Positions 1-57,756 of a DNA stretch of 57,756 nt are shown one piece after another. Origin of the DNA: Thermodesulfobacterium thermophilum DSM 1276 (GTDB taxonomy: Bacteria; Desulfobacterota; Thermodesulfobacteria; Thermodesulfobacteriales; Thermodesulfobacteriaceae); NCBI RefSeq assembly GCF_000421605.1, contig NZ_ATXI01000013.1:1-57756 (forward strand). Reading direction: 5' to 3'. Both the position numbers and the translations under genes were made by a program. Under the pieces are notes generated by a model. The model saw only the letters and a list, made by a program, of their open reading frames with translations, had not been told where the DNA came from and searched no databases. Each line of letters opens with the position of its first letter. Within the stretch, counting starts at the first letter, position 1.

Positions 1-1363
1 CACCACTCTCAACCTTAGCACCTATCTCCTCTACCTCCCTACTCACCTCCTCTACCACTCCCTTTATCTCCCTTATAACACCTGCTATCTCATCGGTTGA
101 TTTGTTAGTTCTTTCTGCTAATTTTCTTATCTCCCCTGCAACAACCGCAAAAGATTTTCCATGCTCTCCAGCTCGGGCTGCCTCAATCGTTGCATTCAAA
201 GCAAGTAAATTGGTCTGCTCTGCCACATCCTTGATAAACTCTACCACACTCTCAATAGCCTTGGTCCTCTCCTCTAAAGTTTGCATAACTTCCTTCAACT
301 TATCCGCGGTCCTTTCTATTACCTTAACCTCATTTGCAGTTTTCAATGTATAGTTTTCTCCTTCCCTTGCAATCTCAGCTGTCTTTTTACTTTCTTCAAG
401 TATGTTGGTTGTGTTTTTAGCTATGTCAACCACCGTAATAGACATCTGTTCAGCTGCACTTGCTATCTGGGTTGCCTTTTGGGTCTGGTTCTCAATACTT
501 GCACTAAACTGCTTGGTTATGGCAGACAACTCCTCACTTGAACCAGCAAGGGCAACAGACACATGCTTAACCTCCTCTATAAGATTTCTGAGGCTAACCA
601 GTGCCTCTCTGAGATCAGCACTCATCAACCCTATTTCATCTCGACTGTCAACAGCTATCTCAACCGCAAGATCCCCTTCCCTTACCCTTGCCAAAGCCTG
701 CCTTAACCTCTCGATAGAACCCCTGATAGATGTAGTCACACCAAAAACTACAACCAAAGAAATAACTATAAAAATTCCTCCAAATACAAACAAAATAACA
801 AAAAGACGTTTGATGCAATTCAAAGCTTCATGACCTCTTTCGTCAGCAGTTTTTGCATAAAAGGAAATCAACTTATCCACTTCTGTCCCAATTACCTTTA
901 ATTTAGGAGTTAAATCTTTTTCATACAAAAAGATAGCCTCAGCAGTTTTTCCTGTCAAAGCAAGCTCAATAACCTTATTATTTATATCTCGAGCTATTAT
1001 TATAACATCCTCTACACCTTTCAATAATTTTTTTCCCTCTTCTGAACGAGTATTAGACTTAAGAACCTCTATTGTTTTCCTATATTCTTCTCTGGCTTTT
1101 AAAATCTCGTTGTAATACTCCTTTCTCTTTTCTGGTTCATTGGTTAAAAGCATTAGAGAAACATTACCAATAACGTTTTCCATAATCTCCTTTCTTATTT
1201 TTGCAGCAAATTTGATCTTATCTGCTCTTTCTCCCAAATCCTCAACATCTTTTTTCACAACATACAAAGAGTATAAAGTATAAAGAGATACAAGGCCCAC
1301 TATCAAAAAAATAACCCCAAAACCAGCAATAAGTTTTTTGGTAATACTCCAGTTTTTGAACAT
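1..1363 (-). CDS. Methyl-accepting chemotaxis protein, C-terminus cut by window edge
   Basis: Transmembrane chemoreceptor that passes ligand signals to the CheA/CheW array. 454 codons are readable and the frame is still open at base 1. An N-terminal membrane segment (about residues 8-30) is followed by a roughly 150-residue sensor region, a second membrane segment (about 182-205), a HAMP-like region and the cytoplasmic coiled coil. The highly conserved hairpin tip is present as [19 protein letters not shown], followed by [15 protein letters not shown]. The ATG is preceded by GGAGG with good spacing. It is the last gene of the cheA-cheW-cheX cluster, so it probably signals to that CheA. The ligand cannot be told. 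Codons ending in G (AGG, GAG, GGG) look commoner here than in neighbouring housekeeping genes. Confidence 0.93.
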
Positions 1364-1403
1364 AGTGTTCCTCCTTTATTTGAAAAAATTTATGTTGTTA
1401 TAT

Positions 1404-1877
1404 CTATTTTTTCCCAAGACCAAACTCAACTATCAGGTCAAGATTGTCTCCTAAAGTATACAAAAAGGAAACTCTGGGGATTTTGCTGGGTATTTCTATT
1501 TTATGGTCTACTCCAGTTACTATAGAAGGGGTAGAACCTTCAAGTTTTAGTCCAAATTTTTCAAGCTCTCTTCTAAAAACACCGCTTATCTGGTTGGTAA
1601 GCTCTCCTGCGGCATCGACTGCTTCTTTGTTAAGTTCTGCTACCTCTTCTCCTAAGATATTTTTCATGAATTCAAAAATTATACCTTTGTTGTAGCTAAC
1701 GATAAGTACGCCTTCAAGTTTATCTGAAGCTAAACCCACTATTACTGAGACATCTTTAAACCCTTCGTTATCCTGCCTTACCTTGGTCTCTTTTAAAACC
1801 GGTGTCTCCATAAGATACATTCCTAATACTTCTTCTACAGCTTTTTTTACAGAATCAGCAATAGCCTGAGCATTCAT
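1404..1877 (-). CDS. cheX: CheX-type chemotaxis phosphatase
   Basis: Probable phosphatase that removes phosphate from CheY or another receiver domain and so ends the chemotaxis signal. The protein has 157 residues, normal for CheX. The family's catalytic helix signature E-x-x-N is visible in AGELTNQISG (about residues 91-100); known CheX/CheC/FliY proteins use this Glu and Asn to attack the aspartyl phosphate. Only one such helix is seen, which fits CheX rather than the two-site CheC. It lies between cheW and the receptor gene on the same strand. Its likely target is the receiver domain on the CheA of this operon, or a CheY outside the window. Confidence 0.85.
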   Translation of the reverse strand: MNAQAIADSVKKAVEEVLGMYLMETPVLKETKVRQDNEGFKDVSVIVGLASDKLEGVLIVSYNKGIIFEFMKNILGEEVAELNKEAVDAAGELTNQISGVFRRELEKFGLKLEGSTPSIVTGVDHKIEIPSKIPRVSFLYTLGDNLDLIVEFGLGKK

Positions 1878-1922
1878 AGGTTTCTACCCTCCTCTTATTT
1901 CTTTAAAATTTTGATATTTAGC

Positions 1923-2411
1923 TTAAAACTGAAGCAATCTATCTACATCAAAGATAAGCAATATTTTATCAGGTAGCTGATAAACATTTTTTACGTACTC
2001 CTTAGAGATACCTTCCATTCTCTCCGGTGTTTTCTCTATCTTATTTACAGGCACTTCCATTATATCACCAATTCTCTCCACCACAAAAGAAACCGGTGCC
2101 TCTCCTTCAGTTTTAAGAATAAGATTTACGGTGGGTTTTATATTTTCCTTCAAACCCACCATTTTTGCAAGGTCCATAACCGTAACAATCTGCCCTCTTA
2201 AATTCATGATCCCTAAGATAAACTCATCTGCCAAAGGAACTGGCGTTATCTCTGTATCCTTGTTTATTTCCATGATAATATCCGCCGGTATCCCACATAA
2301 AAAATTCCCTAAATAAAACGTTACAAAGGTTATGGTGTCAATGGTTGCAAGCTTATGATCTTTTTCCTCTGATAAAATAACCTTTTTTTCCTCTCTCTTC
2401 ATTAGATTCAT
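1923..2411 (-). CDS. cheW: CheW adaptor protein
   Basis: Cytoplasmic SH3-like adaptor that couples chemoreceptors to CheA. The 162-residue protein has a charged N-terminal tail of about 25 residues, then one CheW domain starting at TFVTFYLGNFLCGIPAD. Typical features are the central segment FILGIMNLRGQIVTVMDL and the following GLKENIKPT region. The start ATG follows a GGAGG about 10 nt away; a second Met at codon 4 is a possible alternative. It sits 18 nt downstream of cheA and is almost certainly co-transcribed with it. Confidence 0.92.
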   Translation of the reverse strand: MNLMKREEKKVILSEEKDHKLATIDTITFVTFYLGNFLCGIPADIIMEINKDTEITPVPLADEFILGIMNLRGQIVTVMDLAKMVGLKENIKPTVNLILKTEGEAPVSFVVERIGDIMEVPVNKIEKTPERMEGISKEYVKNVYQLPDKILLIFDVDRLLQF

Positions 2412-2429
2412 CTCTTTAAAACCTCCTTT

Positions 2430-5126
2430 TTAACTTAAGAGTTGTTTAATTCTTTCAAGAACTTGGTCTCTTTGTAGCTTCACTTCATAGCCGTTTGCCC
2501 CAAACTCAAATACCTTCCTTTTGACTTCCTCCCCTGCAAGGGCTGTTACTACAATCACAGGAAGGTTTTTAAACTGAGGATTTCCTCTTAACTCTTTTAA
2601 CAACTCAAACCCATCCATCTCTGGCATCTCTATGTCGGTTATTACCAAATCAAAGTTAGGGTCATTATGTAATTTTTCTATCGCTTCACGTCCGTTCTCT
2701 ACACACTCAACCTCAAAACCCATCGCCTCTAAATAGTTCTTCATCATGTTCCTGAAAAACGGTGAATCCTCTGCCAATAAAATCCTCTTAGCAGTATGAA
2801 CCTCCTCTTTAAGTTTAACCACAAACCACTCTGGGTCATACATCTCTATCACCTTGTAAATGTCTATAAAAAGCACAGTTTTTCCGTCTATTATTTTATG
2901 CCCTAATATCCCAGGGTTGTTGTAAAGCCCTTCCTCTATTTCAAGGGTGGTCTCAATGGTATCAACTATGCTTGAACAAAGAATAGCACAAGTTTTGCTT
3001 CTCTCTGTAAAGAATAGCACTATGTAACTATCTTGATAAGGTAGCCCTTGCAAGGGCAAATAATTTTCTAATCTTATCACAGGAACTACCTGGTCCTCAT
3101 AGATGATAACCTCTTTACCACCTACGATCTGTAAGCCATCTGCCTTAACTTTATCAAGCCTTGAAATAAGTGCTATAGGTAATGCAAGTCGGTCTTGTCC
3201 TACATCAAACAACAACAAGAAATAGGTTTCATCTTTTGAGGTCTTAATCGTAATTCTGTCAACATCAAGCCTCTTTTCTACCTCTTCCACACTTAATCCA
3301 ATAAACTTTGATAATCCAACCACATCAAGAATTAAAGCTAACGCTCCATCTCCCATAATCGTTGCTCCACTGTAAACCGGTATGTCTTTAAACCACTTAC
3401 CTAAAGGCTTAACCACTATCTCTTCTGAATTTAAAATCTCATCTACAAGCAACCCTAAAACTCTTTCTCCTGTGGTTAATATCACAAGATTTTTAGACAA
3501 AACCTCTCCGTTTGAGCTCTGTCTCAATATCTCTGAAAGCTTCAATACCGGTATAATCTCTCCTCTTAGTCTATAAAAATCTGTAGACCCTACCTTTAAA
3601 AGGTCCTTATCTGGGTCAACGCTTACAAGCTCTTTAAGATTAACCTGAGGAATAGCATACTTATAACCACCTGACTTAACGATAAGTGCAGGAATGATAG
3701 CAAGGGTAAGAGGAATTTTTACCCTAACCGTTGTCCCCTTACCATAGATGGTGTTTATCTCAATCGTTCCTCCAAGTTTTTCGATGTTTGTCTTTACCAC
3801 ATCCATCCCAACTCCACGACCAGACACCTGGGTAACCTTCTCAGCCGTAGAAAATCCAGGTTTAAAAATCAAAGCAAGTAAATCACTCTCCCTTGCTTTT
3901 TGGGCTTCCTCTGCTGTCATAAAACCCTTCTCGATTGCCTTCTTACGAATTTTTTCTACATCAATACCCTTTCCGTCATCTTCGATTTCTATCACTACCT
4001 GACCACCTTCCTGATAAGCCCTTAAATAAACCGTTCCCTCTTCTCTTTTACCAACCTGCACCCTCACTTCAGGTGGTTCTATCCCGTGATCGATTGCGTT
4101 TCTAACTAAATGCGTAAGAGGATCTTTTATAGCCTCAATTATCGAACGGTCAAGCTCTGTTTCTGTACCCTCAAGATGAAGATTTACCTTTTTCCCTAAG
4201 GATTTTGCAAGATCTCTAACTATCCTTGGAAATTTGTTAAAAACTGTCCCAATGGGTTGCATCCTTGTTTTCATTATGGTTTCTTGCATCTCAGTGGTAA
4301 TCATAGAAAGTGCTTGAACACTTCTTGTAAGGTCGTCATCCATTATTTTTTGAGAAAGCTGAACCACCCTGTTCCTTGCTAAAACAAGTTCTCCTGCCAA
4401 ATTCATAAGCTGGTCTAAAAGCTTTACATCAACCTTTATGTGGGTCTCTGTTAACTCTACTTGAGGAGTTGCTACCTGGGTTGTCTCTTTTTTCTTTTCT
4501 TCAACCTTAACTTTCTCCACTATTTCCTGTTTTTTCTCTTCTTTCTTTTTCTCCTTCTGTTCCTGGGTATTATCCTCAGATGTTTCCACAGATACTTCCT
4601 CAAAAGGTGTTTGAGAGATTTCCTGGGAGATTTCTTCAGGAATTTCTTCAGAAGTTTCTTGAGAGGGTTTTTCTACAGGTTTCTCTTCAGGTCTACTCTC
4701 AGTAATTGTATCACCTTTTTTATCCAATCCTTTTTTGACTTTTTCCGTAAAATTAGAAAGGGTTACCAGAAATTCAAGTAGATTATCATCTATGGGCTCT
4801 TCTTTATGGGTTTCTAAATGCTGAACGATAAACTTTATCCAGTCAACCGCCTTAAGCAACATGTCTATGATGCTATCATCTGGTTTAAGTAACCCATCTC
4901 TAATCCTTGAAAGGATCTCTTCTGAAAAATGAGCGATAGATTCAAGAGACTTAAAACCAAAAAATCCTGAAGCCCCCTTTAGAGAATGCATGCTTCTAAA
5001 AAGAGAACGAATCACCTCTAAATTTTCTTTATCCTTCTCTAACTCAAGAAACCCCTCTTCTAAATTAGTAATTGCCTCTTTTGCCTCAACTAAAAAGTCT
5101 TGCAAAATATCTTCATCAAACATCAT
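2430..5126 (-). CDS. cheA: CheA histidine kinase with two CheW-like domains and a C-terminal receiver (CheA-CheY hybrid)
   Basis: Central kinase of the chemotaxis array. Domains in order: HPt (about 1-110, phosphoacceptor His47 in SMHSLKGASG), a Lys/Glu-rich linker (about 140-222), dimerisation helices (from VDVKLLDQLMNLAGELV), an ATPase domain (N box LVRNAIDHG, G1 box DDGKGID, G2 box GRGVGMDVV), a first CheW-like domain (about 475-610), a second CheW-like domain (about 632-765) and a receiver (about 780-898, phosphoacceptor Asp831 in ITDIEMPEMDG). No separate P2 (CheY/CheB-binding) domain is evident, since the region is a low-complexity linker. The architecture resembles CheAY/FrzE hybrids. 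The SD GGGAGGT precedes a double ATG. It is the first gene of the operon cheA-cheW-cheX-mcp. Confidence 0.95.
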   Translation of the reverse strand: MMFDEDILQDFLVEAKEAITNLEEGFLELEKDKENLEVIRSLFRSMHSLKGASGFFGFKSLESIAHFSEEILSRIRDGLLKPDDSIIDMLLKAVDWIKFIVQHLETHKEEPIDDNLLEFLVTLSNFTEKVKKGLDKKGDTITESRPEEKPVEKPSQETSEEIPEEISQEISQTPFEEVSVETSEDNTQEQKEKKKEEKKQEIVEKVKVEEKKKETTQVATPQVELTETHIKVDVKLLDQLMNLAGELVLARNRVVQLSQKIMDDDLTRSVQALSMITTEMQETIMKTRMQPIGTVFNKFPRIVRDLAKSLGKKVNLHLEGTETELDRSIIEAIKDPLTHLVRNAIDHGIEPPEVRVQVGKREEGTVYLRAYQEGGQVVIEIEDDGKGIDVEKIRKKAIEKGFMTAEEAQKARESDLLALIFKPGFSTAEKVTQVSGRGVGMDVVKTNIEKLGGTIEINTIYGKGTTVRVKIPLTLAIIPALIVKSGGYKYAIPQVNLKELVSVDPDKDLLKVGSTDFYRLRGEIIPVLKLSEILRQSSNGEVLSKNLVILTTGERVLGLLVDEILNSEEIVVKPLGKWFKDIPVYSGATIMGDGALALILDVVGLSKFIGLSVEEVEKRLDVDRITIKTSKDETYFLLLFDVGQDRLALPIALISRLDKVKADGLQIVGGKEVIIYEDQVVPVIRLENYLPLQGLPYQDSYIVLFFTERSKTCAILCSSIVDTIETTLEIEEGLYNNPGILGHKIIDGKTVLFIDIYKVIEMYDPEWFVVKLKEEVHTAKRILLAEDSPFFRNMMKNYLEAMGFEVECVENGREAIEKLHNDPNFDLVITDIEMPEMDGFELLKELRGNPQFKNLPVIVVTALAGEEVKRKVFEFGANGYEVKLQRDQVLERIKQLLS

Positions 5127-5173
5127 AAAACTACCTCCCTCATTTTAATGACATTTTCTCCTATATAAACAAA

Positions 5174-5201
5174 ATTTTATTAAAAAAAAATTTTTTGTCA
5201 A
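5174..5201 (-). promoter_or_regulatory. Predicted sigma70 promoter for the cheA operon
   Basis: On the minus strand TTGACA (5201-5196) is followed after 16 nt by TAAAAT (5179-5174). The spacer is an A/T tract. Predicted transcription start is near 5167, giving a leader of about 40 nt with the GGGAGGT site of cheA. Confidence 0.6.
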
Positions 5202-5262
5202 ACCTCGATTTAAATAAATTTATTAAACTTATCTATTAATTTGTGTTGTTATTAAGCTAAAG

Positions 5263-5290
5263 TTGGATTTTTTTGATAGTGTGCTAAAAT
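5263..5290 (+). promoter_or_regulatory. Predicted promoter of the EamA transporter gene
   Basis: TTGGAT (5263-5268), 16 nt spacer, TAAAAT (5285-5290). The -10 box ends only 8 nt before the GTG start and no Shine-Dalgarno sequence is visible, so the mRNA may be leaderless. It is divergent to the cheA promoter. Confidence 0.5.
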
Positions 5291-5298
5291 AGTTAGTC

Positions 5299-6231
5299 GT
5301 GAACAAAGCTTTTTTTTATCTTGGTATAACCATTCTTTTTTTTAGTTCCTACGAGGTAGTAAGTAGAACACTTACCGGTTTAGTCAATCCTTTTCAGGTC
5401 GTTTTTCTAAGGTTTTTAATAGGAGGTATGTTGCTTTTACCTTTTGCCTTGTTTAAGTTTAAAGATTTAGGGTTTAATCTTAGTCTTAAAGATTTTTTTT
5501 ATCTTTTCCTTTTAAGTCTTATTAACATAGTTTTTAGTATGTGTCTTTTACAACTTGGCATCAACCAAACTAAAGCCAGCTTAGCTGCGGTGATATTTAG
5601 TTCAAACCCTATTTTTGTAGCCCTTTCTGCTTATTTCTTACTAAAAGAACCACTAACCTATAAGAAACTTTTGGGTTTAGTTGTAGGTTTTTCAGGCTTA
5701 ATTTTTACCTTTTATAAAGATTTAAACATAGACTATAGTTATTCTTATGGGATACTATACCTGCTTCTTTCAGCTTTAACTTATGGGATATACACCGCTT
5801 TTGCCCAAAAGATAAACCATAAGATAGACAATTTAGTTATGAATTCTATCTCCTTTCTCATAGGAAGCCTGCTTTTGGTACCCATTCTCTTGATTCTTCA
5901 TCAGCCTCTCTTTTCGGTTCCTAAACAAGCCTGGCCTTTTATACTTTATATAGGAATTTTTGTAACTGGAGTAGCTTATTATACCTATTTTAAAGGACTT
6001 AGTCTGACTAACGCCAGTCGAGGATCTACCATATTTTTTATCAAACCAATTTTAGCAAGTTTTTTAGCTTGGCTTTTCCTTTCAGAAAAAATAACCTTGC
6101 AGTTAATCTTAGGAGGATTCATAATAATCCTCGGTATTTTTTTGGTTCAAAAAGAAGGTAAGCCAAAACTGGAACTATCTGAAAAGAAAGCAAAAATTCT
6201 TTTTTCTGGAGATAAACGGTGGATAAGTTAA
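5299..6231 (+). CDS. EamA/DMT-family transporter
   Basis: Inner-membrane protein of the drug/metabolite transporter superfamily, with about ten hydrophobic segments and an internal repeat of two five-helix EamA halves (about 5-135 and 150-285). Typical features are FSSNPIFVALSAYFLLKEPL at the end of the first half and a parallel segment ending FLAWLFLSEKITL in the second. The substrate is unknown; relatives export amino acids, nucleosides or other small metabolites. The start is GTG with no ribosome-binding site. The 3' end overlaps the next gene by 13 nt, so the two are probably translationally coupled. Confidence 0.88.
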   Translation: MNKAFFYLGITILFFSSYEVVSRTLTGLVNPFQVVFLRFLIGGMLLLPFALFKFKDLGFNLSLKDFFYLFLLSLINIVFSMCLLQLGINQTKASLAAVIFSSNPIFVALSAYFLLKEPLTYKKLLGLVVGFSGLIFTFYKDLNIDYSYSYGILYLLLSALTYGIYTAFAQKINHKIDNLVMNSISFLIGSLLLVPILLILHQPLFSVPKQAWPFILYIGIFVTGVAYYTYFKGLSLTNASRGSTIFFIKPILASFLAWLFLSEKITLQLILGGFIIILGIFLVQKEGKPKLELSEKKAKILFSGDKRWIS

Positions 6232-6992
6232 GGTTGAATAAATTTTTAGCTGCCTGTGGGATTACTTCCAGAAGAAAGGCAGATGAACTTATTAAACAAG
6301 GTAAGGTTTTGGTAAATGGCGAAGTTGTATCAGACCTTTCTTATAAAGTTGACCCTCAAAAAGACGAAGTGATAGTAGAAGGCAAAAAAATCTCGTTACC
6401 AGAAAAAGTTTATTATCTATTCTATAAGCCCAAAGGGTTTTTGACCTCGCTTTATGATCCTCACCACAGGGAAACCATCAAGTGTTTTTTAGAAAATTTA
6501 CCCCAGAGAGTATTTCCTGTGGGTAGACTTGACAAGTACAGCGAAGGGTTACTTTTGCTTACCAACGATGGGGAGTTAGGAAACTTTTTACTTCACCCTA
6601 AATACGGAGTAGAAAGACGTTATTTGGTTTGGGTAAGTCCTAAATTGGAAGAACCGAAAATAAAAAATTTACTAAAACATGGAATTCATCTTGAAGGGAA
6701 GCTGATTAAACCTCTTGTTTTTAGGTTCGTTAAAACTGAGGATAAAAGCTATGTTTATGAGGTTTGTGTAAAAGAAGGGATAAAAAGAGAAGTTAGAAAA
6801 ATGGTAGCTTATTTAGGAGGTAAAGTTCACAGGCTGCTACGTGTTCAGTTTGGCCCCCTTATGCTTGGAGACCTAAAACCTGGAGAAATAAGGCCTCTTT
6901 CTAAGTCTGAATTGCAAAATCTTTTTAAATTTGTAGCTCAACTAAAGAACTCTAAAAGTTTAGCCAGAGCTTTTTCAGGTGAAGAGACATAA
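6219..6992 (+). CDS. rluB: RluB/RsuA-family rRNA pseudouridine synthase
   Basis: Converts a uridine in rRNA to pseudouridine; the 257-residue size and sequence style fit RluB (23S rRNA) better than RsuA, but this is not certain. An N-terminal S4 RNA-binding domain (about 4-60, LNKFLAACGITSRRKADELI) is followed by the catalytic domain with the family motif PVGRLDKYSEGLLLLTNDG, in which the Asp is the catalytic nucleophile. The GTG start lies inside the end of the EamA gene. The C-terminal 18 residues are encoded in DNA that overlaps the tail of a convergent gene by 55 nt. Confidence 0.9.
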   Translation: MDKLRLNKFLAACGITSRRKADELIKQGKVLVNGEVVSDLSYKVDPQKDEVIVEGKKISLPEKVYYLFYKPKGFLTSLYDPHHRETIKCFLENLPQRVFPVGRLDKYSEGLLLLTNDGELGNFLLHPKYGVERRYLVWVSPKLEEPKIKNLLKHGIHLEGKLIKPLVFRFVKTEDKSYVYEVCVKEGIKREVRKMVAYLGGKVHRLLRVQFGPLMLGDLKPGEIRPLSKSELQNLFKFVAQLKNSKSLARAFSGEET

Positions 6993-7399
6993 TTAACACC
7001 AGGAATGTTTTCCCATGTGTTAATCCCTATCACTGGTTTCCACATCTTTAAAGCTAAAGCTATCTCAGAAAGGGTACCGTATCCACCGGAAATGGCTATC
7101 ACCGCTTCAACCGACCTTATCAAGATTACGTTTCGTGCATGTCCCATATCACTAAGCACCAATACTTTAACATAAGGGTTGGCTTCTTCAGGTTTATGCC
7201 CTGGCAGAATCCCTACTGTGGTAGCTCCAGCCTTAAAAGCCCCCTTACAAGCCGCTTCCATTACTCCGCCCAGACCACCGGTATAAACTATGGCCCCCTT
7301 TTCACCCAAGAGTTTTCCCATAGTATAGGCTATTTGATAGGTGCTCTCATCAGCAATCCCTGCCCCTACCACAGCTATCCTTCTATTCTTTAAATCCAT
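6938..7399 (-). CDS. SLOG/Rossmann-fold protein of the TIGR00725 type
   Basis: Small 153-residue protein related to the lysine-decarboxylase-like (LOG) family. It has an N-terminal IAVVGAG, a phosphate-binding loop region [15 protein letters not shown] and the second family motif in the form [14 protein letters not shown] (LOG proteins usually have PGGxGTxxE). Such proteins bind nucleotides or their derivatives, but the activity of this subfamily is not established. It overlaps pcm by 17 nt and is probably translated with it. Its 3' end overlaps rluB on the other strand by 55 nt. Confidence 0.8.
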
Positions 7400-8045
7400 A
7401 AGCCCCCACCAACTTTACAAATCTTACCGGTTCTAAGGTTTGAGTTTTAAGTATCCCGTCTTTTTTAATCCCCTTTACCAAAACTTGAGAAAATTCATCC
7501 CCTACAGGGATAACTATTCTCCCCCCTTCGGCAAGCTGGTCTACCAAAGGCTGAGGGATCTGTGGGGAAGCTGCGGTAACGATGATGGCATCAAAAGGTG
7601 CAGCCTCAGGCCATCCTAAACTTCCGTCTCCAATCTTAAGAGAGATGTTCTTATATCCCAAGCTTAGGAGCACTTTTTTAGCCTTTTCAGAAAGGTCAGG
7701 ATCTCTTTCTATAGTGTAAACCCACAAAGCTATCTCTGCAAGAATAGCTGTTTGGTATCCAGACCCTGTTCCTACTTCTAAAACTCTCTCTTTCCCCTTT
7801 AACTCCAAGGCCTCGGTCATTAAAGCTACGATATAAGGTTGAGAGATGGTTTGGCCCTTTCCTATAGGTAAAGGAAAGTCTCCGTAAGCCTGATCTCTTA
7901 AGGCTTCTTCAACGAAAAGATGTCTTGGAACTTTTAGCATCGCTTGAATTACCTTATCATCTTTAATACCTCGAGCTACAATCTGAAAATTAACCATTTT
8001 CTCTCGGGAGATCCTATACAGGTCTCTGTCGTAAAAACCTTGCAT
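7383..8045 (-). CDS. pcm: Protein-L-isoaspartate O-methyltransferase
   Basis: Repairs damaged proteins by methylating isoaspartyl residues with S-adenosylmethionine. The 220-residue length is normal. The SAM-binding motif [18 protein letters not shown] (about 88-105), the upstream [19 protein letters not shown] segment and [10 protein letters not shown] are characteristic. The ATG is preceded by GAGGT. It starts 3 nt after the stop of the BamE-like lipoprotein gene and overlaps the next gene, so the three minus-strand genes form one operon. A protein-repair enzyme fits a thermophilic host. Confidence 0.93.
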
Positions 8046-8048
8046 CTG

Positions 8049-8396
8049 CTACCTCTTTTTAGGTTTTTCCACCGTGTAATAATAACAATCAACTACTTGG
8101 TCTTTGTAGATAACGATTTTAAGTATTTCGGTATAATCTTCTCCTTTATAACGGTTGGCTAATGGGATGTCTTCCCAAAAATTTTTAACCCTATAGTAAT
8201 AATACCATTCTTCTCGTCCATCAGGAAATATAAAAATTTGCACAGGGGGGCCTAAAAACTGGATAACTTCCATTTTGTTTGTCTGATTAGGTTTGATAAG
8301 GCTGGCTTTTGAGGCTAAATTAGGTCCGGGTTTGGTAGCACAACCCCACAAACATAAACCTAAAAATACCGTTAACAACCATAACCTAAGCTTCAT
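8049..8396 (-). CDS. Small lipoprotein with a BamE/SmpA-like domain
   Basis: 115-residue secreted lipoprotein. The signal peptide MKLRLWLLTVFLGLCLWGC gives a plausible lipobox with the lipidated Cys at 19. The mature part has the pattern of BamE/SmpA-like domains: LIKPNQTNKMEVIQFLGPP, then a DGREEWYYYYR strand. The ATG at 8396 is chosen because AGGTGG lies just upstream; an upstream in-frame TTG at 8423 has no ribosome site and would add residues before the signal peptide. Whether it is a true Bam-complex subunit cannot be decided. It is first in the operon with pcm. Confidence 0.75.
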   Translation of the reverse strand: MKLRLWLLTVFLGLCLWGCATKPGPNLASKASLIKPNQTNKMEVIQFLGPPVQIFIFPDGREEWYYYYRVKNFWEDIPLANRYKGEDYTEILKIVIYKDQVVDCYYYTVEKPKKR

Positions 8397-8443
8397 CTTT
8401 CCACCTATTTCAATTTTATTCAAATATTAACATAAAATAAACC

Positions 8444-8471
8444 TTTTCACAACAAACTTTTGAGTTAAAAT
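8444..8471 (+). promoter_or_regulatory. Predicted promoter of the TtuA-like gene
   Basis: TTTTCA (8444-8449), 16 nt spacer, TAAAAT (8466-8471), ending 9 nt before the ATG at 8481. There is no Shine-Dalgarno sequence between them, so a leaderless transcript is likely. Confidence 0.45.
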
Positions 8472-8480
8472 TAAACAACT

Positions 8481-9788
8481 ATGAAATATTACAAATGCGG
8501 TGGAGAGACCTTCGAGTTAACCCTTAATCCTTTTCCGTTTAAATGTAAAAGGTGTAAAGGAAATGAAGCTCTCATAGAAATCCCTTCTCAAGGCATCAAA
8601 GTTTGTCTCACATGTTTTAATCAAATCTTTGAAAACCGCCTTAAAAACACGATAGAAAGATACAGGATGTTTCGTAACGCCAAAAAGGTGGGTGTTTTTG
8701 TTTCAGGAGGGAAAGACAGTTCTGCCCTTCTTTTTAGTTTAAAGAAGGTTTTTCCTAAGCTGGTTCTTCAAGCTATTCATCTAAACTTAGGTATACAATA
8801 CTATTCAGACCTTGCAGAGGAAACGGTTAGAAAGCTCTGCCAGGAAATCGAGGTTCCTTTATATGTCTATAATATACCTAAGGAAGAAGGCTACTCTATA
8901 GACCATTTTGTACATACTATGTTTAAAAACAAAATCTGCTCTGTATGTGGGGTAATAAAAAGGTATCTTTTTACGAAAATTGCTAAAAACTTGGGCATAG
9001 ATGTTATTGCTACAGGACATCACCTTGACGATACGGTTTCTACCATGCTAACCTTGTTTTTCCAGGGAGATTTTGAGGGCATCGTAAGACTGGGACCGGT
9101 TTTGCCCCCTTTATATCCTGGGCAAGCAACCAAGGTTAAACCTTTTTATCATACCCCAGAAAAAGAGATTTTTTACTATGCAGCTCTCAACAAGATACCT
9201 GTAGAAACTTGCACCTGCCCTCATGGAGAGATTACCCCAAGCAAAAAAAATAAAAAAATCATAGAAGAATGGGAAAAAGAAAATAAACAGTTTAAATATC
9301 AGCTTCTTTCTGTGTTCTTAAAAAAACTTATACCTCTTTTAAAAACTCATCCTGATTACAAACTTTCTTCTTCTGAGTTTAAAAGTTGTGTTAAATGTGG
9401 AGAAATTACCAGTTCTTCTGACGAGATATGTAGTCGCTGTAAAAGGGTTTCTTTGATAGAAAAGTTAGAAGACAAAGAGTTAGAATTAACCCCAGAGAAG
9501 TTTAGAGAGTTTATCGAAAATCATCCCAAAGAGGATTGGATGGTTTTTGACCTTAGAGAAAAAGAGGATTTTGAAAAAGGAGGTTTTGACGGGGCGTTAT
9601 GGATTAATCCTGAGATAGTGCAAGCTTCTTATCGAAAACTGTCTAAACTTTTCAAACCTTACAGAAATAAAACCTTATTTTTTTATTGCTATACCGGAAG
9701 ACTAAGTTATCTTCTCACCTTAAAGCTTAGAAAATTAGGGTTTAAAGCTTTCAACATAAGTTCTCCAGAAAGGTTGCTAACAGGTTAA
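8481..9788 (+). CDS. TtuA/Ncs6-like tRNA 2-thiolation ATPase fused to a C-terminal rhodanese domain
   Basis: Probable tRNA sulfurtransferase. An N-terminal Cys cluster (C6, C22, C25, C42, C45) is followed by a PP-loop adenylation domain with SGGKDS (75-80) and GHHLDDT (179-185). CSVC (C153, C156) and CTC (C244/C246) match the three cysteines that hold the 4Fe-4S cluster in TtuA. A second Cys cluster (CVKC 303-306, CSRC 317-320) closes the TtuA-like part; TtuA has two such zinc ribbons. Residues about 335-435 form a rhodanese-like domain (MVFDLREKEDFEKGGFDGA) with active-site loop CYTGRLS and Cys403. TtuA makes 2-thio-ribothymidine at tRNA position 54 in thermophiles. The fused rhodanese could supply persulfide sulfur (inference). 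The gene stands alone. Confidence 0.85.
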   Translation: MKYYKCGGETFELTLNPFPFKCKRCKGNEALIEIPSQGIKVCLTCFNQIFENRLKNTIERYRMFRNAKKVGVFVSGGKDSSALLFSLKKVFPKLVLQAIHLNLGIQYYSDLAEETVRKLCQEIEVPLYVYNIPKEEGYSIDHFVHTMFKNKICSVCGVIKRYLFTKIAKNLGIDVIATGHHLDDTVSTMLTLFFQGDFEGIVRLGPVLPPLYPGQATKVKPFYHTPEKEIFYYAALNKIPVETCTCPHGEITPSKKNKKIIEEWEKENKQFKYQLLSVFLKKLIPLLKTHPDYKLSSSEFKSCVKCGEITSSSDEICSRCKRVSLIEKLEDKELELTPEKFREFIENHPKEDWMVFDLREKEDFEKGGFDGALWINPEIVQASYRKLSKLFKPYRNKTLFFYCYTGRLSYLLTLKLRKLGFKAFNISSPERLLTG

Positions 9789-9834
9789 AAATTTATAAGC
9801 ATCCTTTTACTAAAAAGGAGATATAAAACCCTAA

Positions 9835-10536
9835 CTAAGGTTCAAACTCTACCATAAACTTTCTGTATTTTAAAGGGACGTTTCTTTTCTGGCCTGTCAA
9901 GTTTTCTCTTTCCTTAATAGCAAGGGTTTCAAAGTACTTTTTCCAGAGGTTCGAAAAAAATGTCTCCTCTTCTGTTTCTTGAGGTATAGGTTTTATAATC
10001 TCTGCTTGGATCATATGTCCTTTATGACAAAAGACAGCCAGCCCTCTTTTACGGTCATGCAAGATAATTTTTTCGTTTCTAAATCGGTTGGCGAAATGTC
10101 TGGCCAAAGGTATGATCACGTTAAATTCCGGCTCAAAGGCGGCATAGAGATAACCACCTTTCACCTCTTTAAACCTCAAAAAGCCTTTATATCGATGAAT
10201 TTCTCTTCTTACCCTGTTAGCTGTTTTATATATGTGGAAAAAAGCGGGGTCCGAAAAAATTAATCTTTCTTTCCCTGCACTAACAAGAGAGACAATTTGT
10301 TTTAAATCTTCGAAGAACCTATCTTTTTCAGAAAGGCTGTAATAGTATAAAACCTTAAGCACATCTTTATCAACATTTGCTAAAAGCTGGGCTAAACTTG
10401 AAATTTCCTGTTTAAAAAGGCTATCTTGCCTTAACTTAGACTGTTTTTTTAGATTTTGGTCAAACCTGCACACAAGCTCTTGTAACCAACTGTGGTTTTC
10501 TTTTCTCAAGCTAAAAACCTCAAAAGAAAAGTTCAA
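9835..10536 (-). CDS. DUF4130/TIGR03915-like protein, putative DNA metabolism
   Basis: 233-residue protein matching by eye the family that accompanies the radical SAM protein encoded just upstream. Recognisable segments are KTANRVRREIHRYKGFLRF (about 104-122), ARHFANRF and the C-terminal PLKYRKFMVEF. In many bacteria this domain is joined to a uracil-DNA-glycosylase-like domain; here only the DUF4130 part is present. The reaction is unknown. The start is TTG, forced by a TGA three codons upstream in the same frame. It overlaps the radical SAM gene by 17 nt, so translation is probably coupled. Confidence 0.8.
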   Translation of the reverse strand: MNFSFEVFSLRKENHSWLQELVCRFDQNLKKQSKLRQDSLFKQEISSLAQLLANVDKDVLKVLYYYSLSEKDRFFEDLKQIVSLVSAGKERLIFSDPAFFHIYKTANRVRREIHRYKGFLRFKEVKGGYLYAAFEPEFNVIIPLARHFANRFRNEKIILHDRKRGLAVFCHKGHMIQAEIIKPIPQETEEETFFSNLWKKYFETLAIKERENLTGQKRNVPLKYRKFMVEFEP

Positions 10537-11761
10537 GCTGAGTCATCTTAGGTTGAGGTTTAAAGACAAAACTCTGAAGAAAATCTACCTTAGCCTTTTG
10601 GTCTATCATCTTGCCGTTAATTGTTATAAAATATTTAGCCCTTTTTATTACCACGCCAAGTTTTTTTAAACTTTCTAGACTAAGGGAGGTATGTTTACGG
10701 TAATTAAGAATCCTTTTGGCAGAGATTGGTCCTATACCTGGGACTCGAAGAAGTTCGTAGTAAGAGGCCTTCATGATATCTACCGGGAAGTAGTGTAAGT
10801 TTCTTAAAGCCCAGGCTAATTTTGGGTCATAACCTTCTTCAAGGTTAGGACTGTCAGGTGAGAGAAGTTCGTCAACGGTAAAACCATAAAACCTTATCAA
10901 CCAGTCAGCCTGATACAGCCTATGCTCTCTAATAAGTGGAGGGGTCGAGACAGCGGGAAGACGACTATCTTGATTAACCGGAATATAGGCAGAATAGTAA
11001 ACCCTTTTCAACTTATATTTTTTATACAGCTGTTGACTTAGGGTGAGGATGATAAGGTCTGATTCTGGGGAGGCACCAACAATAAGTTGAGTGCTTTGAC
11101 CACCCTTTGCATTATAACCAGAGGGATTCTCTCTAAACTCATCAATTTTTTTAGATATTAATTCAATAATTGACAATAACTCTTTCATGTTTTTTTCAGG
11201 AGCAAGCTTAACCAAAGATTGAGGAGTAGGTAGCTCTAAGTTAACACTAACTCTATCTGCCCATCGGATTGCCTCAACGATCGTTGCCTCCGAAGCTCCT
11301 GGTAAAATCTTAAGGTGAATATACCCATCAAAACCATATTTACGGCGCAATATTTTAACGGTGTCTATCATTTTTTCTAAAGTATAGTCTGCGCTTCTTA
11401 TAATACCAGAGCTTAAAAATAAACCTTCGATGTAGTTTCGACGATAGAATTGATAAGTGACATAAGCAAGTTCCTCAGGCGATAGAAACGTCCTTGGGTG
11501 ATGGTTAGACCTTTTGTTAACACAATAGGCACAATCGTTATGGCACTGGTTGGTTAGAAGTACTTTTAGTAGACTTATACAACGTCCGTCTGAGGTAAAG
11601 GTATGACAGATGCCAAACCTTGAGGCATTCCCTAAGAATGAAGCTTTGTTATTTCTTGTAACCCCACTTGAGGCACAGGAAACATCAAATTTGGCTCCTT
11701 GAGCAAGAAGTTCAAGACGCTCCCATACTTCTTTTTTTTTCTTAACCAGAGGTCCCATCAT
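10520..11761 (-). CDS. Putative DNA modification/repair radical SAM protein (TIGR03916-like)
   Basis: Radical S-adenosylmethionine enzyme of 413 residues. The cluster-binding motif is C73-x3-C77-x2-C80 (CHNDCAYC). Further cysteines at 29, 52 and 61 precede it. The barrel contains GLFLSSGI and HLKILPGAS. Near the C-terminus a helix-hairpin-helix is visible (LLRVPGIGPISAKRILNYR), a common DNA-binding element. The last residues QLELFF match the bacterial sliding-clamp binding motif QL-x-LF. Family members are predicted to act in DNA modification or repair together with the DUF4130 partner; the substrate is not known to me. The start is a double ATG without a Shine-Dalgarno sequence. Confidence 0.87.
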   Translation of the reverse strand: MMGPLVKKKKEVWERLELLAQGAKFDVSCASSGVTRNNKASFLGNASRFGICHTFTSDGRCISLLKVLLTNQCHNDCAYCVNKRSNHHPRTFLSPEELAYVTYQFYRRNYIEGLFLSSGIIRSADYTLEKMIDTVKILRRKYGFDGYIHLKILPGASEATIVEAIRWADRVSVNLELPTPQSLVKLAPEKNMKELLSIIELISKKIDEFRENPSGYNAKGGQSTQLIVGASPESDLIILTLSQQLYKKYKLKRVYYSAYIPVNQDSRLPAVSTPPLIREHRLYQADWLIRFYGFTVDELLSPDSPNLEEGYDPKLAWALRNLHYFPVDIMKASYYELLRVPGIGPISAKRILNYRKHTSLSLESLKKLGVVIKRAKYFITINGKMIDQKAKVDFLQSFVFKPQPKMTQLELFF

Positions 11762-11858
11762 TTAAATTATTTTGTCCTAATTTTTATTCTTGACAAGACC
11801 CCGTGTTGAAACATTAAATTTTTTGGGAATTTGATTGTATGATTTAAGCTCAGTTTTT

Positions 11859-11887
11859 TTGACTGATTTTAAAAGTTATATTATAAT
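11859..11887 (+). promoter_or_regulatory. Strong predicted sigma70 promoter for the PhoU-DUF47 gene
   Basis: TTGACT (11859-11864), 17 nt spacer, perfect TATAAT (11882-11887). The leader is about 25 nt and carries AAGGGGG before the ATG at 11921. Confidence 0.65.
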
Positions 11888-11920
11888 AATTAAAGATTAT
11901 TTTATGCTGAAGGGGGATTC

Positions 11921-13264
11921 ATGACAAGGATAGCTCTTGGCAAAGAGTTACAAATTTTAAAAAACCTAATAACTGATATGGCAAAAAACGTAGATGAAAT
12001 GGTAAATGGTACTATTTTAGCTTTAAATAAATTAGACCCTACGTTAGCAGAAAGGGTAATTAAGGCAGATGACCAGATAGATTATTATGAACATATGGTA
12101 TGTCAAACAGCTCTTGAGATCATAGCCTTACAACAGCCGGTAGCCAAAGACTTGAGATTTGTTATCACTGCTATAGATATAGCTAAAAACTTAGAAAGGA
12201 CTGCAGATCAATCGGTTAACATAGCCTACAGCGCCCAAAGTTTATCTAAACAAGAAAATAAAGCTTTTCCTGAATGTAAAGTTGCTATAGAGGAAATGGC
12301 AAATGAAGCCTTAACCATGCTCCATTCAGCGATCAATGCCTTTGTTACTGAAAACACTAAGAGAGCAAGGTCTGTAATAGAATATGATTCCATAGTAGAC
12401 CGTTTGCAGCAAGATTTGATCGAAGATGTTAAAAACTGCATGAAGAAAAATCCTCAAAACATAGACCAAGGTGTGGAATACATCAAGGTAATAGAAAACA
12501 TAGAAAGGATAGCTGATTTAGCCACTAACATAGCAGAGGGAGTAATATTCGTTGCTGAAGGGAGAATAGTAAAACTTGAAAAGGAGAGTGTTTCTCTAAT
12601 AACTCTTAAAAAAGAAATTTTAAAAGATCTCCCGGTGTTTGAATTTTTAAGAAGACATGCTCGGTTAGTTATAGAATGCGTTGAAAGACTTTCTCTTTCC
12701 TTAGAGGCTTATTTTCACCGCAATCAGCAAGGACTTGAAGAAACAGCTCAACATATTTTTGAAATAGAAAAAGAAGCTGATAAGCTTAAAAGGAACATCA
12801 GAGGACACCTTCCCAAGGGAATTATATTGCCTGTAGAGAGATTTGAGCTTTTTCTATATTTAAAAGAACAGGACGCTATTGCTGATGTAGCTGAGGAGAT
12901 ATTAAACTGGCTTTCTTTTAAACATATTCCCTTATCTTTTGAGCTTTTTAAGCAAATAGAAGAATTACTTAACCAAAGTATTAAGCCTCTTGAGTTTTTA
13001 GAAGATATGATTTTATATTCCGCAGACTTTATTTTAACCAGAAATGAAGAAAGTAGAAATAGAGCAAAGGAGTTAATCAGAGAAATCAGATATGCTCAAT
13101 ATTTATCTGAAGAATATGGAAATAAGGTTAAAAAAGCTATTTTTAATCAAATAGAGGACCCTCTACATCTTTTCTATTTCTTAAAGCTCATAGATCTGAT
13201 TTTAGGGATCTCGCATCATGCTGAAAACACCGCAGACCTTATGAGGGCAATGATAGCCAAATAG
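11921..13264 (+). CDS. PhoU domain fused to a DUF47/PhoU-like (Pit accessory) domain
   Basis: 447-residue all-helical cytoplasmic protein. Residues 1 to about 220 form a PhoU protein with two metal-binding helical repeats (ALEIIALQQPVAKDLRFVI, ENIERIADLATNIAEGV). Residues about 228-447 match the DUF47 family, whose members usually sit next to Pit-type phosphate permeases (FEIEKEADKLKRNIRGHL, LKEQDAIADVAEEILNWL, ISHHAENTADLMRAMIA). PhoU regulates phosphate uptake and PhoR signalling; DUF47 proteins are thought to regulate Pit. Joining the two suggests one regulator serving both routes (inference). No phosphate transporter gene lies beside it. It has its own promoter and ends 15 nt before convergent lepB. 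Confidence 0.85.
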   Translation: MTRIALGKELQILKNLITDMAKNVDEMVNGTILALNKLDPTLAERVIKADDQIDYYEHMVCQTALEIIALQQPVAKDLRFVITAIDIAKNLERTADQSVNIAYSAQSLSKQENKAFPECKVAIEEMANEALTMLHSAINAFVTENTKRARSVIEYDSIVDRLQQDLIEDVKNCMKKNPQNIDQGVEYIKVIENIERIADLATNIAEGVIFVAEGRIVKLEKESVSLITLKKEILKDLPVFEFLRRHARLVIECVERLSLSLEAYFHRNQQGLEETAQHIFEIEKEADKLKRNIRGHLPKGIILPVERFELFLYLKEQDAIADVAEEILNWLSFKHIPLSFELFKQIEELLNQSIKPLEFLEDMILYSADFILTRNEESRNRAKELIREIRYAQYLSEEYGNKVKKAIFNQIEDPLHLFYFLKLIDLILGISHHAENTADLMRAMIAK

Positions 13265-13279
13265 ACACACAAATAACCC

Positions 13280-13891
13280 TTATTTTATCAACCTTCCTAT
13301 CCTGTCTAACCTTATTTTAAAATGCTCCGAATCCCAAGAAAAGTATATGATTAAAGCTCTACCCTTTAGATATTCTATCGGAACGAAACCCCAGAAACGA
13401 CTATCATAGCTTTGATCTCTGTTATCTCCTAATACAAAAATTTTTCCTGGAGGAACCTTTATAGGTCCTAAGTTGTCCCGAGGACTAACCTCCCGAGGGT
13501 ATATTTCTGGGTCAGTAAACTGAGTGTAAGGTTCATAAAGCAGTTTACCGTTAACATAAACTTTTTTGTTTACTATCTGCACTGTATCTCCTGGAAGTCC
13601 TATAACTCTCTTTATGAAATCTAACTTTTTATCAAGAGGATAGGTAAAAACTACTACCTCTTGTCTTTTGGGTAACTCTCTAAAATACAAAAACCCATCT
13701 TTAACAGGATGTTTTATTCCAAAAGAAAGTTTGTTTACCAAAAGGTAATCTCCTATTAAAAGGGTTGGGATCATCGACCCTGAAGGGATTTTATAAGCCT
13801 GAACCACAAAAGTCCTGATAAAGAGGGCTAAGATCAAAGCTATAACTAAACTTTTTATCCAGTCTAAAACTTTGTTTTTGCTGGTATCCAT
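13280..13891 (-). CDS. lepB: Signal peptidase I
   Basis: Membrane-bound serine protease that removes signal peptides from exported proteins. The 203-residue protein has one N-terminal membrane anchor (about 12-30), the catalytic Ser39 in SGSM, the catalytic Lys94 in FIKRVIGLPGD and the C-terminal box VLGDNRDQSYDSRFWG. It lies 22 nt downstream of lepA, in the classical lepA-lepB order. Confidence 0.95.
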   Translation of the reverse strand: MDTSKNKVLDWIKSLVIALILALFIRTFVVQAYKIPSGSMIPTLLIGDYLLVNKLSFGIKHPVKDGFLYFRELPKRQEVVVFTYPLDKKLDFIKRVIGLPGDTVQIVNKKVYVNGKLLYEPYTQFTDPEIYPREVSPRDNLGPIKVPPGKIFVLGDNRDQSYDSRFWGFVPIEYLKGRALIIYFSWDSEHFKIRLDRIGRLIK

Positions 13892-13913
13892 TTAGACCTC
13901 TGTTAAAAATTTT

Positions 13914-15725
13914 TTAAATTTTTAGTACAGCAAGAAATGCTTCCTGAGGAATTTCTATCTGACCTATAGATTTAAGCCTCTTTTTACCTTCTTTCTGTTT
14001 TTCTAAAAGTTTTTTCTTTCTGGTTACGTCTCCTCCATAGCACTTGGCAAGTACGTCTTTTCTGAGAGGTGCAATCCTTTCTCTGGCTATAATTTTACTC
14101 CCAATGGCAGCCTGTATTATTACCTCAAAAAGCTGTCTCGGGATAACCTCCTTTAACTTAGCAGCCAGTTCTCTTCCTCGGTAATAAGCTTTATCCTTGT
14201 GGACTATTAAAGATAAAGCATCTACCGGTTGTTTGTTTATCAGGATATCCATCTTGACCAAATCTCCTGGCTTATAACCGATAAACTGATAGTCTAAAGA
14301 GGCATAACCTTTAGAATAACTTTTAAGTTTATCATAAAAATCAAGCACTACCTCACTAAAGGGAATTTCGTAAACAAGCACACACCTTTCTGGTGTGAGA
14401 AACTTAAGCTCTTTTTGAATACCTCTTTTTTCCTCACAAAGCTTTATCAGTTGCCCCAAAAATTCTTTGGGAGTATAGATTTCTGCCCTAATGTAAGGTT
14501 CAAGTACCTCCTCTATCAACACTGGATCAGGCCATTTTGCAGGGTTTTCAACCTCTAATTCTTTGCCGTTTTTAAGTTTTACTTTATATTTAACCGAGGG
14601 AGAGGTAGAGATAAGGTTTAAGTTATATTCTCTTTCTAAACGTTCTTGCACGATTTCCATGTGTAAGAGTCCCTGGAAACCACACCTAAAACCAAATCCT
14701 AAGGCGGCAGAGGTCTCCATTTCATAAGAAAAAGCTGGGTCGTTTAACCAAAGTTTTTCTATGGCTTCTTTTAGGTCTTCAAAATCATCACTATCAACCG
14801 GGAAAATACCTGCAAAAACCACAGGTTTTTGTTCTTTAAACCCTGGAAGAGGTTCTACCTGAGCCTGTGCCTCGGTAATGGTATCACCGATCTTAGCCTC
14901 TCTTACCTCTTTTATAGACGCAGCGATAAAACCAACCTCTCCAGCTACAAGCATGTCTACTGATGTTGCCTCTGGGGCAAAAACCCCTACTTTGGTAACT
15001 TCATATACCTTACCAGTAGAGTAAAACCTTATTTTTTGCCCTGGATAGATCTTGCCATCAACTACCTTGATTAAAACTACTACCCCAAGATAGGGGTCAT
15101 ACCAAGAATCAAAAACCAAAGCCCTAAGAGGTTTTTCTCTAAAACCACCAGGAGGGGGAATCTTTTTAACTATTGCCTCCAGGACTTCTTTAATCCCTAT
15201 TCCAAGTTTAGCACTAACCAAAATGGCCTCTTCTGCTGAAAGCCCTATAACCTCTTCTATTTCTTTTTTAGTTTTTTCTACGTCTGCTTGAGGAAGGTCT
15301 ATCTTGTTGATAACCGGTATGATTTCCAAATTATTCTCTAAAGCTAAGTAGACGTTAGCTAAAGTTTGAGCCTCTACCCCTTGAGAAGCATCTACCACAA
15401 GCAATGCTCCCTCACAAGCCGCAAGAGCTCTTGAAACCTCATAGGTAAAATCGACATGCCCCGGGGTATCGATCAGGTTAAACTGATAAACCTCTCCGTC
15501 GTCAGCCTGGTAGTATAAACGCACTGCCTGAGCTTTGATGGTAATACCTCTTTCTCTTTCCAGGTCCAGACGGTCTAAATACTGATCTCTCATTTCTCTG
15601 GATGAAACCGCACCTGTAAACTCTAAAATCCTGTCCGCAAGCGTAGATTTACCGTGGTCGATATGGGCGATAATACTAAAATTTCTAATTTTTTCTTGGG
15701 GAAAAATCTTTGGTTCCTTTTTCAT
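13914..15725 (-). CDS. lepA: Elongation factor 4
   Basis: Ribosome-associated GTPase that can back-translocate stalled ribosomes. The length of 603 residues is typical. Visible motifs are the P-loop AHIDHGKST, the switch region [19 protein letters not shown] and NKIDLPQAD, followed by EF-G-like domains and the LepA-specific C-terminal domain ending near [18 protein letters not shown]. It lies 42 nt downstream of the ABC permease gene and upstream of lepB. No clear ribosome site precedes the ATG. Confidence 0.97.
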
Positions 15726-15767
15726 AGCATTAAAAAAATAACAAACTTGTCAGAAAAAACAAGGTAC

Positions 15768-16571
15768 CTATTCTCCTATTTTAGGAAGTTTACCTGTTTT
15801 TTTCGCAAGTTTAAAGGCATAACCAAAAACCCCTAAACTAAAACCTAAATATACCAAATTAAGAAGATAAGATTTCACTACCCACCCTATCTTCCATTGT
15901 CCTGTGATCAAAATTTGTCTCATGGTTTCAAATAGATAAGAAGCAGGAACCAGTTTGGCTAAACTTCGTAAAGGTTCTGGTAAAATTTCTACTGGATAAA
16001 ACACCGCAGAAAAGGGTAGAAATAACAAAGCCAGAGCCCAGGCAAGAATCTCTGCCTCTTGTCCAAAGAACAAAAGAAAAGACATGGTAAGTAACCCTAT
16101 ACTCCAGGCAAAAAGCAACAAGCCATAAACCAAAAGAAAAAGTTGTAAACCTGTTAACCAAAACTTAAAATGAAAAACTAATCCTGCTATAGCTACCATA
16201 AGAAAAGAAGCAATAGCTGCCTTAAAAACACTGTAAACGATAAGTCCAGCTAAATATTCATAAACTCTTAGAGGAGAAACAAAAATATACACCAAATTTC
16301 TAGACCAAACATCTTCTAAAAAACCTACAGCTAATCCCTGCTGAGCCCTTATTAAAATGTTCCAAAAAATCAAAGCCCCTATAAACTGAAAAACCCAAAA
16401 ATTGTGAGAATAAGCCTCTTTTTGGAGATAGACGGTGATAAAACCCCAAAGTAAAAGGTCAACCGTTGGCCAATACAAAAGGTCTAACCATCGGCTGGGG
16501 CTATGTCTTAAAAGAAAAAAATGCCTTAAAACTACCCCGTAAACCCTTTTAACGTTAAAAACTTGTTTCAT
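15768..16571 (-). CDS. ABC-2 type exporter, membrane subunit
   Basis: 267-residue polytopic inner-membrane protein with about six hydrophobic segments, matching ABC-2 permeases used for drug, polysaccharide or lipid export. Typical stretches are IGALIFWNILIRAQQGLAVG and LPFSAVFYPVEILPEPLR, followed by LVPASYLFETMRQIL. The ATG at 16571 is preferred because AAGGTG lies 5 nt upstream; a longer in-frame TTG start at 16622 has no ribosome site. It overlaps the ATPase gene by 17 nt. The cargo is unknown. Confidence 0.87.
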   Translation of the reverse strand: MKQVFNVKRVYGVVLRHFFLLRHSPSRWLDLLYWPTVDLLLWGFITVYLQKEAYSHNFWVFQFIGALIFWNILIRAQQGLAVGFLEDVWSRNLVYIFVSPLRVYEYLAGLIVYSVFKAAIASFLMVAIAGLVFHFKFWLTGLQLFLLVYGLLLFAWSIGLLTMSFLLFFGQEAEILAWALALLFLPFSAVFYPVEILPEPLRSLAKLVPASYLFETMRQILITGQWKIGWVVKSYLLNLVYLGFSLGVFGYAFKLAKKTGKLPKIGE

Positions 16572-17286
16572 AGAACACCTTAAAGTATAACTCTTCCAGA
16601 GATTTAACCTGAAAAGAGTCAAATAAATCCTTTAACTCACCAAAGCCAACCACCTTCCCTTGTTTTAGCAGAAGGATCTTGTTAGCTATCCTTTCTAACT
16701 CACCTAACTGATGAGAGGTAAGCACGATGGTATTTTTTCTTAAGCTCACCTCTTCTTTTAAAATCTGAGAGACATATTTTACATACTCAGGATCAAGACC
16801 AGCAGTAGGTTCATCTAAAAATACTATCTCTGGACGATGTAAAAAAGCCCTAACCAAATTTAAACGCATCATTTCTCCTGAAGATAGATAACGGGTTAAC
16901 ACCTTTTTCTTATGATAAAGTTTAAACAACTCTAATAATTCATCTATTCTCTTATTCAGAGAAGGAACTTCATAGAAATAACCAAAAACTTTTAGGTTTT
17001 CTTCTACGGTAAGAGAATAAGGGAGATTAAGATATTGGGAAGCAAAGCCAAGTTTACCAAGTATTTCTGTTTTGTGTTTTTTAAAATCTTTACCAAAATA
17101 AAACACCTGACCAGAAGTAGGAAGAACAATATCCAATAAGAGATAAAGTAATGTAGTTTTACCAGCTCCGTTAGGACCTATTATCCCTAAAATATCCCCC
17201 TTTTCCAGCTCAAAGGATACATCTTCGAGCACTTTCTTAGAACCAAAAACCTTAGAAAGAGAGACTGTTTTGAGAACTTTATTCAT
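16555..17286 (-). CDS. ABC transporter ATP-binding subunit
   Basis: 243-residue ATPase that pairs with the ABC-2 permease encoded next. Walker A is GPNGAGKTT, the Q-loop lies near FASQYLNLPYSL, the signature is LSSGEMMRL (a variant of LSGGQ), and Walker B plus D-loop are VFLDEPTAGLDPE. The H-loop His is in VLTSHQLGEL. The ATG is only 5 nt from a perfect inverted repeat, and the AGGGG on the 3' arm of that repeat is the only Shine-Dalgarno-like sequence available. It heads the run ATPase-permease-lepA-lepB. Confidence 0.92.
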   Translation of the reverse strand: MNKVLKTVSLSKVFGSKKVLEDVSFELEKGDILGIIGPNGAGKTTLLYLLLDIVLPTSGQVFYFGKDFKKHKTEILGKLGFASQYLNLPYSLTVEENLKVFGYFYEVPSLNKRIDELLELFKLYHKKKVLTRYLSSGEMMRLNLVRAFLHRPEIVFLDEPTAGLDPEYVKYVSQILKEEVSLRKNTIVLTSHQLGELERIANKILLLKQGKVVGFGELKDLFDSFQVKSLEELYFKVFYETSF

Positions 17287-17290
17287 AATA

Positions 17291-17324
17291 AAAACCCCTA
17301 ATCACAAACTCGATTAGGGGTTTT
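17291..17324 (-). terminator. Bidirectional hairpin, terminator of the small basic gene, overlapping the next ribosome site
   Basis: AAAACCCCTAATC (17291-17303) pairs perfectly with GATTAGGGGTTTT (17312-17324) around an 8-nt loop. On the plus strand it is followed by a 7-T run, and on the minus strand by TTTTATTATG. It lies between the 70-residue protein gene and the ABC ATPase gene, whose ATG is at 17286. The AGGGG of its 3' arm on the minus strand is 8 nt before that ATG. Confidence 0.75.
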
Positions 17325-17366
17325 TTTGAATGTGTTTAAAAATTTAAAGACAATTTAATTAAAATT

Positions 17367-17579
17367 TTAAGATATTTTAGCCTTTTCTAACCTTGCCAAG
17401 GCTTCGTCTAAGGTCATAATACCCTTGGCCACAGCATAAGCTACATAAGAATAGACTGTAGTATCATATCCCTCTGGACGAGGAAAAAGGCCTTTAGCAC
17501 GAAGCTTAGCTAACTTTTCTCTTCTCCTTCTCCTTCTTTCGATCTCTTTTTGTCTTTCTAATTTTTTATGTCTTGCCAT
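17367..17579 (-). CDS. Small very basic conserved-looking protein of unknown function
   Basis: 70-residue protein. The first half is an Arg/Lys-rich helix (RQKEIERRRRRREKLAKLR), the middle reads LFPRPEGYDTTVYSYVAYAV, and the end is a short amphipathic helix (TLDEALARLEKA). I do not recognise the family. The charge and size suggest nucleic-acid or ribosome binding, but this is inference. The ATG at 17579 is preferred because GGTGGAGGGG lies directly upstream; an upstream TTG at 17666 in the same frame lies before the promoter. It has its own promoter (17615-17642) and hairpin terminator, so it is a monocistronic and probably well-expressed gene. Confidence 0.7.
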   Translation of the reverse strand: MARHKKLERQKEIERRRRRREKLAKLRAKGLFPRPEGYDTTVYSYVAYAVAKGIMTLDEALARLEKAKIS

Positions 17580-17614
17580 TAGCCCCTCCACCCAAGTTAT
17601 TAAAAGTTTGTAAA

Positions 17615-17642
17615 AATATATAATTTTTTGTCTTTTTGTCAA
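17615..17642 (-). promoter_or_regulatory. Strong predicted sigma70 promoter of the small basic protein gene
   Basis: On the minus strand TTGACA (17642-17637), 16 nt, TATATT (17620-17615). The leader of about 30 nt ends in GGTGGAGGGG before the ATG at 17579. Confidence 0.65.
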
Positions 17643-17926
17643 GGTGTAAATATTGAAGGAGTTCAAATCTATTTATTGCCCTTTTTGCTCTGGATTTTGG
17701 GAAAACCAAAAACTGAAAGCTGAAAATTTAAGCATAAATTTTTTCTTCAGCTCAAAGATTTTTCTATAAAAAACTTATTGAAAAAACTTCAGAGGTAATG
17801 AAACTCTTTCAAGAAAACAATAATTCACCTTTTGGGCTTAAAGGTCTATCCTTAAAAAATAAAAACACTGAAAAATCCTTTTCGTAGAGTTTACCTTCCC
17901 ATTTCTTAAAAGTCTCTGCAGGTAAA

Positions 17927-18543
17927 TTAGCTATTTATCTTTTTGTTAAAAACAACCTGTTTTTCACTAAAAGAAGTTTGGATTTCAGGAAAATTTCTTC
18001 CGGAGAAAGTGTTAAAAAAATAAAACTTTTTTACCTCGATATCATACCTCCAATACCCTACAAGCTTCCTGCCCTTATCCCCTCCCTTTTGCTCCACATC
18101 CGCATTATAGCCTAACTCCACTTGAGCATGCTTCCCAAAACCAGCTAAAATTGTAACTTGATGATAGATGAGAGCTTGACCTTTATATTCTTGACCTTTA
18201 TATTTTTTCTTGAAACTGGACTTCTCAAATTTGCTTTTGATAAGAACTCTTTTTATGGTTCCTTTTAAAAGTCCTTCTTTGAGTAAAGTATCAATGGTTA
18301 TGAGGAGAACAGGGTGAATTCTTTCGGCACAGGGGTAAAGAAGGATTTTCCAGCAGATTTTAATGATTTCTTTGGGGAGGATATGGTATTTGGAAGCGTT
18401 TTTTAGCAGTTTCTTTTAAGACCTGGGTGAGTTTGCAAAATTGTGATAGAAATTGAGACTTTAACTTTTTTGGATTTGTCTTGTTTGTGTTTAAGGGCTA
18501 ATTTTTCAACTAACTTCATTTGAAACTCCTTTTCTGTAACCAT
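17927..18543 (-). pseudogene. Decayed insertion-sequence transposase (ISNCY/ISDol1-like), frameshifted and truncated
   Basis: A good start (GGGAG, then ATG at 18543) opens a 46-codon frame beginning MVTEKEFQMKLVEKLAL that stops at 18403. A second frame is then open for 162 codons (18415 to 17930). Its pieces KEIIKICWKILLYPCAERIH, LLKEGLLKGTIKRVL and HQVTILAGFGKHAQVELGY followed by VEQKGGD resemble, from memory, transposases that begin the same way and continue with GY-x-EVD-x-VEHKGGD. The Asp expected after GYxEV is disturbed, and the rest of the catalytic core is missing. A third short frame (about 17925-17809) may be more debris. I see no gene in 17667-17926 beyond this. Confidence 0.6.
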
Positions 18544-18591
18544 TTTTTCTCCCTGTGCCTTAAAAATTGGGGTATCAGTGAGGAAATTTTA

Positions 18592-18653
18592 ATTTCAGGG
18601 ACAGAATTTTTGATCTAACAGCCCTTATTTCAGGGACATTTTTATGATCTAAC
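18592..18653 (-). repeat. Two tandem terminal repeats, probable insertion-sequence end
   Basis: ATTTCAGGGACA occurs at 18592-18603 and 18627-18638, each followed after 8 or 7 nt by GATCTAAC (18612-18619 and 18646-18653). On the minus strand the unit reads GTTAGATC...TGTCCCTGAAAT and points into the decayed transposase. Multiple TGTCCCT-type repeats are expected at the end of such an element. The repeats stop just before the purA promoter. Confidence 0.6.
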
Positions 18654-18655
18654 GT

Positions 18656-18683
18656 TTTGCTTTAAAAGTTTTTATGGTATAAT
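18656..18683 (+). promoter_or_regulatory. Predicted promoter of the purA operon
   Basis: A perfect TATAAT (18678-18683) is preceded by a weak TTTGCT (18656-18661) at 16 nt. The -35 region touches the end of the IS-like repeats. A leader of about 25 nt carries GGAGGTG before the ATG at 18717. Confidence 0.5.
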
Positions 18684-18713
18684 TCAATTTTTGGGATATT
18701 TTACTGGAGGTGA

Positions 18714-20009
<1,296 letters not shown>

Positions 20010-20018
20010 GGTTGGTTC

Positions 20019-21410
20019 ATGAAAGAAAAAATATTGATTGCCAACAGAGGAGAAATTGCACTCCGTATCATGGAAGCTTGTAAAGATTTAGGGATTGATT
20101 ATGTAGTGATTTATACTAAGGAAGATGTAGAGTCTTTGCATGTGAGATATGCCAAAGAAAAATACCGTATCTGTGATTATCGTGATATGAACGACCTTTT
20201 GGCGGTAGCAGACGAGTCTGGATGTACGGCTGTACATCCAGGATATGGGTTTCTTTCAGAAAACTTTCGGTTTGCAAGAAGGGTGGTAAAAAGGTCAAGA
20301 CCTTTGATTTTTGTAGGGCCTTCCTGGGAGGCAATCAGGGATTTGGGAAATAAACTTTTTATGAAAAAACTTGCGAAAGACCTTGGCATTCCTGTTATTC
20401 CAGGAACAACAGAGCCTGTATATAACGAAATAGAGGCTGAGCTTAAAGCTGAAGAGCTTTTGGAAGAACTTGCTTCCTTAGGGATTCAAAAACCTTCCCT
20501 TCTGGTAAAGGCTGTGGCTGGTGGCGGAGGAATGGGGATCGAAGAGGTTAAAAGTTTGGAAGAACTTAGACCTACCTTTAGAAAAATCAAGGCTTATGCC
20601 AAGAGACTTTTTGGGGACGAAGGAGTTATCATAGAAGGGAAAATACCTGTTTTTCAACATTTAGAGGTACAGCTTTTAGGAAGTAAACATGGAGAATATG
20701 TACACTTTGGAACCAGAAACTGTACCATTCAAAGTCCCCATAAACAAAAAAGGATAGAAATAGCCCCAGGTTTTTCTTCTCAAGAAACCTACAGCTTTGA
20801 CCCTAATAAAGTAGAAAAAGAAATAATTGATTATTCTATAAAACTTGCTAAAGCCTTTAATTATGACAGCGTAGGAACCTGGGAATGGCTGGTTACTCCC
20901 GATGGTAAGTACTACCTGATGGAGGTTAATACCAGGATTCAGGTGGAAAATGAAATTTCTGCCAAGATATCCTTTATTAGGAATAAACAGGTAAACCTTA
21001 TAAAGGAACAGATAAGGGTAGCTTTTGGAGAAAAATTAGGATATTCACAAAAAGACATCGAGTTTAAAGGAACAAGTATAGAATACCGTTTGATTGCAGA
21101 AGATACTAAAAGAGGTTTTATCCCTTTAAGTGGGACTATAACCAAGTTTAGCTGGCCGGAAGTGCCTTGGCTTACGATGAGAACCCATGTACCTCAAGAT
21201 AAACCCTACACCATTCCTACTCAGTTTGACCCAAACCTTGCTTTAGCTATCGTTTACGGAGAAAACTTTGAAGAAGCCAAAAAAAGAGGTTTAACCCTTT
21301 TAGACCAAGTTATCATAGAAGGGGTTACCCCTGATGGAAAAGAGTTAGAAACCAACCTTTCTTTTTTAAAGGAAAAAACAGAATTTCTTTATAAATTTCT
21401 CGAGGCTTAA
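20019..21410 (+). CDS. accC: Divergent biotin carboxylase (AccC-like) subunit
   Basis: ATP-grasp enzyme that carboxylates protein-bound biotin with bicarbonate. The 463-residue length fits a free-standing AccC. Conserved: N-terminal ILIANRGEIALRI, HPGYGFLSEN, Lys164 and the glycine loop GGGGMG (168-173), HLEVQ (214-218), Q238 and H241, E302-x-N304-x-R306-x-Q308-V-E310, and R357. These correspond to known catalytic residues of E. coli AccC. Several usually invariant stretches differ: RRHQK is replaced by SPHKQK, QVEHPVTE by QVENEISA, and YDSMIAK by FDPNLALA. The enzyme therefore looks active but belongs to a divergent branch. It is followed after 5 nt by the fused carboxyltransferase. Confidence 0.87.
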   Translation: MKEKILIANRGEIALRIMEACKDLGIDYVVIYTKEDVESLHVRYAKEKYRICDYRDMNDLLAVADESGCTAVHPGYGFLSENFRFARRVVKRSRPLIFVGPSWEAIRDLGNKLFMKKLAKDLGIPVIPGTTEPVYNEIEAELKAEELLEELASLGIQKPSLLVKAVAGGGGMGIEEVKSLEELRPTFRKIKAYAKRLFGDEGVIIEGKIPVFQHLEVQLLGSKHGEYVHFGTRNCTIQSPHKQKRIEIAPGFSSQETYSFDPNKVEKEIIDYSIKLAKAFNYDSVGTWEWLVTPDGKYYLMEVNTRIQVENEISAKISFIRNKQVNLIKEQIRVAFGEKLGYSQKDIEFKGTSIEYRLIAEDTKRGFIPLSGTITKFSWPEVPWLTMRTHVPQDKPYTIPTQFDPNLALAIVYGENFEEAKKRGLTLLDQVIIEGVTPDGKELETNLSFLKEKTEFLYKFLEA

Positions 21411-21415
21411 GGCCT

Positions 21416-23635
21416 ATGAAGATAGAACTATATAAAACCTTAAAAAACCTTTTAGAAACAGCTACTTACATCAGGGACATCAAAGGAGAAGACTTTTTTG
21501 AGATAACCTCTCTGATAAATAAAATTTCTGAGGTTTACGATAATTTTTATCAATATGAGCCATCCTATTTAGAGAACTTTGTTAAAAAAACCAAAGAACA
21601 ACTTGATATCCTTTTAGATCAAGGAGAAAAAACTCTCACACCTTATGAAATAGTAAAAATAACCAGGCATCCTCAAAGGTTCACCTTGCAAGACATTTTA
21701 GAAAACGTTTATGATTCATATATGGAACTTGGTGGGGAAGGAGAAATCAACATAGATCCTGCGGTAGTATGTGCTAAGGCTATGCTTGTGAGAAAAGTAG
21801 GAGACGAGATTTTCTTCCATCAGGTAATGGTAATAGGGCATGAAAAAGGACATGGAGAGGAGTTTAGAGAAGGAGGTAGTGCTAAACCCTGGGGGAATGA
21901 AAAAGCCTTGCGTTATATGAAAATGGCAGAAACAGAAGGTATTCCTATTCATTTCTTTATTTTTACTCCTGGTGCTTATCCCATCGAAGATTATCCAGGT
22001 GCTGCCCAGCAGATTGCCAAAAATCTTTATCATATGGCAAAACTAAGAGTGCCAACCATAGCTTTTATTTCAGAAGGAGGTTCCGGAGGAGCCGAAGCTA
22101 TTGGTCTTGCAGATATGAGATTGATGGCTGAAAAAGGATACTATTCGGTCATAAGTCCAGAAGGTGCCGCTGCGATAGAAGCAAAAATAAAAGATGGACG
22201 TCCTCCTAGAGAGTTGGTAGAAAAATGTGCAAGATCTCTCAAACTTACTGCAAAAGATAATCTTAGGTTTGGAACTATTGATAAAATTATACCAGAACCC
22301 CCTCTTGGAGCTAGAAGAAAGGATTGTGAGTTTTTTAAAAGATTAAAGATTGAACTGATAAGAGCTACAGATGAGGTTATCCTTCAAACAAGAAGTATTA
22401 AATTTTTAAGAAAATATGCGGTTTCTAAACAAGAAACAGAAAATTTTAAATATTACGTAAACTGGGATCTAGACGAAGATGAAATTGAAATCTTAATAGA
22501 AAATCGATATAAAAAATATAGAAAAATGACCCAATGGGCTGTACATGAAAACAAAACCCTCTTCAAATCTTTCTTTGATTTAGGACATACCATAAGCGTA
22601 AAACTTAAAAATGAAATAAATTATAAAATTTTAAAACAAGGACAAAAAACATTCAAAAAGTTTCTAAACGAATTAACCAGTGAATCGACCTTACTTCTAA
22701 AACCTGTTTCCGATCCTATAAAAACAGTGTATAACCTAATCGTAGGAAAAAAAACTGGGCCTAAACTTATCACCCCTTCTTTACAAGATGATGACATCCC
22801 AACCTACGTAAGTCCTTTAGCTTTAGAAGACAAAACGATTACTTGTCCTCAGTCTGAAAAATATAGTTGCCCTGACCTTTGGGTACCAGACCTTTATGGA
22901 GAGTTTTGTGGGGTTTGTCCTAACTGTGGATATCATTTTCCTTTAGAGTATAAATGGTATCTTAACAACATTTTTGATAAAAACAGTATCCGTACCTTTA
23001 ACGATGAAATTACTTCAACCAATCCCTTAGAGTTTGAAGGATATGCGGAAAAACTAAAGGCAGCAAGAGAAAAAACAGGGCTAAATTCCAGTCTTATATC
23101 TTTTGAGGCCAAAATTGGTGGTATATCTTTGATAGCGGTAATGTTGATAGCTGAATTTAGACAAGGTACAGTCGGGGTAGCAGAAGGTGAAAAGTTTATA
23201 AGAGCGATAGAATTAGCTAAACTCACCAGACGTCCCTTTTTAGCTTTGGTGCATACTACCGGAGGCATAAGGATACATGAAGGAACTATTGGTGTGGTAC
23301 AAATGCCAAGATGTACTATGGCAGTAAGGGATTACGTAGATGAGGGAGGGCTTTACATCGTTGTTTATGATAACAACTCCTATGCTGGACCTGTGGCCAG
23401 CTTTTTAGGATCAGCACCTTATCAGTTTGCCTTAAAATCCACTCGTTTAGGTTTTGCAGGGCCTCGAGTGATAAGAGAAACCACAGGACAAGACGTTCCT
23501 CCAGATTATCATAGTGCAGAAAACGCATTAAAAAGAGGACATATCCAGGGTATTTGGGACAGAAGAGAACTAAGGAAAAAGCTTTTTACCGCTTTACTTA
23601 CGATGGGAGGCAAAAACCTATACTACAGATGGTAG
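21416..23635 (+). CDS. Carboxyltransferase with fused alpha (AccA-like) and beta (AccD-like) halves
   Basis: Transfers the carboxyl group from carboxybiotin to an acyl-CoA, probably acetyl-CoA. In this 739-residue protein the alpha half comes first: TRHPQRFTLQDIL, MVIGHEKGHG, TPGAYPIEDYPGAAQQIA and EGGSGGAEAIG (about 80-290). An unusual Lys-rich linker of about 150 residues follows (310-460). The beta half (470-739) has a zinc-ribbon-like cysteine set (C477, C485, C498, C501, C504), EGEKFIRAIE, HTTGGIRIHEG and GFAGPRVIRETTG. The cysteine spacing differs from the usual C-x2-C...C-x2-C. Known AccDA fusions usually have the opposite beta-alpha order. It sits between the biotin carboxylase and the carrier. 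Confidence 0.87.
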   Translation: MKIELYKTLKNLLETATYIRDIKGEDFFEITSLINKISEVYDNFYQYEPSYLENFVKKTKEQLDILLDQGEKTLTPYEIVKITRHPQRFTLQDILENVYDSYMELGGEGEINIDPAVVCAKAMLVRKVGDEIFFHQVMVIGHEKGHGEEFREGGSAKPWGNEKALRYMKMAETEGIPIHFFIFTPGAYPIEDYPGAAQQIAKNLYHMAKLRVPTIAFISEGGSGGAEAIGLADMRLMAEKGYYSVISPEGAAAIEAKIKDGRPPRELVEKCARSLKLTAKDNLRFGTIDKIIPEPPLGARRKDCEFFKRLKIELIRATDEVILQTRSIKFLRKYAVSKQETENFKYYVNWDLDEDEIEILIENRYKKYRKMTQWAVHENKTLFKSFFDLGHTISVKLKNEINYKILKQGQKTFKKFLNELTSESTLLLKPVSDPIKTVYNLIVGKKTGPKLITPSLQDDDIPTYVSPLALEDKTITCPQSEKYSCPDLWVPDLYGEFCGVCPNCGYHFPLEYKWYLNNIFDKNSIRTFNDEITSTNPLEFEGYAEKLKAAREKTGLNSSLISFEAKIGGISLIAVMLIAEFRQGTVGVAEGEKFIRAIELAKLTRRPFLALVHTTGGIRIHEGTIGVVQMPRCTMAVRDYVDEGGLYIVVYDNNSYAGPVASFLGSAPYQFALKSTRLGFAGPRVIRETTGQDVPPDYHSAENALKRGHIQGIWDRRELRKKLFTALLTMGGKNLYYRW

Positions 23636-23645
23636 GTAATAAACC

Positions 23646-24305
23646 ATGAAGATCGAGTACGAACACCTTAACGTTATTCTCCAAAAGTTTAAAGCCAACC
23701 CCTATAAAATTTTCAAAGTAAATACCATACATACCGGTTATATAAGAGATTTTTTGGTAAAAGAAGGAGATGAGGTAAAAGGTCCTTCTGGAAAGTGGTT
23801 AGAAAAACCAGGGACCTCTCTCTTTGTGTTAGAAAGGGAAAAAAATTTAAAAACTATAAGAGCTCATATAAATGGATGGGTACAAAACTTAAGGACAGAC
23901 CTTTTAAATAGGTTTGTTGAGGCTGAGGAAACGATACTTGAGATTAAACATCCACTTTCTCAACAGGAAATAATTTCTGAAATTTTACTTTCTGCGCTTT
24001 ACCTTGTAAAAGCTCCTGAAACGGCAAAGTATGTGTTAAGCCCTGGGTTAGCGGCCAAAATAGAAAAAGAAGGACTCCATAAGGTGAAAATAAAAAAGGG
24101 AGATGAACTTTTAATCATGACCTTTATGAAGCGCGAGACCCCTATTTTTTTTGAAGAAGACGGTGTGTTTTTAATCTATAATATCTATTTCAAACCCTTT
24201 CAACTTATTGAGAGAGGACAACCCCTAATTGGACTTTGTCCTGAAGAGCAACTTCCTTACTTAGAAAAGATAGTTTCCCGTATAAGGGAAGAGTGGCCCT
24301 TATAA
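23646..24305 (+). CDS. Putative biotin carboxyl carrier protein with two biotinyl/lipoyl-like domains and non-canonical acceptor motif
   Basis: 219-residue protein, third subunit of the carboxylase operon. The C-terminal half (about 145-198) reads like a biotinyl domain: KIKKGDELLIM, acceptor hairpin TFMKRETPI with Lys162, DGVFLIYNI, and GQPLIGL. Canonical biotin carriers have AMKM or VMKM; here it is FMKR. The N-terminal half (about 25-103) resembles a second such domain: GYIRDFLVKEGDEV, then EREKN with Lys66 at the equivalent hairpin position, IRAHINGWV and ILEIKHPL. No long Pro/Ala linker like that of E. coli AccB is seen. Its position between carboxyltransferase and biotin ligase supports the assignment. 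It overlaps the ligase gene by 13 nt. Confidence 0.7.
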   Translation: MKIEYEHLNVILQKFKANPYKIFKVNTIHTGYIRDFLVKEGDEVKGPSGKWLEKPGTSLFVLEREKNLKTIRAHINGWVQNLRTDLLNRFVEAEETILEIKHPLSQQEIISEILLSALYLVKAPETAKYVLSPGLAAKIEKEGLHKVKIKKGDELLIMTFMKRETPIFFEEDGVFLIYNIYFKPFQLIERGQPLIGLCPEEQLPYLEKIVSRIREEWPL

Positions 24306-25093
24306 ATCATCCTTTTGAGTTTGATTTTTCTAAACTTTTTCCAGAGATAGGTCAAGAAATCTGGCATTTCCCTACCCTTCCTCGAGCTATGGAAGCAGCT
24401 AAAAATTTCATAAACTTATATCCCCGAACAGCCAACGGAAGGATTATACGAGCAGATATACTTCTTGAGGCTAAAGGTAGGTTTGACAGAAAATGGTTTG
24501 CTGAAAAAGGGGGACTCTGGTTATCCTTAAGCTTGTACGATGAGTTTTTCGAAGAACATGCCTCTTTGATATCTCTAATACCTGGTCTTGCGATGGTAAG
24601 ATGTGCTAAACATTTGGGGATTGCTAAAGCTAAGGTTAAATGGATAAACGACCTTCATATAAACGGAAAAAAACTGGGTGGAGTTTTGATCGAAAGGTAT
24701 AATGAATGGTATGTTATAGGATTAGGTATAAACGTTAACAACCCTCTTCCTAAAGATATACCCTCGGAAAGTTTTGGCAACTTACTAAAAAAAGAAGTTT
24801 CTATCTTAGAACTGTTAGAAGTTTTAGTCTATTGGCTGAGATATTATTTTGGATTTTTAAGATGGTTTGAACAAAAAATCCGGGATGAAGAGCCAGTAAC
24901 TAATCTGGTAATAGAAGATTTCAAACAATTTACAGATACCTTAGGAAGGTGTGTAGGCTACGGATACAATATAGATCTAGATGATTACCTCATAGCTCAA
25001 GTAACTGAAATTACTCCCTATGGGAGTTTAATCCTAAATTCTGAGGAAGGTCTTATCGAGGTTTCAACTGGAGAAATCCTTTATCTTTTATAA
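24293..25093 (+). CDS. Divergent biotin-protein ligase (BirA-like catalytic domain, no HTH)
   Basis: Probable enzyme attaching biotin to the carrier encoded just upstream. The 266-residue protein begins directly with the catalytic domain, so it lacks the DNA-binding repressor part of E. coli BirA. Conserved: [15 protein letters not shown] with Lys116 (KWPNDL in BirA), [17 protein letters not shown] and a C-terminal small barrel with [11 protein letters not shown]. The biotinyl-AMP loop, normally GRGRRGRxW, is changed to KGRFDRKW (61-68). The GTG start lies inside the end of the carrier gene, so translation is coupled. A dedicated ligase and an unusual acceptor motif in one operon suggest a co-adapted pair (inference). 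The tail overlaps convergent carB by 13 nt. Confidence 0.78.
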
Positions 25094-28000
25094 AAACTAT
25101 AATCAAGGTAGCTATAATATTTTTGTAGAGAAGAAAAAGAGAAGGATTTCATCGTTAGCCGTTTAATACTTTCAACCATAGCCCTGGCACAAGACAAAGT
25201 AGTAGCATAGGGAATATCTAATTCCATCGTATACCTTCTTATAAGGTAGGCATCTTCTTTGCTTTCTTTACCTTTAGCTGTATTTATCGCAAGCACTATC
25301 TCTTTATTCTTGATAAGGTCTAAAATATTAGGTCTTTTTAAGTCTGAGATCTTGGGTACTTCTTTTATTTTTATTCCAAAAGAGGAGAGAAATTTACAGG
25401 TTCCCTCTGTACCTACCAAGTTAAATCCTAATTCTTGTAGGGTTTTAGCTATAGGTATCGTAAGAGGTTTATCTTCGTCTTTTACTGAAATAAACACCGT
25501 CCCAGAAGTAGGAAGCTTCATACCTGCAGCAAGTTGTGCTTTAGCATAAGCTAAAGCTGGGTCCCAATCTATCCCCATAACTTCCCCTGTAGACTTCATT
25601 TCAGGGCCAAGGATTACGTCTACCTTAGGGAATCTTTTAAAAGGAAAGACCACTTCTTTTACGCAGTAATAAGGAGGTACCACTTCTTTCGTAAAACCTA
25701 TTTCTTTTAGTGAATAGCCTAACATAATCCAGGTAGCAAGTTTAGCCAAAGGTACCCCGATAGCCTTGGACACAAAAGGTACAGTTCTTGAAGCCCTTGG
25801 ATTCACCTCTAACACATAGAGTTCGTTGTCTTTGATAGCAAATTGAATATTTATTAAACCTTTTACCTCCAATTCTTTAGCAAGCAATTTTGTAGCTTCT
25901 TTGATTTCGTTTAAAAGTTTAGGTGAGATATGAAGAGGAGGTAAGATACAAGCAGAATCTCCAGAGTGAATACCTGCTTCTTCTATGTGCTCCATAATAC
26001 CTGCTACTACCACCGTTTCTCCGTCGGAGATAGCATCTACGTCGATTTCTATGGCATCCTCTAAAAACTTGTCGATTAAAATCGGATGTTCTGGGTTTAC
26101 CTTAACAGCTGTAGCTATAAACTCTTTCAACTCTTTTTCTGAATAGACTATTCTCATCGCCCTTCCACCTAACACATAAGAAGGACGGACAAGCAAGGGA
26201 TAACCGATTTGATTAGCTACTTTAATAGCCTCTTCTTCACTATAAGCAGTCCCTGCTTTAGGCCTTCTAAGGTTTAATTTTTCAAGAAGTTGTTCAAACT
26301 TTTCTCTGTTTTCTGCCCTGTCTATGTTTTCAGGAGATGTACCCAGTATCTTTACTCCTGCTTTGTAAAGCGGTAACGCAAGGTTAAGAGGGGTTTGCCC
26401 TCCAAACTGAACTATTACCCCGTCTGGATTTTCTTCTTCATAGATGTTCAGGATATGCTCTAAGGTTAAAGGTTCAAAATACAGCCTGGTTGAAATGTCA
26501 TAATCGGTAGAGACTGTTTCAGGGTTTGAGTTAACCATGATAGCTTCGATACCTTTTTCCCTTAAAGCTAAAGAAGCATGAACACAACAATAGTCAAACT
26601 CAATACCTTGCCCTATCCTGTTAGGCCCTCCACCTATGATAAGAACTTTTCGATTTTTTGTAGCCCGGCTTTCATTTTCAACTTCATATGTAGAATAAAA
26701 ATAAGGGGTATAGGCTTCAAACTCAGCTGCACAGGTATCTATAAGTTTAAAGGTAGGTTTTACCCCTAAAGATTTTCTGTATTCTCTTACTTTTTGAGGA
26801 TTGGTATTAGTAAGAAATCCGATTTGGTAATCAGTAAATCCCATCTGTTTGAGTTCCCTTAGCTCCTCTGCGGTTAAACTTTCTAAAGATCTCCCTTTTA
26901 TTTCTTCGCTTTTATCAAAAATTTCTTTTAGATGGTATAAAAACCAAGGATCGATGTAAGTAAGATTGTAGATTTCCTCTATGCTAAATCCTGACTTAAA
27001 GGCCTCTCTTATGTAAAACAATCTTTGACTGTTAGGTTTGACTAACTTTTCCTTGATGATCTCTTTAGGAAGTATTACATCGTTGTCTGAAGGAGATTTT
27101 CCATCAGCCCCAAATCCAAACCTTCCTATCTCAAGCCCTGCTATAGCCTTTTGTAAAGCCTCTTTAAAAGTCCTGCCTATAGCCATCGTCTCTCCGACAG
27201 AACGCATAGAAGTAGTAAGCTCGTCTGGGGATTCTGGAAATTTTTCAAAGGTAAACCTGGGTATCTTTACCACCACGTAGTCGATCGTAGGTTCAAAGGC
27301 GGCTTTTGTCTCTTTAGTGATGTCGTTAGGTAACTCATCTAAGGTATAACCTACAGCCAGTTTGGCGGCAATTTTGGCTATAGGGTATCCTGTAGCTTTA
27401 CTTGCCAAAGCCGAAGACCTGGAAACCCTGGGGTTCATCTCTATTACAACCATTTCCCCGTTTTTAGGGTTAACCGCAAACTGGATGTTTGACCCTCCAG
27501 TTTCTACCCCTATCTCTCTGATGATAGCCTGTGCAGCTGTCCTCATCCTCTGATATTCTACATCAGATAAGGTCTGCGCCGGGGCTACAGTAATAGAATC
27601 TCCGGTATGAACTCCCATAGGGTCAAAGTTTTCTATAGAACAGATGATAACCACATTATCTTTAAAGTCTCTCATCACCTCAAGCTCAAATTCTTTCCAT
27701 CCAAGAACTGACTCCTCTAACATTACTTGATGGATAAGAGACATCTCTAAACCTTTTTCTGTAATTTCTCTTAACTCTTCTATGTTATAGGCTACCCCTC
27801 CTCCTGTTCCGCCTAACGTAAAACTTGGTCTGACTATAATAGGAAAACCAAGTTCTTTGGCAGCCTTTTCTATTTCGTTTAAAGAAGTGATTATGAAACT
27901 CTTTGGTATTTTTAATCCTATATTTTCCATCGCTTTTCTAAAATGCTCTCTACTTTCAGCCTTTTCTATAGCTTTAGCGTTTGCTCCTATCAGTTCAACG

Positions 28001-28335
28001 TTAAACTTTTCAAGAACTCCTTTTTTAGCTAAAGCAAAGGCTATGTTTAAACCTGTTTGACCTCCTAAGGTAGGAAGTAAAGCATCAGTCCGTTCTTCCT
28101 TTATAATGTATTCCACTACCTCAGGAGTCAGAGGTTCTATATATGTGTGATCTGCCATCTCAGGATCGGTCATGATGGTAGCTGGATTAGAATTAACTAA
28201 CACTATTTCATAACCCTCTTCTTTTAAAGCCTTGCAAGCCTGACTTCCAGAATAATCAAACTCACAAGCCTGCCCTATAACAATAGGCCCTGAACCTATG
28301 ATTAAAATCTTTTTTATGTCTGTCCTTTTAGGCAT
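25081..28335 (-). CDS. carB: Carbamoyl-phosphate synthase large subunit
   Basis: Makes carbamoyl phosphate for pyrimidine and arginine synthesis from bicarbonate, ATP and ammonia from CarA. The 1084-residue protein has the two homologous ATP-grasp halves: [20 protein letters not shown] at the N-terminus and [20 protein letters not shown] near 565. [18 protein letters not shown] and the parallel [18 protein letters not shown] are present. An MGS-like regulatory domain (from about 940, [16 protein letters not shown]) ends the protein. carA is not in the window. The gene lies 49 nt downstream of ppiD with AGGGG before the ATG, so it is probably in the same transcript. Confidence 0.97.
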
Positions 28336-28384
28336 AAAAAACCCCTGTTTATCTATTTTTAAAATTTTTCATAAAAAGTATCAG

Positions 28385-30193
28385 CTAAAACTTTTCAAAT
28401 AAAGTATAAGTTTTTATCTTAGATTTTTTAAATAGGTTTTGATACCATTCCTTAAACCACTTATCTCTTTTTTGATTTAGAAGAACCGAAGATGCCTGTT
28501 GAATTTCTGCATCTTCAATCGTGCCGTTAAAGTCTTTAATGCTTTTTATGACAAAAATTTTAAGATCCCCTCTGTCCCACACGATATTGTCTATTACTTT
28601 AGAAGAACCTGTGTTAGCAATCAATTGGGCTATGTTAGAAGAAAATGTTTGAGGAATCTCCATCCGGCTCAAACGATATTCCTTGGTCTGGAATCCTTCG
28701 TTTTCAAAAACTTCTTTGATTAGATCTGTTTTTGATTTTAATTTTTCTAAAAGGGCTTTAGCTTTTTGCTCACACAACTCTTTTCCTTTGCTGTTAAGAT
28801 AGTCCTGCATAACCTTTTCTTTTGCTTCAGCAAAATCTAAAGACCTTGCAGGTTTTTTATCAATAATTTCTAAGATCACAAACCCTTTAGAGGTTTCAAA
28901 AGGAGCAAAAAATTCTCTTTTTGGGGCTTCAAAAACCTTTTTGGCAAGTTGAGGATTTTGAAACTGGTCTAAAAATTCTTTTTTAGTTAACCAATTGGTT
29001 TCAAAAAGTTTGATTTTATTTTTTTCTGCCCATATTTTTAAATCGTTTTCTTTCATAATTTCAGAATAAATCTTGTTAGCCTTTTCCTGGGTAACCTTTC
29101 TTGTTTTTTCTGTTTTTAAAAATTTATAAATATCCTCTCTTACTTCGTCAAAGGAAGCTATTCCTTCTGGCTTGATAGCCTCAACTCCTATGATTAAATA
29201 TCCAGAAGAAACCTTAAAAGGTCCTAAAACTTGACCTTCCTTACTTTGTTTAAGTGCAGTTTTTATTTCTTCTGACAGTACCCCTTCTTCTACCCATTTA
29301 GCAGGAACCTTAAGGTCCTTGACATGTTTGGTTTCTTCTTTGATTTTTTGAGCTTTTTTTAAGGAAGTATCATCTGTGCCTTCGACCAACAGAGTTTTAA
29401 TCTTAGCCCTAAAAGGCCTCTTAAAACGATCTAAATTTTGTTCATAAAACCTTTTAAGCTCAACCTCTGTTACTTCCAAAGAAGTTTCATAAGGAATAAC
29501 TATATAAGCAAGTTTAACCTTTTCTTCTTCTTTATAAATATCTCTATGGGCAAGATAATAATTTTCCAAGTCTTTTTCTGTATAATTAATCTTTTCTATA
29601 CAAGCTTTAAAGGGTAAAACACCTTCTAACAACTCAATTTCCTGCTTTGCAAACCTCAAATAATCTTTAACTTCTTCGTCTGAAACCACAATAGGAGTTG
29701 TCAAAAGAAGTTTTAATCGTTGTTGCAAAATGTCATAGTAAACAAGTTTTTCAAAAAACTTTGGGGTAGTACCTAACTCTCTTAATACCATCTGATATTT
29801 TTGGGGACTAAACCTTCCATTTTCTTGGAAAGATGGAATTTGAGCTATGCTAAGGCTTACCTCTTCTGGTAAAACCTTAACACCTATTTTATTGGCATAA
29901 TCTTCTAAAAGTTTTAGTTTTATAAGTTCATCGAGGACTTCTTTTTTGAGATTAAGTTTTTTAAGGTCTTCTTCGCTAATTTCGCCAAAGGTTTGCTTTA
30001 AACGAAGCAACTGAAAGTTGTAAAACTCTTGAAATTCTTTGGCTGTGATAGAGATCCCGTTTACCTTAGCAACGAGGTCTTTTTCTGAAGTAACAAAGCT
30101 TCCGATACCCCAAAAGATAAAAACTATAATAATTACCGCTAAAAAGATTTTAGCAAAGACTGAAGTAGCGCCTTTTCTTAAAAAATCAAACAT
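28385..30193 (-). CDS. ppiD: PpiD/SurA-like membrane-anchored peptidyl-prolyl isomerase
   Basis: Periplasmic folding factor for exported proteins, anchored in the inner membrane. The N-terminus (MFDFLRKGATSVFAKIFLAV) with its single membrane helix (to about 34) is typical of PpiD. A SurA-N-like chaperone region follows (INGISITAKEFQEFYNF-type helix near 44-60), then a parvulin-like PPIase region around 225-370 and further helices to 602. The cis-trans isomerase domain is divergent, so isomerase activity is uncertain. AAGGTG precedes the ATG, and a TTGACA/TATATT promoter lies upstream. Confidence 0.87.
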   Translation of the reverse strand: MFDFLRKGATSVFAKIFLAVIIIVFIFWGIGSFVTSEKDLVAKVNGISITAKEFQEFYNFQLLRLKQTFGEISEEDLKKLNLKKEVLDELIKLKLLEDYANKIGVKVLPEEVSLSIAQIPSFQENGRFSPQKYQMVLRELGTTPKFFEKLVYYDILQQRLKLLLTTPIVVSDEEVKDYLRFAKQEIELLEGVLPFKACIEKINYTEKDLENYYLAHRDIYKEEEKVKLAYIVIPYETSLEVTEVELKRFYEQNLDRFKRPFRAKIKTLLVEGTDDTSLKKAQKIKEETKHVKDLKVPAKWVEEGVLSEEIKTALKQSKEGQVLGPFKVSSGYLIIGVEAIKPEGIASFDEVREDIYKFLKTEKTRKVTQEKANKIYSEIMKENDLKIWAEKNKIKLFETNWLTKKEFLDQFQNPQLAKKVFEAPKREFFAPFETSKGFVILEIIDKKPARSLDFAEAKEKVMQDYLNSKGKELCEQKAKALLEKLKSKTDLIKEVFENEGFQTKEYRLSRMEIPQTFSSNIAQLIANTGSSKVIDNIVWDRGDLKIFVIKSIKDFNGTIEDAEIQQASSVLLNQKRDKWFKEWYQNLFKKSKIKTYTLFEKF

Positions 30194-30217
30194 AAAGCAC
30201 CTTATAAAGTTTTTATA

Positions 30218-30245
30218 AATATACCAAAATTTTTTGAATTGTCAA
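30218..30245 (-). promoter_or_regulatory. Predicted sigma70 promoter of ppiD-carB
   Basis: On the minus strand TTGACA (30245-30240), 16 nt, TATATT (30223-30218). The same box pair and spacing is found in front of the small basic protein gene (17615-17642). Confidence 0.6.
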
Positions 30246-30249
30246 AAAT

Positions 30250-30285
30250 TTTTTAGTTTAATAAAAAAAAATGATAAACTAAAAA
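30250..30285. repeat. 11-bp inverted repeat upstream of the ppiD promoter
   Basis: TTTTTAGTTTA (30250-30260) is the exact reverse complement of TAAACTAAAAA (30275-30285); the 14-nt interval is almost all A on the plus strand. It ends 4 nt before the -35 box. It could be an operator, an UP-like tract or part of a terminator for the tRNA transcript. Confidence 0.4.
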
Positions 30286-30318
30286 GCATAGAAGGTAACT
30301 TTAATCGATAGAAAATTT

Positions 30319-30344
30319 AAAAATGACTACCAATAGAATTGGTA
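30319..30344 (-). terminator. Possible weak terminator of rpsT-tRNA-Ala
   Basis: On the minus strand TACCAAT-TCT-ATTGGTA (30344-30328) forms a perfect 7-bp stem with a 3-nt loop, followed by GTCA and five T. It starts 35 nt after the tRNA 3' end. The stem is short and AT-rich. Confidence 0.4.
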
Positions 30345-30378
30345 ACAACTGAAAAAATAAAAAATTAGATCCACCTAA

Positions 30379-30452
30379 TGGAGATGAGGGGATTCGAACC
30401 CCCGACCTCCGGAGTGCGATTCCGGCGCTCTCCCAGGCTGAGCTACATCCCC
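30379..30452 (-). tRNA. tRNA-Ala (anticodon CGC)
   Basis: The minus strand folds into a complete cloverleaf. The acceptor stem is GGGGATG/CATCTCC with a G3:T70 pair, the universal alanine identity element. The D-arm is GCTC...GAGC, the anticodon stem is CCGGA/TCCGG with loop ATCGCAC (anticodon CGC, codon GCG), and the T-arm is GGGGG TTCGAAT CCCCT. The discriminator is A and CCA is not encoded. It starts 8 nt after the rpsT stop codon and is probably processed from the rpsT transcript. Confidence 0.95.
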
Positions 30453-30460
30453 TTTAATTT

Positions 30461-30742
30461 TTAATGGGTGGTAGCTTTGTTTTTGGCTGATTCGAACTTT
30501 TTAAAAAGTTTAGAGATTTTATTAGCAGCCTTTTTCCAATGGAAAATGCCTTTAGAAACCCCTTTATGAAGCAAACTTTGGACGATTCTTAATTGGGCTT
30601 CAGCTTTTTCTAAGTCATGAGCGTTTAAATAATTTAAAAACTTTTTAATCTCAGTTTTCACCCTACTTTTGAAGGCTCGATTTCTTAACCTTCTCTTTTC
30701 GCTTTGTCTTAACTCTTTTTTGGCAGACTTGTGATGTGGCAC
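30461..30742 (-). CDS. rpsT: 30S ribosomal protein S20
   Basis: Small-subunit protein that binds 16S rRNA. The 93-residue, Lys/Arg-rich, all-helical sequence has the family features SAKKELRQSEKRRLRNRAFK, VQSLLHKGVSKGIFHWKKAA and KISKLFKKF. The start is GTG, after GGGAGGG. tRNA-Ala follows within 10 nt on the same strand, so ribosomal protein and tRNA share one transcript. Confidence 0.96.
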   Translation of the reverse strand: MPHHKSAKKELRQSEKRRLRNRAFKSRVKTEIKKFLNYLNAHDLEKAEAQLRIVQSLLHKGVSKGIFHWKKAANKISKLFKKFESAKNKATTH

Positions 30743-30830
30743 TTCACTACCCTCCCTTTCCTTTGTTTAGTTTTGGATTAAAATTTATAGTAAGTTATAG
30801 TTTTGTCAAGGTTTAACTAAAAACTTTTGC

Positions 30831-30836
30831 TAAAAT
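30831..30836 (+). promoter_or_regulatory. Candidate -10 box of the DUF3108 gene
   Basis: TAAAAT lies 6 nt before the ATG at 30843, with no ribosome-binding site between. No convincing -35 is seen at the right distance (TTGTCA at 30803 is 22 nt away). Confidence 0.3.
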
Positions 30837-30842
30837 TATATC

Positions 30843-31943
30843 ATGAAAACCGATGTCAAAGATAAAATTCATCCTTTTCTTTCTTCTCTCATTTTTTCTT
30901 TAATTATACATATTTCTCTATTCCTCGGTATGTTTGCTCTACCCACCTTCAAACATTTCTTAATATCTTACACAGAAGATTTTTTAGACTTAAACTTAAA
31001 AGAAATAGAAACTATATCTCAACCCTCAAAAATCATCTCAAAAAAAGAAACCTCTCAAGAATCTGAAACGAAAAACCTTAAAGAAGAGGTTCCATCTTCT
31101 GGACCTCAACCTTTTAATAAAGACAACTCCCAACCTTCAGAACAGCCTTCTACTCAACCTGATATCGATACACCTAAAACGGTTTCAGAAACAGAGAACA
31201 TCCCTCAAGAAAAAAAAGATACCTTAACCGAAAAAGCAGAGCTTTGGAAAGCTTCTGAAAAAACAAAAGCTTCTGAACCGACATTGTCTAAGGATATCGT
31301 AAGTTTACCTAAAAAACTTGTATATGAAATTTTTTACGGACCTTTTAAGCTGGGAGAAACGATAATATTGATAGAAAATTCAAAATATTCAGCCATAGTT
31401 TACACCACAGGCTTGGGTAATGTAGTTTATCCCTATTATGCTAAATGGGAAACCTGGTTAGATAACCAAGGAAATCCTTTTAAAACAAACATCTATTCAA
31501 AGGACAGAGAAAAAGAAAGGAAGAAATCCATATTTTTTGATAAAGAAAGACAAGTAGTAAATATAAAAAAAGGCGATATAGAAAAAAATTTAGGAGAAAC
31601 TTTTAATGTAACCTACCCTATCTACGATGAACTTACTTCTTTTATAAATTCGTGGTTGGTTGACTATCTAAACCAACCTAAAGTAGAGTTTCCTGTGTAT
31701 ATAAAAGAAAGTAGAAAATTTGTCAAAATAGCCTTAAGTAAAGAAACCTCGTGCATGTATGAAGGTAAAGAGGAACCCTGTTTAGAGCTCAACATAACAC
31801 TTCCAGAAACCAGTGAACTTTTAAGCAGAAACAGAAAGGTTACCGTGTATCTACTTAAAAAAGAAAAATATCCTATAGAAATAAGGGGGAAACTCCCCCT
31901 TATAGGTAGCTTAACCGGAAAACTTAAGGAAGTGGTAAAATAA
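30843..31943 (+). CDS. DUF3108 protein with a TonB-like N-terminal anchor and Pro/Glu/Ser-rich linker
   Basis: 366-residue envelope protein. One membrane helix near the N-terminus (about 12-38) is preceded by a short cytoplasmic tail, a signal-anchor layout as in TonB. Residues about 50-155 are a disordered Ser/Glu/Pro/Thr/Lys-rich linker. The C-terminal domain (about 158-366) matches DUF3108 by eye: LVYEIFYGPFKLGE, YYAKWETWLDNQGNPFKTNI, a Cys pair in CMYEGKEEPCLEL, and KYPIEIRGKLPLIGSLTGKL. The function is unknown; DUF3108 proteins are periplasmic or outer-membrane-associated. It stands alone and ends 1 nt before convergent gltX. Confidence 0.72.
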   Translation: MKTDVKDKIHPFLSSLIFSLIIHISLFLGMFALPTFKHFLISYTEDFLDLNLKEIETISQPSKIISKKETSQESETKNLKEEVPSSGPQPFNKDNSQPSEQPSTQPDIDTPKTVSETENIPQEKKDTLTEKAELWKASEKTKASEPTLSKDIVSLPKKLVYEIFYGPFKLGETIILIENSKYSAIVYTTGLGNVVYPYYAKWETWLDNQGNPFKTNIYSKDREKERKKSIFFDKERQVVNIKKGDIEKNLGETFNVTYPIYDELTSFINSWLVDYLNQPKVEFPVYIKESRKFVKIALSKETSCMYEGKEEPCLELNITLPETSELLSRNRKVTVYLLKKEKYPIEIRGKLPLIGSLTGKLKEVVK

Positions 31944-31944
31944 T

Positions 31945-33354
31945 CTAAAAACTATTTTCAAAAATATAAGCTAACGCCTTCTTAATACGATAAATAGTTT
32001 TTTCTCTACCTAAAACCCTTATAATTTCAAAAAGTCCGGGGCTAACGGTTTTTCCGGTAAGGGCTATTCTTATGGCCTGGGCTATGTCTTTTAGTTTAAA
32101 ACCGTGGGTTTCAGCCAAATTTCGAAAATAATCCTCTAAAACCTTATCTTCTAAAGTTAACGTTTTTAAATCTTCGCAGACCTTTTCTAATACCGGAGCT
32201 ATCTGAGGTGTGAGAAACTTCTTTGCACCATTTGGATCATAAATAACCTCTTCTATGAGATAAAAATCCATCATTTCTACAAGTTCTACTAAAGTTTTAC
32301 CCCTTGTTTTTACGGTCTCGATAGCCTCTAACAAATATTTTTCAGAAAATTGATCAAGATTATATTTCTTAGATAGAAAAGGTTTAAGATGGTCAAGTAA
32401 AAAACGGTTATCGCTATTTTTTATCCAGTAGGCATTAACCGCTAAAAGCTTATCTGGGTCAAAACGCGCAGGAGATAGGTTTACGTCTTTTATGTCAAAT
32501 TTTTCTATAAGTTCTTCTACAGTAAAATATTCCTGATCTCCAAAACCCCAACCAAGCCTTGCCAGATAGTTTATCAAAGCATTAGGTAAGAACCCTGCTT
32601 CTTTGTATTCAAGGATGGATTTAGCCCCATGTCTTTTTGAAAGTTTAGCCCCATCAGGGCCAAGGACCATAGGAATATGGGCAAATTTAGGAGGTTCAAC
32701 TCCAAGGGCTTCATAGATAATCAACTGCTTTGGGGTATTAGAAATATGATCATCTCCTCTTATTACATGGGTTATCCCCATAGTGATATCATCAATCACC
32801 ACCGCAAACTGATAAGTAGGGGTCCCATCTGAGCGTAAAATCACAAAGTCATCCACCTCTTCGGCAGGGAAAACAATCTTACCTCTTAAAAGGTCTTCAA
32901 AGACGATTTCACCAAATTCTGGAGCCTTAATTCTTAAGGCTCTCCCTTCCCCTGGACCCAAATTTTTATTTAGGCAGGTTTTGTCATACCTTGGTTTTTG
33001 CCCGGTTTCTAACATTTTTTTCTTTTTTTCTTCTAAAACCTCTTTAGGGCATTCACAGTAATACGCCTTGCCTTCCTCAAAAAGCCTTTGAGCATATTGT
33101 TGATAAAGTTCAACCCTTTGACTTTGAAAATAAGGACCTCCATCCCAGTCAAGACCTAACCATTTTAAGGCCTCTAAGATAGAAACAACATATTCTTCTT
33201 TAGACCTTTCTCTATCTGTATCTTCTAATCTTAGTACAAACTTCCCTTGGTGATGCCTTGCATAAAGCCAGTTAAAAAGTGCAGTCCTTGCTCCCCCTAA
33301 ATGTAAATGTCCTGTTGGACTTGGTGGGAAACGTGTAACTATCTCAGCCATCAA
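31945..33354 (-). CDS. gltX: Glutamyl-tRNA synthetase
   Basis: Charges tRNA-Glu (and in some bacteria tRNA-Gln) with glutamate. The 469-residue class I synthetase has the HIGH-type motif PPSPTGHLHLGGARTALF, the KMSKS-type motif KLSKRHG and the intervening IRGDDHISNTPKQLI. It is last in the order kdsB-memo-gltX. Whether it is discriminating or non-discriminating cannot be read directly, and no second copy is in the window. Confidence 0.97.
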   Translation of the reverse strand: MMAEIVTRFPPSPTGHLHLGGARTALFNWLYARHHQGKFVLRLEDTDRERSKEEYVVSILEALKWLGLDWDGGPYFQSQRVELYQQYAQRLFEEGKAYYCECPKEVLEEKKKKMLETGQKPRYDKTCLNKNLGPGEGRALRIKAPEFGEIVFEDLLRGKIVFPAEEVDDFVILRSDGTPTYQFAVVIDDITMGITHVIRGDDHISNTPKQLIIYEALGVEPPKFAHIPMVLGPDGAKLSKRHGAKSILEYKEAGFLPNALINYLARLGWGFGDQEYFTVEELIEKFDIKDVNLSPARFDPDKLLAVNAYWIKNSDNRFLLDHLKPFLSKKYNLDQFSEKYLLEAIETVKTRGKTLVELVEMMDFYLIEEVIYDPNGAKKFLTPQIAPVLEKVCEDLKTLTLEDKVLEDYFRNLAETHGFKLKDIAQAIRIALTGKTVSPGLFEIIRVLGREKTIYRIKKALAYIFENSF

Positions 33355-33370
33355 CAGTCCCCCTTTAGAT

Positions 33371-34177
33371 TTAATATAAAATTATTCCTCCGTAACCTAC
33401 CACTGAGGAGTAATCTCTGATTATATCTCCAGAGGTGGCATAAGCAATAAGTTCTCCATGAGTGGCTCCGAGCTTTTTACAAGCAACTATGGCTATTGCT
33501 ACCGGAATGACTCCACACATAGATATGTTGTTTTCTTTTACCGTCTTTATAAGACCTTCTTCAGACAAGGATAAGATTTCGTTTATAGCCATAGAATCTT
33601 TATGTTTGGCTGTGCCATGGGGCACATAATGACTAAAATCTGAGCTTGCTACGATTAAAATTTTCTTTTCTGGAAAAAGCTGTATGGTTTTAGCCAACGC
33701 CTCTCCAACTTCTCTTATTTCCTTAAGTGAAATCCATCTTAAACAAATCGCTACGATTTCTATCTCAGGGTTTAGATACTGTAAAAAAGGTACCTGAACT
33801 TCTATAGAATGTTCATGGGCATGGGCTAAAAGGTCTTCTGAGACCAAAGGACAAATTTCTAACAAACGAGAAACAAAGGTTTTATTTACTTTAGCCTCTC
33901 CTAAAGGGGTGATGAAGGAGGTTCCGTTAAAGATAGCGATTGGTTTTCCCATACCTGTATGATTAGGACCAAGGATAACAGCGATATCAGGGGAGACTAT
34001 CTTACCATAAACAGCTCCAGCAACAGCCCCTGAGTAAAAATATCCTGCATGAGGAACCACTATCCCTTTAGCAGATATCTTGGGTTCTGAAAACTTTATC
34101 AGTTCGGCAAGATGCGCTTTTAATTCTTTAGGGTTATTACTATAAAAATATCCTGCTACTGCGGGTTCTCTCTTCAT
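33371..34177 (-). CDS. MEMO1-family protein (AmmeMemoRadiSam protein B)
   Basis: 268-residue protein related to class III extradiol dioxygenases. Visible are the N-terminal REPAVAGYFYS, VVPHAGYFYSGAVAG with a metal-site-type His, LGPNHTG, AHEHSIEVQVPFLQYL, SSDFSHY and the C-terminal region with SSVVGYGGIIL. In many thermophiles this gene neighbours a radical SAM gene and an AMMECR1 gene; neither is here. The biochemical role is not established in bacteria. It overlaps kdsB by 4 nt (ATGA type) and lies 16 nt before gltX. Confidence 0.9.
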   Translation of the reverse strand: MKREPAVAGYFYSNNPKELKAHLAELIKFSEPKISAKGIVVPHAGYFYSGAVAGAVYGKIVSPDIAVILGPNHTGMGKPIAIFNGTSFITPLGEAKVNKTFVSRLLEICPLVSEDLLAHAHEHSIEVQVPFLQYLNPEIEIVAICLRWISLKEIREVGEALAKTIQLFPEKKILIVASSDFSHYVPHGTAKHKDSMAINEILSLSEEGLIKTVKENNISMCGVIPVAIAIVACKKLGATHGELIAYATSGDIIRDYSSVVGYGGIILY

Positions 34178-34908
34178 AACGATATCCCTCTTAGTTTTAT
34201 AAGTTTTTCTAAATCTTCTGGGGTGTCTACTTCAGGTACATCTTCGGGCACTATGTTTACAGCTATTTTATACCCATGTTCAAGGGCTCTCAATTGCTCT
34301 AACTTTTCTGTGAGTTCGAGGGTTCCTGGAGAAAGTCTAACAAATAGGTCTAAAAATTCCTTTGTATAGGCATAAACACCAATATGTTTTAGGTATAAAG
34401 GGGGGTCTCCTGGAGTTCTAAAATAAGGAATAAGGCTTCTTGAAAAATAAAGGGCATAGCCTTGACAGTCTAAAACCACCTTAACTTTATTAGGATTATA
34501 GAGGTCTTCTTCAGTATTTATAGGAGTAGCAAGGGTAGCCATTTTAGCCTTTCCAGAGAGCAAAGGCTCTATCAAGAGTTGAAAATATTCTGAAGGGAAA
34601 AAAGGTTGGTCTCCTTGAAGATTAACTACTATATCTTCTGGAGATAGTCCAAGAAGTTCGGTGGCTTCAGCTACTCGATCTGTACCACAGATATGGGTCT
34701 TAGCAGTCATCAAGGCCTTACCTCCAAACCTTAAAACCTCCTTAAAAATCCTTTCGTCATCAGTAGCTACCCATATTTCTTCTGCTTTTGAGCTTAAAGC
34801 CCTTTCATAAACATGTTGTATCATCGGTTTTCCGTCTATGAGGATCAAGGGCTTTCCTGGGAAACGTGTAGAACCATAACGTGCCGGGATGATGATCACC
34901 TGTTTCAT
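34174..34908 (-). CDS. kdsB: 3-deoxy-manno-octulosonate cytidylyltransferase (CMP-KDO synthetase)
   Basis: Activates KDO with CTP for assembly of the lipopolysaccharide core, which shows that the host has an LPS outer membrane. The 244-residue protein has IIPARYGSTRFPGKPL at the N-terminus, GTDRVAEA, VNLQGDQPF, YAYTKEFLDLF and the C-terminal VDTPEDLEKL. It is the first gene of the three-gene minus-strand unit. No Shine-Dalgarno sequence is seen; a TATTAT lies 5 nt before the ATG. Confidence 0.96.
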   Translation of the reverse strand: MKQVIIIPARYGSTRFPGKPLILIDGKPMIQHVYERALSSKAEEIWVATDDERIFKEVLRFGGKALMTAKTHICGTDRVAEATELLGLSPEDIVVNLQGDQPFFPSEYFQLLIEPLLSGKAKMATLATPINTEEDLYNPNKVKVVLDCQGYALYFSRSLIPYFRTPGDPPLYLKHIGVYAYTKEFLDLFVRLSPGTLELTEKLEQLRALEHGYKIAVNIVPEDVPEVDTPEDLEKLIKLRGISL

Positions 34909-34966
34909 GTTTCATAATATTAATCTAAATTTATAAAAATAAAAGAAGGGCTTGAATTTTCGTGCT

Positions 34967-34997
34967 TTGATATTAAACTTAAGTCATCTTTTATAAT
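34967..34997 (+). promoter_or_regulatory. Possible promoter of the infB operon with an overlapping dyad downstream
   Basis: TATAAT (34992-34997) with TTGATA (34967-34972) at a long 19-nt spacing. A perfect dyad GGTTAA-CT-TTAACC lies at 35009-35022, close to the predicted start of transcription, and could bind a regulator. The -35 assignment is weak. Confidence 0.35.
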
Positions 34998-35060
34998 ATA
35001 ATTAAATTGGTTAACTTTAACCTTAGCCAAAAGTATCTTTAAACTTAAACAGGGGTTATT

Positions 35061-37727
35061 ATGACAAAAAGGATTAAACTTACCGAACTAGCAGAAGAGC
35101 TTCATATAGAACCTAAAGAGTTAGTTAAAAAACTTAAAGCCGAAGGTTTTCCGGTTAAAACTACTCTTTCCTCTTTGTCGGAGGAAGACGCCGAAAAGGT
35201 AAGAAATCTTTATGGTAAAAAACACGAAATAATCGTGTTTAGAAAAGAGGAGATTGAAGAAAAAAACAAAGAAGAAATTACACCAGAAGAACCTAAAGTA
35301 GAAAGTATAGAGCAACCTCTGGAGCAACCCAAAAAGAAAAAGCTTGTCTTAAAGAAGAAAAAAACCTCAGAAGAGCTTAAAATCGAAGAACAACCTAAAG
35401 TGGAAGAAACCATTTCAGAAACCAAAGAAGAAAAACCTTCTTTAATAGAAGAACCGCCTACCGAAGAAGTCAGTAAAGCCTCTTTAGAGGTTGAAGATTT
35501 AGAAGAGAAAAAGGTAGAAAGTTTGGAAACATCTATTCAAGAAGCTTCTCAGTTTGAACCTTCTCAAACTGAAACGCCCTCTACAGAGCCTTCTCAAACA
35601 GAAACTGCCCAACCCTCCTATGGAAAAAGAGTGGTTACTGAGTTTAAGCCAAGAAAAGAAAGAGGATTTAAAGGTAAAGAACAACCAGTGATCTCTCCTC
35701 CTAAAGAAGAAATTGTCTTGCCTGAAGAACCTAAGATAGGAGAAAAAGAAGATTTCAGAAAGAAAAAGAAAGAAAAAGATTTTAGAGAAGAAAAGAAAAA
35801 AGCAAAGAAAAAAGGTGGTTTTGGTAAAAGAGAAAAAGAGAAGATTGACGAGTTCTTTATAGAAGAGGAGCCAGCAACCCTTTTTGAGGAAAAACCTGAA
35901 GTAGAGGTAGTAAAACCTAAGGAAAAAGAAAAAAAAGAAAAGGTTTCTGATAGACCACCTACTTTACCTCCTAAAGAAAGAAAAATAAAGATCTTTGAAA
36001 CGATTCAGGTTAGCGAACTTGCTAAAATGATGGGAGTTAAAGTTGGCGAGCTCATCAAAAAGGCTTTACAGATGGGTATGCCTGTTACCGCCAATCAGTC
36101 TATAGATGCAGATACAGCGGCCATACTGGCTGATGAATTTGGCTATCAGATAGAAAGGGCTCCTATAGAAGAAGAAATTCTTTTACAGTATATTCCACCT
36201 TCACCAGAAGAACTAAAACCCCGTCCTCCGGTTATCACGGTTATGGGGCACGTAGACCATGGGAAAACCAGTCTCTTAGACGCTATAAGAAAAACAGACG
36301 TAGCCAGTAGAGAAGCAGGAGGGATCACTCAGCACATCGGGGCCTATACGGTTAAATTAGAGGATGGAAGATTTATCACCTTTATAGACACACCGGGGCA
36401 TGAGGCTTTTACCTCGATGAGAGCAAGGGGAGCTCAGGTTACCGATATAGTAATTTTGGTAGTAGCCGCAGATGATGGGGTGATGGAGCAAACCAGAGAA
36501 GCTATAGAACATGCTAAAGCAGCCAAAGTTCCTATAGTGGTAGCTATCAATAAAATAGATAAACCTGAGGCTAACCCTGAAAGAGTTAAATCGCAGTTAG
36601 CTGAGTTAGGGTTGATTCCGGAAGAATGGGGTGGCGACACTTTGATGGCCAACATTTCAGCAAGAAACAAGATAGGTATCAATGAGTTGTTAGAATTGGT
36701 ACTTCTCCAAGCTGAAATGTTAGAGCTCAAGGCTGCCTACGATAGACCTGCAAGAGGCAGGATCATAGAAAGTAAATTAGATAAAGGAAGAGGACCGGTG
36801 GCTACGGTTCTTGTTCAAGAAGGAACCCTCAAAGAAGGGGATATTTTTGTAGCCGGGCTTACCTATGGAAGAGTAAGAGCAATGTTTGATAGCTATGGGA
36901 AAAGGGTTAAAGAAGTTACTCCTTCTATGCCTGTAGAGGTCTTAGGTTTTGAAGAGTTACCTCAGGCTGGGGATGACTTTATAGTTCTAGACAGTGAAGA
37001 AAAAGCAAAAAAGATAGCAGAATATAGACAAAGAAAGGCAAGAGAAGCTGAAACAGCTAAAGAAGCCAAAATTTCTCTTGAAAAGCTTTTTGAAAAACTA
37101 AAAGAAGGTGAGCTTAAAGAATTAAACATAGTTTTAAAAGCCGACACCCAAGGTACTTTAGAAGCCTTACAAGCCTCTTTACTTAAACTCTCTACTGATA
37201 AAGTAAAGGTTAACATCATCCGTGCAGGCATAGGGGCTATTTCTGAAAGTGATGTAATGTTAGCCTCAGCCTCAAATGCTATTGTCATCGGTTTTAACGT
37301 AAAACCCAGCTCTCAAGCACGAGATTTAGCTAAAAAAGAACGAGTAGATATTAAGTTTTATGATGTGATATATCAGCTTACTGATGATGTAAAGAAAGCA
37401 ATGGCTGGATTACTTGAACCTGAAATCGTAGAAGAGATTAAAGGTTTGGTGGAAGTAAGAGCTATCTTTAAGGTACCTAAGGTAGGAGTCGTTGCTGGTT
37501 GTTATGTCAAAGAAGGTGTTATCAACAGAAACCACAATGTAAGGGTAATAAGAGATGGAGTTGTGATTTATACAGGTAAAATAGCTTCTCTTAGAAGATT
37601 TAAAGAAGATGTCAAAGAAGTAGCTGCTGGATATGAGTGCGGGGTTAGAATAGAAGGTTTTAATGACATAAAGGAAGGAGATCTTCTGGAAACCTTTGAG
37701 TTGAAAAAGGTTTCTCAGGAGCTTTAA
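35061..37727 (+). CDS. infB: Translation initiation factor IF-2
   Basis: GTPase that brings initiator tRNA to the 30S subunit. The 888-residue protein has an N-terminal IF2-N subdomain ([20 protein letters not shown]), a very long Glu/Lys/Ser-rich variable region (about 55-300), a second IF2-N-like element ([20 protein letters not shown]), then the G domain with [28 protein letters not shown] and NKIDKPEAN, and the C-terminal barrels. AGGGG precedes the ATG. It heads infB-DUF503-rbfA-nrnA-truB, a gene order common in bacteria, although nusA and rimP are not adjacent here. Confidence 0.98.
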
Positions 37728-37743
37728 CTAGTAACTAGTTAAA
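37723..37743. repeat. Perfect 10-bp inverted repeat at the infB stop codon
   Basis: TTTAACTAGT (37723-37732) and ACTAGTTAAA (37734-37743) flank a single A. The left arm includes the TAA stop of infB. As RNA it could form a 9-bp hairpin with a 3-nt loop; as DNA it is an almost continuous palindrome. No U-tract follows, so it is not a standard terminator. Confidence 0.6.
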
Positions 37744-37760
37744 TTAAAAGGGTTTTCTAA

Positions 37761-38051
37761 ATGGTAGTTGGAATAGCAAAAATAGAACTTTTTATTCCTG
37801 AACCTAATTCTTTAAAAGCCAAGAGGCAAGTATTAAAGGCCTTAACTCAAAAGATAGAATCTAGGTTCAGAAAGGTGTCTTTGGCCGAGGTAGACGAGCA
37901 TGACCTCTGGCAAAAAGCTGTTTTAGGGTTAAGTGTAGTAGGAAAAGACCAAAAATTAGTTGATAGTAAAATAAATGACATCCTTACTTTTATTCAAAAA
38001 GATGGTAGGTTAGAAATTATAAAAGCTGAGATAGATTTCATTAACTATTAA
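37761..38051 (+). CDS. DUF503/YlxP-like protein
   Basis: Small 96-residue ferredoxin-fold protein of the DUF503 family, usually encoded between infB and rbfA as here. Typical sequence: VVGIAKIELFIPEPNSLKAKRQVLKAL, of which PEPNSLKAKR is the core, followed by VSLAEVDEHDLWQKAVLGLS. A role in ribosome assembly or translation is suggested only by its conserved neighbourhood. Confidence 0.9.
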   Translation: MVVGIAKIELFIPEPNSLKAKRQVLKALTQKIESRFRKVSLAEVDEHDLWQKAVLGLSVVGKDQKLVDSKINDILTFIQKDGRLEIIKAEIDFINY

Positions 38052-38062
38052 GGTTTAAACCA

Positions 38063-38416
38063 ATGTCATACAGACCAGAAAAGGTAGGCAGTCTTTTACA
38101 ACAGGTTATAACAGAAATTTTGATGTATGAACTAAACGATCCAATTTTCAAACAGTTTATTACCGTCACCGAGGTTAAAATAGGTGGAGATTTAAGAAAA
38201 GCGACAGTTTTTTTTAGGGTATACGGAGATACTGCCCCTGATGAGGTTCAGGAGGCTCTTAATCGTGCCAAAGGTTATATCAAGAAATTAATAGGAGAAA
38301 AAATTACCATAAAATACATGCCAGACCTTGAATTTAGATTAGACGACAGAGAAGAAAAAGAAAAACAACTTGACATGTTGTTTGCTAAAATCTCTAAAAC
38401 AAAAGAAGATGTTTAA
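38063..38416 (+). CDS. rbfA: Ribosome-binding factor A
   Basis: Assists late maturation of the 30S subunit and the 5' end of 16S rRNA. The 117-residue KH-type protein shows YRPEKVGSLLQQVITEIL, DPIFKQFITVTEVKI, the KATVFFRVYG strand and PDLEFRLDDREEKEKQLD. It lies 11 nt after the DUF503 gene and overlaps nrnA by 8 nt. Confidence 0.94.
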   Translation: MSYRPEKVGSLLQQVITEILMYELNDPIFKQFITVTEVKIGGDLRKATVFFRVYGDTAPDEVQEALNRAKGYIKKLIGEKITIKYMPDLEFRLDDREEKEKQLDMLFAKISKTKEDV

Positions 38417-39389
38417 TTTAACAACCCTTCTTCAAAAAATTGAAGAAAACCAACATTTTATCTTAGTAACTCACGTAAACCCAGACATAGATGGCCTTTC
38501 TTCTATGCTGTCCTTTGGATTTTTTTTAAAACAAAAAGGAAAAAGTTTTTACCCTTTGGTAGAACGTATACCCCAAAATAGTAAATTTTTAAAGGGTTAT
38601 CAATGGTTTATCCTACCAGAAAAATTACCTCAACTGGACAAAGCTTTGATTGTATTGTTTGATGCTTCTTCTCCGAAAAGGATTGCTCCTAACATAGCTG
38701 AAAGATTGAAACCTTTTAAGGAATATGTAATCATAGACCATCATCAAAAAGAAGAAAATACCTTTGAAGGAGAAACTTTATTTATCGTAGACCCTAACTC
38801 ACCTTCTACCTCAGCCATTATTTTTGAAATTTTAAAAAAATTAGAAGCTGAGATTACTTCAGAGATGGCTGAAAATCTTTTAGCTGGACTTTATTTTGAC
38901 ACAGGTGGTTTTAAATATGAAAATACAAAAGCCTATACCTTTGAAGTGGCCAAAGAACTGTGCGAAAAGGGGGCCAACCCTTCGTATATAGCCAAACAAC
39001 TTTTTGAACAAGTTTCTTTACAGGAAGCCAACCTTCTAAAAATAGCCCTTGATCGTTTAGAAATAATATCAAATAAACCCTCTTTTGGTATTTCTTACCT
39101 TACCGTTGAAGAATTAGAAAACAGTCCTGTAGAAGACCTTAGTTACATAGCCAATTTTTTAAAAAGTTTAAAAGAGATTGATATAGTAGCTTTCGCAAAA
39201 GAAATTGAGAAAGGAAGGATAGCTGTAAGTTTAAGAGGCAAAGAACCTTTTGAGGTTTTAGGGATTGCTAAACATTTTGGTGGTGGCGGACATAAATACG
39301 CCAGTGGTTTTAAACTTAAGATAGAAAACCTTCAGGCTTTTTTGACAGATTTAAAGGAGTTTTTGCGGGGTTTTTATGAAAAAAAATGA
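38409..39389 (+). CDS. nrnA: DHH-family phosphoesterase NrnA (oligoribonuclease/pAp phosphatase)
   Basis: Degrades short RNA oligonucleotides and pAp with Mn2+. About 326 residues from the ATG at 38409, which overlaps the rbfA stop; the longer frame begins at an unlikely TTG (38370). Motifs: THVNPDIDGLSS, LFDASSP, the DHH motif in IIDHHQKEE, GLYFDTGGFKYENT, and the DHHA1 domain with FGGGGHKYASGF. The order rbfA-nrnA-truB is widespread, which supports the annotation. Confidence 0.92.
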   Translation: MFNLTTLLQKIEENQHFILVTHVNPDIDGLSSMLSFGFFLKQKGKSFYPLVERIPQNSKFLKGYQWFILPEKLPQLDKALIVLFDASSPKRIAPNIAERLKPFKEYVIIDHHQKEENTFEGETLFIVDPNSPSTSAIIFEILKKLEAEITSEMAENLLAGLYFDTGGFKYENTKAYTFEVAKELCEKGANPSYIAKQLFEQVSLQEANLLKIALDRLEIISNKPSFGISYLTVEELENSPVEDLSYIANFLKSLKEIDIVAFAKEIEKGRIAVSLRGKEPFEVLGIAKHFGGGGHKYASGFKLKIENLQAFLTDLKEFLRGFYEKK

Positions 39390-40326
39390 AGGATTAAACG
39401 GAATTCTTGTAGTGGATAAACCTGAGGGGTTAACCTCTACCCAAACCTTAGAAAAGGTTAAAAAAATTTTAAAGGTTAAAAAGGCTGGTCATGGAGGAAC
39501 CCTTGACCCCATAGCTACAGGAGTTTTACCTATATTAATTGGCAAGGCCACCAAAGTAGCCCAAATCTTCTTAGAAGGTGATAAAATTTACCAGGGGGAG
39601 ATGCAGTTAGGAATTAGCACCCTTACTTTTGATATTACCGGAGAGGTGGTTGCTAAAAAACCTGTCCCTGAGTTTTCTTTAGAAGATCTTACAAAGGTTG
39701 CTCAGACCTTCTTAGGAGAATTAGACCAGACTCCCCCTCCTTTTTCTGCTGCCAAGTTTAGAGGGAAACCGCTTTATAAATATGCAAGAGATGGTCTTCT
39801 TATCCCTAAAGAACCTAAAAAAATTAAAATTTTTCGGTTTGACATTTTAGAAGTCAACCTACCCTATGTGAGGTTTGAGGTCCACTGTTCTAAAGGAACC
39901 TATATCAGGTCTATAGTGAACAGTTTTGGAGAAAAGCTTGAATGTGGTGCAACTTTGACTAAGCTTAGAAGAATACAAAAAAGTGTGTTTAAAATAGAAG
40001 AAGCTTTAACCTTAGAAGAGATAGCCCAGGTTGTTGAAGAAAACTATGAAGAGTTATTAAAAAAAATAGTCTCTGTAGAAAGGGCCCTTGAATTTTTACC
40101 CAAGATACTTGTAAGTGAAGATTTTTCTAAACGTATACAAGAGGGAAGAACTATGCATACCTCTTCTTTTATCTCTTTTATAAAATTTCAAAAACTTACT
40201 TTATCTCCCAGTCATGACTGGATAAGGATTTTAAACCCAAAAGGTAAGTTGATTGCTATCATCGAAAATCCGTTAAAAAACCTTTCCAGTGAGTATATAA
40301 AATATTTTCGAGTCTTTAAAGACTAA
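39376..40326 (+). CDS. truB: tRNA pseudouridine-55 synthase
   Basis: Makes the pseudouridine of the T-loop of tRNAs. The 316-residue protein has GILVVDKPEGLTSTQTLEKV, the catalytic motif GHGGTLDPIATGVLPI with the nucleophilic Asp, QTPPPFSAAKFRGKPLYKYAR and CSKGTYIRSI. The C-terminal part from about 240 is a PUA-like extension. It overlaps nrnA by 14 nt. Confidence 0.96.
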   Translation: MKKNEGLNGILVVDKPEGLTSTQTLEKVKKILKVKKAGHGGTLDPIATGVLPILIGKATKVAQIFLEGDKIYQGEMQLGISTLTFDITGEVVAKKPVPEFSLEDLTKVAQTFLGELDQTPPPFSAAKFRGKPLYKYARDGLLIPKEPKKIKIFRFDILEVNLPYVRFEVHCSKGTYIRSIVNSFGEKLECGATLTKLRRIQKSVFKIEEALTLEEIAQVVEENYEELLKKIVSVERALEFLPKILVSEDFSKRIQEGRTMHTSSFISFIKFQKLTLSPSHDWIRILNPKGKLIAIIENPLKNLSSEYIKYFRVFKD

Positions 40327-40331
40327 CCATA

Positions 40332-41219
40332 ATGAAAAGAATAAAACATCTCTTAAGTCTGGCTTTAAGATTTATCATTACCTTTGGCATTTTGTTTTTT
40401 CTTTTTAAAAAAACCGATTTTGTTAAGCTAAAAGAGATTTTTAAAAATCTGTCGCTTCCTTTTTATCTAACTGCCCTTCTTTGTTTTAACAGTTTTCAGC
40501 TTATGGTAGCTTTAAGATGGCAGAAAATCTGTGAAACTTGGGGTTTTAAACAAAGCTATCTTTTCTTTTTAAAAAGCTATCTGATGGGATTTTCATTAAA
40601 TACGGTTATGCCAGGGATAGTGGGAGGAGACCTTTTAAGGACTTTTCTCTTAACCAAACAGGGCCTTCCCTTTAAAAAAGCCACCTTTAGCGTTATGATC
40701 GATAGATTTTATGGACTTTTAGGTATTTTTTTTATCCTCTCTATTTCTCTTCCTTTATATGGACAATTTTTACCTAAAAAACTTTACTATTTTTCTACCA
40801 TTCTTACCTATTCTACAATTTTAAGTTTTTTCTTAATCTCGGTATTTTTTACTAAAATCTATTCTACGGACTATTTTAGACCTCTTTCCTTACCTTATAA
40901 TCTATTTCCGATACTTCTTGGGGTATTAATCCAGTTTTTTTTTGTTCTTCAGTTTGTTCTTTTGGGTAAAGCCTTACATTTAAACATAAGTTATGTATAT
41001 TATTTTGTGATGATCCCTATCATTAGTTTTCTTGCTGCCTTGCCTATTAGTATTTCAGGTTTAGGTGTAAGGGAGGGAGGTTTAAGTTATTTTGTTTCTT
41101 TGTTAGGGTTTTCCATAGAACATGGTCTTTTATTAGGGATGTTAGGGTATAGTTTAATCCTTATTTCTGCCCTTCCTGGGTTATATTTTTATCTAAAGGC
41201 AAAGGTTTCATGGAAATAA
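40332..41219 (+). CDS. UPF0104/lysylphosphatidylglycerol-synthase-TM-like membrane protein
   Basis: 295-residue inner-membrane protein with about seven or eight helices. It has the pattern of the flippase-like UPF0104 family: MVALRWQKICET, GFSLNTVMPGIVGGDLLRTF, DRFYGLLGIFF and the late motif SISGLGVREGGLSYF. The soluble synthase domain of MprF is absent, so it is not an aminoacyl-phospholipid synthase. Lipid or isoprenoid-linked substrate handling is likely but unproven. It starts 5 nt after truB and overlaps the MarC gene by 10 nt. Confidence 0.85.
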   Translation: MKRIKHLLSLALRFIITFGILFFLFKKTDFVKLKEIFKNLSLPFYLTALLCFNSFQLMVALRWQKICETWGFKQSYLFFLKSYLMGFSLNTVMPGIVGGDLLRTFLLTKQGLPFKKATFSVMIDRFYGLLGIFFILSISLPLYGQFLPKKLYYFSTILTYSTILSFFLISVFFTKIYSTDYFRPLSLPYNLFPILLGVLIQFFFVLQFVLLGKALHLNISYVYYFVMIPIISFLAALPISISGLGVREGGLSYFVSLLGFSIEHGLLLGMLGYSLILISALPGLYFYLKAKVSWK

Positions 41220-41824
41220 GCCTTTTGTTTAAAAGTTTTATCGCTCTTTTTACGATCATAGACCCGATAGCTGGGGCACCTTTCTTTTTAAGTATAACCA
41301 GCGGTTATTCTGAAAAAGAAAGGCAAAGGATAGCCTTAAAAGCCTGTGTTACAGCTTTGATTACCCTTTTACTATTTTTTTGGTTAGGTAAATACATTCT
41401 TATTTTATTTCAAATTTCTCTTTCCTCTTTTAGGATAGCAGGAGGGACTCTACTTTTCATAACTGCCTTAGAGATGCTTTTTGGTAAAACTACTCAGGTA
41501 AAAACTTCAGAACAGGAAACCACCCAGGTAAGAGAGTTAGAAGACCCTTCTGTAGTTCCTTTAGGGATTCCTTACTTAGCAGGTCCTGGGGCGATTACCA
41601 CCACCATCATCTTAGGAGAAACCCCTGAGTTAACCACTAAATTAGCCCTTTCAGGGGTGATCTTTCTGGTGATAGTCATCACCTATCTTATTCTTAAAGC
41701 CTCAACCCAGATTTTCAAACATCTGGGAGAACTTGGGACTAAGGCTGTGGTGAGGATTTTAGGTCTTATTCTGGCAAGTATTGCTATAGAATACATCCTC
41801 AAGGGATTAAAAGAAGTTTTTTAA
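41210..41824 (+). CDS. MarC-family membrane protein
   Basis: 204-residue six-helix membrane protein. Motifs are TIIDPIAGAPFFLSITSGYS at the N-terminus, FRIAGGTLLFITALEMLFG, and the repeat-like PSVVPLGIPYLAGPGAITTT. Despite the family name, MarC proteins are not shown to confer antibiotic resistance and their substrate is unknown. It is the last gene of the run that begins at infB. Confidence 0.92.
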   Translation: MEISLLFKSFIALFTIIDPIAGAPFFLSITSGYSEKERQRIALKACVTALITLLLFFWLGKYILILFQISLSSFRIAGGTLLFITALEMLFGKTTQVKTSEQETTQVRELEDPSVVPLGIPYLAGPGAITTTIILGETPELTTKLALSGVIFLVIVITYLILKASTQIFKHLGELGTKAVVRILGLILASIAIEYILKGLKEVF

Positions 41825-41846
41825 CGAAATTTTAGTAAAATAGGTG

Positions 41847-41874
41847 TTTTCAATCTAAAAAATTTTTTTATAAT
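41847..41874 (+). promoter_or_regulatory. Predicted promoter of the APC permease gene
   Basis: TTTTCA (41847-41852), 16 nt, TATAAT (41869-41874), ending 8 nt before the ATG at 41883. No Shine-Dalgarno sequence is present. Boxes and spacing are almost the same as in front of the TtuA-like gene (8444-8471). Confidence 0.5.
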
Positions 41875-41882
41875 ATACAACC

Positions 41883-43268
41883 ATGGATATCTTTAGAAAA
41901 AAACCGTTTAATGCTGTTCAGCAAACCTCTAAACTTAAACGTGCTCTTTCGTTAAAAGACATCGTTTTTATAGGGATAGGGGCGGTAGTTGGGGCAGGTA
42001 TTTTTGTGGTAACCGGGCAAGCTGCAGCTTCTTATGCTGGACCTGGGATTTTGCTTTCTTTTATCCTTGCAGGAATAGGAATAGGATTAACTGCTTTGGT
42101 GTATGCAGAGTTTTGTTCAGCCTTTCCTTTAGCTGGAGGAGCCTATAATTATGTATATTTTGCTTTAGGAGAATTTTGGGCTTGGTTGGTTGGTTGGAAT
42201 GTACTTTTAGAATACGGGATTGCTACCGCAGCTGTTTCTACCGGTTGGTCTGGTTATCTAAGGGCTTTTTTAGAAAATAACTTGGGGTGGGTCTTACCTA
42301 AAGCCCTTTCAGGTCCTTTTAACCCTAACCAAGGGACCTTTGTGGACCTTTTTGCCCTTTTAGGGGTCTTAGTAATCTTCATCTTGGTAACCATAGGGAT
42401 TAGAAAAAGTGCTTTTTTTAATAACTTGGTGGTGGTGTTAAAGATAATAACCTTGTTATTTTTTGTATTATTTGGGTTAAAACATGTTAAATGGGAAAAC
42501 TTTCAACCCTTCTTGCCTTTTGGATGGGAAGGAGTCTGGAGAGGAGCTGCTCTTATTGTTTTTGCTTACTTAGGTTTTGATGCGTTAGCAACTTTAGCAG
42601 AGGAGACTAAAGACGTTAAAAAAAACTTACCTAAAGGTATAATCCTTTCTCTTATAGTCATCACGTTCCTGTATATCTCAGTAGCCTTTGTTTTGGTAGG
42701 AATTTTGCCTTACTGGGAATATGAAGGAAAACCTGATGCTTTAGCCTACGCCATGTACAAGATAAACGAAAAACCGGTAGCAGACTTTATTTCTTTAAGT
42801 GCGGTAATTACGATTACCTCGGTTATGTTGGTTATGGCCATAGGGTTTACCAGGATTCTTTACGCTTTAGCAAGAGATGGTCTTATCTTTAAGCCTTTTG
42901 CCGAAATACATAAAAAATTTTATACTCCATATAAAGCATCTATAACCGGTGGATTAATCCTTTGCCTCTTTGCTGGGTTTATTCCTTTAAAAATATTGGC
43001 AGAGCTTATAAACATCGGGACTCTCTTTGCCTATTTTGTAGTAGGTGTAGCTATCTATTTAGTCAGATACCGCCCTGATTATCAACCTGCTTTTAGGATT
43101 CCATATGCCCATATAATAATCCCAATTAACCTTTTGTTTTTGCTTTTTATCATGAGCGGGTTACCTATGGATACCTGGATAAGGTTTATTCTATGGAGTT
43201 TCTTAGGGATTTTAGTCTACTTTTTGTATGGCTATAAAAATAGCTCTATGAACCTTAAAACGAAATAG
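41883..43268 (+). CDS. APC-superfamily amino acid permease
   Basis: 461-residue inner-membrane transporter with about 12 helices. The first helix has the unwound substrate motif [20 protein letters not shown], followed by [19 protein letters not shown], and helix 6 has [16 protein letters not shown] with [13 protein letters not shown]. This resembles cationic-amino-acid-type (CAT/YfnA) members of the family. The exact substrate is not decidable. The gene is separate from both neighbours and has its own promoter. Confidence 0.92.
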
Positions 43269-43311
43269 GTTGTCTTGGTTAAGTTTAAAAAACATTTCAA
43301 CTCTAAAACAA

Positions 43312-43352
43312 CCTTAAAATCAGATTGACAAAATCGATTTTAAGGATAAATA
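43312..43352 (+). promoter_or_regulatory. Promoter of the efflux operon enclosed by a perfect inverted repeat
   Basis: TTGACA (43325-43330), 16 nt, TAAATA (43347-43352). The exact 10-bp inverted repeat CCTTAAAATC (43312-43321) and GATTTTAAGG (43336-43345) encloses the -35 box and reaches to the edge of the -10 box. The layout is that of a repressor operator; a transcription-attenuating hairpin is unlikely because it lies upstream of the start. Confidence 0.55.
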
Positions 43353-43400
43353 TTTAAGTGATTACTTACATATTTTTGAGCCGAAAAATAAGAGGATTTT

Positions 43401-44684
43401 ATGAAGAAAATAATCGGTCTTTTTTTGTTTTTCTTTTTTTGGCTGTTAAGCTTTCAAAACTCTGTTTTTGCTAAAGAAGTATTATCTCTAAAAGAGCTTA
43501 TTGTTATAGGGCTAAAAAACAACCCTCAAATACAGGTTGCGATAAAAAGTAAGGAAGGTTCTGTTTTTTATAAAGACTATGTTAGGGCAGGCTTTTTCCC
43601 GTTTTTATATTTAAAGTACGAGTTTGACAGACAAGATCCAGGTAAGGGGCTTCCTAATCAGGAGGTGCATTCTTTTGGTCCTTATTTAAACTGGAATGTT
43701 TTTTCAAGCTTTTCTACCTGGTACGCCTATCAAGAGGCCTTAAAATTGATATCAGCCCAAGATTTTATGGTAAAAAAAACCATCTTAGATGTATCTTTAA
43801 ACATTATCCAGGCTTATTTAGAATACTTTAAACAAAAGGCCTTGTATGAAGCTGCGTTGGTTGACCTGGAAGACGCTAAAACCCTTTTAAGGTTAGCCAA
43901 AAAGAAATACGAGGTTGGTCTTTCTCCTTATGCAGATGTGCTTGATGCTGAAGCCAAGGTTAAACAGGCAGAGTTTAACGTGACTAACTATAAGTATACC
44001 GCAGACATAGCCAAAGCTAAGGTTCTTACCTTAATAAACTATGATGTCCTTAAGGCAGAAGAAATAGAATTTTTACCTTTGGACGAAAAAAACATAGAGA
44101 TAAAAGATTTAAATTTTTATCTTAAAACCGCTCTCGAAAAAAGGCCAGAGGTTAAAGCCAAAGAAAATGAGGTTTTAGCTCAAGAAGATCGGGTCAAAAG
44201 CATAAAAGGAAAGTTTGGCCCTACCGTAGACTTCTTTAGTAGTTATTATCAGTTAGATAGTAAATTTTTTCCTGATAAACAAAACGAATTTACGGCAGGT
44301 TTTCGGATAACCCTACCTATTTTTACAGGTTTCCAACGAATAGCAGAATTAAATAAAGAAAAAACAGGGTTAGAGCAAAAAAAATTAGAAAAGTTAAATA
44401 CCGAACTTCAGATAAAACAGGAAGTTTTTACCAGTTATAAAAACTATCAAACAGCTAAAGAAAACTTTGAAAGCGCCCTTGCCTGGTTAAAAAGTATGGA
44501 AGAAGACTATCGGATAGTTCAAAAGAAATACGAAACCGGATTAGCAAGCATCGTAGATGTAACCACCCTTTTAGCCCGGCTTTCAGAAGCAAGGTCGAAG
44601 GTAGCAGTGTCTAAGTATAACTTGATATATTCCTTCTACGAACTTTATAGAATGACTGGTGTTATTCCGGAGTTAGATTTATGA
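43401..44684 (+). CDS. TolC-family outer-membrane efflux protein
   Basis: 427-residue exported protein with a signal peptide (MKKIIGLFLFFFFWLL..., probable cleavage after VFA at about 24). The mature part has two homologous halves of long coiled-coil helices typical of TolC: LKNNPQIQVAIKSKE, AKKKYEVGLSPYADVLDAEA and, in the second half, VQKKYETGLASIVDVTTLLA. It forms the outer-membrane channel of the exporter encoded by the next four genes. GAGG precedes the ATG. It overlaps the adaptor gene by 4 nt. Confidence 0.93.
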   Translation: MKKIIGLFLFFFFWLLSFQNSVFAKEVLSLKELIVIGLKNNPQIQVAIKSKEGSVFYKDYVRAGFFPFLYLKYEFDRQDPGKGLPNQEVHSFGPYLNWNVFSSFSTWYAYQEALKLISAQDFMVKKTILDVSLNIIQAYLEYFKQKALYEAALVDLEDAKTLLRLAKKKYEVGLSPYADVLDAEAKVKQAEFNVTNYKYTADIAKAKVLTLINYDVLKAEEIEFLPLDEKNIEIKDLNFYLKTALEKRPEVKAKENEVLAQEDRVKSIKGKFGPTVDFFSSYYQLDSKFFPDKQNEFTAGFRITLPIFTGFQRIAELNKEKTGLEQKKLEKLNTELQIKQEVFTSYKNYQTAKENFESALAWLKSMEEDYRIVQKKYETGLASIVDVTTLLARLSEARSKVAVSKYNLIYSFYELYRMTGVIPELDL

Positions 44685-45880
44685 AAAAATGGGTGTTTTT
44701 ATGGTTGATCGTTTGTTTGTTTTTTTTGGGGTGTCAGAAAAAATCAGAAAAAAAGGCTAACCTTTTACCTTCTTCTTCTACCAAGGTAGAAAGGGGAACA
44801 ATTTATTTAGAGGTAACAGCTACCGGAGCGGTAAAACCTCAGGTCGGAGCTCAAGTAAAAGTAGGCTCAAGGATTTCAGGAAGGGTAGAAAAACTTTTTG
44901 TTACCACAGGAGATAAGGTTAAAGCAGGTCAACTTATAGCCATCATAGAACATCAAGACCTTCAGGAAGAGGTTAACAGAGCTTTTAACGAATATAAAGA
45001 AGCCTTAGCCAATTTAGAAAAGATAAAACAGGTTTATCCTCATCAGATCTCAGCACAAACTAAAAAAGTTAAATCATCTATGGCAGAACTCCTTCAAATA
45101 GAAAGAGAACTTCAAAGAAACAAGATGCTTTTCCAGGAAGGTCTTATTTCAAAAAATGATCTCGAACGGTTAGAAAGAGATTATGAGGTAAAAAAATCTA
45201 CTTTAGAATATGAAAAAGCTAATCTTGAGGCTTTAAAATCTGAGTATGAAAAGCAGTTATCCATCGCCAGAGCCAGTGTAGAGGCTGCTAAAAATGTTTG
45301 GAATGCAGCTAAGATTAAACTTAATTATGCCTTTATTTACTCCCCTATTTCTGGGGTGGTTTCAGAGGTTACAACCCAACAAGGAGAAACTGTGGTAGCA
45401 GGGTTAAACGCCCCTACTTTTATTACGGTGGTTGACCTCTCAAGACTTCAAGTAGAATGTTATGTAGATGAAACAGACATAGGAAAAATTTCAGTAGGTC
45501 AAGAGGCTACTTTTACCGTAGACAGCTATCCCAACAAGGTTTTTAGGGCTAAAGTAAAAAAGATATACCCTGGTGCTATCATCAAAAATAACGTGGTTTT
45601 TTATGATGTGGTGCTTGAAATTTTAGACCCCTATGAAAATCTACTGCGTCCTGAGATGACAGCCCAGGTTAACATCATAGCCGGGAAAAAAGAAAACGTA
45701 CTTTTGGTGCCTTCCAAAGCAGTAAAGATAGACCCCCAAGGAAATTATTTTGTGATGGTAAAAAAAGGGGATAAATGGGAAAAAAGATTAATTAAAATAG
45801 GCTGGGAATCCAAAGGAAAAATCGAAGTAGTAGAAGGGCTGAAAGAAGGTGAGGAAGTAGGTTTGTGGGAGACAAAATAG
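44681..45880 (+). CDS. MacA/HlyD-type periplasmic adaptor, lipoprotein
   Basis: 399-residue membrane-fusion protein. A lipoprotein signal peptide ends at FFLGC (Cys18). Then come the biotinyl/lipoyl-like hairpin (VKVGSRISGRVEKLFV...VKAGQLIAII), a long helical hairpin (about 95-205), the second lipoyl half (YSPISGVVSEV), a beta-barrel (SVGQEATFTVDSYPNKVF) and a membrane-proximal domain (VEVVEGLKEGEEVG-like end). It links the ABC permease to the TolC channel. Confidence 0.93.
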   Translation: MKKWVFLWLIVCLFFLGCQKKSEKKANLLPSSSTKVERGTIYLEVTATGAVKPQVGAQVKVGSRISGRVEKLFVTTGDKVKAGQLIAIIEHQDLQEEVNRAFNEYKEALANLEKIKQVYPHQISAQTKKVKSSMAELLQIERELQRNKMLFQEGLISKNDLERLERDYEVKKSTLEYEKANLEALKSEYEKQLSIARASVEAAKNVWNAAKIKLNYAFIYSPISGVVSEVTTQQGETVVAGLNAPTFITVVDLSRLQVECYVDETDIGKISVGQEATFTVDSYPNKVFRAKVKKIYPGAIIKNNVVFYDVVLEILDPYENLLRPEMTAQVNIIAGKKENVLLVPSKAVKIDPQGNYFVMVKKGDKWEKRLIKIGWESKGKIEVVEGLKEGEEVGLWETK

Positions 45881-46554
45881 TAATCCTTGAAGATATTCAA
45901 AAAATCTATCAAATTGGGAAGGTTTCCTATCAAGTTCTAAAAGGAATAGACTTAGAGGTAGAACAAGGAGAATTTTTAGTAATCATGGGAACTTCTGGGA
46001 GTGGGAAAACGACCCTTTTAAACATCATAGGTCTTCTTGATAAACCTACCTCAGGCAGGTATTTTTTAGAAGGAGAAGAGGTCAGTAAGTTTGACAGTAA
46101 AAAATTGGCTTATATAAGGAATAGGAAACTGGGGTTTATCTTTCAGGCCTTTCACTTAGTCCCATGGGCAACCGCTTTAGAAAACGTGTTGTTACCTTTA
46201 CTTTATAGACCGGAAGGATTTTCTAAAGATGATGAAAAAAGAGCTATTTCTTTGCTTGAAAGATTGGGGTTAGGAGAAAGAATTCATGCTAAACCTAAGG
46301 AACTTTCAGGAGGACAACAACAAAGAGTGGCAATAGCCCGAGCCTTGATCACCAATCCTAAACTACTTTTAGCAGATGAACCTACAGGCAATCTTGACAG
46401 TGCAAGCAGTAAAGAAGTGATGAACATATTTAAAGAATTAAACGCCGAAGGACTTACTATTATAATGGTTACTCACGACCCAGAAATTGCCAAAAACGGA
46501 AAAAGAATAAAAGTCATAGCAGACGGAATTTTTGTAGATGAAAAACAGGTTTAA
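45865..46554 (+). CDS. MacB/LolD-type ABC transporter ATPase
   Basis: 229-residue ATPase. Walker [11 protein letters not shown]-loop [17 protein letters not shown], signature [15 protein letters not shown], Walker [14 protein letters not shown] and H-loop VTHDPE are all intact. The GTG start lies inside the adaptor gene (16-nt overlap). It energises the two FtsX-type permeases encoded next. In E. coli MacB the ATPase and permease are one protein; here they are split. Confidence 0.95.
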
Positions 46555-47755
46555 ACAAATCTTTTTAAAGGACATATTAAAAGAACTTCTTGCTAACAAA
46601 GTAAATCTGGTTTTCATGCTTTTAGCTTTGATCATAAGTTTAACGGCTTTAAACACCATTTATTCCTTGGGAGCCTCTGCGAAAAAACAAGTCTTAGATG
46701 TATTAGCCAACCTTCAGTTTGGTAAAGATGCCATGCTGGTTATTGCTGGAGGGGGAAAAATCATAGGGGTTACTACCACAAGAACAGATACCATGAAAAT
46801 GAAGGATGTAGAAAACATAGAAAGACTTGAGTTTGTTAAGCTTGTCTCTCCTTGGGTAAGAGGTATCCTTGAAGTTTCCTATGAAGGTTTTTCTGAAAAA
46901 ATGAGGATAGAAGGTGTGACCCCGTCTTATAGTTTAGCTAACAACTGGTATACCAAAGAAGGAAGGTTCTTTAGTGAACAAGATTTAAAGAACATGGCTA
47001 AGGTATGCGTTTTAGGAGCAGAAGTACCCCAAAAAATTAAAGCTAAACAGGTTATAGGTAAAAAAATAAAAATTGGTGGAGAATATTTTGAGGTTATAGG
47101 AATCTTAGAACCAAAGCCTTCGTTTGGACATTTTAGACATGATGAAAGGATTTTAATCCCTTTAACCACAGCGATGAGAAGGGTGTTTAACAAGGACTAT
47201 TTGGATGCGATGAAAATTCTTTTTAAAGAAAACACAGACATAGAGCTGGCTAAAGAAACTATCCGTGGCATACTAAGACAAAACCATAACCTTTATGGTA
47301 TTCAGCCTGATGATTTTAGACTTATCACCCCAGATATGGCCATAGAAAGATTTACAGCAACCACTAGGATACTTACCGTGTTTTTATTAGCTATTTCAGT
47401 AATCAGTTTGGTGATAAGTGGGGTGATCATCATGAACTTGATGTATGCTAATATAGAAGAGCGTGCCCCGGTGATAGCGTTAAGATTAGCCTTAGGGGCA
47501 ACCCCTTCTAACATCATTCAACATTATCTTACCATGGCCTTAATAGTAGCTTTAATAAGTGGTTTTATCGGATGGTGGTTAAGTTTAGGGCTGATGCAAC
47601 TTATCTCCTTTTTTAGTCCTTTAAAACCTCTTTTTTCCTGGACTACCTTTTTTATAAGCCTTGGTTTTTCTATGTTGACCACCATCATTTTTAGCCTTAT
47701 CCCAGCTTATAAAGCCACCCAAATAGAACCTTCTATCTTATTAAAAAGCCTATGA
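46538..47755 (+). CDS. FtsX/MacB-type ABC permease, first copy
   Basis: 405-residue permease with the MacB layout: one N-terminal helix (about 22-42), a large periplasmic domain (about 50-280) and three C-terminal helices with ANIEERAPVIALRLALGATP between them. The end PAYKATQIEPSILLKSL is typical. It starts inside the ATPase gene (17-nt overlap) and overlaps the second permease gene by 4 nt. The two permeases probably form a heterodimer (inference). Confidence 0.9.
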   Translation: MKNRFKQIFLKDILKELLANKVNLVFMLLALIISLTALNTIYSLGASAKKQVLDVLANLQFGKDAMLVIAGGGKIIGVTTTRTDTMKMKDVENIERLEFVKLVSPWVRGILEVSYEGFSEKMRIEGVTPSYSLANNWYTKEGRFFSEQDLKNMAKVCVLGAEVPQKIKAKQVIGKKIKIGGEYFEVIGILEPKPSFGHFRHDERILIPLTTAMRRVFNKDYLDAMKILFKENTDIELAKETIRGILRQNHNLYGIQPDDFRLITPDMAIERFTATTRILTVFLLAISVISLVISGVIIMNLMYANIEERAPVIALRLALGATPSNIIQHYLTMALIVALISGFIGWWLSLGLMQLISFFSPLKPLFSWTTFFISLGFSMLTTIIFSLIPAYKATQIEPSILLKSL

Positions 47756-48960
47756 TGTTAAAATATAAACTACTTTGGGGTGGGTTGTTTTATAAAAAGT
47801 TAAGGCTGGTTTTGTCTATCATCGGTATCATCATTGGAGTTTCTTCTTTGCTTTTGATGAACGCCTTTGGAGAAGCGGCTAAAATCAGGACTTTAAAAGA
47901 AATAGAAACCTTCGGTCCAGAGGTTTTGATGGTAGTTGCTGGAAACGTAAGGGTTTCTGCAGGAAGAGCCATTCAAACAGAAGTAACCACTACTCTTAAA
48001 CCTGAAGATGCAGAGGCTTTACGAAAGATAGGTGGTATCCGCTTTATCTCTCCCTATTTTACCGGAGATGCTATCGTAAGGTTTGCAGGAAACACGGTAA
48101 GTACCGTTTTAAACGGGGTTAACGAAGAATATCTAAGACTAAGAAAGTTTTCTTTAGAAGAAGGTAGAAACTTTCTGAAAGACGAGATTTTAAGCTATAA
48201 AAAAGTGGTAATCTTGGGAAATAAGGTCAAAGCACAACTTTTTGGAAAAGAAAATCCTGTAGGACAGACCATTCTTATAAACAAACTCCCTTTTAAGGTT
48301 ATCGGGGTTTTAAGTCCTATAGGGATAGATGCTAGCAATGCAGACCAGGATGATCAGGTACTTATACCTTATACCATAGCTATTTCTGCGATTTACAACG
48401 TTGATTACATAAGAGGTATTTTTATCTCAGTAGAAGACCCTTCTAATCTTCCCTTTATCGAAAAACAAATCGATTCAATCTTGTCTAAAAGGCATAAGGT
48501 TACGGAAAAAAACAAAGATTTTACCATAGTTAAGGCTGAAGATATTCTTCAAGCTAAAACCCAAACAACCAACCTTTTTTCTTCTTTAGTAAAAAGTATC
48601 TCCGTTCTTTGTTTAGTGGTTGGTGCTTTAGGAGTAACAGCCATCATGACCCTTGCGGTTAATGAACGTAAAAAAGAAATAGGAATAAGAAAGGCTATCG
48701 GGGCTAAAGAACGAGATATATTGTTACAGTTTTTGATAGAAAGTGTAATCGTTACCCTATTAGGAGGTATTATGGGTGTAGTTTTAGGGGTGGGTTTAAC
48801 CCTTATCCTGTTGCCTGTCTTTAACTATCCTTTGATATTTCCTGTCATTCCTATCCTTACCTCTACAGGATTAACGATAATTTTTGGGATTTTTGCAGGG
48901 GTTTATCCATCTTATAAAGCCTCTAAGGTGGATCCTATAGTACTCTTAAGGTCCTTTTAG
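47752..48960 (+). CDS. FtsX/MacB-type ABC permease, second copy
   Basis: 402-residue paralogue of the preceding gene with the same layout. It shows RLVLSIIGIIIGVSSLLLMN at the first helix, a periplasmic domain, VNERKKEIGIRKAIGAKERD between the late helices and YPSYKASKVDPIVLLRSF at the end. This copy is closer to the E. coli MacB consensus (NERxxEIGIRxAxGA) than the first. It is the last gene of the five-gene exporter operon. Confidence 0.92.
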   Translation: MMLKYKLLWGGLFYKKLRLVLSIIGIIIGVSSLLLMNAFGEAAKIRTLKEIETFGPEVLMVVAGNVRVSAGRAIQTEVTTTLKPEDAEALRKIGGIRFISPYFTGDAIVRFAGNTVSTVLNGVNEEYLRLRKFSLEEGRNFLKDEILSYKKVVILGNKVKAQLFGKENPVGQTILINKLPFKVIGVLSPIGIDASNADQDDQVLIPYTIAISAIYNVDYIRGIFISVEDPSNLPFIEKQIDSILSKRHKVTEKNKDFTIVKAEDILQAKTQTTNLFSSLVKSISVLCLVVGALGVTAIMTLAVNERKKEIGIRKAIGAKERDILLQFLIESVIVTLLGGIMGVVLGVGLTLILLPVFNYPLIFPVIPILTSTGLTIIFGIFAGVYPSYKASKVDPIVLLRSF

Positions 48961-48965
48961 GCTTC

Positions 48966-48994
48966 TTGTAAAAACCTCTTGAAGGCGTTATAAT
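48966..48994 (+). promoter_or_regulatory. Predicted promoter of the UvrD-like helicase gene
   Basis: TTGTAA (48966-48971), 17 nt, TATAAT (48989-48994), ending 7 nt before the ATG at 49002. No Shine-Dalgarno sequence is present, which suggests a leaderless mRNA. Confidence 0.5.
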
Positions 48995-49001
48995 AACACC
49001 C

Positions 49002-51164
49002 ATGAAAGTGTTAAAAACACCCCAATTAGACTTTTTAAAAGACTTAAATCCTGCCCAACTTGAGGCAGTCCAAACAATTTATGGTCCTCTTTTGGTAATA
49101 GCTGGGGCAGGTTCAGGAAAAACTAAAACTCTTACCTCAAGGATGGCCTATTTAGTAGCACAAGGAGTTCCTCCAGAAAAAATATTGCTATTAACCTTTA
49201 CAAAAAGAGCTTCGAAAGAGATGATTCAAAGAGCTGGACTTCTTTTAAAAATAGACTGTGATAAGATCATGGGAGGAACTTTTCATTCTATAGCTCAATA
49301 CATGCTTAGGTTTTACGGCTATCTTCTGGGTTATCCTTCTAACTTTACCATTATTGATAGAGGAGATTCTGAAGATTTGATAAATCTTTTGCGGAATAGC
49401 TTAGGACTTGCTGAGGCCAAAAAAAGGTTTCCTAAAAAAGAGACTTTAGCCAACATTTACAGTAAAATGATAAACCAACAAAAAACCTTAGAAGAACTTT
49501 TAAAAAACCATTATCCCCAGTTTTTAGATTTTTATTACGAGATAGAAAGGCTTTTGATAGAATATCAAAACTATAAAAAAGAACATCATTTAATGGATTA
49601 CGACGACCTTTTAGTAAATTGGCTTACCATACTTAAAAACTTTCCTCAAGTAAGAGAGGAAGTAGGGAAACGTTTTGAGTTTATCATGGTAGATGAATAC
49701 CAAGACACCAATACTCTTCAAGGTGAGATCATCAGATATATGGGAGAAAAGCATCAAAACGTAATGGTAGTGGGGGATGATTCTCAAAGTATTTATGGAT
49801 TTAGAGGAGCTAATTATAGAAATATTTTTGATTTTCCTAAACTTTTCCCTAACACTAGAATCATAAAACTGGAACAAAACTACCGAAGCACACAACCTAT
49901 CTTAGACTTAGCCAACCATATCATCGCTAAATCTAAACTAAAATATACCAAAACTTTATTTACTCTAAGAAAAACCGGAGAAAAACCTGTTTTATTTTTT
50001 GCTGAAGATGAAGCAGATTCAAGCAGGTTTGTTGCAGAAAAAGTTTTAGAACTAAGAGAAAAAGGGATAAAACTTTCACAGATGGCAGTGCTTTTTAGGT
50101 CTGCTTCTCATTCCTTTGATTTAGAGATGGAACTTGCTAAAAGAGGAATACCTTTTATAAAATATGGAGGACTAAAACTTTTAGAGGCAGCTCATATAAA
50201 AGATTTCATTTCTATCTTAAGGATATTGGTTAATCCTAAGGACTTTTTGTCTTGGAACAGGGTACTTTTATTGCTTGAAGGTATCGGACCAAGAACAGCA
50301 GAAAAGATATTGGAAGCTATCAAACAAGCCTCTAACAACCTGTTCTTTTCTTTAGAAAGACTTACGCATAAATTTTCTTTTTTAGAGTTTAAAAATCTTA
50401 TTTCTCTCATAACTGGAGTTAGTGGATTTCAAGAAAAACCTTCTCAGTGTTTACTAAAGGTTTGGGAGTTTTATCAGCCTGTGTTCCAAAGATTATATTA
50501 TGAGGATTATCACCGAAGAGAAAGAGACATAGAAGCCCTTATAGACCTTTCAGAAAAATACGATACTTTAGAAGAATTTCTAACAGACTTAATGTTAGAA
50601 CCTATAGAAATAGCAGAAAAAAACACTGATAGTCTTACCGACCATTTAATCCTTTCTACCGTACATTCCGCCAAAGGATTAGAATGGCATACTGTTTTTA
50701 TTATTTCACTTATAGAAGGTAGGTTCCCTTCGGTTTACAGTTTAGAAAACGAAGAAGAATTAGAGGAAGAAAGAAGACTTTTCTATGTAGCGGTAACCCG
50801 AGCAAGAGAAAACCTATTTCTTATCTCCCCTCTAACCACATACGTAAGAGGAGAAGGAAAAACCCTTGCTCGAGTTTCTCAATTTGTAAAAGATTTGCCC
50901 TCTAAATTGATAAGGGTTTATCACAAAAAAGAGGACCAAAAAGGATATACCAAAGACTCGGGGAACGGTAAAAAAATAGGTGAAACCAGCTTTACAGAAA
51001 AATTTATTCGTTTTAGGGTAGGAGATATGGTAAAACATCCTCACTTTGGTTTAGGAGAGGTGATGGAGGTCCTTAGTGAAGAAAAAATTAGGGTAAATTT
51101 TACGCAAAAAGGCCCTACTCTTCTCAATTTGAAGTACACAAAGTTAGAAAAAGTTATAAACTAA
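49002..51164 (+). CDS. uvrD: UvrD/PcrA-like superfamily 1 DNA helicase
   Basis: 720-residue 3'-5' DNA helicase for repair or replication restart. Motifs: LNPAQLEAV (Q motif), AGAGSGKTKTL (Walker A), LLLTFTKRASKEM (Ia), FIMVDEYQDTN (II), VVGDDSQSIYGFRGA (III), LEQNYRSTQPIL (IV), LSTVHSAKGLEWHTVFI (V) and VAVTRARENL (VI). The C-terminal tail contains GDMVKHPHFGLGEVMEV, the RNA-polymerase/nucleic-acid-binding Tudor-like element of UvrD/PcrA. It is followed after 6 nt by the PilZ gene. Confidence 0.95.
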   Translation: MKVLKTPQLDFLKDLNPAQLEAVQTIYGPLLVIAGAGSGKTKTLTSRMAYLVAQGVPPEKILLLTFTKRASKEMIQRAGLLLKIDCDKIMGGTFHSIAQYMLRFYGYLLGYPSNFTIIDRGDSEDLINLLRNSLGLAEAKKRFPKKETLANIYSKMINQQKTLEELLKNHYPQFLDFYYEIERLLIEYQNYKKEHHLMDYDDLLVNWLTILKNFPQVREEVGKRFEFIMVDEYQDTNTLQGEIIRYMGEKHQNVMVVGDDSQSIYGFRGANYRNIFDFPKLFPNTRIIKLEQNYRSTQPILDLANHIIAKSKLKYTKTLFTLRKTGEKPVLFFAEDEADSSRFVAEKVLELREKGIKLSQMAVLFRSASHSFDLEMELAKRGIPFIKYGGLKLLEAAHIKDFISILRILVNPKDFLSWNRVLLLLEGIGPRTAEKILEAIKQASNNLFFSLERLTHKFSFLEFKNLISLITGVSGFQEKPSQCLLKVWEFYQPVFQRLYYEDYHRRERDIEALIDLSEKYDTLEEFLTDLMLEPIEIAEKNTDSLTDHLILSTVHSAKGLEWHTVFIISLIEGRFPSVYSLENEEELEEERRLFYVAVTRARENLFLISPLTTYVRGEGKTLARVSQFVKDLPSKLIRVYHKKEDQKGYTKDSGNGKKIGETSFTEKFIRFRVGDMVKHPHFGLGEVMEVLSEEKIRVNFTQKGPTLLNLKYTKLEKVIN

Positions 51165-51170
51165 GGACTT

Positions 51171-52022
51171 ATGCTTGAACGGGTTGAACTTTCAAAAAAA
51201 ATTACTTTAAGTGTACTACAAAGAAACATTTCTTTAGGATCTTTAGAATACCTTCCCACACATATTAAACAAAATCTTGATTTTCATTTAAAAAAGGCTA
51301 TTCTTCTTTATTCTCAACACAAAGTAGAGTATCTTACCATAAAACCTATAACAGGTAACAGCCTCGAAATACAAGTCTTTGATAGTTCAAAGTTTGAGAT
51401 AGGAAAAATAATACTGATAATCCTCCAAGAAGGGCAAATAAGATATATTTTCCAATGTCTTGTCAAAAAAATAGAAAACAATCGGTTAGAGGTCGAAATT
51501 TTACCTCCAAGATATGACGAAAGGATAAAAATATCCGGGAACATTCCAGTTTTTATGTCTATAATGCAAAAAAATATAGGTAATCAATTTTTGCAATCAG
51601 ATTATTACCTGATAAGAGAAAGTAACTTTGATATTAAATTTTTTGAGGAAACACAAGAAATCTACTTTTATGACCTGGTTATAGATAATCAAAATAACGT
51701 TGACCCTGTATTTAAAAATTATATTTCTAAAAATAACTTGATGGGAGTTTTGGTAGACATAAGTAGTGGAGGGGCTTGTGTTAAGGTCCCCAGTTTATTA
51801 TTATCCTTTTCTAAAGAAGATTTAGACCAACTTTTTATGTTTTATTTAAAATTTGAAATACCTTCAAAAGAAAAAAAAATCAAGTTTGGATTGCTTTCTT
51901 CTCTTAGAAATCTTAGATACGAACAAAATTCAACCTATTTCCATTTTATGTTTCTACTTTCTTTTAAAAACGAAATTTGGAAAAAGATAAAATCTTTACT
52001 AACTTTTTCCACCTTCGTTTAA
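51171..52022 (+). CDS. PilZ-domain protein, probable c-di-GMP receptor (YcgR-like layout)
   Basis: 283-residue protein. The N-terminal region (1 to about 110) is of unrecognised sequence but positioned like a YcgR-N domain. The PilZ signature follows: the arginine motif RYDER (R114-x3-R118) after the strand LEVEILPP, and the second motif DISSGGA (D196-x-S198-x2-G201). The two motifs are 78 residues apart instead of the usual 25-35, because of an insertion (about 125-185) rich in Asn, Phe and Tyr. It may control motility or surface functions; the chemotaxis and EAL proteins at the window ends are compatible. The tail overlaps convergent mfd by 24 nt. Confidence 0.65.
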   Translation: MLERVELSKKITLSVLQRNISLGSLEYLPTHIKQNLDFHLKKAILLYSQHKVEYLTIKPITGNSLEIQVFDSSKFEIGKIILIILQEGQIRYIFQCLVKKIENNRLEVEILPPRYDERIKISGNIPVFMSIMQKNIGNQFLQSDYYLIRESNFDIKFFEETQEIYFYDLVIDNQNNVDPVFKNYISKNNLMGVLVDISSGGACVKVPSLLLSFSKEDLDQLFMFYLKFEIPSKEKKIKFGLLSSLRNLRYEQNSTYFHFMFLLSFKNEIWKKIKSLLTFSTFV

Positions 52023-55000
52023 ACTTTCTAAAACTTCAACCGCAAGGTCTATCGGGTTTTTACCTTGAAGTTTAAAACTAATTTTTGTCCCCTTTTTATC
52101 TTGTTTGGTATAAAAAGAAAGTCCTTTTTTATTAAGGACTCTAAATCGAGGCAATATCTCCTTCTTTTTTACCAGAAAAATTAGTTCGTTTCCTCTTAAC
52201 TCTACTAACGGTATCTTTAAATCTTTCATGTATATTTTTAAAAGATAGATTTTAACTAAATTTTTTACAGGTTCAGGCATCTCTCCGTATTTATCTCTTA
52301 AAAGCTCTATAAACTCTAACAAATCCTCTTTGGTTTTATTTACCACCAACTCTCTGTATAAACTCAATCTTTCTTCAGTCTCAGGAACATACTCCTTAGG
52401 AATAAAGGCAGGCACCTTTAGGTTAACCTCTGGCTCCCAGTCTTCTATATCTTCCCCTTTTAAAGCTTTTATGGTATTTTCAAGGAGCTCTAAATATAGT
52501 TCATATCCTACCGTATTGATATGTCCTGCTTGTTTTATTCCCAAAAGCTCCCCTGCCCCTCTAATCTTCAAATCACTCAAAGCTAACTTAAAACCTGCAC
52601 CTAAATCAGTAAATTTCATCAAAGCTTTAAGTCTTTTTTGTGCGTCTTCGGAAAGATTCTTTAACGATGGTACAAGTAGATAAGCATAGGCTGTTTCTTG
52701 AGAACGTCCAACTCTGCCCCTTAATTGATAAATGTCAGCCACCCCTAACATGTCAGCCCGGTTGATGATGATAGTATTAGCCGAAGGGATGTCTATCCCA
52801 CTTCCTATGATAGGGGTACAAACCAACATGTCTATCTCTTTGTTTAAAAATTTATAAAGGTTTTTCTCTATAAGTTCTGACGGCATCTGTCCATGAATGA
52901 TTTCTACTTTAACTCCTGGACATAATTTTTTAACATAGTTGGCCAAAGAACTTAGACCTTGTATCCTTGGGTTTACCAAAAAAATCTGTCCCCCTCTTTC
53001 CAGTTCTTTTTCTATCGCGTATTTTATCACCTCTGGGTCAAATTTTGCCAGAACAGTTTTAATAGGTTTTCTCCCTTCAGGAGGAGATTCAATCACAGAA
53101 AGATCAAAAACCCCAAGTAAACTTAACTGTAAACTTCTTGGTATGGGGGTAGCTGAAAGAGAAAGAACTTTTACATTTTTCTTCAATTGTTTTAATTTTT
53201 CTTTTTGTCTTACCCCAAACTTGTGTTCTTCATCTATAACTATAAGCCCTAAATCCTTAAACTCTACATCATGGGAAAGTAGTCTATGGGTACCTATAAC
53301 TACCTTGATTTCACCTTCAGCCAGAGCTTTTAAAGTTTGTTTTTGTTCTTTTTCGCTTCTTAGCCTTGATAAAACCCCAACCTTTATCCCAAAAGGTTCA
53401 AGCCTTGGTTTAAAATTACGATAATGTTGCTCTGCTAAAATGGTAGTAGGAACAAGAAAGGCTACCTGTTTTCCTGAATAAGCCGCAACAAAAATAGCCC
53501 TCAAGGCTACCTCTGTCTTTCCAAAACCCACATCCCCTACCAAAAGCCTCTCCATCGGTTTATCACTACAAAGATCCTGTAAAATCTCTTCTATAGCCAT
53601 CTTCTGGTCAGAAGTTTCTTCATAAGGAAAGGTGGCCCTAAACTCTTCATAAGCTAAAGCAGGAAAAGGAATAGAATAGCTTTTTAAAGCCTTCCTTTCT
53701 GCATAAAGAGATAACAGTTCTTGTACTACTTCGGTAAGCTCTTTTTCTATTTTTTTCTTTTTTATTAGAAAGGCTTTCTTCCCTAAAGCGTCTAACTTAG
53801 GAGGTTTTTCGGTTAAACTGACATAAGGATAGAGTTCGTCTAACCTAAATACCGGCAAATAAAGTTTATCTCCTCCCTCATATTCAATCTCTAAAAACTC
53901 ACCTTCTACATCCTCAATGTTTAATATTTTTAGCCCTAAGTATTTTCCTATACCATAGACCCTATGAACCACTAAGTCTCCTGGTTTTAAATCTTCAAAC
54001 TTCCTAAAATAACCTTTGGCCCTTTTAACACCTTGCTTAGAACTCCCTTCTTTAAAATAGCTTCTTCCAAAAAGTTCAACCTCTGAAGTGACCCAAAACT
54101 TTTGGTCTTTTAGATAAAATCCTCGTTTTAAATAACCCTGTTTAAACTCTAACCCTTTAGGATCCTCTACCCCTCTTACCTTTAACCCCTCTAAAATGGT
54201 TTGAGAGATCTGAGAATCACCTACAACCAACCAAACCCTATCTCCCTCTTCTAAAGAGGCCTTTAAAAGGTTAAAACCAGCCTCAATTCTTTCATTAGGA
54301 GCTAATATCCCTATTTCCTTTTGCCCTACCTCAAGGCTTAAAGTCTCTTCATTAACAGAAGAAACCCAAAAAAGTTTGCCAGCCTTGATTAAACTACCTT
54401 TTTCCAGGTAATTAAAAAATTCTTGAGTAGTTAAATAAACATCCTCTGGTTCAAAAAAAAATTTGCCCTTTTCCTTAGCTTTAAGGGCATTTATACGAAT
54501 CTTTTCCCAAAAACTTTCTATCTTATTTTCTATTAACTCCGGTTCGTATACCAAAAAACAGGGTGTTCTTTTTAAATAATCAAAAGAAGAAGATAGTTGA
54601 GCATAAAAAATAGGCAACAAAAACTCGGGATTTTCGGTAAAACTTTTTTGCTCTATTTGGGTTAGCAACTTAGACAGATAGTCCTCTGGTATCTTTCCTT
54701 TCAAACTAAAAATTCTCTGATAAAGTGATTTTAAGTCTTCTGGCAAAAAAACCTCTTTACAAGGGATGATACTTACTTCTTCTAAGTTTAAAAAGCTTTT
54801 TTGGGTCTCGGGATTAAAATATTTTAACGCTATTATCTGGTCTCCAAAAAACTCAAGTCTTACTGGATATTCATAGTTAGAAGACCAGAGATCAACTACA
54901 CCTCCTTTAACCGTAAAGGTTCCTTTTTCCCTAACAACTCCTACCCTTTCGTATCCAAGGTCTAAAAGCCGTAAAAGAAGATCTTCTCTATCTACCTTTT

Positions 55001-55418
55001 CTCCTAAGATAAGATAGACATACTCTTTTTTAAGCACTTCCTTAGGAACCACTCTTTTTAAAAAACTGCAAACATCTCCTGCTATCACTTTATATTGATT
55101 AAAGTTCCAGAGAATCCCCAATCTTTCGGTTTCTTCCTGAGAGTAAGACAAGGTGTCTTTAAACGGAAGTAAATCTATCTCCGGGTATAATCCGATCTTT
55201 TCTTCAGAAAAAATTTTAAAGGCTTGAAAAAACTCTTCTGCTTGACTAAATTCTGGAAAAATAGCCCAAACAACCTGGTCCTTAGGGAAAGGACCTCTTA
55301 TAGCCTCAGCTACAAAACAAGCCAAAAAACCAATGTTATCAGAATTTAAAGACAGTTTAAATTGATTTTTATTAAAAATTTTTTCTAAATTTTTAAATAA
55401 AAACACTTTAGAGTTCAT
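51999..55418 (-). CDS. mfd: Transcription-repair coupling factor
   Basis: Displaces RNA polymerase stalled at DNA damage and recruits UvrA. The 1139-residue protein has UvrB-like N-terminal domains, the RNA-polymerase interaction domain (KPGDLVVHRVYGIGKYLGL, about 475-495), RecG-like helicase motifs (LVGDVGFGKTEVALRA, VVIGTHRLL, VIDEEHKFGV, LSATPIPRSL, GSGIDIPSANTIIINRAD, QLRGRVGRS) and the C-terminal regulatory domain. The ATG has no strong ribosome-binding site. It faces uvrD-pilZ tail to tail. Confidence 0.97.
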   Translation of the reverse strand: MNSKVFLFKNLEKIFNKNQFKLSLNSDNIGFLACFVAEAIRGPFPKDQVVWAIFPEFSQAEEFFQAFKIFSEEKIGLYPEIDLLPFKDTLSYSQEETERLGILWNFNQYKVIAGDVCSFLKRVVPKEVLKKEYVYLILGEKVDREDLLLRLLDLGYERVGVVREKGTFTVKGGVVDLWSSNYEYPVRLEFFGDQIIALKYFNPETQKSFLNLEEVSIIPCKEVFLPEDLKSLYQRIFSLKGKIPEDYLSKLLTQIEQKSFTENPEFLLPIFYAQLSSSFDYLKRTPCFLVYEPELIENKIESFWEKIRINALKAKEKGKFFFEPEDVYLTTQEFFNYLEKGSLIKAGKLFWVSSVNEETLSLEVGQKEIGILAPNERIEAGFNLLKASLEEGDRVWLVVGDSQISQTILEGLKVRGVEDPKGLEFKQGYLKRGFYLKDQKFWVTSEVELFGRSYFKEGSSKQGVKRAKGYFRKFEDLKPGDLVVHRVYGIGKYLGLKILNIEDVEGEFLEIEYEGGDKLYLPVFRLDELYPYVSLTEKPPKLDALGKKAFLIKKKKIEKELTEVVQELLSLYAERKALKSYSIPFPALAYEEFRATFPYEETSDQKMAIEEILQDLCSDKPMERLLVGDVGFGKTEVALRAIFVAAYSGKQVAFLVPTTILAEQHYRNFKPRLEPFGIKVGVLSRLRSEKEQKQTLKALAEGEIKVVIGTHRLLSHDVEFKDLGLIVIDEEHKFGVRQKEKLKQLKKNVKVLSLSATPIPRSLQLSLLGVFDLSVIESPPEGRKPIKTVLAKFDPEVIKYAIEKELERGGQIFLVNPRIQGLSSLANYVKKLCPGVKVEIIHGQMPSELIEKNLYKFLNKEIDMLVCTPIIGSGIDIPSANTIIINRADMLGVADIYQLRGRVGRSQETAYAYLLVPSLKNLSEDAQKRLKALMKFTDLGAGFKLALSDLKIRGAGELLGIKQAGHINTVGYELYLELLENTIKALKGEDIEDWEPEVNLKVPAFIPKEYVPETEERLSLYRELVVNKTKEDLLEFIELLRDKYGEMPEPVKNLVKIYLLKIYMKDLKIPLVELRGNELIFLVKKKEILPRFRVLNKKGLSFYTKQDKKGTKISFKLQGKNPIDLAVEVLESLNEGGKS

Positions 55419-55500
55419 CTTAGTCTTTAAACCTGTTAAAGACTGGCTAAAAATTTAATTAAAAAAACAGAAAATTCAAGGTTAATGTGATTATGTCTTT

Positions 55501-57756
55501 CTAACTATCTCTGGATAATATTTCTGGATACTTTAAAAGAAGCTCCTCCTCTGGCAACGGCCTCTCTAACAAAAACCCCTGCACATAATTAAAACCTAAC
55601 TCCCTTATTATAGCAAGCTGCTCCTCTGTTTCAACCCCCTCTGCTAAACTCTCTATCCCTAACCTTCTTGCCAGCAACACAATCACCTCTACCAAATCTC
55701 TATCCCTCCTGTTCTCAACCACATCCTTGATAAAACTCCTGTCCACCTTTATCACATCAACAGCCAATTCCCTTAAATAACTTAACGCACAATACCCTGT
55801 CCCAAAATCATCTATAAAAACCTTTATCCCTCTCCCCCTTACCCTCCTTATCACATCACTTGCATACCCCACATCCTCTATAAACACCCTTTCCGTTATC
55901 TCTAAATTCACTCCTTTACCAGTAAACTTATTCAAAAACCTCTCAACAAACCCCTTCCTACTAAACGACCTCCCTGATACATTAACTGAAATCGGAACCC
56001 TAAACCTCCTTGCCTTCTCCAATATATCCTCAAACATCCACTCCTCAAACTTAGGTAAAAACCGGCTCCTCTCTAAATAGTCTATAAACTCCGAAGGATT
56101 ATAAATCTTACCATCCACCTTTATCCTCACCAATGCCTCTATCCCCGCCAAACTCAAATCCTCTGCCCTAAAATATGGCTGATAAAAAAACACAAACCAC
56201 CTGTTCTCTAAAGCCTTCTCTAACAATTGGTCTAAAGAGATGATCTCCTGGGCTTTTAACTCCATATGTGAAGCAAAAAACCTAAACTCTCCTGCCCCTC
56301 CCCTCTTTGCCTCACTTAACGCCAATGAAGCCTTCTCCAACAACTCCCTTACACTTTTTCCGTCTCCTGGATAATAACTAATACCTACGTTAGTAGCAAC
56401 CACTATCTCCTGCCCATCTACCTCTACCCTTATCTCCTTAACCAAACCAAGCCTATCTATCAACCCCCTTACATCTCCATAATCTTCCTTCCTCAGAAAA
56501 CATCCAAACTCATCTGCCCCAAGTCGAGCTATCAAATCCTTACTTTCTGGGAAAATACCCTGTAAAACCTTACCAATCTCCTTTAAAACCCTATTCCCTA
56601 CCTCAAAACCATAAGTCCGGTTGATGTAGGTAAAATTAAATATGTCTATAACTACTAAACACCCCTCAACCACTTCACCTAAAAGCTTGTTAACCTCTTT
56701 CTCAAAACCCTCAACATTCAAAAGACCTGTCAAAAGATCCCCTAACATAACCTTCTCTAACTTGGCTATCAACCCCCTTTCCTCACTAACATCCCTACCT
56801 AAAAAAATAAACCTTCTTACCCCTCCTCCAACCTCTATGGGATAAATCTTCATCTCCATATAGCTTTTTCTTATAGGACAAAACAATACATCCTCAAATT
56901 TATCTCCTTCTTGAGATACAAACTTCAAAAATACAGGATAAAAATCAGAACCATCCGATAACTTAAAACCAAACATCTCTATAGATTGCCCAACAATCTC
57001 ATCAAAAGACCTACCACATTCCCTCAACACGTTCTCGTTACAGAAAACTATCTTACCTTTCTCATCTAAAATCATTACAATTGCCGGAGACTTAAGAAGA
57101 GCTTGAGAGATGATAACATTGTTTCTAATCTCCTCTATCCTCTTTAACGCAAACTCTATGTCTCCTTTAAGCTCCTCTAAAAGCCCTAAGGTCTCATCGG
57201 TAAAAAAATTGGGCTCCTTGGCATAAAGCCCTAACACACAATAGGGATTACCATCTTTATAGATAGGTATCCCTGCTACTGAAAGATACTGCCTCTTCAA
57301 AGCCTCTTCCCTCCAAGGATAAAAACGAGGGTCAGTTCTTATGTCAGAAATCATGGTAACCATATTCTCTCTGAGGGCGGTGCCTACAGGTCCTCTTCCT
57401 TCAAGTACCTCTGCACTTATAGAAACTTTGATTTTTTCTAAATATCCTGCCTCATATCCATAGTAATACTTAGGTTTGATAAGTAGTGTCTCCCAATCCG
57501 GAAATCCTACCCAAACAAACCTAAGCCCTATCTTCTCCACCAGGTTCTTACAAATCTTCTCAAAAACCTCCTCTTCAGTTAGAGAACTGGTTATCGTCTG
57601 GTTAACCTCTTTAAGCATCAAAACTATGTTTTCAAGCCTCTTCTGCCTGGTAATGTCTATCAAAACCACAAAACCTGCTGGCTTACCCTGATAGGTGATG
57701 GTGTTAGCAAAAGTAAGGGTATACCTTATCTCCCCAGTTTTCCTTAAAATTTTTAA
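55501..57756 (-). CDS. PAS-GAF-PAS-GGDEF-EAL signalling protein, N-terminus cut by window edge
   Basis: Cyclic-di-GMP signalling protein; 751 codons are visible and the frame is open to the right edge. The first residues (LRKTGEIRYTLTFAN... ending in DITRQKR) are the end of a PAS domain. A GAF domain follows (about 55-200), then a second PAS (about 215-325), a GGDEF domain (about 335-490) and an EAL domain (about 505-751). The diguanylate cyclase motif is RLGADEF instead of GGDEF. The EAL part keeps EALVR, NVSGRSF, LEITERVF, FIDDFGTGY, KVDRSFI, AEGVET and VQGFLLERP. It is probably a phosphodiesterase whose GGDEF part is impaired or regulatory (inference). The GTG at 57669 is internal, not the true start. 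Confidence 0.9.
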   Translation of the reverse strand, partial: LKILRKTGEIRYTLTFANTITYQGKPAGFVVLIDITRQKRLENIVLMLKEVNQTITSSLTEEEVFEKICKNLVEKIGLRFVWVGFPDWETLLIKPKYYYGYEAGYLEKIKVSISAEVLEGRGPVGTALRENMVTMISDIRTDPRFYPWREEALKRQYLSVAGIPIYKDGNPYCVLGLYAKEPNFFTDETLGLLEELKGDIEFALKRIEEIRNNVIISQALLKSPAIVMILDEKGKIVFCNENVLRECGRSFDEIVGQSIEMFGFKLSDGSDFYPVFLKFVSQEGDKFEDVLFCPIRKSYMEMKIYPIEVGGGVRRFIFLGRDVSEERGLIAKLEKVMLGDLLTGLLNVEGFEKEVNKLLGEVVEGCLVVIDIFNFTYINRTYGFEVGNRVLKEIGKVLQGIFPESKDLIARLGADEFGCFLRKEDYGDVRGLIDRLGLVKEIRVEVDGQEIVVATNVGISYYPGDGKSVRELLEKASLALSEAKRGGAGEFRFFASHMELKAQEIISLDQLLEKALENRWFVFFYQPYFRAEDLSLAGIEALVRIKVDGKIYNPSEFIDYLERSRFLPKFEEWMFEDILEKARRFRVPISVNVSGRSFSRKGFVERFLNKFTGKGVNLEITERVFIEDVGYASDVIRRVRGRGIKVFIDDFGTGYCALSYLRELAVDVIKVDRSFIKDVVENRRDRDLVEVIVLLARRLGIESLAEGVETEEQLAIIRELGFNYVQGFLLERPLPEEELLLKYPEILSRDS

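Follow-up and report, generated by a model that had tools for sequence, protein, structure and literature searches.

A Predicted β Sliding Clamp-Binding Motif in the TIGR03916 Family of Radical SAM Proteins

Introduction

Known clients of the bacterial β sliding clamp (DnaN), such as UmuC, Pol IV, Pol II, and Hda, carry a penta- or hexapeptide at a flexible terminus, for example the terminal clamp-binding motifs (CBMs) QLNLF of UmuC and QLVLGL of Pol IV. The consensus QL[S/D]LF is said to go back to the 2001 work of Dalrymple. The same consensus is given in PMC9690074, and the published definition applied in the present analysis is Q-phi-x-[LM]-[FL] or its hexameric form (PMC11139829). No radical SAM client is listed in the clamp reviews that were searched.

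Among radical SAM enzymes the closest described system is SplB (spore photoproduct lyase), which is known to repair DNA, and the radical SAM proteins linked to DUF4130 have been called SplB-like (PMC3765255). These proteins belong to the set TIGR03916 (radical SAM), TIGR03915 (DUF4130), and TIGR03914 (UdgX), where the motifs defining UdgX are described in PMC10359453. A parallel to the UdgX partner is provided by eukaryotic HMCES/SRAP, a covalent abasic-site protein at replication forks (PMC10250235); however, the folds are unrelated, so that the likeness goes no further than analogy, and the DNA analysed here encodes no UdgX.

The TIGR03916 protein described below resembles the clamp clients in the penta- or hexapeptide at a probably flexible terminus, in the conservation of this peptide across phyla, and in the presence of DnaN in the genome, but differs from them as a radical SAM enzyme with a helix-hairpin-helix (HHH) domain, for which clamp binding is predicted. 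With SplB it shares radical SAM chemistry, which in TIGR03916 is proposed to take place on DNA, while none of its NCBIfam or Pfam matches is a spore photoproduct lyase family model, it possesses both HHH and CBM, and it is linked to DUF4130/UdgX and not to sporulation. In a literature search covering mostly journals open without subscription, and thus yielding a weak negative, no paper was found that links the TIGR03916 family to the clamp, nor was any mention found of TIGR03916 or of UdgX and radical SAM together.

The Locus and Its Proteins

The window, that is, the whole analysed stretch of 57,756 nucleotides from Thermodesulfobacterium thermophilum DSM 1276, contains the following features.

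10520-11761, minus strand: TIGR03916 radical SAM protein, 413 aa, coding sequence with stop
11522..11545, minus strand: radical SAM [4Fe-4S] motif C73xxxC77xxC80, invariant across 53 aligned orthologues
10691..10783, minus strand: helix-hairpin-helix, residues 327-357 (Pfam HHH_3), probable DNA binding
10541..10603, minus strand: linker, residues 387-407, unconserved and probably disordered (alignment and low pLDDT)
10523..10540, minus strand: predicted C-terminal clamp-binding motif QLELF-F, residues 408-413 (sequence and conservation)
10522-10520, minus strand: stop codon of the TIGR03916 gene
9835..10536, minus strand: DUF4130 / TIGR03915 partner, TTG start, downstream, sharing 17 nt with the radical SAM gene
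10414..10428, minus strand: QDSLF in the DUF4130 protein, candidate for a second, weaker clamp motif in which conservation holds for LF but often fails for Q

The two adjacent, overlapping genes encode proteins above the family thresholds, with 551.2 bits for TIGR03916 (curated cut-off 343.5) and 154.6 bits for TIGR03915 (cut-off 112.25), whereas the third member of the set is missing, since the TIGR03914 uracil-DNA glycosylase domain was absent from the DUF4130 partner in NCBIfam and Pfam searches. The nearest named relative is Thermodesulfobacterium hveragerdense (94% identity). Pfam matched both Radical_SAM and HHH_3 in this protein, and the helix-hairpin-helix proposed by the first-pass annotation was thereby found at residues 327-357, with the ComEA-type HHH 2duy as its nearest solved relative by sequence. 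According to sequence and a low-confidence model (mean pLDDT 58) the closest solved structures are lipoyl synthase, PFL activase, HydE, and ThiH; the model shows a general radical SAM barrel, a fold that does not indicate the substrate. In this AlphaFold model, built on a shallow alignment of four sequences and given low weight, residues 387-413 have pLDDT below 50. For the DUF4130 protein no convincing solved relatives were obtained; the profile matches hit the fused UdgX part. An anti-phage defence system was considered and rejected, as PADLOC matched neither of the two proteins.

The C-terminal end of the 413-aa open reading frame (ORF) reads FVFKPQPKMTQLELFF before the stop codon, and the last residues of the protein are KPQPKMTQLELFF, where QLELF matches the CBM. 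It had been claimed from the sequence that the QLELFF tail fits the bacterial clamp consensus, and this is borne out, as the ORF ends in this way and QLELF agrees with the published definition. The DNA pattern for QLx-L-F plus one codon and a stop occurs three times in the window, where only the match in 10520-11761 terminates an ORF and the other two lie opposite to the genes' strand. Taken with its conservation, the identity of the motif as a CBM is strongly supported.

The putative target is present in the same genome, which encodes one canonical DnaN above cut-off that aligns over its full length to solved clamps and keeps the ligand-pocket segments SDGHRLAL, PDY, and LMPM. The DnaE of this genome has QATLL as a candidate internal CBM.

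Conservation of the Motif

Orthologues were drawn from the class and phylum of the genome and from plasmid records of other phyla, several of which are chromosome-sized; for statistics they were reduced to 30 sequences with less than 70% core identity and compared with 2000 shuffles. Of these 30 divergent tails, 17 contained the published CBM, against 0.83 on average and 5 at most after shuffling. Allowing a slightly broader pattern raised the count to 23 (shuffled: mean 1.3, maximum 6), and the strict QLxLF matched 12 (shuffled: mean 0.06, maximum 3). In the same 30 proteins 11,315 core residues contained four CBM matches, as against 17 matched tails in 1,038 tail residues. Among 282 other ORFs, a baseline taken from the window and the orthologue loci, the published CBM occurred within the last 60 residues of only 7 (2.5%). 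A chance match was rejected on the basis of the shuffles and of these other tails.

In the alignment of 53 proteins the tail differs from one protein to the next in both length and sequence, and only the motif is conserved in it; the motif stands 0-34 residues from the stop. It was recovered in Bacillota, Fusobacteriota, Bacteroidota, Alpha-, Beta-, and Gammaproteobacteria, Gemmatimonadota, and Thermodesulfobacteriota, so that the last residues, whose conservation in orthologues the first-pass annotation had proposed to check, are indeed kept across several phyla, at variable distance from the stop. The most usual form in relatives is QLSLF, compared with QLELF in the window. The tails are QLSLF-stop in Lachnospira, QLSLFDSA-stop in Pusillibacter, QLSLF in Subdoligranulum, and QLSIF in Acetoanaerobium; Fusobacterium has QLKLFNLQ-stop, Parabacteroides QLILPFID-stop, Spirosoma QLSLF-stop, and Gemmatirosa QLSLW. 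Further tails are QLSLL-stop (Rhizobium, A. vitis, and Cupriavidus), QLSLF-stop (Leisingera, Azospirillum, Thioclava, and Methylobacterium), QLSLI-stop (Caballeronia), and QLSLGF-stop (Acinetobacter), members of the window organism's own phylum have QLSLDL, QLELPL, QLDLF, QLWLPF, QLRLF, or QLSLF, and QLTLF and QLNLF are further forms among orthologues. The family also scores above its cut-off in Caulobacter vibrioides, used as a control genome. Counting against the clamp reading, several thermophile orthologues have a weakened motif, in which Q is replaced (HPSLF, NLSLF, NLHLF, and PLPLF).

Five proteins from the class of the window organism (family f66) form one sister clade in the tree (support 100/99) that has lost the tail. 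Their sequences terminate directly behind the HHH domain, and they start with M[WYL]RQASLF.

L052:1444-2598: N-terminal QASLF orthologue
L053:1438-2595: N-terminal QASLF orthologue
L054:1441-2598, minus strand: N-terminal QASLF orthologue
L055:1318-2466: N-terminal QASLF orthologue
L056:1435-2583, minus strand: N-terminal QASLF orthologue

Because the motif sits at the opposite end of the protein where the tail is missing, the sequences suggest that selection acts on a peptide docking function and not on local structure; the arrangement recalls Hda. Two short-form relatives of this clade (L051 and L094) have no convincing motif at either end, which counts against the clamp reading. The tree was labelled with a looser pattern than that used for the statistics, and the "C-terminal motif" label of L051 is spurious, as it stems from QTWLL within the folded part of the HHH.

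A second short conserved ending, [VIL][TS]GE[LMY], was observed about 10-20 residues past the clamp motif in many members (L002, L066, L098, L099, L100, L101, L103, and L105).

DUF4130 and UdgX Partners

The order radical SAM-DUF4130 is common to the window and its relatives, and across lineages the gene neighbour is DUF4130, either alone or fused to UdgX. The alpha- and betaproteobacterial partners are annotated as UdgX-family; the one that was scanned is a DUF4130-UdgX fusion, and the two motifs that mark true UdgX, GEQPGD and the KRRIH type, are present in the aligned proteobacterial partners. In the class of the window organism DUF4130 is encoded in 9 of 41 genomes, and all nine also possess the radical SAM gene.

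In a variable loop of the DUF4130 homologues themselves xxLF recurs, and in many cases Q stands three residues ahead of L (QDSLF, QPSLF, QAGLF, QQSLF, and QCGLF). As judged by its sequence, this may possibly be a second, weaker clamp motif.

LexA Boxes and Proposed Damage Control

The sequence GAAC-N7-GAAC precedes the radical SAM start codon by 17-39 bp in all 11 alphaproteobacterial loci of the plasmid collection (L063, L064, L065, L070, L073-L077, L080, and L081), and these sites account for 11 of its 12 matches in 79 kb. The box is also found at -26 in L093, a contig of the viral collection that groups with the alphaproteobacterial loci in the tree. Both betaproteobacterial loci (L068 and L069) have CTGT-N8-ACAG, as a near-perfect site of TACTGTATAN4ATACAGTA type, at -27/-29, and in Lachnospira (L057) GAACACATGTTC lies at -6 upstream of the radical SAM gene. 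All of them are the known LexA boxes of the respective groups. For the Clostridium acetobutylicum pair CAC3343-CAC3344, LexA control has been put forward in the literature (PMC3828012), and desiccation induces an orthologue in Acinetobacter (PMC13130816).

Upstream of the window gene no recognised LexA box was found, other LexA patterns gave nothing convincing, and the organism's own genome, rated 100% complete, yielded no TIGR00498 match for LexA. From the upstream sites we infer damage induction through LexA in proteobacteria and some Bacillota, which is not extended to the window organism.

Alternative Explanations

It could be supposed that the tail docks the radical SAM protein onto DUF4130 or UdgX instead of the clamp, since the genes are usually adjacent and overlapping. 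The best argument for such docking is L107:1327-3495, a natural radical SAM-DUF4130 fusion in a 723-aa frame, whose linker is devoid of the CBM, as expected if fusion removes the need for docking, although its DUF4130 domain has QCGLF. On the other hand, 25 of the 34 class genomes having the radical SAM gene are without DUF4130, and many of them keep the motif as QLSLF, QLALF, QLNLF, QTELF, or QIELF; because of this retention the CBM is not simply a DUF4130 dock, and the fit to the clamp consensus extends to both pentameric and hexameric variants (QLSLF, QLSLGF, and QLILPF), so that we regard this explanation as quite unlikely. The terminal hydrophobic residues might also be structural, e.g., a last strand packed on the HHH domain, as many proteins have a tail that packs against the rest of the molecule and the model is of too low quality to decide the matter; the highly variable length and sequence of the linker, the changing distance of the motif from the stop, and its transfer to the other protein end in one clade make this very improbable. 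Even less credible is that overlap with the downstream gene, whose start and ribosome-binding region lie there, imposes the sequence irrespective of protein function. The last 17 nt of the window gene do overlap the DUF4130 start, and stop and start overlap by 1-4 nt in several alphaproteobacteria, but the motif is retained where there is no overlap (Lachnospira, with a 41-nt gap) and where there is no DUF4130, and its codons change synonymously, as in CAA TTG TCG TTG CTG of Rhizobium and CAA TTA TCG TTA TTA of A. vitis. The overlapping-gene constraint is thus refuted for the family, and only the third-position choices of the window gene could be affected by it.

An explanation of another kind accepts the link to the clamp and assigns the enzyme a protein (e.g., DnaN or a polymerase) or tRNA as substrate in place of DNA. 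None of the nearest relatives, which are of lipoyl synthase, HydE, ThiH, and PFL-activase types, acts on DNA; against this stand the HHH domain, the DUF4130-UdgX linkage, and the LexA boxes, and we consider a non-DNA substrate unlikely.

Proposed Function

According to these data the TIGR03916 protein is probably a client of the β sliding clamp, predicted to place its tail in the DnaN pocket and its HHH domain on DNA and to perform radical chemistry together with DUF4130; the sequences are best read as pointing to a clamp-docked radical SAM enzyme that would act on DNA and be induced mostly through the SOS response. Conservation of the tag across phyla and the SOS sites in front of many of the genes make clamp-loaded, damaged DNA its probable place of action. 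The first-pass annotation tied the protein to replication or repair forks; the tie itself is favoured by the clamp motif and by DnaN in the genome, while, given the LexA boxes of the proteobacterial orthologues, "forks" is better replaced by clamp-loaded DNA, in most cases probably following damage.

In the proposed mechanism DNA damage would induce the genes through LexA in proteobacteria and some Bacillota, and the probably flexible tail would offer QLELF to the hydrophobic pocket in which DnaN takes its ligands. DNA may then be kept beside the clamp by the HHH domain, and a nucleotide that is damaged or modified would undergo radical chemistry at the [4Fe-4S]/SAM centre, a DNA substrate being suggested by the context; docking, DNA holding, and chemistry are placed in this order presumptively. 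The enzyme would work with DUF4130, a protein that many proteobacteria have as a fusion to UdgX, the covalent binder of uracil and abasic sites, and the candidate substrates are a lesion near a stalled polymerase or a UdgX-linked abasic site. On this basis TIGR03916 is filed as a putative new family of clamp clients. A bolder version, which we advance tentatively as quite possible, is that it would be the first clamp-tethered radical SAM enzyme, part of an SOS module acting on a lesion or on a UdgX-captured abasic site, with the degenerate xxLF of DUF4130 possibly occupying the second clamp pocket.

If this is true, a widespread family without known function can be located physically at the DnaN pocket and its action timed to the period following DNA damage, a radical SAM enzyme joins the clamp clients, and UdgX becomes tied to the replication and repair machinery, while the role is made testable in a laboratory strain by one small motif mutation.

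Additional Observations

In the viral collection three loci were matched by an alignment search, while the window protein and four further single-sequence queries matched nothing there. TIGR03916 genes are present in phage-labelled records (MT835514.1, other "Bacteriophage sp." entries, and CAKLQH020000003.1), several of which resemble bacterial contigs or host DNA. In the window, positions 8481-9788 on the plus strand encode a TtuA/TtcA-like tRNA thiolation protein whose single chain also carries, at its C-terminus, a rhodanese domain, which possibly represents a built-in sulphur donor.
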